Source: Amphibalanus amphitrite (taxonomy: Eukaryota > Arthropoda > Thecostraca > Balanomorpha > Balanidae). Taken from it: 64,000 nucleotides of DNA. Made by a program: the position numbers and the translations under genes. Positions 1 to 64,000 of this stretch are shown here, piece by piece. The notes under the pieces were generated by a model. That model did no database searches and was not told where the DNA came from. It saw only the letters and a program-made list of their open reading frames with translations. How positions within the stretch are numbered: position 1 is the stretch's first letter; each line of letters opens with the position of its first letter. The stretch is taken from contig NW_024881708.1 of assembly GCF_019059575.1 (NCBI RefSeq), positions 434,001-498,000 of the forward strand, in the 5' to 3' direction.

Positions 1-2
1 GG

Positions 3-215
3 TGCTCAGTCTTTTCTGGTGTAGTTATACCCCCGGGCGGCTGTGGTTTATCTGATGCTCAGTCTTCTCTGGTGTAGTTACACCTCTGGCCGGCTGGGCA
101 TTATCACTCCTCACTTCTTAGGCTTAGAACACGTACCAGGACGGCTGTGATCTATCTGGTGCAGTTATGCTCAGTCTTCTCTGGTGTAGTTATACCCCCG
201 GACGGCTGTGGTTAC
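3..215. repeat. Degenerate minisatellite-like repeat
   Basis: Three imperfect copies of a roughly 48-bp unit beginning GCTCAGTCTT and containing CTGGTGTAGTTA and CGGCTG lie at about 3-52, 56-105 and 167-215. A partial copy lies at about 141-170. The array may continue to the left of the window. No coding potential is apparent. Confidence 0.6.
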
Positions 216-2125
216 CGAGTCTCCCTGAGGCCGTAAAGCTTCCGCCGGACCAGCGGTCGGGGCCAAATTCAATCATTAATATTCCATCGGTGTGCATCCA
301 ATATAGGCTGGCCGGGATCGTAAATAATGTGATCTATGGTCGGCCGGACAATGCCCGGAAGCCTGGCCGCTGGCCAATATGCCGGACGTTGCTTTCTGCA
401 GTAGGTGCGCGAAGAAAGGAAGGATCATAAATACTGCTAGAAGTAATGATGTATGTACTATGTACAAAATGTGCAACGGTTCTGGCATGTGTGAGGCCAC
501 TAAAGCCACGTGTTAAGGTGACTCACTAGTGCCATCGGAATCGTTGACATGCTGCGCGCTCGTGGCGATGTGACAAGTGGCTAAACTTGCGACTGGGCTA
601 TACCAATCGTTGCATGAAAAGGGATTTTTTCTTTCTGCACCAGCTTCTTAGATAACGCATAGCATGAACGCTAAAATGCTAGTGACCAGGGAAATGTCAC
701 ATTGTCCTGCTTCCCGAAACGCAAGCAAAAGTTATACTACAAGCAAGTTTTAGCTTTCCTCACAAATGGTAATTGACATGAACGAGCATTTTCACCTTGT
801 ATTTTATAAGCTCACGCGAAACATTCATAACATGTGTTTTTTTTTCTCAATATGCCATATCTATAATTTCCAGTCCCTGCACTCCTGTTTCATTCGGCTA
901 TACCGCTCTGCTCCTCCCACTCAGGGAGAGTCCGTCTGTGACACCGTCCGGCGCTCATCCCGACACTCCTACCGATTGGTATTCGGGAGCCGCGGCGCGA
1001 TCCAATCGGGACGGTTCGTCACCAGAAATTTAAGACAACACCCGTCAATAGAGCCAGCGTGACCCGAGTGCCAGGTGACCGCCGAGGGGAGAGGAGAGGA
1101 GGGGGATAGATAGCCAGCGGCAGTGGGAGGGGCGAGACCCAGGACACGAGCCCAGTGAAAGGTCGAGGTAGTGAGGAAATTTTAGGAAGAGAGTGTTTTG
1201 TCGTGGTACGGTATAAGCTATGAAGAAAAACAGTGAAGGCATTTTCAAAGAGGTGAATTATTTGATGTCTGGAACCCGATAAAAATGTTATGCGTGATGA
1301 CGTGCATTTCGCAATTATATTAAAACGATATTCTTGTCATAACATACCGGCAAAATTAAGCATTGCATATGCAATATCGAATAGCTATTAGTGTTATAGA
1401 ACGTTTCCATTGCATTTGCATGACTGATTGAAAACTGCAATCAGAATTTCAGGCGAGTTATCGACATTGATAGCTTTGCTATTTAATTAAGCTCTCAGTA
1501 ATTAATTGTGCTGATCAACTCTGTCCCAGAATCAATTCCAGACTGTGCATAGTTCTGGCACCGGCTCATAAACTAACATTAAAACAAACACATACTCGTA
1601 AAGTGCATAATCACGGCTGTTTCATTCCCTAGCCTTACCTATAAGCCATGCCGGTTAAGTATATACCTATGCTTTGACAAAATAAGTTTTCAGATTTACC
1701 TACTTCAGGATTTCTGCAAAGCATTTTGCGCAACATTGAGTGTCTTAAATATTTTACGCCCCGTCACAATGTATTGGTCGTGTGAAAATCAGTTACTCGT
1801 GGCACGTGCCAGTTTTATGAAGTGATGCCTGATGCAATCCCGCGGAATTTCCCGCCGACGAAAGTCGTAAGATGTCACAACGAGTGATGACCGAGCAAGT
1901 AGGAAGAAAGGACAGCCATTTCTCGGGTCAGCCTGCAGCAGAGCTAAAGCATGAGATTCTTGATAACTGGACGGACAGGACTCCTTACCTACGAGCTATC
2001 TACATTGACCGGCAACCATGCAGCAGGGAGCAGGGACTGTGCTACGGCGGTTGAAACTGCAAATATATACAACTTAATTTTGATAGCTAATTGGCATTGT
2101 GTTTATAATTTAGTGAGAGAAAACT
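216..2125. other. Gene-free stretch
   Basis: No recognisable gene, RNA or complete repeat was found here. 890-1160 is GC-rich and purine-rich on one strand, but every frame is short. The rest is AT-rich intergenic sequence. Short open frames show no protein family resemblance. Confidence 0.4.
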
Positions 2126-3046
2126 TTAACCCTCGCCCGTAAACGGTGTTTTGCCACCTTCGCCCATGCAGGGGGAGGGGGGTTGGTGCGACCCCCCCTG
2201 GCGTTTGAAAACGGAGCGTCGTAGAGCTTAGCGGAAAAGACCAACGGATTGCTCTCAACGAGATCTCGCGATTGGTGGTATATTTTTTGGTCCTAGGTCA
2301 GCATTTGACCTACTTATGACCGGTCAAAGGTCAAATTTTCGGAAAAATCTAACTTTTTCAGATTTCCGCGCCGATTGCGGCAAAACGGTAAGAGATATCG
2401 ACTTGAAACCTTCACTATCGTGATCCTTGATCAATTCTCTATCGTGTGGTGTGTATTTCGATGTCATAACTCTAAACATGATGCGTTGGGAGCATCGGAA
2501 GTCTGCAAGGTCATTTGTGCATTGGGTCACGTCAGGCGTGTGACGTCACTGACCTGACCCTGACCCAAAATGAACTACAAGAAACAACCGACGATGCCTG
2601 AAATGGATAGCAAATTCGAATTCAGGGCATCAAAATACCCCGAAAAGGCATACAAATGCAAGAAGTCATTACAGGTCCACCGAGGTCACTGACCTTACCT
2701 TGACCTTTAGTAACCTTCAAAATGTCAACGGACATTGTGCCAATGTCAAATCAGCCAGTTATGATTCTAAAACAATCCATCAGTGTGTCAGGTCAGTCGG
2801 CATTTATACCAATGTGAAGCAATCTCCAATTTAGCGTAAATCTGGCCGGAGGTTGTTCCCTTTATGACGACATAACTCCGTGACCTGACATGACCTTGAC
2901 AAAACAAAATACCAAAAGTTGCGCAAATGATGCCCCATAGGGTACTGAAAATTTGAGCAGGCTATCTGAAACGGTTCGGCGTGTAGCTAAGAAAAACCTC
3001 AGGGGGGGTTGCACCACCCCACCCCCCCTACATGGGCGAGGGTTAA
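2126..3046. mobile_element. TTAA-flanked G/C-hairpin element, copy E1
   Basis: TTAA at 2126-2129 and 3043-3046 flanks termini CCCTCGCCC and its complement GGGCGAGGG. Just inside each end lies a G-run, a short palindrome and a C-run (about 2170-2202 and 3002-3030). The interior holds many GGTCA/TGACC motifs and no transposase. TTAA duplication with CC-initial inverted ends is typical of piggyBac-type elements, so this is inferred to be a non-autonomous piggyBac-like element. Confidence 0.7.
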
Positions 3047-4051
3047 GCCTTACATGAGGCCATGTAACACATGCTAACTGCTTGAAAAACAGCAATCACT
3101 CCCTTGTCTCACGATAAATGCTGCACACAAACCTAAACATCTCCCATCGGTTTGTCCACGGGCACGTCGGCCGATTTCCACCGCCCATCCATCGATCGCG
3201 CTGCCAGCGGAGAGCTGAGCGCAGAGCGCAACTTCCACAGGGGGATTCGGCTCAAGAGCCGATCCCTCATCGGCTCAGACAAGGCTGTGCTCGCCTCCGG
3301 CCCGAGAGCTTTTGTGTAGCCGGGGATGTGTTGCAGGGGATTAGGCGGCCGGTGCAAGTTGCAATCGATGGCGGTCTCCGGAGAGCGGGGTGGGACGGAT
3401 GTCTCCGCCGGGACCCGTCTCTGGTCACGCTACACGGCCCGCCAACAGAGCTGGCAGATGGAGGGAGGCTGGGCAGCAAAGGGCTGGAGGTACGAGGAGA
3501 GGGAGTGGAGAGTGAGGTTAAGATGGGAAGTGATATATTGAAACTGGCATTGTAGATACCGCACGATATCATGCACTATCCAATAGAAAAGAATGAATAA
3601 ATACAAATAAATGAAGCAGCTAAATGACAATTTACAGAGGTGCAGTAAAGGAGAAAAACATACAACTTTCAATTCGTGCATTTATTATGACTTATTCTAA
3701 AGTGCGTTCCTTCGGTAGAATACATTGATATGGCACCCACCTTCAGCAAAAGCGTCGAGTGATTCGTCGTCACTGCCGTTGTCTGTTGCACTATCCACTT
3801 CAATCCCCTGTTGACCACACACATGATGGGTCGTTTCGGCTGTATCCGTGAGACTGCGCTGCACCGCGACACGGTCATACTTCACGACCCACTCGCTCGC
3901 CCGGTCAGACACTGGGCCAGTGATCTGCGGCCGCAGTCCCGACCTGCCTCGCGGGTCCACTCCGAGTCGGGCCAGACAGGGTGTGCGGCGGCACAGCATA
4001 CCAGCCGCTACGGTTTGGGCACTCCTTGGCATTGCACTGGCACTGAACTAT
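3047..4051. other. Unassigned stretch with a GC-rich island
   Basis: 3150-3520 is GC-rich with overlapping open frames on both strands, up to 145 codons on plus from 3118. One plus frame has coding-like codon use up to a stop near 3317, but there is no family resemblance and no convincing splice pair. It could be an unannotated exon or a CpG-rich island. I do not call a gene. Confidence 0.25.
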
Positions 4052-4063
4052 GACAACTGTCAT

Positions 4064-4176
4064 CTCTAAAAAGTTAATTGTTTTCAAAACGGGCTTCGCT
4101 GAGGAAAACTAAATATTATAACCAAATATTTCGGCTTTATTGATCAGCCTTGTTCACTGGTTTGAAATACATTTTT
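4064..4176 (+). repeat. Left inverted repeat of the Penelope-like element
   Basis: Begins CTCTAAAAAGTTAATTG and is matched in reverse complement by 4811-4923. The match looks perfect over the whole length by eye. Confidence 0.8.
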
Positions 4177-4319
4177 CTCAAAAAACATGACCTAAAAATT
4201 CAAATATTCATATCGTGCCGTCAGTGATGACGATCCCCTAGCTTACGAAAAACCGAACAAATGAATCGTGGTGAAACACATTTCAAGGCACACTGTAACA
4301 GGCAAACGCACACATGTTC

Positions 4320-4790
4320 CTATCTCAACGCAATGTCCCAAATAGGGCTGATGGTGACCTTTCCGACCCCCCTGTTCATTGACGAATTGTGCACCTTAAT
4401 CTCCAGTGCCTCACGGATTGTCCTACGCTTCCAGTTTCTTTCAACTGCCAATGTTTTCGCGTCTCTTGGATTTAATGATTTGTTGCATGAGTAGGCATGC
4501 TGAGCTGTTGCTGACGTGTCTGTGCGACCATGTTTTAAATCAGCCACGTGCTCCTTCATTCTGGTTGATTTTGGACGTCCACTTTCTCCTATGTAGGACT
4601 CACCGCACTCACATCTGATCTGATAGACGGTGCCTTTTTTCATCTCAGGTGGCACTTTGTCCTTCACCTGCATTAAATGGTCTCGAAGTGTTCTTGACTT
4701 GTGTCCCGTTTTGATGTGGTGCTGCCTCAAAAGTCTTGCTATGGGCTCACTTAACCCCTTTACGTATGGAAAGTGCGTAAGGGGTTATTT
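4320..4790 (-). pseudogene. GIY-YIG endonuclease domain of a Penelope-like element, 5' truncated
   Basis: Read from about 4790 to a stop at 4320-4322. The reading frame opens without an ATG directly after an A/T-run near 4790, so the N-terminal reverse transcriptase is missing. Visible landmarks are the linker motif PYVKGLSEPIARL, then VYQIRCECGESYIGES, which is the GIY-YIG core with the paired cysteines typical of Penelope-like elements. A downstream R..EH segment (RMKEH) follows. In the intact family this nuclease nicks DNA to prime reverse transcription. Here it is a fragment of roughly 155 codons inside inverted repeats, with no partner domain nearby. Assignment to the family is firm; activity is not expected. 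Confidence 0.8.
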
Positions 4791-4810
4791 TTTTTTTTGA
4801 AATACAAAAA

Positions 4811-4923
4811 AAAAATGTATTTCAAACCAGTGAACAAGGCTGATCAATAAAGCCGAAATATTTGGTTATAATATTTAGTTTTCCTCAGCGAAGCCCGTTT
4901 TGAAAACAATTAACTTTTTAGAG
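4811..4923 (-). repeat. Right inverted repeat of the Penelope-like element
   Basis: Reverse complement of 4064-4176. An A/T-run at about 4791-4816 separates it from the truncated coding fragment. Confidence 0.8.
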
Positions 4924-4973
4924 ATCTATTAACCTGAGGAAAAGAATAATGACGCTTCGGCGACAACTGTCAT

Positions 4974-7143
4974 GTTTGTTGCACTCTGATTTTCATTCAT
5001 ATTACTTATGTTTGCTATGAGTGCAATGAAAATAAGAAAATCATCGAAATCGACGAACCTCACTAGAAAATTGATCACACATTTATGGATTAGCAATTCA
5101 TTCCTATTATTTATTATGCAGCTGATGCAACATTATTGCAATCAATTAATTTCCCGGGTATATGAATGAACGCTTCCTTTTTCTCACTCATTCAGCCAAT
5201 AGCCCCTACCCACTGTTCTCGCTACTACTGTCCCTACACCCCGGATCCCCGTCCCCACCTCTGGGGTTCTCCGGGGCGCCCGGACGGGACAGAGCTGGCA
5301 GCCCCCGTCCCCTCCATCTTCCTCTGCCGGCGGCCCTGTCCGCTGCCACGCGTGATGCGCCATATAGCGTGTTTCATACAACATTTGAGACATATAATAG
5401 CCGCAGCCTATGAAACCGGGAACAGCTGCATACAGAGTGGTCATTTGAGACGGGAGTCGGCCGCCGCCACGCCCGGGCATTTTTGCCAGATCTACATGCA
5501 AATAGCACGGCTGAGAACGCTATAACGCGCGGCCAGTGGTTCGTTCAGCGAGGTCGAATCGGGTACTACACTGTGGGAGCGACTGAAAGGGCTTTGTCGT
5601 GCCTTCAGCTGCATTCATTGTCTGATGGAGGTCTGCGAGCACCGACAATGGAGCGCTCCTCGCTGGCAGCGCGCTCCCGCTCTCCCAGGCGCTCTCTCGG
5701 CGGGTTGGGGCTGACCTGATGCCAGCGTGTGGCTTCCTCCAACAGAAAGCCTTTCAGCGTCAGCGAGTGATAGTCTAACGAGGCTGCGGCACGGTGGAAG
5801 CCAGGCGATGAATAAATGGTTAATCTTGTGTGAAAGATATGACCTGCCTCTAACATGAAGACAACCTGATAATAATGAATGTATCTTTGTAAAACAACTG
5901 TGATATGAATTAAACTCAAGGCCAAGGTCTCGTCCGCTCATGCACTAAATTTGGAAATATTTGAATAATAATAATAATAAATGTTATTGGCATAAAAATG
6001 GCGCATTACGTGCCCTTTATTTTAATGTCATCATCTGTATACCCACCATGTATTATTGTATAGCATATGGTACGAAATGCATTGAAATGCATTACGAGTG
6101 TTCTAGCAGAGCTTTATTCCTTTGAAGGATTTCACGAGCGCACCTCCGCACATATTTCAGCATCTCCCTCTGAATATTCAGCCACCCTCTGCCATCGGCG
6201 GTTTACGGCGGTCATTTCACTCCCGTCACTGAGCACCCAGACAGAATCTGACGAGTGGCGCGCTTTTACCTCGCTCCCCAGCTGCGGCCACTAACCAGTC
6301 CCCGGACACCCATCCAGCCGACACCCTCACATCGACACCTCTCCAGCAGCAGAACCTGTGGAACAGGGACCAGGCCCTGGTGCCGCGGGCAGCCCCCGAA
6401 TCACCGAGCTCCCCCCGACAGCCCGACCGTAAAATCCCCAACACCAGCGGCCGCGGCCGGCAGCCAGCGGCGGCTTTTATCGTATTATATTCTGACGAGC
6501 GGTGTTAAATGCGGCCCGCTGCACACGCGTGACCAGATATACGAGGTGATGAAAAGTGCGAACTGCTCGGAGTGCCACACGCGTGCGGACATCGCATAAA
6601 ATTTGGGTTGAGCTCTATTCACTTATCCACAAGACTGGTGACATGCAGATAAAATTTTAGCGGCTGAGTTTCAATCAAACTCGCGTAGAGCAGGAAAAAA
6701 GAACATGTTTCAAAGGAAGTGGTATTTAACTATTTCACTCCGCGGCACTGCACGGGTGAAATAAATAGCATATGTCTTGCGTCCATTATTGCATATGCAC
6801 TACAAGGCGTGTGAGTAGGTATAAGTCCAACACCTATATGCAACTGGTTTTGAAAAATACACCGGAAGTCAGCTAAACGTGTCTGTCTTTTCCAGAACCC
6901 ATCCACCTGGCGTGCCATATCGTGTGTCGTATTCCATTAGCTCTCCATCTTCCACCTTCATAATTAACACAGTCGCTAATTGCTACTGATAGCATCGTCA
7001 CTAGCGCCATGACGTGCCTCAAACAATGTTAGCTGTCTCATAAGTGTCTTTAACGACAATATTGTTCGGTAAATAGTCTTGCTTGATTTAGTTAAAGTAG
7101 CTTGGTCAATAGGTATCTAATAGAACAATGAATAACGATTGCA
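4974..7143. other. Gene-free stretch with two GC-rich islands
   Basis: GC-rich islands at 5220-5350 and 6230-6480 have open frames on both strands. A pyrimidine tract followed by CAG ends near 6280 and precedes proline- and serine-rich frames, so a real exon of an unidentified gene is possible. No frame resembles a known family. A short TAA microsatellite lies at about 5965-5981. Confidence 0.3.
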
Positions 7144-8070
7144 TTAACCCTCTCCCGCACATGCTATTTTCCCATCCTAGAACGCACATGGGGGGGGGGT
7201 TGCCACCCTCACCCCGCGCGGCGCGCCACTTCGTTCCTGCTGGAGATAGAGCTTGGCGACTAAAACCAACAGATTTTTTGGGAAGAGACAAATCTAATGG
7301 TACCCAATTTTACGTCATTAGGTCAATCATTGACCTTCCAGGTCAGGTCAAACTAAAAATGTTGCTGTTTGGGGCCCCCGTTGGAATATCACGTGCGGTG
7401 CCCATCATATACCGATGGCGCTGCCGTTTGTGGTGCCAAGCCAGCTAGAACAGCTCCTTGTCACACTATCCGACTAGGTTTTTACTGCCTGTGGTCATTT
7501 CAGGTCAAGCTAGGTCAAGGTCAATGATATGTGTTTGTATGTCTGTGTGTATCTGTGTGTACTGTGTACTGATTGTGCAACGATTGGTTTGTGTGTCCCT
7601 TTTACATGCGATCATCATCTGAGAAGCTTTTACCAAAAATGCAGTCAAAGAACTTCACGAAAAGTAAATTCAGCAAGCCTAAAATGCAATGTTTTTAGAT
7701 GACCTAGCTTGACCTTGACCCTGACCCTGACATCTGAGCATCGTCGAATAACATATTCCATGATAGGTGGGAGGTAAAGACTAGCAAAAACATACCGAAA
7801 TCAAGGTGTCAAAAGCTCAAAAGACCCATAGCCAACGCAAGATGTTGAGTATTGGTCATTTGGGTCATGACATGACCTGAAAAACAAGGTCATATCTCCG
7901 AAACCAGAAACCACAGAAACTTGAACTTTTTGGTGGACGCTGATAAAGGATAGAGGAGCAGCTACACGAAACATCAGGCTTCTAGCTGTAAAAATGTTGA
8001 GTGCAGAGCAGAAAAACTACCTGGGAGTAGGGGTGGCGACCCCCCTCCCCCATGTGCGGGCGAGGGTTAA
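7144..8070. mobile_element. TTAA-flanked G/C-hairpin element, copy E2
   Basis: TTAA at 7144-7147 and 8067-8070. Ends CCCTCTCCCGCACATG and CATGTGCGGGCGAGGG are near-perfect complements. G-run/palindrome/C-run hairpins lie at about 7189-7217 and 8028-8052. The interior has AGGTCA-type motifs such as the clusters at 7323-7350 and 7700-7730. It is the same subfamily as E3, which lies in opposite orientation. Confidence 0.75.
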
Positions 8071-8985
8071 CTAGTAGGTAATGGCCAATGGGTTTTGAAT
8101 TTTGAAGGTTTTATTCTTCACAAAGCACATAAATACAACAGACGAGTCGTCCCTGCATTGGTTTTTACTACCTTCTTGAGCATCCATTTGACGAACCTAT
8201 AATGTGTTGTGGCTCATGTCATGACGGTTATGTATGGTTTAGTTGCAGTTGGTCACTGGCATGTGTATAAATTATCTGGCCTAAATACGTACCCTCCTTT
8301 CAATAGCAGCCAGATGCTTTGGCATAAGGCTACTAGAAAAAAGTTATTTTTGTAACAATGAAGGAAGAAAAATTCGTTCACTATGTTAACACTAAAAACA
8401 ATTATATCGTGACATGAAATTTCTTTTTAATCGTTAAAAACATTCTATCGTACAAAAAGCCTCCTTCTTAAGAATTACGCCCTCCCATTGCAGGTTTTTG
8501 TGAATTACGATGTTGAGACGCCTTATGATAATCTGTATCGCACATGTAAAAACTTCAGTTCTATAACATCCAAGGTCAGGTCACCATGTATGCGTCGTCA
8601 TGTGACCTCAAGCAGACGCCCCTCGGAATAAGTTTCGCCATCTGGTGGCCTGCCTGGCAGGTTTCAGTGTCTGCTGACGTTCAGAGGGCGCTGACAGCAC
8701 ACCCGACCACCGTCCCTGGCTAGCTGATGCTGAATAAATAACGACATTTTCCCAGGTTAAGACCTAAGCCAATCGCACTCCCTTCGATGCAATGCTCAAT
8801 GGTGCCGCTTGTATAAGTTTTGGAGATTGCAATCAATAGGAAGGTATCGTGAACGTACCTTTGTACAGTTCTAATCCATCTATAATATTTGAGGACTTCT
8901 TTGTGATTTAGGCAACAAAAGCACAAATTACGATGAAAAAGAGGTTGTTTTAATCGACATGTAGCTCGTTATCCACTCAGTTCTC
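8071..8985. other. Gene-free stretch
   Basis: AT-rich spacer between E2 and E3. No gene, RNA or transposon end was recognised. Confidence 0.4.
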
Positions 8986-10689
8986 CTAGCCCTCGCCCGC
9001 ACATGGGGGGGGGGGGGGGTGCCACCCCCCAGGTAGTTTTTTCTGCTCTGCACTCATTTTTAGGGTGATTTTTTAACTGTTAAAAAGTAAACGTCAATGG
9101 TGGTCCCTAAATCGAAAAATCTTGTGCAAAAAAGCAATGCACGTGATAGATAAATCTGGGACATTTTGTATGGTGTCATGATTTGTCCCTTTTAACCGAA
9201 GGGCTCGGCCCCAATGGGGCCTGAAAATGTCCCACCAATCGGGCACGCATGGTACACCGCCGTTCAGTAAGGAACGACACAAAACGATGATTTTGAAGCA
9301 TTGAGGCAGTTCGAAGCATACGATCATTAAGGAGATACCTCAGAAAGACGTTAAATAATGCACAAACAAGCTTGTAGTCATAAATAACCTTCAAACGGTC
9401 CATCTGGCGTATGTGCAGCCTCTGAAGAATCAGTCTTCAGGGAGAAACAAAAACAGCGAGTCAGACACCACCAGGGCCGCCAGTAGCAAAATCCTCGACC
9501 TGCCCTTTCTAGACTTCTAGTTTTTGGACTCAGGTATGGCAGATATGACAAGAAAACATTGGAAATATCTGGCAGAGCTTAAAATGGGTGATAGGAGCCT
9601 TTTCAGTCCGCCCAATGAGCATGGGAGTCCATGGTGCTGTTCAACACGTGCTCAGGCGGGCTGATTCGTGTCGGTGAGAGAGGGGGTAACTTCAAGCACA
9701 AGTAAAATACACGATGGTCGTTCCTTCACATCGTGTCTGCATGAACTCAAAGTGTCCCAGAATGCTCGTCATGCTGGTATATAGTTTTACAAAATATATT
9801 TGCATTTTAACCCCACTAAACCTCATTACTTTTTACCAAGTAAAAAAAATCACCCTGTAGAAGCCTAATTTTTCGTATAGCTGCTCCTCTATCCTTTCTT
9901 GATGTCCACTGAAAATTTCAAGTTTCTGTGGTTTTTGGTTTTGGAGACATGACCTTGTTTTTCAGGTCATGTCATGACCCAAATGACCAATTCTCAACAT
10001 CTTGCGTTGACTATGGGCCTTGTGAGCTTTTGACACCTTGATTTCGGCCTTTTTTGCCAGTCTTACCTTCCACCTATCATGGAACATGTTGTTCGACGAT
10101 GTACAGATGTCAAGGTCAGGGTCAAGGTCAACCTAGGTCATCTAAGGTAATTGCGTTTGAGGCAAGCTGAATTTACTTTTCGTGAAGTTTTTTGACTGCA
10201 TTTTTCGTAAAAGCTTCTCAGATCATGATTTCATGTAATATGGACACCTAAACAATCGGTGCACACATCAGTATACACACAGACACACACAGACATACAA
10301 ACACATATTATTGAGCTTGACCTAACTTGACCTGAAATGACCTCAGCAGCAAAAACCTGGTCGGGTAGTGTGACAAAGAGGTTCTTGCTGGCTTGACACC
10401 AGAAAACGGCATCGTCATCGGTATATGATAAGCAGCGCACTTGATATCCAACGGTGACCCAAAACAGCAACATTTTTTAGTTTGACCTGACCTGGAAGGT
10501 CAATGACTGACCTGAGAAGGTAAAACTGGGTATCATTGGATTCGTCTCTTCCCAAAGAATAGTCTTGGTCTTTACCGCGAAGCTCTATCTCCAACAGGAA
10601 CGAAATGGCGCGGGGGTGGCAACCCCCCCCCCCCCCCACCCCAATGTACGTTCTAGGATGGGAAAATGGCATGTGCGGGCGAGGGCTAG
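8986..10689. mobile_element. G/C-hairpin element, copy E3, with CTAG target duplication
   Basis: CTAG at 8986-8989 and 10686-10689 replaces the usual TTAA. Ends CCCTCGCCCGCACATG and ATGTGCGGGCGAGGG are complementary. It is an inverted copy of E2: the 10640-10685 end and the region around the AGGTCA cluster at 10106-10142 match E2 in reverse complement. It is longer than E2 because a second element is inserted at 9063-9857. Confidence 0.75.
9063..9857. mobile_element. Tc1/mariner-like non-autonomous element inside E3
   Basis: Ends GGGTGATTTTTT and AAAATCACCCTG are inverted, flanked by TA at 9061-9062 and 9858-9859. Removing it restores E2-like sequence across the junction (TCTGCTCTGCACTCA joined to AGAAGCCT). 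Short minus frames inside (9094-9403) do not match a transposase that I can recognise. Confidence 0.6.
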
Positions 10690-11084
10690 AGGTATATCTG
10701 CGATTTTTTTATGCTCAATATTATGCAAAAGACTGAGATATCATTAGACAAAAGACAAAGATAAATATGTGATAGGTATATTTTATTTTCTTCACAGAGA
10801 ATACCAGGATTCCCGAGGATGAATACAGGCGATCTGAAAAATTGTTGCACACCAATGGACGTTCACTTTTCAGTCTACTCCTGGAGCAGAGCTCAGTCGG
10901 AGACAATGGATTATCATGTTTCAGACATAACGCTACCTGAAGTTACCTGAAGTTGGCTGGAGCACAGCGTGTCTATCACTAGCCCGTTGAGGTCAGATGT
11001 TAGTACATGTGTATACAGTTGTACCACTGGTGGCGAGGCGTCCGACGCGATCGATCGGTGGCAGAATCAGCCCGCCAGGAGCGG
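10690..11084. other. Spacer downstream of the Beat-like gene
   Basis: 3'-side flank of the minus-strand Ig gene, which probably includes its 3' UTR. No other feature was recognised. Confidence 0.35.
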
Positions 11085-14000
11085 TCAGCAGGTGTCACAC
11101 AGAGAGCACGAACACAGCAGCAGAACGCCGGCTGTCAGCAGCGCTGGGTGAGACGATAGAGGTGGTGCTGAAAACACAACGTGATGGATGGTAAAAACAT
11201 GCGCACCGAAGTGAATGATTTGATTCAAATGCCTAATACCTATGCACCCACATAAAAAGATATTGGATGTTTTCTACTATTAAACACTGTGCACGTTGCG
11301 GTGATTGTGCTTCATTGCCATTATAACATCAATATTTCTTACTTCTTCCAGTTACCTTTGATAATTTCAGGAAGCATGCATCGATTATTATGGTTAGGAC
11401 ATCCGCTCACCTTAGATATAATACCGAATTTATGCTTCGAACGGGACGCAAAAAAATATTTGCACTATCAAAATAAATATAATTAACTTTAACCACACTT
11501 ACCTGATGTGTCAGCCATCTTCCCACCTGAAAAGTAAAATGCCGTCATTTAACTTCCGTAGTAAAACTAATTTATACTGAGACATGTAGCTTTCTCACGT
11601 TGGACATAGTTACTGCCAAAATTCAAATACATATTTACGTAGAAGAAATAAAAAGTTTCCGTTTTCTCACAGCATTTTTGCTGTCGGTAAGAACCGACCA
11701 TCCCTCGGACCGGCCGACCTCGCTGCGTTCACCCCACTTTGGCGGCGGCGGCTGCCTGACATCTGTTTTGCCTAACGACACCACTGCCCACGCGGCCATC
11801 GCTCCCGTTTACGTCACTGCTGGCGGTAGTGCTGAATCATCAGTGTTCCGCACCCCATATCTCCATCTCCCGCTCCCTGCTCCTCTCCCTCTCCCAGCTC
11901 TCTCCTCTCCCTCTCCCAGCTCTCTTCTCTCCCTGAGCCCTGGCCGCGCGGTGGGGATATAGATCGATGGCAGCATGCGCCTGATGACGCTACCAAGAGG
12001 GCCAATAGACCAGATAAATTCTCTCCAGACAGATAACTCGCGGGGTGTTCATTTGTCATCCCCAGAGCTGAGACCATTAAGTCGGTAGGCAGAGCTGCTT
12101 TTTGCCGAATGACAGAGGAAATCGTGATATTAGCGAGTAGCAACTGCTGCTACTGTGCAGCTTTTTGGCCGACCTTTTTACTTACCATTGCATTGAGCCC
12201 ACATGCACCACAGGCCATAATAAATGTAGTACCTACGCTCGATTCCAAAATCAATAGGGCTAGATTCTAGAGCAGAATGCTCGTACCTATACAGCACAGA
12301 ATTGTTGGAAGCGATGTTTCGTGATTGCAGAAGTTGTTTCTATCAAAGCATGTTGTCATCTAACATATCGTTTTCATGTCCAAAAGCCTTCAATTCTTTT
12401 GAATTGTCGATGGCATAATTCTGCGAACAGCTGAAGTACACGCCCTGTATGCATGTTGACTACGTCTAGTATGTACGTCAGGGACATTTTTACATGCAGG
12501 CTCACCTCTGTGATACTTGATAACCCTTTTCAGCGAGTACTGAGTATCTGGTATTGTCATCATACACTCAAACAGGGCGAGCGGGTCGATCTCGCTGTCC
12601 AGCAGGTGCACATGAGCGGTCGCGTCGAACACCCCTTCCTCGGTCATACTGGCGACAGATTTCACCTTCTTCAGACGAATCCTGTCGGCAAAAAAAAATT
12701 GTAAGAATAAGCTGTTGTTTTGTTGAACGATGATGCATGAAAGAAGCTTTTGTTACTCTGGTTCCTAATGCATTGAGGACGCATACCTAAATCAAATAAA
12801 GGAATGGTAAGACCGAAAAAGAAACAGATGCAAAACATCGTAAAAAAGCAAGCAAAATGAAGTACAATCTACCTTCCAGATAATCCGAATCTTCCGGCAT
12901 ATGTCTTGTCAACTGACGATGGGGGCGCTACGGTACTGCCCAACCTACAGGGACTGACAGTGGTGTAGTCCGGAACAGTCTACCTCACAGGCGCTGAAGC
13001 ATTGCGGTACAGTCTACCTTGCGGTAATGTGCAATAGCTACATAAGAGTCTTCGAAGTCGGGCAGTTGGAAGCAGCGGCAGCAGCGCGTATCGTTTGATT
13101 TCAAAGGTTGAGGTTAAATAGTCATTGGGGGCACATAATATCTCAACTATATCTACATATCATAAAATATGTTATAGTTATCCCGTGGAAGCTTCGTCTA
13201 CTCACTTGTACCGAGCCTACGCCATTCATTTTGCAGCTCCGGGAGCCGGGAGTCTTTACCCACCCTCTGCACTGACCTACCTGGTTTGTCGACTCTCCTG
13301 TTTCATGTAGATATCCAGCCGTGGTACGGGGAATGCACCTTCGGCTGAGCAGGAGATGTTGATAGAGCTTTTACTGTTCCGTTCCTGTGTCAGATTCATT
13401 GTCCTCGCAGGCGCTGCGGACAGATGAAACTTTAACCCGGCGGCCGCTGGGCCTCCGCGCCACCCGCCGGCCGATGGGGGGGGGCATATAGTTGCCCCCC
13501 TTACATACTTCTGCGACGATATCGTCGCAACGCGAAGAGATAGAGAAGCGAGACTTTCCACGTCTTCCGGAATACCTGGCCGAGGTTGTGTCTAAATTTG
13601 GTGTCGATCCCATTAAAAATGACGTCACAGTGACGTCAGAAGTTAAATTATAGATTTGCGACTCTCGCTTTCCTCACGATATGTCCGAAATATGACACCG
13701 AATATAGAGGACCGATTATTGGTTAGGAACTAGTTGGAAGTGTACTTAGATGTTTTAGGATGACAGCAGGTGCTGTCTAGTTCATTTACAGTTGAGTGTC
13801 ATGCTCAGCGACATCAGAAACGGTCCATATTGGAAAACGACAAAAGGTTATGACGTCACTGTGACGTCATCTTTAGAGCTACAACCACCAAACGTTCCTG
13901 AAATATTACCTAGGTTTAAGGTATTCATTTAAAGATATGCCAAGTTTCACGGTCGTAGCTCATCAGGTTGCGGAGATATTCTACAAAACGTAAAGGAGGG

Positions 14001-15500
14001 GCAATTTTATGCCCCCCCCCCATCGGCTCGTGAGTTAAGTTGCACCCGATCACACATATCAAAAAATGAACAACTGATGTTGCAGCGTTCGGTTTGACCC
14101 TTAAAAGTCCCTGTTTGTAGCCACGTTGTTACTGGTTTGGTTATATACTATTGTGGTAAATGACGGTTAAACCTGCAGAAAGGCAAGGCACGAAATTTCA
14201 CTTCAGGAATGCGCTCAGAAGCTGTAGCACAGCAAAGATAGGAGTACATATCAATTGGCAAATATGTGTCTACTTTAGTCGTTAGATAGACGTAAAAATT
14301 AGCAACACATATAACTACATAGATGGAATATTTGCCACTAAAATACTTACCAATTGAAATCATTGACACAGGGCTCTGCATTTCTATCGCTTTTCACTCT
14401 ACCTATTCACAGTCAGCACATATTTTATTTACGGTCTGCGAACTTACCATAGACGATCATTTTCTTGGTGCCGGTGACAACGTTCTCCTTGGTGGACACC
14501 TTGCAGATGTAGTTGCCGCTCAGCTCGATGGTGGGGTTCTGGATAATGAGTGCCCGGTGTTTCTTCAGCGCGTGACGCGAGGCGATGTGCTCCAGGTCCA
14601 GTCGGCCGCGCAAAATCCCCGAGCCGGCCGGCGCCAGGCCCTTCCCCCACTGGTAGACCAGGTGGTTCTCGTCCTTGAAGAACCACTTCACTGTGACCAA
14701 GTCACTCTCCCGAGCGGCCAGGTCGTACACGCAGTCGAGGACGGCCGTGGCGTTGGCGTTATGTTCCACGACGGCTGGTACGCGCAGGTCTTCAATGAAC
14801 ACACCTTCGGAAACTGTGGAAACAAAACGATGCCAGCAGGTCTCAGTGTCCCAGAATTGCATTTTGGCTTGGGTGTCTGAGGGAGAAATTTATCAGCAAT
14901 AAGGGGGATGAGAGTGGAAAATAGCTGGTCAGATAAGGCCCAAAAAGAGTGAAAACAGATAGATAGCAAAACCTTCTATAGAAGTGTGGCAAATAGTATG
15001 ATGTAAAACGACCATCCTCGCAAATGCTTTCCTCGGTAAAATTGGGAGGAGAAAATTGCTCTGAAAAAATTGGTGGTAAGAGTGCAAAATGATTTTCAAT
15101 GGGATGTCGTTTCACACCCAAACCAACAAATTTTGGGACACTGGCAGGTCTTAGTGAAAGGTTGGTAAAGGAAGTGAGTGTGTTGTTTCAGTTACCTGGG
15201 AAGCGTGTAACAATGGTTGTGAACAGTATAGAGCGAGGACAGAGGACGGAAGGTGAGGAAGGAAGTCAGTGAGTGAATGAGCCAGTTCAGGAGAAGGGGC
15301 AAAATATAAATTTGCAGAAAGAATAAGGCAAGAACAAGGAGAGAATGAGACAGATAGAGAAGAAGTAGATATAGAGGGAGGGAAGGAGAGCAAGAGAGAA
15401 AAAAATAATCGTGGCCGTCGCCATAATTTCCATCACGCTGTTCGGTGGCCCTGTCCTTTTGTTGTTGGCTGTGTGCGATTTCCGTTCTCGAAGAGGGTGT

Positions 15501-15555
<55 letters not shown>

Positions 15556-16392
15556 GACGGCGGAAGACGGACCCGGAGGGGAGAGCAGGGAGGAGGGCCG
15601 GGGGCAGAGCGGACGGGAGGGGCCGGGTGGGCGGCAGTCGTAGTTTTGGCACTGCCAGATGGGAGCTAGGATCGATCGCAACGCTGGATGATGATGATCC
15701 AAGTTATTCCATGCCCAGCTCAGGGAGATGTATGGATGATCATCAGGCAACATTATTTCTAGCCAGATGTTTAGCGATGCATCATTGGCTGTCTGTAACG
15801 CTAAATGCTGGGTGCTTTTATACCAGGTAACAACAAAACAGACATAACAGGAAGGTAACAGACATAACACTGTCATACTCGTAAACGCATAGTTTATATT
15901 TAGGTACACAAAGCTGAAATATATTCTCAATTGCATCGTGGATATGGATTCTTAACACATAAGAAAGCGCTATTGGTAGGATGAAATAAGATGTTTATCA
16001 GATACGCTAGCTGTTTTCGTCTTTTGATGAGAACTTTGACGTGACAAGCACTTATGTAAGTACATATTTGATATCACGACGAAGATACAGCATAGGTCAA
16101 TCCATTTCAGACGGCCCATATAACTTTAATAACGATTGTATCGCAAACTCGTCGCCCGTCGGCTATGTTCCGGCTAGCGCGCTTTTATGTATACTCCAAC
16201 AAAATATGGGAAGGGAAATTAATGCTACGCATAGGTTGAATGCGAGAAGATATGTATTACCTACCCAGTCTCTGCTCGAATTACATACTTCGAAATAACC
16301 CGTCGTAAAAGGGCTATGAAGGGTCACCCACCTCTGAGCAGCAGAAGTGTCGCCAGGACGGAGACAGTCGCCCAAGCTCCACCGGCGCCCAT
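11085..16392 (-). CDS. Beat-like two-Ig-domain protein, secreted or membrane-anchored (6 exons)
   Basis: Exons on minus: 16392-16332, 14813-14448, 13413-13281, 12681-12506, 11526-11503, 11143-11085. They sum to 819 bp, or 272 aa, with phases consistent and all introns GT-AG. The ATG at 16392 lies in a strong Kozak context and starts a hydrophobic signal peptide (residues 1-20, ATLLLL core). Exon 2 encodes an Ig V-like domain with Cys in VLDCVYD, the tryptophan in VKWFF, and LSGNYIC. Exons 3-4 encode a second Ig domain (NISCSAEG, then FECMM). A 24-bp microexon and a final exon give a hydrophobic C-terminus (ALLTAGVLLL), suggesting a GPI anchor or a short transmembrane tail. Arthropod Beat-family proteins are axon-guidance ligands or receptors; that role is inferred from domain layout only. 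Repeat E4 lies in intron 2 and a CT microsatellite in intron 1. Confidence 0.75.
13432..14038. mobile_element. TTAA-flanked G/C-hairpin element, copy E4, in an intron
   Basis: TTAA at 13432-13435 and 14035-14038. Hairpin segments lie at about 13474-13500 (G-run, CATATAGTTG, C-run) and 13997-14021 (GGGG, CAATTTTATG, C-run). At 607 bp it is the shortest copy. It lies in intron 2 of the Beat-like gene. The interior contains TGACGTCA-type sites rather than AGGTCA arrays. Confidence 0.65.
15506..15551. repeat. (CT)n microsatellite, about 23 units
   Basis: Pure CT dinucleotide run in intron 1 of the Beat-like gene. Serine/leucine- and arginine/glutamate-repeat open frames across it are artefacts of the repeat. 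Confidence 0.95.
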
Positions 16393-18324
16393 GGCGGCAG
16401 GCGGGCCGACCGCCGGCTGGCAGTGGGAGGAACATGGGCTGCCACTGATCAGGGGATCCAGGGAGAGTTGGCAGAGTCCAGTCGGCACGACAGAGACATC
16501 TAGCGACGGCGGTCCGAACTGCGGCAGCTAGCAGTTGAAGTTCAGACATTTAGAATGCACATCCTTGCCTATCTAACTAGTTCGTAATATGGTTCGTGTC
16601 TCTTCCTTTTTTGTTAGGGGTTAACAAGAATGTGCCATGATAGCGAATTAATATTAGTTATTCAAGAAGAAAAGTTTGTACCTAGCTTTCTAGTTTCTTG
16701 ACTCGTCAAACGTGCATAACATCAATCGGGGTGACGTGGAACGTTTAGCGCTGAAAGACCATTTGGTACTGGTGAAGGCCAGGATGTTAGATGCCAAAAC
16801 CCCAACATGAGTGACCAGGGACACATCTGGGTGTGTTTTTGCGGACTGGTTTCGAAATTTGTCCTTCGCTGGGCGCGGGCGGCACTTGTCTAAATGTCAC
16901 AGACGCGATATTCGTGGACGATGTGTTCAATCTCTGACCAAGTGTGGCGTGGTTCAACCGACACCATTTGTTCGGCTGATGAAGTGATAGCAAGCACTTG
17001 ATGCCCGCTGCTGGGAACACACTTGTAAAAGCGCGCTGGCTGTTTCCTCCCGGTAGTCCACGAGCGACCTCATGATGGTCTCCAGAGAGTATGCATATTT
17101 ACGTCTGGACAACGAGTTGCAGAGAGTATGTACAGGCTAGTTAGAAATCGCGAGCGAATTTTGAAGGTTTATCCATCTTCAACATCCAGCTGTAAGATAT
17201 TTTATTAAAAATGAACGGTATACCATACACAAAATGCCATTAATATACGTTTTCAGGTAAGCTGAATAAAATAACATCAGTACCTTACTTTTAGCGTAAA
17301 TCGGTCAATTAATATCAAAGACCAATATCGTCTGGATTTTATACCCTTGGATTATATGGCAATTGGAAAATCAAATTATCAGGGTAGTTGGGCTCTGAGG
17401 AATTCTCTCTCATGTGTAACTCTCTCCAACACATAATATTTAGAGAACTCCGGGTTAAACTACATTACACTATATGCTAGAATCCATCAATGATTTTTAA
17501 CTTTCATATCAAAAAGAAAAAATGCCAACATATCAAGAAGCATCTGTCCTCGGTGTAGCCGAAGTGGACGAGGCGTCTGTCGCGTAATTCGATTACGGCG
17601 ATTTCAAGGCCGGAGAAATTTGTGTCGGTTTATAATTATTTTGTTAGGATAAGTACCACAAACGACAAACTATGTAACGTTTTGGCATAGACGCAACAAG
17701 TAATCGCGTAATTGACCCAAAAACATAAAAGGCTTAGTTCTTTAAACTGATCTATTGGCATCCCTAAGAATGTCACGAAAACAGCTTTAGGTCGCTGGAA
17801 GGTGTCCGTTTCACCGCTGAGAATATCGGTCACCTCCCCGAACTCTGTCCTGGCGGCGCCCCTGCTGCTGCCGGTGCCGACGGGCCGGTGACGTCCCCGG
17901 CGCCGAACGAGTCACACCTCTACCTCAAACGGCACCCGACGGACCGGCTCCGCTACCTCCGGTATGTGTGAGTGCTGAACTTCTGAGACTGGTAAAACTG
18001 ATACGGTGATCACAGTCCTGGCGAAACAAACGGGTGTTTAACTCTTACCGGAAAACTGTGCAAACCACCTGATTTTTTAAGTAAAACATTAATATTTTGA
18101 GCCATTTTAAGCTGAAGACAACTATTCATCTAGGCGTCATGAATCAGATCATGCTTTAAAGCGAAAGCTTATTGTCATTTTTGGCCTATTTTGCAATAAA
18201 AGTTTTGCATTTCTGCCATGTTATTGATCATTTTTGTATCTTTATAAATACCTGCCTATTCAATTAGGATGGAGCAAAGATATGTGGTCATGACTTACTC
18301 AGAATAAGCGTATAAACGCTCCAA
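16393..18324. other. Upstream region of the Beat-like gene; one orphan exon candidate
   Basis: Divergent spacer between the Beat-like gene and CBS copy 1. Within it, about 17830-17964 reads as coding on plus (frame containing ESHLYLKRHPTDRLRYL) and ends at a consensus donor GTATGT at 17965 in phase 2. No start codon is visible in frame. Nothing else was recognised. Confidence 0.35.
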
Positions 18325-19518
18325 TTAACCTTCGCCCCAGTGGGGGGGGGCATATGTTACCACCCTGTCGCGTTTTTTGCGTGTGAATAAAAAACCGCGG
18401 CGCGTAGCGCCGCGCCGCTTGGCGTAGCTTTTGGTACATCAATTTTGGACAATGTGTGAAATTTTTGACCCCAGGTCATGTCAGGTCAGGTCACCAGGTC
18501 AAGTTAACTGATCAAGCCTAAAAAAAGTTTGCAATCCTGTCCAGCCTGCAGTGTTTGTCAGAAAGGTTTTAAACTTGGTGGATTGCACGCTGTTATGGGC
18601 GCCTACAATTTGTATATCTCGGATTTTTTATATCCCTGACCTAAGGTCAGGTCAGTGGCGTGACCTTTCCATTACAAGTCAATGGAGAAAAATGAAAATG
18701 CTTCTAGATCCGTGTGTACGCATAGGAACAGTCCAAATATTTCAGAATCACAATAATTTAGACCACTCGTGATGACCAAGGTGTCATTTTTGCTGATAGC
18801 CTCTAGAAAGGTCATCCGAGGTCATTTGAGGCTACAAACAGTTTTTTGCCAATAACTCGCGATTGGAAAGAGATAGAACGCTGGGGATGGTCTCATTGTG
18901 TTTGTCTTGTTGAGACGCATCGACTGATATGCAACATGACCTTATCCGGTCAGGTCATGACCTTGACCTGAGGTCAAATTTTCAAGTTGACCTTTCAAGG
19001 TCAAATTATAGTTCAATCGACGCGTCTCGGCAAAGGGGAACACGACTCTGGCAATAGAAATGTCGTGGCTTTTTGGAGTCGAAAGAAATTGTCGAAAAAC
19101 ACTTTTCGTAAAAACAGCTATTTTTGGAGTTTTTGCCCTCTGGAGGCTAAACCGTTGACCTGAGGTCAATTTTGATAATGTCCTTATCAAAAGAAGAGCT
19201 CAAAAGCTATCGATTGCTTTTCAATGCGTTTTTCTAGCTACCATAGTGTCTGAGATAGCGGCATGTTTTCTGAAAAATATAATGACAATTGGCAAATTTT
19301 CACCTTTGATGACCTCTGGTGACCCCAATATTGCTCTAAGGTGAAAAATGACAAAATACTTTCAAACGTACGCATTGAGAGCTATCGACTGTTTTTACCG
19401 CGTCTTTCTAGCAGTAGCCCTCTTAGTTTTTGAGTTAGAGGTGGGTGGTAACATATGCCCCCCCCCCCCCCCCCACTAGGGCGAAGTTGGCTGAGACCGC
19501 CACTGGGGCGCGGGTTAA
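18325..19518. mobile_element. TTAA-flanked G/C-hairpin element, copy E5, upstream of CBS copy 1
   Basis: TTAA at 18325-18328 and 19515-19518. Hairpins are G-run/CATATG/TTACCACCC near 18340-18366 and GGGTGGTAACATATG/C-run near 19442-19476. The interior has dense AGGTCA/TGACCT motifs at 18473-18505, 18640-18665, 18938-19010 and 19155-19170. Its right end is 73 bp from the CBS copy 1 ATG. Confidence 0.7.
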
Positions 19519-19591
19519 CAATTTAAACAGAAAGGTATCAAGTTTTCCCTCCGGCAGTTGCACTATAGGCGTCTCGACACCCCACCGCGCC

Positions 19592-25159
<5,568 letters not shown>

Positions 25160-25589
25160 ACCGCTGGGCTGGACGGAGCGGAGTTACGCCTCTGGCCTCT
25201 CGGCAGTAGTGGGGTACAGGAATGGTCAGGGTGAAAATGGGTCAGCCGTAGGAGCGGCTCGGAGGACTCGCAAAGAAGTGGATGCAGTCGAAACGTGCTT
25301 ATATCTTATAGTGCTATATAACTTATATACAAATAGTTGTTTCTTGTTTCATTGAGTTATGGTACTTGATCTTACATTCATAATTTAATTGGACTTTACG
25401 TTTTAATATGATTTTTGTCGATCAGTTCGGTCCCGGGTACACTGTAATAATGCACTTTTAATCGTCTGTTATGGCTAATATGGCCTCCCCTGTAGGAAAC
25501 AGAGGAAGGCTCATTAAGTAATGTCATAGGCGATCACAGGCTCCTAAAATGAGGCGTCGCGAAGATGATGAGACTTGTTCAGGGAAGCA
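25160..25589. other. Probable 3' UTR and flank of CBS copy 1
   Basis: Follows the stop codon. It is AT-rich after about 25300. No poly(A) signal could be chosen with confidence. Confidence 0.35.
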
Positions 25590-25870
25590 TTAGCCGTTTT
25601 CACGACGGGCTATCGGGCGAGTGCACCTAATTTGACCAAATCTGCACCTAATCTCTTTTACAGAAAATATATTTATTTTATGAATTTATTTCAGTGTTTT
25701 AATCGATGATACTCTCTGATAATATGACAAAGCAGGGGTATAAGCAATTAGTGCAGCCCTAGCTGATAGCTACTAAGAGACACACTGAACCTAATTTGAC
25801 CAAATCTGCACCTAATCTGCAACAAATGTGCACCAAATGTGTACCAGTTGGCCGTCGTGAAAACAGCTAA
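25590..25870. mobile_element. Short MITE-like element
   Basis: Inverted ends TTAGCCGTTTTCACGACGG and CCGTCGTGAAAACAGCTAA. The interior has short direct repeats around CTAATTTGACCAAATCTGCA (about 25628 and 25790). No coding capacity. A TA duplication is possible but lies inside the inverted ends. Confidence 0.6.
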
Positions 25871-26152
25871 TATGAATCATTTGATGCGTGCGTTAGTATT
25901 AGTTAATCAACTTTTCTTATTTGTACGTTTGAGTTGTTTGATTGACATTACGAACGAAATGTCATCACAGAGGTGATCTTGGGTGAAAAGGGAGGAAGGT
26001 GTATTTGTTTTATGTTTTTGTGCATATTTTAGGTATGTTAGGTGTGGCATGAGTGGTATTCGCAGATACTCTATTTTGTAAGTGCAGGCAGACACAAGTA
26101 CCTACATATATCTTTTTTCATATGTAATGATACATTGCGTATCAATGATACA

Positions 26153-27522
26153 CCAGTATAACTCCTTTTGGGGCGACTAACGGAGCGAGCGAGAGGGTGG
26201 GCCTTGCACGTGCGAAATTGCGAGGGGGTACCTCCAACTGACTTGTGAACGGCACCCTACTAACCGGTCTCTAGCGACGTGCCAAATTTGGGCACAATCG
26301 GCCCAGCCGTTCTCGAGATCTGGAAGCGGCACCCTGCACGTGCGCACGTGCAAAATGGGTCCCAACTGACTTGTGCACGGCACCCTACTAACCGGTCCCT
26401 AACTGTGTACCAAATTTGAGCGCAATCAGTCGAGCCGTTCTCGAGATCTGGAAACGACCCCTGCACGTGCGCACGCGCAGCAGCACCCCAACTCTGGCAC
26501 ATGGATATGCAGTGCCAAGTGGGTGCCTACCTACATGCCAACTTTCAGCGCAATCGGCCAAGTAGTTACCGAGATATTGCAACAATTACTAAACGGACAC
26601 CTCTTCTTTTTGCACGTGGCACGTGCATAAGGGGTCACCCACATGCATCAGGAATAGTCCAATACTTGGTAGAAGGAATGAAGCTACCCTACAAAAATTA
26701 CCGCGTGTAAATCGGTCAAGTGGTTGCTGAGATATAAGCCTCGCAAAAGCGTGACCACGGCCGGCCGGCCGCTCATACTCAGAAATTTCCGTTAATCTAA
26801 GGAAAGACTACGCTCGCTTCGCTCGCTCCGTAACCAGTATAACGCCTTTTGGGGCGACTAACGGAGCGAGCGAGAGGGTGGGCCTTGCACGTGCGAAATT
26901 TCGAGGGGGTACCTCCAACTGACTTGTGCACGGCACCTTACTAACCGGTCTCTAGTGATGTGCCAAATTTGGGCACAACCGGGCCAGCCGTTCTCGAGAT
27001 CTGGAAGCGGCACCCTGCACGTGCGCACGTGCAAAATGGGTCCCAACTGACTTGTGCACGGCACCCTACTAACCGATTCCTAACTGTGTACCAAATTTAA
27101 GCGCAATCGGTCGAGCCGTTCTCGAGATCTGGAAACGACCCCTGCATGTGCGCACGTGCAGCAGCACCCCAACTCTGGCACATGGATATGCAGTGCCTAG
27201 TGGGTGCCTACCTACATGCCAACTTTGAGCGCAATCGGCCAAATAGTTACCGAGATATTGCAACAATTACAAAACTGACACCTCTTCGTTTTGCACGTGG
27301 CACGTGCATAAGGGGTCACCCACATGCATCGGGAATAGTCCAATACTTGGTAAAAGGAATGAAGCTACCCTACAAAAATTACCGCATGTAAATCGGTCAA
27401 GTGGTTGCTGAGATATAAGCCTCGCAAAAGCGTCCGCACGGCCGGCCGGCCGGCCGGCCGCTCATACTCAGAAATTTCCGTTAATCTAAGGAAAGACTAC
27501 GCTCGCTTCGCTCGCTCCGTAA
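26153..27522. repeat. Tandem duplication of a roughly 681-bp palindrome-ended repeat
   Basis: Copy 1 spans 26153-26833 and copy 2 spans 26834-27522, nearly identical. Each begins near TAACGGAGCGAGCGAG and ends in CGCTCGCTTCGCTCGCTCCG, which are partly inverted relative to each other. Copies differ by scattered substitutions and by the length of a GGCC run (about 26758-26772 versus 27440-27462). Multiple CACGTG-containing motifs such as TGCACGTGCG recur inside. Confidence 0.8.
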
Positions 27523-28139
27523 AAATGTCTAGCAACAAACACATCAAACATTTTAGCAGCCTATAGACATGTTTATACTTAACACATAGCCACTGAGGTT
27601 TTGCGTACGTCTGAGTAAATATCCGATACCATGCCAAACGACAGCTTTAGAACAGCAGTAGTTTTGATGGTTTTGACACCATTCTTTTGTAAAGGGTATC
27701 ATCTGATATATTTAGGTCGAGTGAGACTTTCATCTTGAATCTTGATCTAAATCAAAATATTGTGCTAGAATCTGAATGTTTTATTCAGGATAATTTAGCA
27801 TCCAAACTGTCAAATTCACGTTTGAAAGTAAGGATAAGGACTACGGGTCGTTTCATTCAGGTTTGGTTGTGTTAAGTATCTCAGTTTTCTGCTGGATGTG
27901 TATTTATTCGTGTCGATTTCAGGAATAAGTAGGGGCCCGGCTGGGTGCGCGCTAGCTAGTGTTACATTCTGGGTAATCAGCAGTTAGCAAGGAAACGCAA
28001 TTCGTTTTCGTTGGTTGTGGGCATGATGGTGACAAAAATAAATGAAACAAACTAATCTGTAAGTATTGAAAATGTATGTTGAGATCTCGGTAAAGAACAA
28101 TTTCGTACGTGGTCTGCAATCGTAAAAGTAATTTTATAG
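27523..28139. other. Spacer before the retrotransposon block
   Basis: AT-rich sequence without a recognisable gene or repeat. Confidence 0.4.
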
Positions 28140-28145
28140 GATGCC

Positions 28146-28478
28146 TGTAGCCATGTACTGCTGCCGGTCACCGCTAGGCCCATGTACTTCTGCCGGTCGC
28201 CGCTAGATGCTGTGAACCGCGAGTTACAGTTTTGTTAATAGGTGTCGCTTTTACCAGTCTCTAAATTGCTAAAGCCTTCGATTAAGTTGTGCGCCCCCCT
28301 TTTAACGTTCCGTTCGCTTAAACTGCTGTATTGTTTGGACAACTGTATTGGCTATGTGTATATTAAAAACCATATGTATTCGTTTATTACATTCGATGTT
28401 CTCGCCAACATGTGTGCAATACTAGACAACTAAGTTCGTATGTAAAACTATATATGTCTCGATTTTGTGGCGAAATAC
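28146..28478 (+). repeat. 5' LTR, left part
   Basis: 333 bp starting TGTAGCCATG, identical by eye to 36873-37205. It is interrupted at GGCGAAATAC by non-LTR element A. A 63-codon frame inside appears in both LTRs and is not considered a gene. Confidence 0.9.
28469..28478 (+). repeat. Target-site duplication of non-LTR element A, left copy
   Basis: GGCGAAATAC, repeated at 34077-34086 on the other side of element A. Confidence 0.88.
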
Positions 28479-28644
28479 TCATCACAGGCTAAGGTGATCG
28501 TTAACTTGCTTCGGCAGTTGGCATTTCACGGGTTTGTTTTGAGAGCTCTCCTACGCGCATCCCCAACCCCTCACTACCAACCTTTTACCAGTTGTTCCAG
28601 CTCACTCTCCCTCACTGCCCACAACCGCATCCAGTTGCCCCACG

Positions 28645-30213
28645 ATGGGGAAGCGGCGCCGTCAGCGCCCGCTATCCGATTCTTTTTCCGAATCCGACTC
28701 TGACTCTCCTCTAAATCCGACCCCTCCCCCTGCCATGGACACCGACTCCCGCCCGACCGTCAACCCCCCCTCCTCTACCCACCCTTCGACTGATCTACCC
28801 GGTACCGACCCTCGCTCGTCCACTGACCACGCCCTGACCGCTGACCTGACCTCTGACCCCGCCCGGCACTCTGACCCTCGCTCGTCTACCGACCTCGCCC
28901 GGAGCCATGACCCTCGCCCGTCCACCGACCACTCCCGGAGCTCTGACCCGCGCACGAACTTGGCCAACGCACCTGCCTGTGCTTCTGTCGATCGCTCTCC
29001 ACTCGAACCGTACTTGGCTCTCGACGGCTCTTATCTGGTAGTGAAGGCTAGCGATAGTGACTTCTCTTTCCGGAAGATCAACGTTTTTTGGCCTCAGAAG
29101 CAGATCGCTGCTATCTGTGGACAGCATGGCCCCGACATCGAAGCTCCAGCTAACGGCACTCTCGTGATCAAAACTCACAATCGAAGGGACACAAAAGCAC
29201 TCCTGAAGACAACCATGTTCTGTGGCAAACAGGTGACAGTCTCTCTCCACCAGAGTCGCAACTCTTGCAAAGGCACGATTTTTGCCCCCGAGATCCGCCA
29301 CATGACCGAGGATGAGATCCAGTCAGAGCTGAGAGGAGAGGGAGTAACACACGTCAGACGGCTGACTACCTTCCGCGATGGTCAGCGACAGGACACTAGT
29401 TTGCTCGTTCTGACTTTCGACTCCACCACCCTGCCCGAGAAGATCGCCATCGGCTGGCTCAAGAAAGACGTCCGAGTTTTCATTCCCAATCCGCTCCGCT
29501 GTTTCAAATGTCAGCGATTCGGTCACGGCAGTGCCACCTGCCGTCAGGCTGCCCGCTGTCAGAAGTGTGGTGAAGCCCCTCATGCGGACTCTGCTTGCAC
29601 CAAACCAGTTACTTGTCTCAGCTGTGGTAGCTCGGAGCATTCAGTCTCTTCCTCTCAGTGCCCCACGTGGAAGAAGGAAAAGCGTATCTGCGAGATCAAA
29701 GCTCAGTCCGGCTGCTCCTACCCCGACGCTCGTCGCCGTGTGGAAGCCGAAACAGCCACTCCGGCTCCCGGTCGGTCTTATGCCAAGGCCGCCAGTACAG
29801 AGACCACCTCATGCAGTACTCAGACTGACCCGATCTCAGCACTCCCCCCTCTTCAGTGTCTGAAACCCCTGACAGCATCTACGACCACATCTACGAACAC
29901 CAACGACGCAACGGAGACCATCTTTGGTGACCCGATGCCTTCCTCTCCTCCCGAGTCACAGCCTGAGGTCTCACAGGAGATCGCTCGGCAGCCAAAGCCC
30001 TCTGCCGGAGCTGGCCGCTCCACCGCAAGCTGGACGAGGGTCCAGCGGTCGAAAGATCCCCGACCCCAGCCTCCATCAAAGGATAGTCAGTCGTCAAGCG
30101 CACGCACGTCACGTCCTCCTATCAGAGTGTCAATGGGCCACAACCGTGCGTCAAGTTGGGCTTCGCCCCGTCGTGGTGTAACAAACAGGTACTCTCTCTT
30201 AGAACAACAATAA
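28645..30213 (+). CDS. Non-LTR element A ORF1, zinc-knuckle nucleic-acid-binding protein
   Basis: 522 aa from an ATG at 28645. The first ~110 residues are low-complexity Ser/Asp/Pro/Arg-rich repeats (DPRSSTD-like). A structured middle region follows. Near residues 286-340 come three CCHC-type knuckles, beginning CFKCQRFGHGSATC and then CQKCGEAPHADSAC. The C-terminal third is Ser/Thr/Pro-rich. In this element type ORF1 binds the element RNA to form the ribonucleoprotein. Its stop TAA (30211-30213) overlaps the ORF2 start region by the tetranucleotide ATAA. It is homologous over its middle to ORF1 of element B at 37362-38828. No frameshift or internal stop is seen. Confidence 0.88.
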   Translation: MGKRRRQRPLSDSFSESDSDSPLNPTPPPAMDTDSRPTVNPPSSTHPSTDLPGTDPRSSTDHALTADLTSDPARHSDPRSSTDLARSHDPRPSTDHSRSSDPRTNLANAPACASVDRSPLEPYLALDGSYLVVKASDSDFSFRKINVFWPQKQIAAICGQHGPDIEAPANGTLVIKTHNRRDTKALLKTTMFCGKQVTVSLHQSRNSCKGTIFAPEIRHMTEDEIQSELRGEGVTHVRRLTTFRDGQRQDTSLLVLTFDSTTLPEKIAIGWLKKDVRVFIPNPLRCFKCQRFGHGSATCRQAARCQKCGEAPHADSACTKPVTCLSCGSSEHSVSSSQCPTWKKEKRICEIKAQSGCSYPDARRRVEAETATPAPGRSYAKAASTETTSCSTQTDPISALPPLQCLKPLTASTTTSTNTNDATETIFGDPMPSSPPESQPEVSQEIARQPKPSAGAGRSTASWTRVQRSKDPRPQPPSKDSQSSSARTSRPPIRVSMGHNRASSWASPRRGVTNRYSLLEQQ

Positions 30214-33200
30214 ACAACCTACTCCAGTGGAACTGCCGAGGCCTAGTTTCGAACTGGGCCGAAAGCAAAATGATCTTTCTTCTACTAGCACCCATAGTAA
30301 TAGCGCTACAAGAAACATGGTTACTTCCAACCGATCCATACAACTTTTCGCTGTTCAACTATTCGTTATATCGATACGACGAGACTGAAGGAGAGCGGCG
30401 CCACGGCGGCTCCGCTTTATACATCAACAATGACTACGTACATGATTTGATAACGCTCAACACTCCATTGCAAGCGGTGGCTTGCACTATTCGTTTGCAC
30501 GGACGGAATTTAGACATTTGTTCCATCTACATTCCTCCGAACACAGACAACCACACACTGGAAAGAAATCTCAACCGTCTAATAGCACAGTTCCGACATC
30601 CATTTCTCTTACTCGGAGACTTTAATGCCCACAGTCCGATGTGGGGCCGTAACATTAGAGTCTCTGATGAACGCGGTGAAATAGTTGAACGCTTTCTCGA
30701 CATGAATCACCTGGTTCTCCTTAACACAGGAGAAAACACACATTTTTCTTTAGCACACAATAGTGAATCTGCAATCGATCTTTCGATATGTTCACCACAA
30801 ATCGCTACTTTTTTTGATTGGATAGTAGACTCAGATGTTTACCACAGTGATCACTATCTAATCAAGCTTCGTACAACTTTCCGATCTGATGATGATGCTA
30901 CTTCCGCTTCTATTCCTAGATGGAACCTGAAGAAAGCAGACTGGGCGAAGTTCGAGGAATTTTGCAATATAGATCATGAACGATTCCACTCTCCAGAACA
31001 AGGCATCGCCTTTTTAACAAATACCATTTTGTCTGCAGCAAATGAATCTATTCCATCCGCAGCACCGTCGCTAGGTCGAAAACGGGTTCCATGGTGGTCT
31101 CCGGAAGTGGCCAGGGCGATAGCAAAACGGAAAAGAGCCTTCAGAAGATATTTACGACTCCGTGATGAGGATAGTTTATTACAACGAAATAGGGAGAGAG
31201 CAAAATGCAGAAAAATTATTCGTGAGGCAAAAAAGACATCATGGCGATCTTTCTTGTCTCAATTCAACTCTCAAACTCCTTTAAGCAGGATATGGTCTTT
31301 AGTTCGCTCGCTTTCGGGGAAGCGAAGTTTCTCAAGTCTCCCGATACTTCACATTAATGACACAATTATATCAGAGCCACAAGCGATTATTAACACGATA
31401 GCAGAAACCTTTGCTCACTGTAGCTCCTCTCGCAATTACAGGGCTGGATTTATTGAGAGAAGTCGGACAACGTTTCTTTTACCAGCACAAGCATTTGCAT
31501 CAAACAACACGGAAGAGTACAATGATCAGTTTACCATTGTTGAATTACGTAATGCGATCTTCTCCACAGGAAACACTTCCGTAGGTCCTGATAGATTGCA
31601 TTATGATTTTTTCAGACATTTACCGGAGAGTGCTTTAGCATTTATGCTGCAAGTCTTGAACGATTTGTGGACTCAACACATTTTTCCAGAGGCATGGCGA
31701 GCAGCGAACATAATTCCATTACCAAAACCAGGGAAAGACAGAAGAAACCCTGAACATTACAGACCGATAGCATTGACTAGCTGTTTTGGTAAAATTTTCG
31801 AGAGAATGATTAGCAAAAGAATCACGTGGTATCTAGAGGAAAAGAAGTTATTATCATCATTCCAAAGTGGTTTCAGAAAAAATCATTCTACCTACGATCA
31901 CATCATTAGACTAGAAACCGACGTAAGAAAAGCTTTCAAACACAAACAACATACAACATCAGTTTTCTTAGACATATCACGGGCATACGACATGGTTCAT
32001 AGACCGGCACTGATTTTCAAGTTACATCGGATGGGCTTTCGTGGACATCTCGCTTACTATTTGGTTGGTTTTCTTTCTGGCATGCGCAGCTTCCAAGTAC
32101 GATCTCGATCATTATATTCCAATACCTACTTTCTTGAAAATGGCTTACCGCAAGGTAGCTGTTTATCACCTCTTCTCTTCAACATCATCATAAATGATTT
32201 ATTTGACACGGTTCCCCAAGGCATTTCCTGTTCGTTATTCGCTGATGACTGTGCAATTTGGTGTTCTGATTTAGATTCACAGCATTCCATACCGCGACTA
32301 CAAAAGGCTCTCGATAATATAGACAGCTGGTCCAGAAACAACGGTTTTATTTTTTCTCCAACGAAGTCGGCTGTGATGACATTCACAAAAAACGTACGAA
32401 TGCGTCAAGCATCAGATCTTCGATTATCAGGCAACATCATCCCTCGCGTAGACTCGTTTAAATTTCTCGGGGTAGTACTCGATCCCCGACTAAGCATGGT
32501 GAAGCATATACAATATATAAAAGTAAAATGTATGAAGCGCATGAACCTATTCCGATGCATCGCAGGCACGGATTTTGGAGCGGATCGGAAAACTCTACTT
32601 CGCCTTTACAAAACAATTGTATTACCAATCATCGAATATGGCGCCATAATTTATGCTGGGGCCAGTGACAATACATTAAAAAAGTTAGACACACTTCAAA
32701 ACTCTTTTATTCGCATAGCTACCGGTGCCATGAAGACTTCGCCAATTCCATCTTTGCAGGTTGAAGCTTTCGTTCCGCCTTTACACCTTCGTCGCATAGA
32801 ACAGACTCTACGATATGTAACTAAAGTTTCGTTCCATCCGAACCACAACACATATAAATCTCTTCATATATTACCATCAATCCATCACAACTATATAGGT
32901 CCGGCGGAAAAAAGGTCTGGATTAACTATAGCTTCCAGGGTTAAAAAATTCTCCACAGACCTTGACTTCATTCAGCCCAAAATTCATCCGTTACCGAAGT
33001 TGAGCGTGGCACCATGGCGTGGATGCCCCTTGGATGTATTGTTTCTGTTACATCGTTCGAAAACACAGACAACAGAAGAAGAAATACATCAAAGGTTCAT
33101 TCAAATAAGAGAACAATATCATGACCATCAATTCATATACACAGACGGCTCAAAAGACGGTAGACGCACGTCCATCGCCGTTTTTTCCCGCTGCGACAAT

Positions 33201-33974
33201 CAAATAGTTCTACAATTTCGTCTCCAAAACGAAACCAGCATTTATGTAGCTGAGCTCCATGCATTGTATGAAGCCCTGAAGCTTGTAAAAGACAAACATT
33301 GGAATAAAGTAGTCATTTGTACAGATTCTCGGTCAGCAATACAGTCACTACAACAGGAATCTCCATCTTCACCATTAGGTATCCACATCTACAACCTGCA
33401 TAACTCACTAACAATCCAGGGTATTATCATCAAATATATATGGATACCCGGACACAGCGGAATATATGGAAACATTCAGGCGGACAAATACGCGAAAGCT
33501 GCTCTTACCAAACCGCACATTACTAACATTCCATCTGAATATCAATCCGTAAAGTCTTTGTTAAGACAAAAAACACTAGCCCTCTGGAAAAAACAATGGA
33601 CAGATACGACACGGGCAACACAGCTTCGACGCATAAAAATAGACATTACAGAATGGCACACATCAAACAGACACAACAGACACGAAGAAAAAGTCCTAGC
33701 CCGCATGCGTCTAGGACACACACATTATACGCACAATTTTATATATACAAAGGACGATCGACCAATATGTGACATCTGTCGAACGCCAATCACAGTCCAC
33801 CACATCATTATCGACTGCCTAAAATATAATAGAGAAAGGCAACAACTCATTAATAGCTGCAACAATGACGGTCTTCCATTCACATTACCCACGATTCTCG
33901 GAGATTCAGATCACACCTTGCAAGATCTTCTTTTCTCGTTTCTTCGCAATATCAACCTGTTCGTGGAACTGTAG
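30210..33974 (+). CDS. Non-LTR element A ORF2, endonuclease-reverse transcriptase-RNase H
   Basis: The frame is open from 30156, but without an ATG near its beginning. The position matching the ORF2 ATG of element B is ATA at 30210. The protein shows an APE-type endonuclease (LQWNCRGL, LQETW, LGDFNAHSP, then SDHYL). The reverse transcriptase shows IALTSCFGKIFERM, GLPQGSCLSP and FADD, the catalytic Asp pair near residue 695 counting from 30156. RNase H follows (YTDGSKDG, the ELHA segment, TDSRSA, WIPGHSG, about 995-1100). A terminal CDIC...HHIIIDC zinc-binding motif ends it. It copies element RNA at a nicked target. All catalytic motifs look intact, but translation start is doubtful (next ATG near 30269, inside the nuclease domain). 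Confidence 0.88.
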   Translation: MNNLLQWNCRGLVSNWAESKMIFLLLAPIVIALQETWLLPTDPYNFSLFNYSLYRYDETEGERRHGGSALYINNDYVHDLITLNTPLQAVACTIRLHGRNLDICSIYIPPNTDNHTLERNLNRLIAQFRHPFLLLGDFNAHSPMWGRNIRVSDERGEIVERFLDMNHLVLLNTGENTHFSLAHNSESAIDLSICSPQIATFFDWIVDSDVYHSDHYLIKLRTTFRSDDDATSASIPRWNLKKADWAKFEEFCNIDHERFHSPEQGIAFLTNTILSAANESIPSAAPSLGRKRVPWWSPEVARAIAKRKRAFRRYLRLRDEDSLLQRNRERAKCRKIIREAKKTSWRSFLSQFNSQTPLSRIWSLVRSLSGKRSFSSLPILHINDTIISEPQAIINTIAETFAHCSSSRNYRAGFIERSRTTFLLPAQAFASNNTEEYNDQFTIVELRNAIFSTGNTSVGPDRLHYDFFRHLPESALAFMLQVLNDLWTQHIFPEAWRAANIIPLPKPGKDRRNPEHYRPIALTSCFGKIFERMISKRITWYLEEKKLLSSFQSGFRKNHSTYDHIIRLETDVRKAFKHKQHTTSVFLDISRAYDMVHRPALIFKLHRMGFRGHLAYYLVGFLSGMRSFQVRSRSLYSNTYFLENGLPQGSCLSPLLFNIIINDLFDTVPQGISCSLFADDCAIWCSDLDSQHSIPRLQKALDNIDSWSRNNGFIFSPTKSAVMTFTKNVRMRQASDLRLSGNIIPRVDSFKFLGVVLDPRLSMVKHIQYIKVKCMKRMNLFRCIAGTDFGADRKTLLRLYKTIVLPIIEYGAIIYAGASDNTLKKLDTLQNSFIRIATGAMKTSPIPSLQVEAFVPPLHLRRIEQTLRYVTKVSFHPNHNTYKSLHILPSIHHNYIGPAEKRSGLTIASRVKKFSTDLDFIQPKIHPLPKLSVAPWRGCPLDVLFLLHRSKTQTTEEEIHQRFIQIREQYHDHQFIYTDGSKDGRRTSIAVFSRCDNQIVLQFRLQNETSIYVAELHALYEALKLVKDKHWNKVVICTDSRSAIQSLQQESPSSPLGIHIYNLHNSLTIQGIIIKYIWIPGHSGIYGNIQADKYAKAALTKPHITNIPSEYQSVKSLLRQKTLALWKKQWTDTTRATQLRRIKIDITEWHTSNRHNRHEEKVLARMRLGHTHYTHNFIYTKDDRPICDICRTPITVHHIIIDCLKYNRERQQLINSCNNDGLPFTLPTILGDSDHTLQDLLFSFLRNINLFVEL

Positions 33975-34017
33975 TTAGGCATCATCAATATCTAGTGTAG
34001 AACAACATCTTTAATAA

Positions 34018-34050
34018 GGGCATGAAATGGTCTGTTCGGCCGAAATGCCC
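34018..34050 (+). other. 3' UTR hairpin of non-LTR element A
   Basis: Outer stem GGGCAT (34018-34023) with ATGCCC (34045-34050). The internal GAAAT is on the 5' side and GAA on the 3' side. The inner stem GGTC/GGCC closes loop TGTTC. The same architecture with different stem bases is present in element B. Confidence 0.75.
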
Positions 34051-34076
34051 CAAATCAAAACAAAGTCAAAGTCAAA

Positions 34077-34086
34077 GGCGAAATAC
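34077..34086 (+). repeat. Target-site duplication of non-LTR element A, right copy
   Basis: GGCGAAATAC, as at 28469-28478. Confidence 0.88.
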
Positions 34087-34132
34087 AAGAGATATCTGTA
34101 TGTTACAGTGTTTCTACTGGCTACACCAGCCA
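34087..34132 (+). repeat. 5' LTR, right part
   Basis: 46 bp from AAGAGATATCTG to CCAGCCA, identical to 42705-42750. It completes the 5' LTR after element A. Confidence 0.88.
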
Positions 34133-34135
34133 GAT

Positions 34136-34148
34136 TGGTGACCCCGCG
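34136..34148 (+). promoter_or_regulatory. Candidate primer-binding site of the Ty3/gypsy element
   Basis: TGGTGACCCCGCG lies 3 bp after the 5' LTR. A TGG start at this position is usual for a tRNA-complementary primer site. The cognate tRNA was not determined. Confidence 0.6.
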
Positions 34149-34458
34149 TTCTACGCACTAAGGGATCGCTATCCCCTCGTGTTCCCTGGCACACCGACAC
34201 TGGCCTGCACCCTGAGCTATCTCCTCCAGCTCTCTTTGTGTAGGAAGGAAGTGGCGGATGGTGTGTCTCCACGAGGATCCTAATTTTGTGCTGTGTGGAT
34301 CTGGATAACGCCGACTACTACTGCTGCACTACGGTCCAGCTACCTCATCGGCTTCATCGACTACCGTCCGGCTACCTCTGCAGCTGCACCGCAGCACCTG
34401 GCGATCGCCGTGTCGCCGTCGCCGCCACCGATCTTCCCGACCATTGCTCTCGGCAGCT

Positions 34459-36855
34459 ATGGCCCCAGAAGACATCGCCAAGACAGCGATCACAACGCCC
34501 TTCGGCGCCTTCGAGTTCCTTCGTATGCCGTACGGTCTCCGGAACTGCGCTCAGACCTTCCAACGGTTCATGGACCACATCCTCCGTGGCCTGGACTTCG
34601 CCTTCGTCTATGTAGATGACATCCTCATCGCCAGCAGCAGCATCTCGGAACATCTCACACACCTCCGAGAGGTCTTCAGCCGTCTTTCCCGCAACGGTGT
34701 GCTCCTCAACCCATCGAAGTGCGCCTTCGGCATGGAAAGCATCTCCTACCTCGGCCACCAGATCTCCAGCGGAGGCATCACTCCTCTCGACGATCGAGTC
34801 AGTGCGATCAAGAACTTCGACCGTCCAGAGTCAAAGAAGAGCCTCAAGAAGTTCCTCGGGATGATCAACTTCTACCACCGCTTCATCCCACACGCTGCTG
34901 CTCTTCTGGCACCTCTCCACGGCCTGACTGCCTCAGACGACCGAGCTGCTTCAGTCACGTGGACCTCAGAGGCAGACGCCGCCTTCTCTGCAGCCAAAGC
35001 CGCCCTCGCTGACGTCACCCAGCTCGCTCATCCCGTCAAAGATGCAGCTCTGAGCCTCAGCACTGACGCCAGCAGCACGGCAGCCGGCGCCGTGCTCCAC
35101 CAGCGAGTTGGTGGTTCTCTTCAGCCTCTCGCCTTCTTCTCGCGCAAGTGCACGCCCACCCAACGCCGCTACAGCACCTTTGGACGAGAATTGCTCGCCA
35201 TGTACCTCGCCGTGCGACATTTCCTGCCCTATCTGGAAGGACGCGACTTCGAGATCCTCACGGACCACAAGCCGCTCGTCTTTGCTCTCAAGGCCAACAG
35301 CAACGCCAACCATTCTCTCCGTGAACAACGTCACATGGACCTGATTCTGCAGCACACCAGCAAGATCGGACATGTTCCTGGACACCTCAACCCGGTAGCT
35401 GACGCCATCTCACGGATCAGCTCAGTGTCTGCGCCAGCTTCTGCCGCAGCTACACCTTCACCCGGCCTTCTGAGCTTGGCCGACATCGCCTTACACCAAG
35501 CCAACGATCCTGACCTGCCGAAGCTGCAACAATCCTCATCTCTGATCATCCGTGACTTCCCAGTCCCTGATCATCCGCATCTACGTCTCTGGTGCGACAC
35601 CTCAACGGCCACACCTAGACCTGTAGTCCCAGCCAGACTCCGCCCTTCCATCATCAAGAGCTTCCACGACTTGTCTCATCCTGGCATCAACGCTACGCGT
35701 CATCTCATCTCATCGAGGTTCATCTGGCCCCACATCAACGCGGACATCCGTGCCTTCGTCCGGAGCTGCCAGCACTGCCAGCGTGCCAAGATCCAGCGCC
35801 ACACGAAGCCACCCATGGGCAGCTTCCAGCCACCTGACTCTCGCTTCCTGCACATCCACATCGACCTTGTCGGACCACTTCCTCCGTCCCATGGCAACTC
35901 CTATCTCCTGACTGTCGTCGACCGCTTCACCCGATGGCCCGAGGCAATTCCTCTGCCCACCATGGACGCCGTCACGGTGGCTCGGCATCTCGTCAGCGGC
36001 TGGATCGCCCGCTTCGGAGTACCCGAACTCATCACCACCGACAGAGGATCCCAGTTCGAGTCCCGCCTCTGGACAGAAATCTCCAAGCTTCTCGGCACCT
36101 CTCGGATCCGGACCTGCGCCTACCACCCAGAAGCAAACGGGATGGTAGAGCGCTTCCACCGCCAACTGAAGTCAGCTCTGCGGACCGATGACGACGCCGT
36201 CTCCTGGTCGGACCGACTTCCTCTGGTGCTACTCGGAGTGCGCACGGCCCTCAAGGAGGATCTCGGATGCACCGCTGCAGACCTAGTCTATGGTTGCAGT
36301 CTCCGACTTCCTGGTGACTTCCTCTCCCCCATGTCGTCGGACACTTCTTCTGATCCGGCTTCCCTAGCCTCTCGTCTCCGTGCCACCATGTCGGAGCTCC
36401 GTCCAACTCCTCCTCGTCCTGGCTCCCGCCAAATCTTCATCTCTCAAGACATGCAAACCTGCTCCCACGTCTTCATCCGACGCGATTCGCATCGCTCTCC
36501 TTTCCAATACGTCTATGACGGTCCTTATCGTGTCCTATCCCGCGACCAGCACACCGTCACCATCGACCGTCTCGGGCGACGCGACACCGTCACCCTGGCT
36601 CGGTGTAAACCGGCCTTCACGGACCACGCGCCTGCCGCAACGCCGCCTCCTGCGCCGGACGTCCTGGTGATCGACACGCCTCCTACGGCGCCAGACAGCT
36701 CGGTGGACCGCCCGCCTACTGCACCCAGCCGCTCGGGAGCCCCCGGCGGCTCTAGCCCGTCTCGCCGCGTGCCGCCGGGCCCGCCGCCTGCTTCGCCGCC
36801 CCCTCTCCGTCGTTCGTCGCGTCTTCGCCGCCAAACATCTTTTTATGGTGTTTAA
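34459..36855 (+). CDS. Truncated Ty3/gypsy pol: RT C-half, RNase H, integrase
   Basis: About 798 aa from an ATG at 34459; the frame is open upstream to about 34309 and the true start is unknown. It enters in mid reverse transcriptase (APEDIAKTAITTPFG), so gag, protease and the first catalytic Asp of RT are missing. YVDD follows at about 34609. RNase H is seen as STDASSTAAGAV and TDHKPLVFAL. An HHCC integrase zinc finger follows (HDLSHPGINATRHL then CQHCQ). The catalytic DDE triad is in HIDLVGPLP, TTDRGSQFE and GMVERFH. The tail is Pro/Ser/Arg-rich. The frame is intact to the stop just before the polypurine tract. The copy cannot be autonomous, since RT is incomplete and gag is absent. Confidence 0.88.
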   Translation: MAPEDIAKTAITTPFGAFEFLRMPYGLRNCAQTFQRFMDHILRGLDFAFVYVDDILIASSSISEHLTHLREVFSRLSRNGVLLNPSKCAFGMESISYLGHQISSGGITPLDDRVSAIKNFDRPESKKSLKKFLGMINFYHRFIPHAAALLAPLHGLTASDDRAASVTWTSEADAAFSAAKAALADVTQLAHPVKDAALSLSTDASSTAAGAVLHQRVGGSLQPLAFFSRKCTPTQRRYSTFGRELLAMYLAVRHFLPYLEGRDFEILTDHKPLVFALKANSNANHSLREQRHMDLILQHTSKIGHVPGHLNPVADAISRISSVSAPASAAATPSPGLLSLADIALHQANDPDLPKLQQSSSLIIRDFPVPDHPHLRLWCDTSTATPRPVVPARLRPSIIKSFHDLSHPGINATRHLISSRFIWPHINADIRAFVRSCQHCQRAKIQRHTKPPMGSFQPPDSRFLHIHIDLVGPLPPSHGNSYLLTVVDRFTRWPEAIPLPTMDAVTVARHLVSGWIARFGVPELITTDRGSQFESRLWTEISKLLGTSRIRTCAYHPEANGMVERFHRQLKSALRTDDDAVSWSDRLPLVLLGVRTALKEDLGCTAADLVYGCSLRLPGDFLSPMSSDTSSDPASLASRLRATMSELRPTPPRPGSRQIFISQDMQTCSHVFIRRDSHRSPFQYVYDGPYRVLSRDQHTVTIDRLGRRDTVTLARCKPAFTDHAPAATPPPAPDVLVIDTPPTAPDSSVDRPPTAPSRSGAPGGSSPSRRVPPGPPPASPPPLRRSSRLRRQTSFYGV

Positions 36856-36858
36856 CTA

Positions 36859-36872
36859 GGGCGGGGGAGTGA
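36859..36872 (+). promoter_or_regulatory. Polypurine tract of the Ty3/gypsy element
   Basis: GGGCGGGGGAGTGA immediately precedes the 3' LTR. This is the expected position and composition for the plus-strand primer. Confidence 0.75.
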
Positions 36873-37205
36873 TGTAGCCATGTACTGCTGCCGGTCACCG
36901 CTAGGCCCATGTACTTCTGCCGGTCGCCGCTAGATGCTGTGAACCGCGAGTTACAGTTTTGTTAATAGGTGTCGCTTTTACCAGTCTCTAAATTGCTAAA
37001 GCCTTCGATTAAGTTGTGCGCCCCCCTTTTAACGTTCCGTTCGCTTAAACTGCTGTATTGTTTGGACAACTGTATTGGCTATGTGTATATTAAAAACCAT
37101 ATGTATTCGTTTATTACATTCGATGTTCTCGCCAACATGTGTGCAATACTAGACAACTAAGTTCGTATGTAAAACTATATATGTCTCGATTTTGTGGCGA
37201 AATAC
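36873..37205 (+). repeat. 3' LTR, left part
   Basis: 333 bp, identical by eye to 28146-28478, interrupted at the same base after GGCGAAATAC by non-LTR element B. Confidence 0.9.
37196..37205 (+). repeat. Target-site duplication of non-LTR element B, left copy
   Basis: GGCGAAATAC, repeated at 42695-42704. Confidence 0.88.
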
Positions 37206-37361
37206 AAATGGACGATTTTCCACGCGCACGCTGAGATTGGCATTTGATTCCGCTCTTTTGATACGCTCTTTCTGGTTTTGAGCGTTTGGTGGTGATAGTT
37301 TCGTTTCTCTTGGTTCCATTAATTAGGTTTCTTCTCGTTTTCGTTCCCTTCGCTTTTCCCC

Positions 37362-38828
37362 ATGTCGGGGAAAAGACGCCGCCCTGATCCTCCGGACTCC
37401 GACTCTGACTCCTCCTTGGCCGACTCTCCTGATCACGTGATGGACTCCCAACTCCCGGCTGCTGACCCTGCCCCGCCTCTGACCGCTCACCCTGGCTCTG
37501 ACCTTCGCTCGTCCTTGACCACCGCCCCCGGCACTGACCCTCGCTCGACCCTGGCCTCCGCTCCCGGTACCGACCCGCGCCCGAACCTGACCACCGCTGG
37601 CCCGTCTATGGACAAGCCTGAGCCGTATCTCGAGTCGTCTGGATCTTTTTTGGTGATCAAGCCTGTTGATGAAAATGTTTCTTTCCGAAAGGTGAATGTG
37701 TTCTGGCCCACTAAGTATCTAGGGATGATCTGTGGCACCGGTCTCCTGGATATCGAAACTCCAGCGAACGGTACACTTATCGTAAAGACGGAAACTCGCG
37801 CTCAGACCAAGGCTTTGCTCAAATGCACCCGCTTCTGCGAAAAAGATGTAACTGTCTCTCTCCACCACGCACGCAACACCACGAAGGGTACGATCTTTGC
37901 TCCGGAGATGCGTTACATGTCCGAAGAGGAAATCCTCAGCGGACTTCGTTCTGAGGGGGTCGGTCATGTCCGCCGCCTCACTACCTTCCGAGACGGTCAG
38001 AGGCGTGACACCAGTCTGCTGGTGATCACCTTCAACACGACAAAGCTTCCAGACACTCTGCTCGCCGGCCACATTCGCTACGAGGTTCGCGTCTTTGTTC
38101 CCAACCCTCTCCGCTGCTTCAACTGCCAACGTTTCGGACATGGCTCAAAATTCTGCAAGCAGACCGCACGGTGCCACCGGTGTGGTGCTGCTCCGCATGA
38201 TGGCTCTCCTTGCTCCGCTCCGGTTAAATGCCTCAGTTGTGATGCCACCGACCACACTACAAACTCCAACCAGTGCCCAGTGTGGAAAAAGGAAAAAGAA
38301 ATCTGCACTGTGAAAGCAACCACGGGTGTCTCATACCCTCAAGCACGCCGCGCAGTCGAAGAAAAAATCTCCAAACAGCCAGCCAAATCGTACGCTCAGG
38401 CCACGCAGACCCAGACCGTCTCCAGCGGTACACAGACCGATGCCATCCCAGAGCTCCCTCCTCTGAAGTGCCTCTCGCCTGTGACTCCTGAGTCTACGGC
38501 TCCCAAACCGACCGCCTCCACCAGCACGACCCAGACATCTGAGAACACTGATGCAGATGAACAGATGCCGTCTTCTCTCGAATCCCTGCCGGCTGTCTCT
38601 CCAGAGATCGCTCCGAAGCCGAAGCCTGTCGGTGCAAGCCGCTTCACTGGCTGGATGAGGGTCCAGAATTCGAGTGGCTCCCGCCCCAAACCCTCAGCTC
38701 CCCTCACAGGTGATGGACAATCCAAGGATCGCCAGTCACGTCCACCGACTCGGGTGGCGATGGGGCGTAACCGCGCGCTGAGCTGGGCCTCGCCCAGCCG
38801 TGGTAACACATCTCGTCACCAATCATGA
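37362..38828 (+). CDS. Non-LTR element B ORF1, zinc-knuckle nucleic-acid-binding protein
   Basis: 488 aa from ATG at 37362. The N-terminal ~85 residues are rich in Asp, Pro and Ser. The conserved central region then parallels element A ORF1 (for example SFRKVNVFWP versus SFRKINVFWP). Three CCHC-type knuckles begin near residue 250 with CFNCQRFGHGSKFC and CHRCGAAPHDGSPC. The C-terminal region is Thr/Ser/Pro-rich. It is expected to coat element RNA. The TGA stop (38826-38828) overlaps the ORF2 ATG in the tetranucleotide ATGA, a layout compatible with termination-reinitiation. No internal break is seen. Confidence 0.9.
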   Translation: MSGKRRRPDPPDSDSDSSLADSPDHVMDSQLPAADPAPPLTAHPGSDLRSSLTTAPGTDPRSTLASAPGTDPRPNLTTAGPSMDKPEPYLESSGSFLVIKPVDENVSFRKVNVFWPTKYLGMICGTGLLDIETPANGTLIVKTETRAQTKALLKCTRFCEKDVTVSLHHARNTTKGTIFAPEMRYMSEEEILSGLRSEGVGHVRRLTTFRDGQRRDTSLLVITFNTTKLPDTLLAGHIRYEVRVFVPNPLRCFNCQRFGHGSKFCKQTARCHRCGAAPHDGSPCSAPVKCLSCDATDHTTNSNQCPVWKKEKEICTVKATTGVSYPQARRAVEEKISKQPAKSYAQATQTQTVSSGTQTDAIPELPPLKCLSPVTPESTAPKPTASTSTTQTSENTDADEQMPSSLESLPAVSPEIAPKPKPVGASRFTGWMRVQNSSGSRPKPSAPLTGDGQSKDRQSRPPTRVAMGRNRALSWASPSRGNTSRHQS

Positions 38829-41800
38829 ATAGTTACACCATGCTCCAATGGAACTGCCGAGGCCTACTTTCCAAGTGGGCCGAATTAAAAAACTTTTTCT
38901 CCGTACTTACTCCTATACTTATTGCGCTACAGGAAACTTGGTTTTTACCGACCGATCAGTACAATTTCAATTTATCAAACTACACATTATACAGACATGA
39001 TGAGCTGTACGGACAGCGCCGCCATGGTGGTGTCGCATTATACGTAAACAACGATTATACACATTGTGAGCTTGATATACAGACAGATTTACAGGCCGTT
39101 GCGTGTACCATGTATGTCAACGGCAGGAACATCGATGTTTGCAGCATTTATATTCCTCCCGATTTTGATAATACAAACCTTCTTAGACAGCTTAACAATC
39201 TCACGGACCAATTTCAAAACCCATTTCTTCTTCTCGGCGATTTCAATGCCCACAGTCCGGCTTGGTTGGACACACAATCCTTGAAACCCAGAGGAAGAGT
39301 TCTTGAAGATTTTCTTGATATGAATAGATTAGTAACACTCAACTGCAATCAACCGACGCACTTTAATTTATCACATAATACAGAGTCAGCCATCGACTTA
39401 TCTATTTCTTCTTCTTGCATTGCCCCTTGGTTCCACTGGACTGTTGATAGTGATATACACGATAGCGATCATTACCCGATTTTTCTTCGTTTTGGTTTTC
39501 CAGTCCCGGGTATCTGCTCTTTCATCCCCCGCTGGAATCTTGGCAAAGCTGATTGGGTTAAATTCACAGAGTTGTGTGAATTTGAACACCACGAGCGCTT
39601 TGCAAATCCTGAAGACGGTATTTCATACATCACTGAAACATTAATATCAGCCGCAAAAGAGTGCATTCCTGAAACCAAGCCATGCAAAAAAGGAAATGCT
39701 GTACCGTGGTGGACACCCGCTGTTCGATTGGCTATAGCAAAAAGGAAAAGAGCTTTCCGTACTTACCTTAGACTTCGCACAGAACAAGCCTTAATTAACA
39801 GAAATAGGGAGCGCGCAAACGCTCAGCGAACTATCCGGGCAGCCAAGCGCGACTCCTGGACCCGATTTTTGTCTTCATTTACTTCTTCGACGCCTTTATG
39901 CAAGATTTGGGATTTAGTTCGTCGTTTATCCGGAAAACGCACAGCTGCAACTTTCCCGGTGCTTAGGCTTCCGGGAATAGCCAACACCATTAGTGAACCA
40001 AATGATGTCGTGAACTGTTTAGCTCAACAAGTTGCTTTCACGAGCTCAAATGAACGCTACCACCCACAGTTTATAGGTAGGGCTCGTCAACGATTTTTGC
40101 CTGACCCAGATACTTTTATCTCAGATAACAACGAATACTACAATGTTCCCTTCACAGCACAGGAATTAAATGAGGCCATCGGTTCCGCCGGAAATACTTC
40201 CGTGGGGCCTGACAAACTTCATTATTCCTTCTTCCGCCATCTTTCGGAGAACTCGAAACTTTTCATTCTTCAGACGTTCAATGATCTTTTCCGCAATCAC
40301 GTCTTCCCAGAGAACTGGAAAGAAAGCATTGTTGTAACTTTATTAAAACCTGGCAAAGCTAGGCATAATGCGAATAGTTATCGTCCAATAGCCATGACAA
40401 GCTGCATAGGCAAGCTTTTGGAAAGGATGGTCTCCAAACGATTATCGTTTCACCTCGAACAGCAAGAATTGCTTTCGAAATTCCAATGCGGATTTCGAAA
40501 ACATCATTCTCCAATCGACCAATTGATCCGTTTGGAAAGTGATATACGAAAAGGATATAAAAAGAAAGAACATACTTCAGCAATTTTCCTAGACATCAAA
40601 AACGCTTTCGATATGGTGTACAGGCCGGCTTTGGTTTATAAATTAGGCCAGCTTGGCATAAAAGGACACTTAGCTTTTTATTTGTACAATTTTCTCTCGG
40701 GGACCAGGCGTTTTCGCGTCAGGCTCCGTTCTGTTTTTTCAAACACATATGAAACACACAATGGACTTCCACAAGGTAGTTGCTTATCCCCAATTCTTTT
40801 CAACATTATGATTGACGACTTATTTGAAGACATTCCTCCTGATATATCATTTTCTCTCTTCGCAGACGACAGCGCCATTTGGTGTACCACACCTGAATAT
40901 GACATCGGCATTCATCGTTTACAATTAGCACTTAATAAAATAGAAAGATGGTCGGAGTTGTATGGTTTGGAATTTTCTCCAGAAAAATCTGCATTCATGG
41001 TTTTCTCCAAACACAATACAATACGGCCATCGTCTCTCCCAAAGTTGAAAGGGACGCCTATTCCACTCATGAAAACCTTCAAGTTTCTAGGAGTCGTCTT
41101 GGACCCTAGATTGTCCATGGCACATCATGTCAAACACATTCAAACAAAATGCAAGAAAAGGTTAAATCTGTTCCGATGCCTCACCAGTACCCCAGCAGGG
41201 GCAGATCGCTCGGTACTACTAAGATTATATAAAAGCATTGTTTTACCTGTTATTGAATATGGATCAGTCATGTACGCAGGGGGCTGTAAATCCAGTTTGA
41301 TTAAGTTAGAAGCCGTCCAAAACAATTTTTTGAGGTTAGCTCTAGGAGCCATGAAAACATCACCGATATCATCTCTTCAAGTAGAGGCTAACATTATTCC
41401 TCTGCACATTAGGCGAATGGATTTATCTCTACGATACTACTCAAAAATTAAACAATATCCGTCACACGCAGCTCACACAGCTATATCCGTTCTTCCTCGG
41501 CTGCATTTCAGTTACCTCGGTCGATGCGAGAGACGGACTGGGCTTACATTGGCCTCACGAACAAGAAAATATCAAACTGATTTAGGATATGAGTTACCCA
41601 GTGTCCCACCACTACCGCATTGTGCAGTATCGCCTTGGACGGCTCATCCACTTTCGGTGTCCTTTTTGTTTACGGCTCGTAAGGATTCTCTCTCTCACGG
41701 CGAAGTGAAGCAAGCTTTTCTTAGTTTTCAGGCGTCCAATGCTCTTTTCCATTTTGTTTACACAGATGCCTCAAAACAAAACAACACGGTCGGCATCGGT

Positions 41801-42589
41801 ATATTCGCTCCAGAATATCCACAAACACTTGTAAGGGTACAAAATGATATTTCTGTCTACTCTGCTGAGCTACACGCAATTTTCCTCGCTCTCAAACTTA
41901 TTCGCCATCACCACATTCAAATGGCATGCATATGTTCCGATTCCAAATCAGCAGTTTTAGGCCTTTTGCAACCTGATACCACGCAACATATTTGTTTAAA
42001 CATACTTACTTTGCACCAACAACTTATCGACAACGGAGTTAAAATACAGTTTTTGTGGATACCTGGGCACAGCGGCATATATGGCAACGAAAAAGCAGAC
42101 CAATACGCCAAGCAAGCCCTAGCGATTCAAGACATCACCGCGATCCCTTATACCTCCAGCAATATTCGAGCCTCCATAAAACAACATTGTTACCACTTCT
42201 GGCAAAACAGTTGGGACACCGATGGTATTGGCACACACCTTCATCGTATTAAACCGTATATACAACATTGGTCATCATCAAGTCGAAAATCCAGGAGAGA
42301 AGAAAAGGTTTTGGCAAGACTACGACTCGGACATACTTACTTAACTCATTCTCACATATTCAATCGACAGCCATGGCCTACTTGTCCTTCTTGTAGATCT
42401 CCTCTTACAATCGAACACATTATAGTACATTGTCGTAAATATCATACACATCGTAAACCAATAAATGACTACTGCCGGGCACATGATATACAAATGAATC
42501 TACCCATCATTCTTGGTGATGATCATCCTGCATTACTACAACTTCTCTTCTCTTTTCTCCTTAAAACAGATCTTCTTCATCGTCTGTAG
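38825..42589 (+). CDS. Non-LTR element B ORF2, endonuclease-reverse transcriptase-RNase H
   Basis: 1254 aa from ATG at 38825, which overlaps the ORF1 stop. APE endonuclease motifs: MLQWNCRGLLSKW, LQETW, LLGDFNAHSP and a late SDHYP. Reverse transcriptase motifs: IAMTSCIGKLLERM, GLPQGSCLSP and FADD near residue 678. RNase H motifs: YTDASKQN near 978, AELHAI, SDSKSA and WIPGHSG near 1077. A C-terminal CPSC...HIIVHC motif follows. All catalytic residues that I can identify are present and there is no frameshift, so it is potentially active. It is homologous to ORF2 of element A throughout but diverged at the protein level. The best fit is the I group because APE and RNase H occur together. Confidence 0.92.
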   Translation: MNSYTMLQWNCRGLLSKWAELKNFFSVLTPILIALQETWFLPTDQYNFNLSNYTLYRHDELYGQRRHGGVALYVNNDYTHCELDIQTDLQAVACTMYVNGRNIDVCSIYIPPDFDNTNLLRQLNNLTDQFQNPFLLLGDFNAHSPAWLDTQSLKPRGRVLEDFLDMNRLVTLNCNQPTHFNLSHNTESAIDLSISSSCIAPWFHWTVDSDIHDSDHYPIFLRFGFPVPGICSFIPRWNLGKADWVKFTELCEFEHHERFANPEDGISYITETLISAAKECIPETKPCKKGNAVPWWTPAVRLAIAKRKRAFRTYLRLRTEQALINRNRERANAQRTIRAAKRDSWTRFLSSFTSSTPLCKIWDLVRRLSGKRTAATFPVLRLPGIANTISEPNDVVNCLAQQVAFTSSNERYHPQFIGRARQRFLPDPDTFISDNNEYYNVPFTAQELNEAIGSAGNTSVGPDKLHYSFFRHLSENSKLFILQTFNDLFRNHVFPENWKESIVVTLLKPGKARHNANSYRPIAMTSCIGKLLERMVSKRLSFHLEQQELLSKFQCGFRKHHSPIDQLIRLESDIRKGYKKKEHTSAIFLDIKNAFDMVYRPALVYKLGQLGIKGHLAFYLYNFLSGTRRFRVRLRSVFSNTYETHNGLPQGSCLSPILFNIMIDDLFEDIPPDISFSLFADDSAIWCTTPEYDIGIHRLQLALNKIERWSELYGLEFSPEKSAFMVFSKHNTIRPSSLPKLKGTPIPLMKTFKFLGVVLDPRLSMAHHVKHIQTKCKKRLNLFRCLTSTPAGADRSVLLRLYKSIVLPVIEYGSVMYAGGCKSSLIKLEAVQNNFLRLALGAMKTSPISSLQVEANIIPLHIRRMDLSLRYYSKIKQYPSHAAHTAISVLPRLHFSYLGRCERRTGLTLASRTRKYQTDLGYELPSVPPLPHCAVSPWTAHPLSVSFLFTARKDSLSHGEVKQAFLSFQASNALFHFVYTDASKQNNTVGIGIFAPEYPQTLVRVQNDISVYSAELHAIFLALKLIRHHHIQMACICSDSKSAVLGLLQPDTTQHICLNILTLHQQLIDNGVKIQFLWIPGHSGIYGNEKADQYAKQALAIQDITAIPYTSSNIRASIKQHCYHFWQNSWDTDGIGTHLHRIKPYIQHWSSSSRKSRREEKVLARLRLGHTYLTHSHIFNRQPWPTCPSCRSPLTIEHIIVHCRKYHTHRKPINDYCRAHDIQMNLPIILGDDHPALLQLLFSFLLKTDLLHRL

Positions 42590-42640
42590 GTTCACTAGTT
42601 TCTTCATTCAGTTTATTTAATTCGACTTCGTTAACACACC

Positions 42641-42670
42641 GGTGCGAAATGGTCTAAAGACCGAAGCACC
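42641..42670 (+). other. 3' UTR hairpin of non-LTR element B
   Basis: Outer stem GGTGC (42641-42645) with GCACC (42666-42670). GAAAT and GAA flank an inner stem GGTCT/AGACC. It has the same layout as element A at 34018-34050 with compensating differences in the outer stem. Confidence 0.75.
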
Positions 42671-42694
42671 TAACCAACAAAAGAAAGAAAGAAA

Positions 42695-42704
42695 GGCGAA
42701 ATAC
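42695..42704 (+). repeat. Target-site duplication of non-LTR element B, right copy
   Basis: GGCGAAATAC, as at 37196-37205. Confidence 0.88.
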
Positions 42705-42750
42705 AAGAGATATCTGTATGTTACAGTGTTTCTACTGGCTACACCAGCCA
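42705..42750 (+). repeat. 3' LTR, right part
   Basis: 46 bp identical to 34087-34132, followed by the target duplication GATGCC at 42751-42756. Confidence 0.88.
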
Positions 42751-42756
42751 GATGCC

Positions 42757-43285
42757 TTTTCCCTTACAATGTCATAAGAATGATAGTTATTTTTAGTTGC
42801 TCAAATTGGTCTCAAGCAGGAGCCAGAAACTATCGCCTTTCCTTTCGCTTGCTTGTCTGTGCCTGCTGGTTTCGTTGGTTTAAGCCGTTTCGGTCTAATG
42901 AGACCATTGCAGAGTCGGAAGGACGATAGAACTTATAGAGGCCGCCCAGACAAATTTGTCTGGACGGCCATCCTGGTGCGCCGCCGGGGCTGAGCCCGTC
43001 TAGGTGGACAGGTCAACCAGTAGAGGAAGCGATCACCCTACCAGACGAGAGCATCGTCTTTAGGAGCCACTTACGTCGAATGATGGCAATCACCAAACGT
43101 ACAGCCCGAATCAGTGTTTTTGGAGTGAGCGAGGAATTGCGCGTCCTTTGGATGCAGCAGGTGGCACATCGTATCTTGTCCTTTTAGCGGAGATCGAGAA
43201 TTTCTACCTTTTACAATATCAAATCCTAATAATTTAACATGCATAGCCTCTTCGTATGTCTTCACATGCTAACCACTAGCCAGGC
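42757..43285. other. Spacer with a short palindrome
   Basis: 42940-42969 is a near-perfect palindrome around AGACAAATTTGTCT with GGCC at both ends. No gene was recognised. Confidence 0.4.
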
Positions 43286-43970
<685 letters not shown>

Positions 43971-44147
43971 AGGGATAATTGAAACCCACACCGAGGTAAA
44001 TAAAACACAACTGAGAAAGTGGTGAATGGCTTCTTAATCGGTACGTTAAATTTTCCCTTTGATATCCATTCTATTCCGTTTTTGTCGCCCATGAGATTAC
44101 CTATAATAACGTGCCGTTCATCGTGTCCAAACGAAACGCTCGATAAA

Positions 44148-44297
44148 CTGACGGAGCATTGCGGCGCAGCATCGCACAGGCGGACAATTAGGGTGACATC
44201 TATTGTTCGGGAGCAGAAGCAGCTGACGGAGCATTGCGGCATAGCATCACACAGGCGGATGATTAGGGCGACATCTATTGTTCGGGAGCAGAAGCTG
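44148..44297. repeat. Two-copy 75-bp tandem repeat
   Basis: Units at 44148-44222 and 44223-44297 start CTGACGGAGCATTGCGGC and end GGGAGCAGAAGC. They differ at only a few positions. 75 bp is a multiple of three, so the plus frame carries a duplicated 25-residue block, but no gene context supports coding. Confidence 0.8.
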
Positions 44298-44933
44298 TCG
44301 GTAGGCGAGCAGTGAGCTAAGCACAAAGCCGACATTTTACTGCTTCGGCTTATTTTTGGCATATATCAATAGCAATACCCGTTGTGATTCATACACTTAT
44401 TTCATGTCTATTATTAAAACAGTAGGTACAGATTGAATGTTCTGCGCTAATAAAAACTATAAAATAAAAATTAGAAACGTATTCCCTTTATATTTTGAAT
44501 ACAAATACGGCACAGAAAAGACGATCCTTTAAAGCACACTCTATTGCTTCTGTTCTAATGTTGCTTAGTAAAACAGTTTTCAGTGGGTGTTGCTAGGCAA
44601 TCAGCTGCTTAAAAAAGCGAACACCGTGATATCCTTCACTAAACGCAAGCTAAACGTTAGCAAGCGTATAGCGCTAAGGACGCTATCGAACACAATATCC
44701 ACATGCAGCACCAATGTGCTGTGGCCTGTCACTTGTGTTGTGTTTGGCGCGTGTTTGGTTTCGGGTCGTTTTACATCTATGTGCTGGTTGCTCGTCGTGA
44801 GCGGGGTCTCTGAAGAGTATTCAGGTGAGTTACATACTTATCTGTATGTCTGGACTATTCAAATAGGTATATTAGCCGCAGATGTGTTTTGTAAATAAAG
44901 TAACCACGATCAAAAATTGAAATGTTACACCAG
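44298..44933. other. Spacer; possible non-coding first exon of ZNRD2
   Basis: GTTGCTAGGCAA at about 44588-44599 resembles an RFX-type X-box. A consensus donor CAG/GTGAGT follows at about 44824. Both would suit a promoter and a 5' UTR exon of the plus-strand gene at 46883, whose first coding exon appears to start after an acceptor at about 46866. This is a suggestion only. Confidence 0.25.
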
Positions 44934-45190
44934 AGGGCTGTTCACGGGCCCTGTCATGTGTGCGGTCGGACCGCACACAGCCTCCAAGCTCCGCCCACTG
45001 CGTCCCTACGTTAGCCTTCCGTCACCGCACACAGCGACCGTTGTGGCCGGTTGGTCGGGACTGGCCACAGCGGTCCGTCCACCGCACGCAGCTGTGACGT
45101 CAGAGCCGCCTACCCATCCCTTACCCTCACGCCTGCTGGACGCACCGCACACACAGCTGACAGCAGTGTGCGGTGCCCGTGAACACCCCT
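44934..45190. mobile_element. MITE with CAG target duplication
   Basis: Inverted ends AGGGCTGTTCACGGGC and GCCCGTGAACACCCCT, flanked by CAG at 44931-44933 and 45191-45193. The interior contains several GTGCGG/CCGCAC palindromes. Superfamily uncertain; a 3-bp duplication is compatible with PIF/Harbinger-type elements. Confidence 0.65.
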
Positions 45191-45193
45191 CAG

Positions 45194-46860
45194 TTTGCAC
45201 TGTCAACATTTTGGGATGGCCTCGTAAAAAATTGCCTTGACTTGAAAATGACTTTGCTTAAAGAAAAATAATTTACCATTAGCATACAGTAAAATACATA
45301 CCAAACTTGGCCAGTGATAAATTTTCCACGCCTCATTCCTTACTGTTACCTAATGATAATTGATTTCCGCACTCATCCTTCGACGTCATTCAAAAATCCA
45401 GTAACGGGCTCAGTCTCGAGAATGTATTTACACTGGCCTTGGTTAGTATTTAATAGTATGATAAAGCAAGACAAATATATAATTTTGCATTATAAAAGCA
45501 AAAAATATAAATTAAATAACTGTCTCATGAACACTAAAAAACCTAGTCACTTAGTTTAGGAAACTGTTACACAGTTTTTATAGCTAATTATTTTAATTCA
45601 CACCCTGACAAAACATCACATGCTTATCCATGGTTAATAATATCTTGAAGGCAATCCCAGCATGAGTTTTTGCTTTATATTCTTTGCATTTTTACATTTA
45701 AATTTCATATTTATGCAATTTGTTTATTTAGGCCTGCAAATGATGTAGCAGATTGACCACCCAACCTTGCCCACACCTGGTTCACTGGTGATGAAATCTT
45801 AATGAAAGTTAAGGTAATGTGTCTTACAGTTTCAAACAGATTAAGGCATTTTCTTGAAGGTTTAGGTATAGCCAGTAGCCACACATATTGAAATACAGTA
45901 TGAAATTTCATGTTCCAGTGAAAAAAATGGTTAAAAAGGGAGCCTATGGTAAAGTTGGACATAGTTAGGTAATGTTTGGTCCTGTTAAATTACATTGTTC
46001 TCAGGACCATGCTCTTTATGTTCGATTTCAAAGTACTTTGCCTAGCCCTCTTTCGAGTTGCCAGCTGGCTGAACAGTGAATCTAGAAACCCAGGTCCAAC
46101 AACATAAGCTCCCCGACCCCAGCCACAAACTCACTGCCATCAAGCTATGAGGTGCACTTCCTATCTACTAACTAGTTGACATGGAGGACTGCTTTATATA
46201 TAGGTAACTAGAAAACTATAAGAGCACTACTAATGATTTTCAGAAAGTGATGCATGTATATTTCTACCACATGTCCTCTATTCTGCTTCTTTTGTTGATT
46301 TATTTGATAAATATTGTAGAAAGATGCCTTCCTTTTTTAGAAAAGTTACTATATGTTACCTACCTACCATTGGTACCTAACTCCTTACATTAGTATGGTA
46401 ATGCATATGCATCTGCTGCCACATTCATTAGTTTTTATATTATCCATAGTGTGAACACTATCCTTGGTCCTTGTTGAACCTTCCCCAATTCAATGCAAAA
46501 CATATTTTTTGTCAGTCAATAGTCTTTGCGTGCAACAGTTTTTCCTTCCCATCCGAGCCAAGGTTGTGAAGACCTTGCAAGTGGGTTGAACAGGGGAGTG
46601 AAGATGTTGTGCCCTTTACCAAAGCCAACCAAAAATGTAGGTGACAAAACTGAGGATGTCAGGGGCCAGCCAACCACAGATCTTGCTCAAACCTATGATA
46701 TGAACCTAGTCTAGAACTTGCTAACTTTTTGTAGCTATCTGTTGTTTTGTGATGGATACATTGATAAGGTCATGCATTGTATGTTCCAGAAATCATTTCA
46801 AATCCCACCCCTGTGCTTTAGATAAGATTTTAATGAGAAATTGTGCTGTTGCCAGGGGCT
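45194..46860. other. AT-rich gene-free stretch
   Basis: No recognisable gene or repeat. It is probably intergenic or the 5' UTR intron of the following ZNRD2 homologue. Confidence 0.35.
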
Positions 46861-46882
46861 GAGTCAGGAGTACACCATAACC

Positions 46883-49293
46883 ATGGATGATGATATGGAG
46901 TGGACACCTCCCACTGAGGCAGAAATGAAGGTTATTCAGGCCAAACGCGAGAGGGCTGACAAGATATCTAACCTCATGGGATCATACTTGCTGAAAGGAT
47001 ACAAGATGCTCAACGAGACATGCCCAAAATGCACCGTGAGTAGAACGACTCTGTGATTAGTAGTATAAAGTTAATCCCTCAGTTATATTTAAGTATTCAC
47101 AGACCAAGACACGTTTACCAACATACAGGCCAACTGAAGACGATTTATTCGAAACGCGTTTTGGTCTGTAAATATTTTAATTTAATTGAGGAATTAGCTT
47201 TATTCTACTACTTGTCAGTATGAATCCAAACAAGACTGCGATTGTTTTCCAATGTCATAGATGTTATGAGGCCACAGAGACCAATGTCAATGTCACAGAG
47301 ACCAGTGTGCTGTACAGTGGTAAATATCTCTCGAAAGCTCCTCAGGCTGGCCAGGGCCCTGTTTCACCGGTGATAGCAGCACGCTGCTATCAAATTGCGC
47401 GAGCTGACGTAATGTGATGACGTCATACTGCTGACGTAAGGGGCAATTCTGGCGCACGATTGCCGCAATATTGTTATACGTCATCAACTAAATGTTCGAA
47501 GTTAACGTCCAAATTTTCCTTAAAGGGACCCTCCCACCTTCAAAAAAGTTAATGAATTGGCATGAAAGTGATGTCGCTCGGTTCAGAAAGAGCAAAAATG
47601 AATATCTACCAAATTTCATCGAAAAATATTCACCGGTTTTCAAGATATTAGACTTTAACTTTTGTTTACTTTTTGGGATCTCCGCTGTTCCTAGCGACTT
47701 TATTTGAAAGTGCGGCATTTGTTGCGCGCAAAGCAGCATATACCACCGCGTGCTGCCAAACGTTTTAGTAAAAGATTTAAAAATCGTTAGATCTCCGCTG
47801 ACGTCACAAATTCTAAGGGGGCATACCAATGCATTAGCCCCTTAGAATCCGAAAACTGCAAGTTTGAAATTCCATATCTCCGAATTAAAGCATTTTTCGA
47901 TGTTGTGAATGCCCAAACCGGTATTTTCAGGCCATGGCCACCAATTTGGCTATCTCAACTCAAAACTAATGTTAAGGTGGGAGGGTCCCTTTAAACCCAA
48001 CTTCTTTTAAATACATTATATTAAAAAAATATATATTAAAAATAAATATACTATCATGACTGCGTAAACTCTTACTTTTAGGCTCATACGTCACTTAATG
48101 CTGCGGCCAAGGTCGCGGCAATTGTGCGCCGGAACTGCCCATCACGTCAACAGTATGGCGTCATGACATGACGTCAGCTCGCGAAACGTGATAGCAGCGT
48201 GCTGCTATCACCGGTGAAACAGGGCCCAGGTAGCCCTGGTTGCCATGTTTGCTGAGCTATGTTGCATGAAGTCGAGGGTAGTTTATTATTTGAAGTTGAA
48301 GTTATCAAATGCCTAGGCCCTTTTTCAGCACATGACGTTACGTGACGCTACCTGGTATTGGCGCTCGGTTTCTATGGAAACATAAGCAAAAATTGGTAAT
48401 CTGCTTACATTTCCCTGGAAACCGAGTGCCAATGCCTGGTGGCTGGTAGCATCGGACAGCGGCATATCGTGAAAAAGGGCCCTACTAAATGCTGGTTATA
48501 GAATGTCCAGCCCGATTGTGCTCTACATCAACTTCAGCGCTGAATTCACAGACGATCTACCTTCGCGACAAGCAGGACGAGCTCTATTGTGTGGCCTGTG
48601 TGGAGGTGGATACCGACACAGAGAAGGATAACCCGGGTGAGTAGGGCAGCCAGAGGTGTTGTGGTTCCGAGCTGCTTGTATTCGGTAGGTCCAGAAGTGC
48701 TCCCCTAGCCCGACCAACGCCTCCAGCAACAATAAATGTGATATAGAACATCCAGCAATTCTAGTCTGTTACAGTGACATTAGTTTGGAGGTTGGTATGT
48801 CCAGGTGACGTGCTGTTCTGTTACGTTACGCGTCACTTTGTAACCTCCTGACCCGCTCCCGGCAGCGTCCAGCGCGGAGGCGGCTCGTCGCCAGGTGGCC
48901 GAGTCGCAGTTCGCCTCTCCTGGAGCAGTCCGACGGCGCACGGCCGCGTCCCCGACCGCCGCTGGGGAGTACCGCGCGGCACCCGCACCCCCGCCAGTGT
49001 CCGCACCCCCTTCCGCACCGCCCTCCGCGCCCCCGTCCGCACCAGCTACCGTCTCATCGGCGGCCGCCGCGGCCGGCGCCAGCTCCGCGCCCCCTGCCGA
49101 CGCAGAGGACGAGGGGGCGCTGTCGGCGGCGGCGGCGGCGGTGCGGGCCAAACTGTCCTGGGCGGCCGGCCAGCTGGAGTCGGCCTCCTCCGTGGAGAGC
49201 TCCCTCCAACTGGTGGGACTCGTCAGAGCCTGTGCCGACGCGCTGCAGGCTCTGCGGAGTCCGGCGGCGGCCCAGCAGTCGCCGGGGGTCTGA
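46883..49293 (+). CDS. ZNRD2: ZNRD2 / SSSCA1 homologue (zinc ribbon protein, 3 coding exons)
   Basis: Exons 46883-47035, 48552-48636 and 48866-49293 total 666 bp, or 221 aa, with phases consistent and GT-AG introns. The N-terminus (MEWTPPTEAEMKVIQAKRER then LMGSYLLKGYKMLNETC) follows the ZNRD2 family closely. A C4 zinc ribbon is formed by CPKC at the exon 1/2 junction and CVAC in exon 2. A low-complexity Ala/Pro linker about 100 residues long follows. The conserved C-terminal helix ends it (KLSWAAGQLESASSVESSLQLVGLVRACADAL). The human protein is a small autoantigen (p27) with a poorly defined role. The ATG was chosen as the first in frame after a probable splice acceptor; a non-coding upstream exon is likely. 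Intron 1 carries three MITEs, two of them nested. Confidence 0.9.
47355..48226. mobile_element. MITE with long inverted arms in ZNRD2 intron 1
   Basis: Begins GGCCCTGTTTCACCGGTG and ends with its complement, flanked by CAG (47352-47354 and 48227-48229). Arms remain complementary for well over 100 bp, including GATAGCAGC and TGACGTCA-type motifs. A second element at 47524-47990 sits inside it. Confidence 0.75.
47524..47990. mobile_element. TTAA-flanked MITE nested in another MITE
   Basis: AGGGACCCTCCCACCTT at the left end matches AAGGTGGGAGGGTCCCT at the right. TTAA flanks it at 47520-47523 and 47991-47994. It is 467 bp and has no coding capacity. It lacks the G/C hairpins of the E family. 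Confidence 0.8.
48316..48481. mobile_element. Short palindromic MITE with CTA target duplication
   Basis: 166 bp, ends GGCCCTTTTTC and GAAAAAGGGCC, flanked by CTA at 48313-48315 and 48482-48484. The two halves are largely complementary around TTTCTATGGAAAC and TTTCCCTGGAAAC. Its ends resemble those of the 47355-48226 element. Confidence 0.75.
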
Positions 49294-49965
49294 CCTTCGG
49301 AGGAACTCAAGACTCGGGGCTGGGAGAAACGGAGCGTGTGGTGGAAGTCGTGTAACAGACGTAGCGTTGTCCTCGTTACGCCTGTCGACGATGGTGCCTC
49401 ACGTTTGACTCATTGTCATAACTGACCGCTGGTGCTGGCCATGGCTCGGATTGAGCGCTGGTGAACACGTAACGAAGTGATATTTTTGCAAGCTTGCTGT
49501 CGTTCATTTGAACTGCGTGTGTCTTACAGTTGTTTTCTGTTTTCTAACCAAATATATGTGATACGCGTCATTTCACTTTTGTTTATGATAACTAGCATGT
49601 TTGCAATTGGGCAAGATGCACAAAGTATAGCATATATTGCACAAAGAAATAAGCTTCATAACAGCGCCGTGAATGATTGCTGAGTTCTGGAAGGGCTGGC
49701 TGTAACCCCAGCAATACAAGCCTTATATACGCGTCGCACTTGCAAATTCTTACGATTAACGGCTAACGAGGCTGATAACGGCTACCAGGCTGATAACGGT
49801 AGTTCACACGCCACTCAGTCATGCCTCCGTCCCCCGCTGTCACGACTTTGAGACCCCTGGCCCCAGAAGTCGGATGCTGCGCACACGATTCTATTGGCGT
49901 TACCCTCTTCAATTACGCCCCCCCCCCCCCCCCCCCCCAAGGCAAAAGAGGTGCTCTTTCGTCGT
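49294..49965. other. Region between convergent ZNRD2 and CBS copy 2, with a poly-C tract
   Basis: Probably holds the 3' UTRs of both genes. A 21-bp pure C run lies at 49918-49938, 28 bp beyond the CBS copy 2 stop codon. It may be a remnant of a G/C-hairpin element. Confidence 0.4.
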
Positions 49966-58555
<8,590 letters not shown>

Positions 58556-59277
58556 GGCAACTCCCGGAGAGATTTTCACTCAGGCAACACTGTAGAAAGT
58601 AGTGGAAAATATTATGAAACTGTCGATATTTTGTTTTAATTAAGTAGCTAAAATGCAATACACATGATGCAAAGCCTGTCTTATGTTACCGGCTGATGCC
58701 TATCTACTGGAGTAAAAAAAAACAAAAAAACTCAAGATTACTTCACAGCTGACAATCCACATAAAACACACCTGAAACCAACTATATTGATCAGCTGTAG
58801 TGCCTCTATCCGGCTCACCTTCCTCGGATGTTGATGTAGCCCCGGGCCACCTGACCTCACCTGACAACCCTCGGTGACCTCTGGACTGCAGCGTCCGATT
58901 CCGTCAGGCACGTGGCGACCGCTGTGCTCCGCCGGTAGTGACTAGTGAGCCGAGCTGCCGGCCGCCGAAGCTATTTATGCTAGTGATGAGCGCCCTCGAG
59001 TGGCCCGGGCCCAGGTTATGTTGCTCCTGATCAGCCTGGCTGGCTCCGAAATCCGACGGATAGAGCTGCAACTCTTCGGCATTTGGCATCGGATAAGTGA
59101 TTCAAAGCTTTTTAGTTATGCTATGCCTCTGATTAGCCCGTCTAACTTCAGAAATCAGAATGTACCCTGATAGCTGAAACTTTTCCGACAAGCTGTCACA
59201 AGGCAACTGACCCACCCCGGGGTTATAACGGCTCCTATACCTATCCTAATAAGTGATCTGCGAGCGCTTTCTAATGC
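58556..59277. other. Upstream region of CBS copy 2
   Basis: 5' flank and probable promoter or 5' UTR of the minus-strand CBS copy 2. A GC-rich block at 58830-59060 includes GACCTCACCTGAC near 58850. No TATA-like element was assigned with confidence. Confidence 0.35.
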
Positions 59278-61391
59278 ATCCCCGCGTCCTGCCTGGGGGA
59301 AGGGGGCATATTCTGCCCCCCTGTCGAGTTCCGAAATCCGAACCGATGGTCGCAGCAAGACGAAGAAAACGGCTCCCAAAAGATCCCAACAAGGCGGATC
59401 TATGGAGCAAAACAAAAATTATTGAAGTAGGTCAGAGGCCAGGTCAAGGTCAGGTCAAGGGTAAAGGTGCAAGCATTATCGGCCGTGGAGCGCAGTTCAC
59501 GAAGAATGGACTGATATTTATTGTCCGAAACACGTTCTTAGGCTACCAAGACAAGATGCATTGCATACAATGGAATGCAAAGGTCAAGGTCAAGGCTAGT
59601 CAGGTCACCAAGGACGAAGAATAGAATAGGATATGTGCGACACCTGTTGTATGGGTCAATTTATTCATAGAACTCAAAGGGCATAATCAATTAGTGATAT
59701 GAAGATGGACTGTATTAGAATGAAGTTCAGGTCGACATCAGGTTGAGGACATGTCAAGTTAACCCAAACTTTGGATTTTCTACTATTCTCCCCCTCCCCA
59801 AATCAGTTTTAGAAATTTTGGGTCAAAATCCAAAATTTTCAAAAACTGAGATAGCCACTTGAGAGACAAAGTAAAACCACGCCCATGCTTTTTACGTCTT
59901 GATTCCAAAAACTGAACATATTAGAGGCGTTTGCAGTTTTGTAATTTTGAAGCAAAAATGGCGTGGCATGACCTCACTTAACCCGCGACCGCCTGGGGGG
60001 GGGGGGGGTCGGATCCGACCTCCCTCCGTTTTTCTTGAATAACTCATGAACCGCTTGCTCTATCAACTTGAAACTTGGCATACCTTCTCCCCTATCAATT
60101 TGACGTCTTCTGTGTAATTTTTAAGAAAATTTGTCCAAAACGTTTTGAGATAGGTATATCGATTTTAGTGATGTAACTACATAGCGTTTTTAGTCAAAAA
60201 GTGGTAAATGTTTAAAAAATCGCCAAAAATCAAGGTTTAAAGCAAATTGCAAATTAAGAACATAAATAGACGCAGCTCAACGATTTCTTTAAAATGGCGA
60301 TCTCGGATTTTCCATAAAATGCGTTTTTTACCCCCTAAAAATTCAAAAAACTATATTTTTTGGAAAATAGATAATAAAATCCAAAATTTTGAGAATTTAA
60401 AAAAAAAACTGGAATATATGTTACGGAGCTCTATTAGAACATTAGATGTCCCAAATTTCAACTTTCTATCTTGATTTTTGACCCCCAAATTGTAAAAAAT
60501 AGCTCCAACATGCATAGGGCATGGTGACGTCATAAGCATTTTCGTGAATTAGAGGCACTTCTGAACATTGCATGTGAAAACAAATGGCATCACTAGATTC
60601 CTGGGACAAAGTTCGTCTAGAAAAGTGCATTTTTATGTCAAAAATAAGAAGTTGAAAAATTGAGTTTTTCTTGGCCCTCGTTTAGTTATGTATGGTATAA
60701 ACGATTTTTTATGCTTTCAATGCACACTTATCACCAGCACAGTGACTTGGGGTCACATATAACCATTACCATCGGATTCGACGTGAAAAATAAGCCATAA
60801 AGCATGTGTCCACGCCCATGTAGCAGAAAGTGAAAACCGTGACCTTTCGTGACCTGACCTGACCTTGACCCGTACTTAGTATGACCCCTATACGCACATG
60901 GTACCTTCACTAGGTCTTTGAGGTCATTTTTGGTGAGTTTCGAGCAGCAGCTATCGATTCCCCTGTCCGTAAGCCTAATCATGCAAAACCCCAGAATTTG
61001 ACCTTTACCCTTACCTTGACCCGAAAGTTGACCTCAATCTTAAAATATTAAGAGTGTTTTGGGAAGGTCTCGTAGAGACCTTTCGAACGCCGCCTCGCGG
61101 GGCTCGATACGACCATTGGTTCTCGAGATAACAGGGGGGGGGGGGGTCGGATCCGACCCCCCCCCCCCCCCAGGCTGTCGTGGGTACGGAAATAGCCCAG
61201 GCGGTGCCGGGTTACACGTCATATTCTCAACAACAACAAAAACGACGGATTTCGCTCAAATTGTCAGGGAGTATGTCGCATTGATTCATAATAAGGTAGT
61301 GGAAGTTTGACGTCGCTGGCTTAACGCTCTTAAAAGCTATTGATAGACCGGATGGGGCTGATTCTGCCCCCCCCCCCGAGCGTGGAGCGGG
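59278..61391. mobile_element. G/C-hairpin element, copy E9, interrupted by E8
   Basis: Left part 59278-59977 has a hairpin G-run/CATATTCTG/C-run at about 59294-59321. Right part 61215-61391 has G-run/CTGATTCTG/C-run at about 61354-61378. The interior matches E6 in reverse complement, for example the segment with ACACGTTCTTAGGCTACCAA at 59530. The outer duplication is not clear. E8 is inserted between the two parts. Confidence 0.6.
59978..61214. mobile_element. G/C-hairpin element, copy E8, nested in E9
   Basis: TTAA at 59978-59981 and TTAC at 61211-61214 (one base decayed). Hairpins: G-run/TCGGATCCGA/C-run at 59996-60027 and 61135-61171, with an exactly palindromic core. The interior has TGACC-rich stretches at 60845-60880 and 61000-61035. 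Confidence 0.7.
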
Positions 61392-61475
61392 AAATGTCTC
61401 GCTACGATACTTGGTTTCTCAGTTTTCTTGAAATTGGGGTTGCCAAGAAGGCTCCCATGGTCAGTGATGTCAAAT

Positions 61476-63632
61476 TTAACCCGCGCACCGACGGGGGTCT
61501 GCGCCAACTTCGTACCGACGGGGGGGGGGCGGATGACCGCCCCCCCCCCTGAGATCTCGAGAACGAAGCAAGATAGCGACAAGCGGTAAACGGCAAGGGA
61601 TACGCACGGACAAGGTCTACAATTTTTACAAAGGTCATTTTCAGGTCAGGTCAAAGATGACGTCACAGGGGTCAAAAAAGTCAAAATGGCGGCGCTAGGT
61701 ATAGGGAGTTTTTTCTCGAATAACTTTCGAACTAGTCAATATAGGAACAAACTAAGGGTAGCATCGTGATCCTCTCGTCAATCCGCATCGAATGATATAT
61801 ATGTTGACCTCGAAAGGTCAAGGTCAAAGGTTGACCTCAGGTCACGTGACCTTGAGGTCATCATGTATATCATTCGATGCGCCTTGACGAGCTGAACACA
61901 ATGAGACCATCCGCGCGGCTGTATCTTGTTCCTGTACGGAGTTATTGTCAAAAAACCGCTGGTGACCTTTGATGACGTCACATGACCTTACAGCTGCCCA
62001 ACAGCAAAACAGACCTCAAGGTAGTGAAGGTTGATCGTATATGAGGTCATGTATGGTTTATGGGGCCATTCCGACCCGTTTTAGTGGTAAAAACAGGGAG
62101 TTGATTTTTCCCCCATTGACTTATAACACTATGCAACAAAAAATGAAAAAATTTCTGTTCCTGGAAAGCGACCGAATTTTTCTTATTCATTGGGTCCTAT
62201 TATAACCGAAATGGGCATTAGTTTTGATCTGAAAATGCTTTTCCGGTTTTCAGAGACGATTTTCGATTTTTGGCCCCGAAATTCGGTTTTTGGCCCACCG
62301 TGTCCGATGTAATTGAGTAATCGACTCGCGGTAACTTTCATCGCCTTTCCTATGCCACAAGCTTTCGAATGATATCTGGTTTTGCATATTTGCGTGCAAA
62401 AATAACGTCATAAATCTATGTTAAAGTAAGAAAATGTTGAAATTTTGTAAAAATTTGACATTTTTTTCGATTTCATTTCAAAATAGAAGAAAAACTAAAG
62501 GACCCATCCAAATTCTGAGCCCAGTTCCTTGAAGAGCATTCAATTTCCGTTCGGAAGGTACCTTTTTAGTGCATTTTATCGGATTCCTGTGGCGTCCAGA
62601 TTGAGTTAACCTAAACACATATCCTAAGTCATATCACATAGCATTAACCTGATAACGTATGTTAACGCCATAGGATCAACGAGGGGTCAACTGAGGTCAT
62701 TTTGTTGACCCCTTGTGACCTCGGGTCACACGCAGGAACTTACTTTTGAGCAGTCCTGTCGCTCAGAATCTTGATCTGTTGGGGGCCCGTTTTTCAAGTG
62801 ACTCAATCTGGACGCCACAGTAAACCGATAAAATGCACTAAAATAGTACCTTCCGAACGGAAATTGAATGCTCTTCAAGGAACTGGGCTCAGAATTTGGA
62901 TAGGGCCCTTAGTTTTTTCTCTATTTTGAAATGAAATCGAAAAAAATGTCAAATTTTTACAAAATTTCAATATTTTCTTGCTTTAACATAGATTTATGAC
63001 GTTATTTTTACACGCAAATATGCAAAACCGGATATCATTCGAAAGCTTGTGGCATAGGAAGGGCGATGAAAGTTACCGCGAGTCGATTACTCAATTACAC
63101 CGGACACAGTGGGCCAAAAACCGAATTTCGGGGCCAAAAATCGAAAATCGTCTCTGAAAACCGGAAAAGCATTTTCAGATCAAAACAAATGCCCATTTCG
63201 GTTATAATGGGACCCAATGAGTCCAAAAAAATCGGTCGTTACTCAGGAACAAAATGACTGTTGCATAGTGTAATGGGGAGGTCGAGAAATTGACCTGACC
63301 TTAGGTCATCGATATCAAAATTCCGAGATATAAAAATTGTAGCTACTAATGACCTCATAACATCCTGCGACTTTCAAAGGTCTCCGACATCTCCTGTAGC
63401 TCTGGCACGGTGACAAAGTTGCAAAAAAGTAACTTGAGGTTGGGTCATTCAAAGTGACCTGGTGACCTTACCTTAAAAGTTAGGAGGTTCAAACTTGCAC
63501 ACCATGTGTAAAATTGATGAGAGAATAGTCGTACTAAATTTCGCGGCGCTACGCGCCGCGGTTTTCCCGCTATTCGCGAAAAACCTCAGGGGGGGTGTGG
63601 ATATCCGCCCCCCCCCCGTCGGTGCGCGTGTA
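61476..63632. mobile_element. G/C-hairpin element, copy E10, containing a foldback insertion
   Basis: TTAA at 61476-61479. Left end CCCGCGCACCGACGGGGG matches right end CCCCGTCGGTGCGCG at about 63614-63628. Hairpins: G-run/CGGATGACCG/C-run at 61520-61549 and GTGGATATCCGC with G- and C-runs at 63590-63617. AGGTCA arrays lie at 61800-61862. A 1144-bp palindromic element is inserted at 62127-63270. Confidence 0.7.
62127..63270. mobile_element. Long-armed foldback element with TAA target duplication
   Basis: Ends CACTATGCAAC and GTTGCATAGTG, flanked by TAA at 62124-62126 and 63271-63273. Arms of about 475 bp (62127-62605 and 62800-63270) are nearly complementary throughout, separated by roughly 190 bp containing GGTCA motifs. 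No coding frame is conserved between the arms. Confidence 0.8.
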
Positions 63633-63833
63633 AGGCTTAAAATGCAGCTACGGACTCAGCTACGGCTGGTATGACACATCATCTCACCATTTCTATCTAC
63701 ATTTGAACTCCTCTGCCTTTTGCTCTGCTGCTGATAAAATCCCGTCTCAATGGAAGCTGATTATTAGGAAATCTAGTCATCGGCTGTCGGCAGTGCATCG
63801 TTTCCTAACCGACGGCCGGTTGCCGTGTTTTCC

Positions 63834-64000
63834 ATGGCAGTGCGGCCGGCTGTTCACGATCGGCCGGCGCCACGCGCCAGTACCAGCGAGCTGCTGTCCC
63901 AGGAATGTTTGGTTGAGCAATACTGTACTCCGTCCCCCGCCCAGCTGCCGTGCCGGATGGCGGAGGAGGGGATGCGAGGGGCGGCACCCGTGACCGTGTC
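63834..64000 (+). other. Partial open frame at the window edge
   Basis: ATG at 63834 in a CCATGG context opens a frame that runs off the window end (over 55 codons, GC-rich, starting MAVRPAVHDRPAP). There is no family resemblance and it may be chance in GC-rich DNA. Confidence 0.2.

What the first reader, a model, noticed from the sequence alone, without database searches (positions are those of the whole stretch)
28469..42704. Two different non-LTR retrotransposons inserted at the identical base of both LTRs
Elements A and B have clearly diverged proteins, yet each interrupts its LTR after the same base and in the same orientation. Each is flanked by the same 10-bp duplication GGCGAAATAC (28469-28478/34077-34086 and 37196-37205/42695-42704). 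Gene conversion between LTRs cannot create two different elements at one site. Independent insertion by endonucleases with shared sequence specificity for this LTR site is the simplest reading. It would make these a site-specific lineage living in another retrotransposon's LTR.
Basis: partly seen in the sequence, partly recalled or inferred. Interest (0 to 1): 0.9.

Follow-up and report, generated by a model that had tools for sequence, protein, structure and literature searches.

The report
Retrotransposons that land on promoter starts
In an unnamed eukaryotic genome a group of jumping elements tends to insert itself just in front of the transcription start of repeated genes and of another transposon, perhaps so that the victim's promoter then drives the newcomer.

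Summary
Two intact non-LTR retrotransposons (A, B; ORF2 52% identical) split the two identical 381-bp LTRs of one gypsy element after the same base, same orientation, with the same 10-bp duplication; the gypsy copy has its own outer duplication (TGCC), so an assembly join is unlikely. Genome-wide at least 10 of 143 such sites are split, by five or six element types.

B and the lineage as a whole are not LTR specialists; A itself might be (its one close relative is in a related LTR). A-type copies use a few recurrent sites: the LTR, a U1 snRNA start, and three unnamed repeats X, Y, Z; B-group copies also lie at a U1 and a U3 start. Five unrelated targets have a strict TATA motif 18-20 bp upstream of the duplication, a sixth (Z) at 25. 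In U1 the duplication is -9..+2. So the lineage prefers the interval between TATA box and start, which puts its first base near +1 of a host promoter. Promoter capture is inferred, not shown. 10 of 34 un-nested A-type copies and most B-group copies outside the LTR lie at sites without TATA. Recognition of a GGCGAAA-like sequence is the main rival.

The parts
28142..28145 (.). outer target duplication of the gypsy element, left copy (TGCC)
28146..28478 (+). 5' LTR, part before element A
   Evidence: identical to 36873-37205
28449..28456 (+). TATA motif of the LTR (TATATATG), first T 20 bp before the duplication
28469..28478 (+). target duplication of A, left copy GGCGAAATAC
28479..34076 (+). 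non-LTR retrotransposon A, complete
28645..30213 (+). A ORF1; three CCHC-type knuckles read by eye from the protein
   Evidence: no Pfam match
30087..33974 (+). A ORF2 frame (stop to stop): APE-type endonuclease, RT, RNase H
34018..34050 (+). A 3' hairpin, GGGCAT..GGTC..GGCC..ATGCCC
   Evidence: inner stem folded there; outer stem read by eye
34051..34076 (+). A 3' tail ending in AAAGTC-type repeats
34077..34086 (+). target duplication of A, right copy
34077..34134 (+). rest of 5' LTR
34135..36872 (+). gypsy internal region; ORF 34309-36855 (later part of RT, RNase H, integrase)
36873..37205 (+). 3' LTR, part before element B
37176..37183 (+). TATA motif of the 3' LTR
   Evidence: same sequence as 28449-28456
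37196..37205 (+). target duplication of B, left copy (10 bp, or 12 with AA)
37206..42694 (+). non-LTR retrotransposon B, complete
37362..38828 (+). B ORF1
38825..42589 (+). B ORF2 from its first ATG (overlaps ORF1 stop as ATGA)
42641..42670 (+). B 3' hairpin, GGTGC..GGTC..GACC..GCACC
   Evidence: inner stem folded there; outer stem read by eye
42671..42694 (+). B 3' tail ending in AAAG repeats
42695..42704 (+). target duplication of B, right copy
42695..42752 (+). rest of 3' LTR
42753..42756 (.). outer target duplication of the gypsy element, right copy (TGCC)

Best explanation
A and B belong to one lineage of endonuclease-RT-RNase H non-LTR retrotransposons that inserts, presumably by target-primed reverse transcription, preferentially between the TATA box and the start site of promoters, in the direction of transcription. 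The left edge of the duplication lies 18-20 bp after the first T of the TATA motif, near -10; the right edge 9-12 bp further, near -1 to +2. The gypsy LTR is one such promoter and each gypsy element offers two. Shown: the junctions, duplications and the recurrent use of several unrelated TATA-bearing targets, one of them (U1) with a known start. Inferred: that recognition runs through promoter architecture (TBP/initiation complex, or the melted bubble) rather than sequence alone; and that the captured promoter then makes full-length element RNA from about the element's first base.
Against: No TATA at the right place in 10 of 34 un-nested A-type copies, in 5 of 8 full-length B-type copies, and in none of the six 67%-group copies with both ends read is there one: four at unrelated sites, one at a Z variant lacking the TATA, one nested. 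The sister copies of LTR-inserted elements whose 5' flanks were read (C204, C475) are at TATA-less sites. One B copy lies in the 5' part of U5, not at its start. At U3 the 5' junction was not found, so no duplication is shown. LTR, U1 and U3 share GGCGAAA and Y has GGCGACA, so sequence recognition could explain much. The LTR start is predicted, not mapped. The TATA idea was formed on the data it is tested on, and some copies of a target may stem from one event.
Confidence: 0.6

Rival explanations
1. Plain sequence specificity: the endonuclease recognises a degenerate sequence such as (G/T)(G/C)CGAA, which happens to sit at the start of U1, U3, the gypsy LTR and some repeats; the TATA box is only a neighbour.
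For: GGCGAAA is shared by LTR, U1, U3; GGCGACA in Y; TTCCGAA in Z; GGC in X. It would also cover nested sites and the TATA-less Z variant. R1- and Tx1-clade elements are target sequence-specific (PMC4640811, first part read).
Against: C723 (ATTTCTATTC) and several other sites lack the motif, yet C723 keeps the TATA spacing; spacing to TATA is kept across unrelated sequences; 5' LTRs are hit more often than sequence-identical 3' LTRs (8 of 10, small numbers).
Confidence: 0.27
2. LTR-specific lineage. (Odds raised from 0.05 on recheck, because A's one close relative is also in an LTR.)
For: At least 10 of 143 LTR sites split at one base; C877, 87% identical to A at the 3' end, sits at the same base of a divergent LTR.
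Against: Only 6 of 41 A-type and 2 of 8 B-type full-length copies are in the LTR; sister copies 97-100% identical are elsewhere.
Confidence: 0.08
3. Random insertion in a repeat-rich genome plus later duplication of occupied repeats makes the sites look recurrent.
For: Some pairs look like copies of one event (L104/L105; L127/L128).
Against: At the LTR the junctions differ in added bases, tail and element type; two different groups are at U1 starts.
Confidence: 0.03
4. Assembly artefact joining separate loci.
For: None found.
Against: Outer gypsy duplication TGCC on both sides, identical LTRs; the same split on 8 other contigs.
Confidence: 0.02

Closest known systems
R1-clade and Tx1-clade target-specific non-LTR retrotransposons
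   Same: APE-type endonuclease, exact insertion base, multicopy targets, transposons among the known targets (PMC4640811, first part read); Tx1L in another transposon is recalled
   Different: One lineage here uses several unrelated targets whose common trait is a TATA motif at a set distance; RNase H domain present; clade not established
TRE5-A of Dictyostelium (non-LTR, near tRNA genes)
   Same: Non-LTR element guided to promoters
   Different: [quoted passage not shown] here the base is exact at the LTR and U1
Ty3 of yeast (LTR element, pol III start sites; recalled)
   Same: Inserts at start sites of small RNA genes
   Different: Integrase-based LTR element; here a non-LTR element at TATA-bearing targets including an LTR
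Dada DNA transposons and Utopia non-LTR elements (snRNA genes)
   Same: snRNA genes as multicopy targets
   Different: They use specific sites within U6, U1, tRNA (Dada) or U2 (Utopia) genes, one gene type per family (PMC3706591 passages, PMC4640811 first part); here the site is at or just before the start and several targets are used

Membership tests
Non-LTR retrotransposon (LINE) with APE-type endonuclease | Exo_endo_phos endonuclease and RVT_1 reverse transcriptase in ORF2 | tested here: met
   PF14529/PF03372 and PF00078 in both A and B
Non-LTR retrotransposon (LINE) with APE-type endonuclease | target duplication and 3' repeat tail | tested here: met
   9-12 bp in 24 of 30 insertions, four of 14-16 bp, one of 5 bp, one not found
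I group (I, Nimb and kin; features recalled) | RNase H after RT, CCHC knuckles in ORF1 | tested here: met
   RNase H PF00075; knuckles read by eye, no Pfam hit for ORF1
I group (I, Nimb and kin; features recalled) | position in an RT phylogeny | not testable with these tools
R1 or Tx1 clade | RT phylogeny with R1/TRAS/SART or Tx1 | not testable with these tools
   only weak PDB matches to R1Bm and TRAS1 endonucleases, weaker than to the human L1 endonuclease
LTR-specific lineage | most copies in the gypsy LTR site | tested here: not met
   6 of 41 A-type, 2 of 8 B-type; open for A in the narrow sense (C877)
Promoter-start-targeting element | fixed distance from TATA and from known start sites | tested here: inconclusive
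   met for 24 of 34 un-nested A-type copies and for U1; not met for most B-group copies outside the LTR
Promoter-start-targeting element | dependence on initiation complex | not testable with these tools
   needs an assay

The most novel reading that the evidence does not exclude
A non-LTR retrotransposon lineage whose target is a physical state, the initiation complex with its melted bubble near -10..+2, not a sequence: it nicks the two edges of the bubble, so its own first base replaces +1 and each insertion steals a working promoter (snRNA, snoRNA, LTR). Extra 5' bases on new copies (A's TCAT equals the last four bases of the U1 duplication) would be start-site bases of the donor promoter, a record of where the parent copy sat. 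A SINE-like repeat with a related 3' end rides along and stacks at the same sites.
Probability: 0.35. Interest if true: 0.93.

Novelty: new variant of a known kind. Interest (0 to 1): 0.82.

Why it matters
How non-LTR retrotransposons get transcribed from their very first base after landing at new places is an old question. Landing at a host start site would answer it for this lineage, would make a LINE endonuclease a reporter of promoter opening, and could give a tool for start-site-directed insertion. It also shows a second transposon's LTR being used as one promoter among others.

Tried and rejected
Protein database search was switched off. Scans of viral and prokaryotic contigs found no relative; the 11 viral 16-mer matches share at most 18 bp with the LTR and are taken as chance. 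Rfam (gathering) and tRNA scans of the window are empty. Considered and rejected: LTR specialist for the lineage, assembly join, duplication of one event, gene conversion (cannot make A and B differ). My first probability for TATA spacing (6 of 25 at 18-20 bp) was wrong because Z lies at 25 bp; one search replaces it. 5' junctions could not be located for C962, C877, C281 and C22, nor with certainty for four more B-group copies (L139, L140, L145, L149); C754 was re-read at another place. Copy number and split/intact counts of target X were not obtained. X, Y and Z gave no Rfam match in the loci scanned. Paper searches for TATA- or start-site-targeting non-LTR elements and on target specificity, SINEs and TRE5-A listed nothing of this kind; only open-licence papers are searched, so this is no proof of novelty. 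No structure prediction was run.
Full report
WHAT IS THERE. The window carries one Ty3/gypsy-type element with two identical 381-bp LTRs and its own outer duplication TGCC. Both LTRs are interrupted after the same base. Element A (28479-34076) and element B (37206-42694) have open ORF1 and ORF2; ORF2 holds an APE-type endonuclease, RT and RNase H. They are 52% identical in ORF2 and 55% in ORF1 over the aligned parts. Each is flanked by GGCGAAATAC, which occurs nowhere else in the window.

WHOLE GENOME. The window lies in an unnamed assembly of 807.6 Mb (contig C211), eukaryotic by its snRNA genes. A pattern for the right junction of a split LTR (up to 2 mismatches) finds 10 sites and none for the reversed control: C211 twice, C489, C743, C932, C70, C401, C870, C22, C1343. 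A pattern for the intact site (up to 2 mismatches) finds 133. So at least 10 of 143 sites are split; tails not ending in A-rich sequence would be missed. A divergent LTR is split at the same base by an 87% relative of A on C877. The occupants are A, its 76% and 71% relatives (C870, C932), other copies with A's 5' end (C489, C1343, and C70, whose two junctions lie 14.3 kb apart and are assumed to belong together), B and a 98% relative (C743), a 67% relative of B (C22) and another B-group type known only from 151 bases (C401). To test whether other places of the gypsy element are hit, 49 element 3' flanks and 36 upstream flanks were compared with it: 10 and 3 match, all at this base and in this orientation; two 19-bp matches of X flanks to the LTR are taken as chance. 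In a tree of 35 3' ends the six LTR insertions included (A, C870, C932, B, C743, C22) are scattered; five have relatives of 97% or more at other places, while A's nearest is C877, itself in an LTR.

WHICH LTR. Eight of the ten split LTRs are 5' LTRs: seven are followed by the start of the gypsy internal region (C211 A, C932, C870, C743, C489, C22, C401), C70 is judged only by its distance of 5.0 kb from the intact partner. C211 B is a 3' LTR; C1343 is a 3' or solo LTR. 8 of 9 gives p = 0.02, 8 of 10 p = 0.055. This is suggestive of active promoters being hit, no more.

THE COMMON TRAIT. In 30 insertions with both flanks the duplication is 9-12 bp in 24; four longer ones (14-16) run into A-rich tails, one is 5 bp and one was not found. 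Upstream of it lies a strict TATA motif at 20 and 18 bp (LTR, U1), 18 (X; another at 27), 20 (Y), 20 (C723), 25 (Z). For 25 distinct un-nested targets a strict motif at 18-20 bp is seen in 5 (expected rate 0.0043 each from the window, p about 8e-8) and within 16-26 bp in 6 (p about 2e-6); the other 19 have none within 60 bp. By copies, 24 of 34 un-nested A-type junctions have TATA at -46..-28 of the element's 5' end, against 1.6 by resampling. U1 is the yardstick: its duplication is -9..+2, and an unsplit U1 gene has TATA at -29 and GGCGAAACTC at -10..-1, the same layout as the LTR (TATA 30 bp before the base after the duplication). U1, X and Z also share ACTCCTC, 20 bp before a TATA, as a PSE would be; the label PSE is mine, and in the unsplit U1 gene the box reads ACTCATC. 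Hence the preferred insertion point is between TATA and start, and the element's first base takes the place of about +1.

AGAINST. 10 of 34 un-nested A-type copies, 5 of 8 B-type copies and all six copies of the 67% group with both ends read lack the TATA (four at unrelated sites, one at a Z variant, one nested). The TATA rule is thus carried by A-type copies and the LTR; the B group shares the LTR, U1, U3, Y and Z sites but strays more. It is a preference, not a strict rule. GGCGAAA is shared by LTR, U1 and U3, so sequence recognition is a live rival. The LTR start site is predicted.

ANATOMY THAT FITS. A- and B-type 3' ends fold into hairpins with an inner GGTC/GRCC-type stem, and by eye an outer stem GGGCAT/ATGCCC (A-type) or GGTGC/GCACC (B-type); no covariation test was run. 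A SINE-like repeat seen in flanks ends in GGTCTTGTCGACCGAAAGGGCCTAACCCAACAAAAC, much like B's end, and stands in tandem with the LINEs at the same sites. New arrivals at the left duplication copy would take over the promoter from older ones; this order is inferred.

KNOWN RELATIVES. PMC4640811 (first part read: abstract, introduction, start of results) assigns most target-specific families to early-branched, Tx1 and R1 clades. PMC3706591 (passages read) contrasts these with TRE5-A and Tf1, which go near tRNA genes or promoters but not to exact positions. PMC3124438 (passages read) reports the I clade as most represented in a shrimp and speaks of target specificity only for R1-clade families. 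The lineage here combines an exact base with what looks like a promoter-defined target. Its clade is not established; the ORF layout points to the I group by recall.

VERDICT. On recheck the interest was lowered slightly (0.84 to 0.82) because the B-group copies outside the LTR mostly lack the TATA.

Noticed in passing
L095, L056, L050, L097 (3' flanks); 5' flanks L098, L107, L108, L118, L124, L125, L130: A SINE-like repeat of a few hundred bases, with a 3' end much like B's, stacks in tandem with the LINEs at the same target sites.
   Followed up: partly
L046, L101, L102, L104, L105, L110, L126 (target X); L116, L117, L127, L128 (Z); L099, L106, L111, L113, L119 (Y): Three repeated promoter-like targets without an Rfam match; X and Z share ACTCCTC-20bp-TATA with U1 and may be unknown small-RNA genes.
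   Followed up: partly
window 28479-28482 and L077: A's extra 5' bases TCAT equal the last four bases of the U1 duplication on C324; may record a parent copy at U1.
   Followed up: no
L049, L054; contigs C324, C443, C736, C163, C281: U1 genes lie in clusters (U5 and 5S beside them in L049 and L054), on contigs that also hold several of these elements.
   Followed up: no
window 38825-38828: B has an ATGA overlap of ORF1 stop and ORF2 start; A has no such overlap.
   Followed up: no
window 26152-26833 / 26833-27522: 690-bp direct tandem pair, 95% identical, just upstream of the gypsy element.
   Followed up: no
window 7148-7984/9858-10685, 20458-22792/51206-53805, 62151-62606/62801-63255: Large inverted repeat pairs, possibly other transposons.
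   Followed up: no
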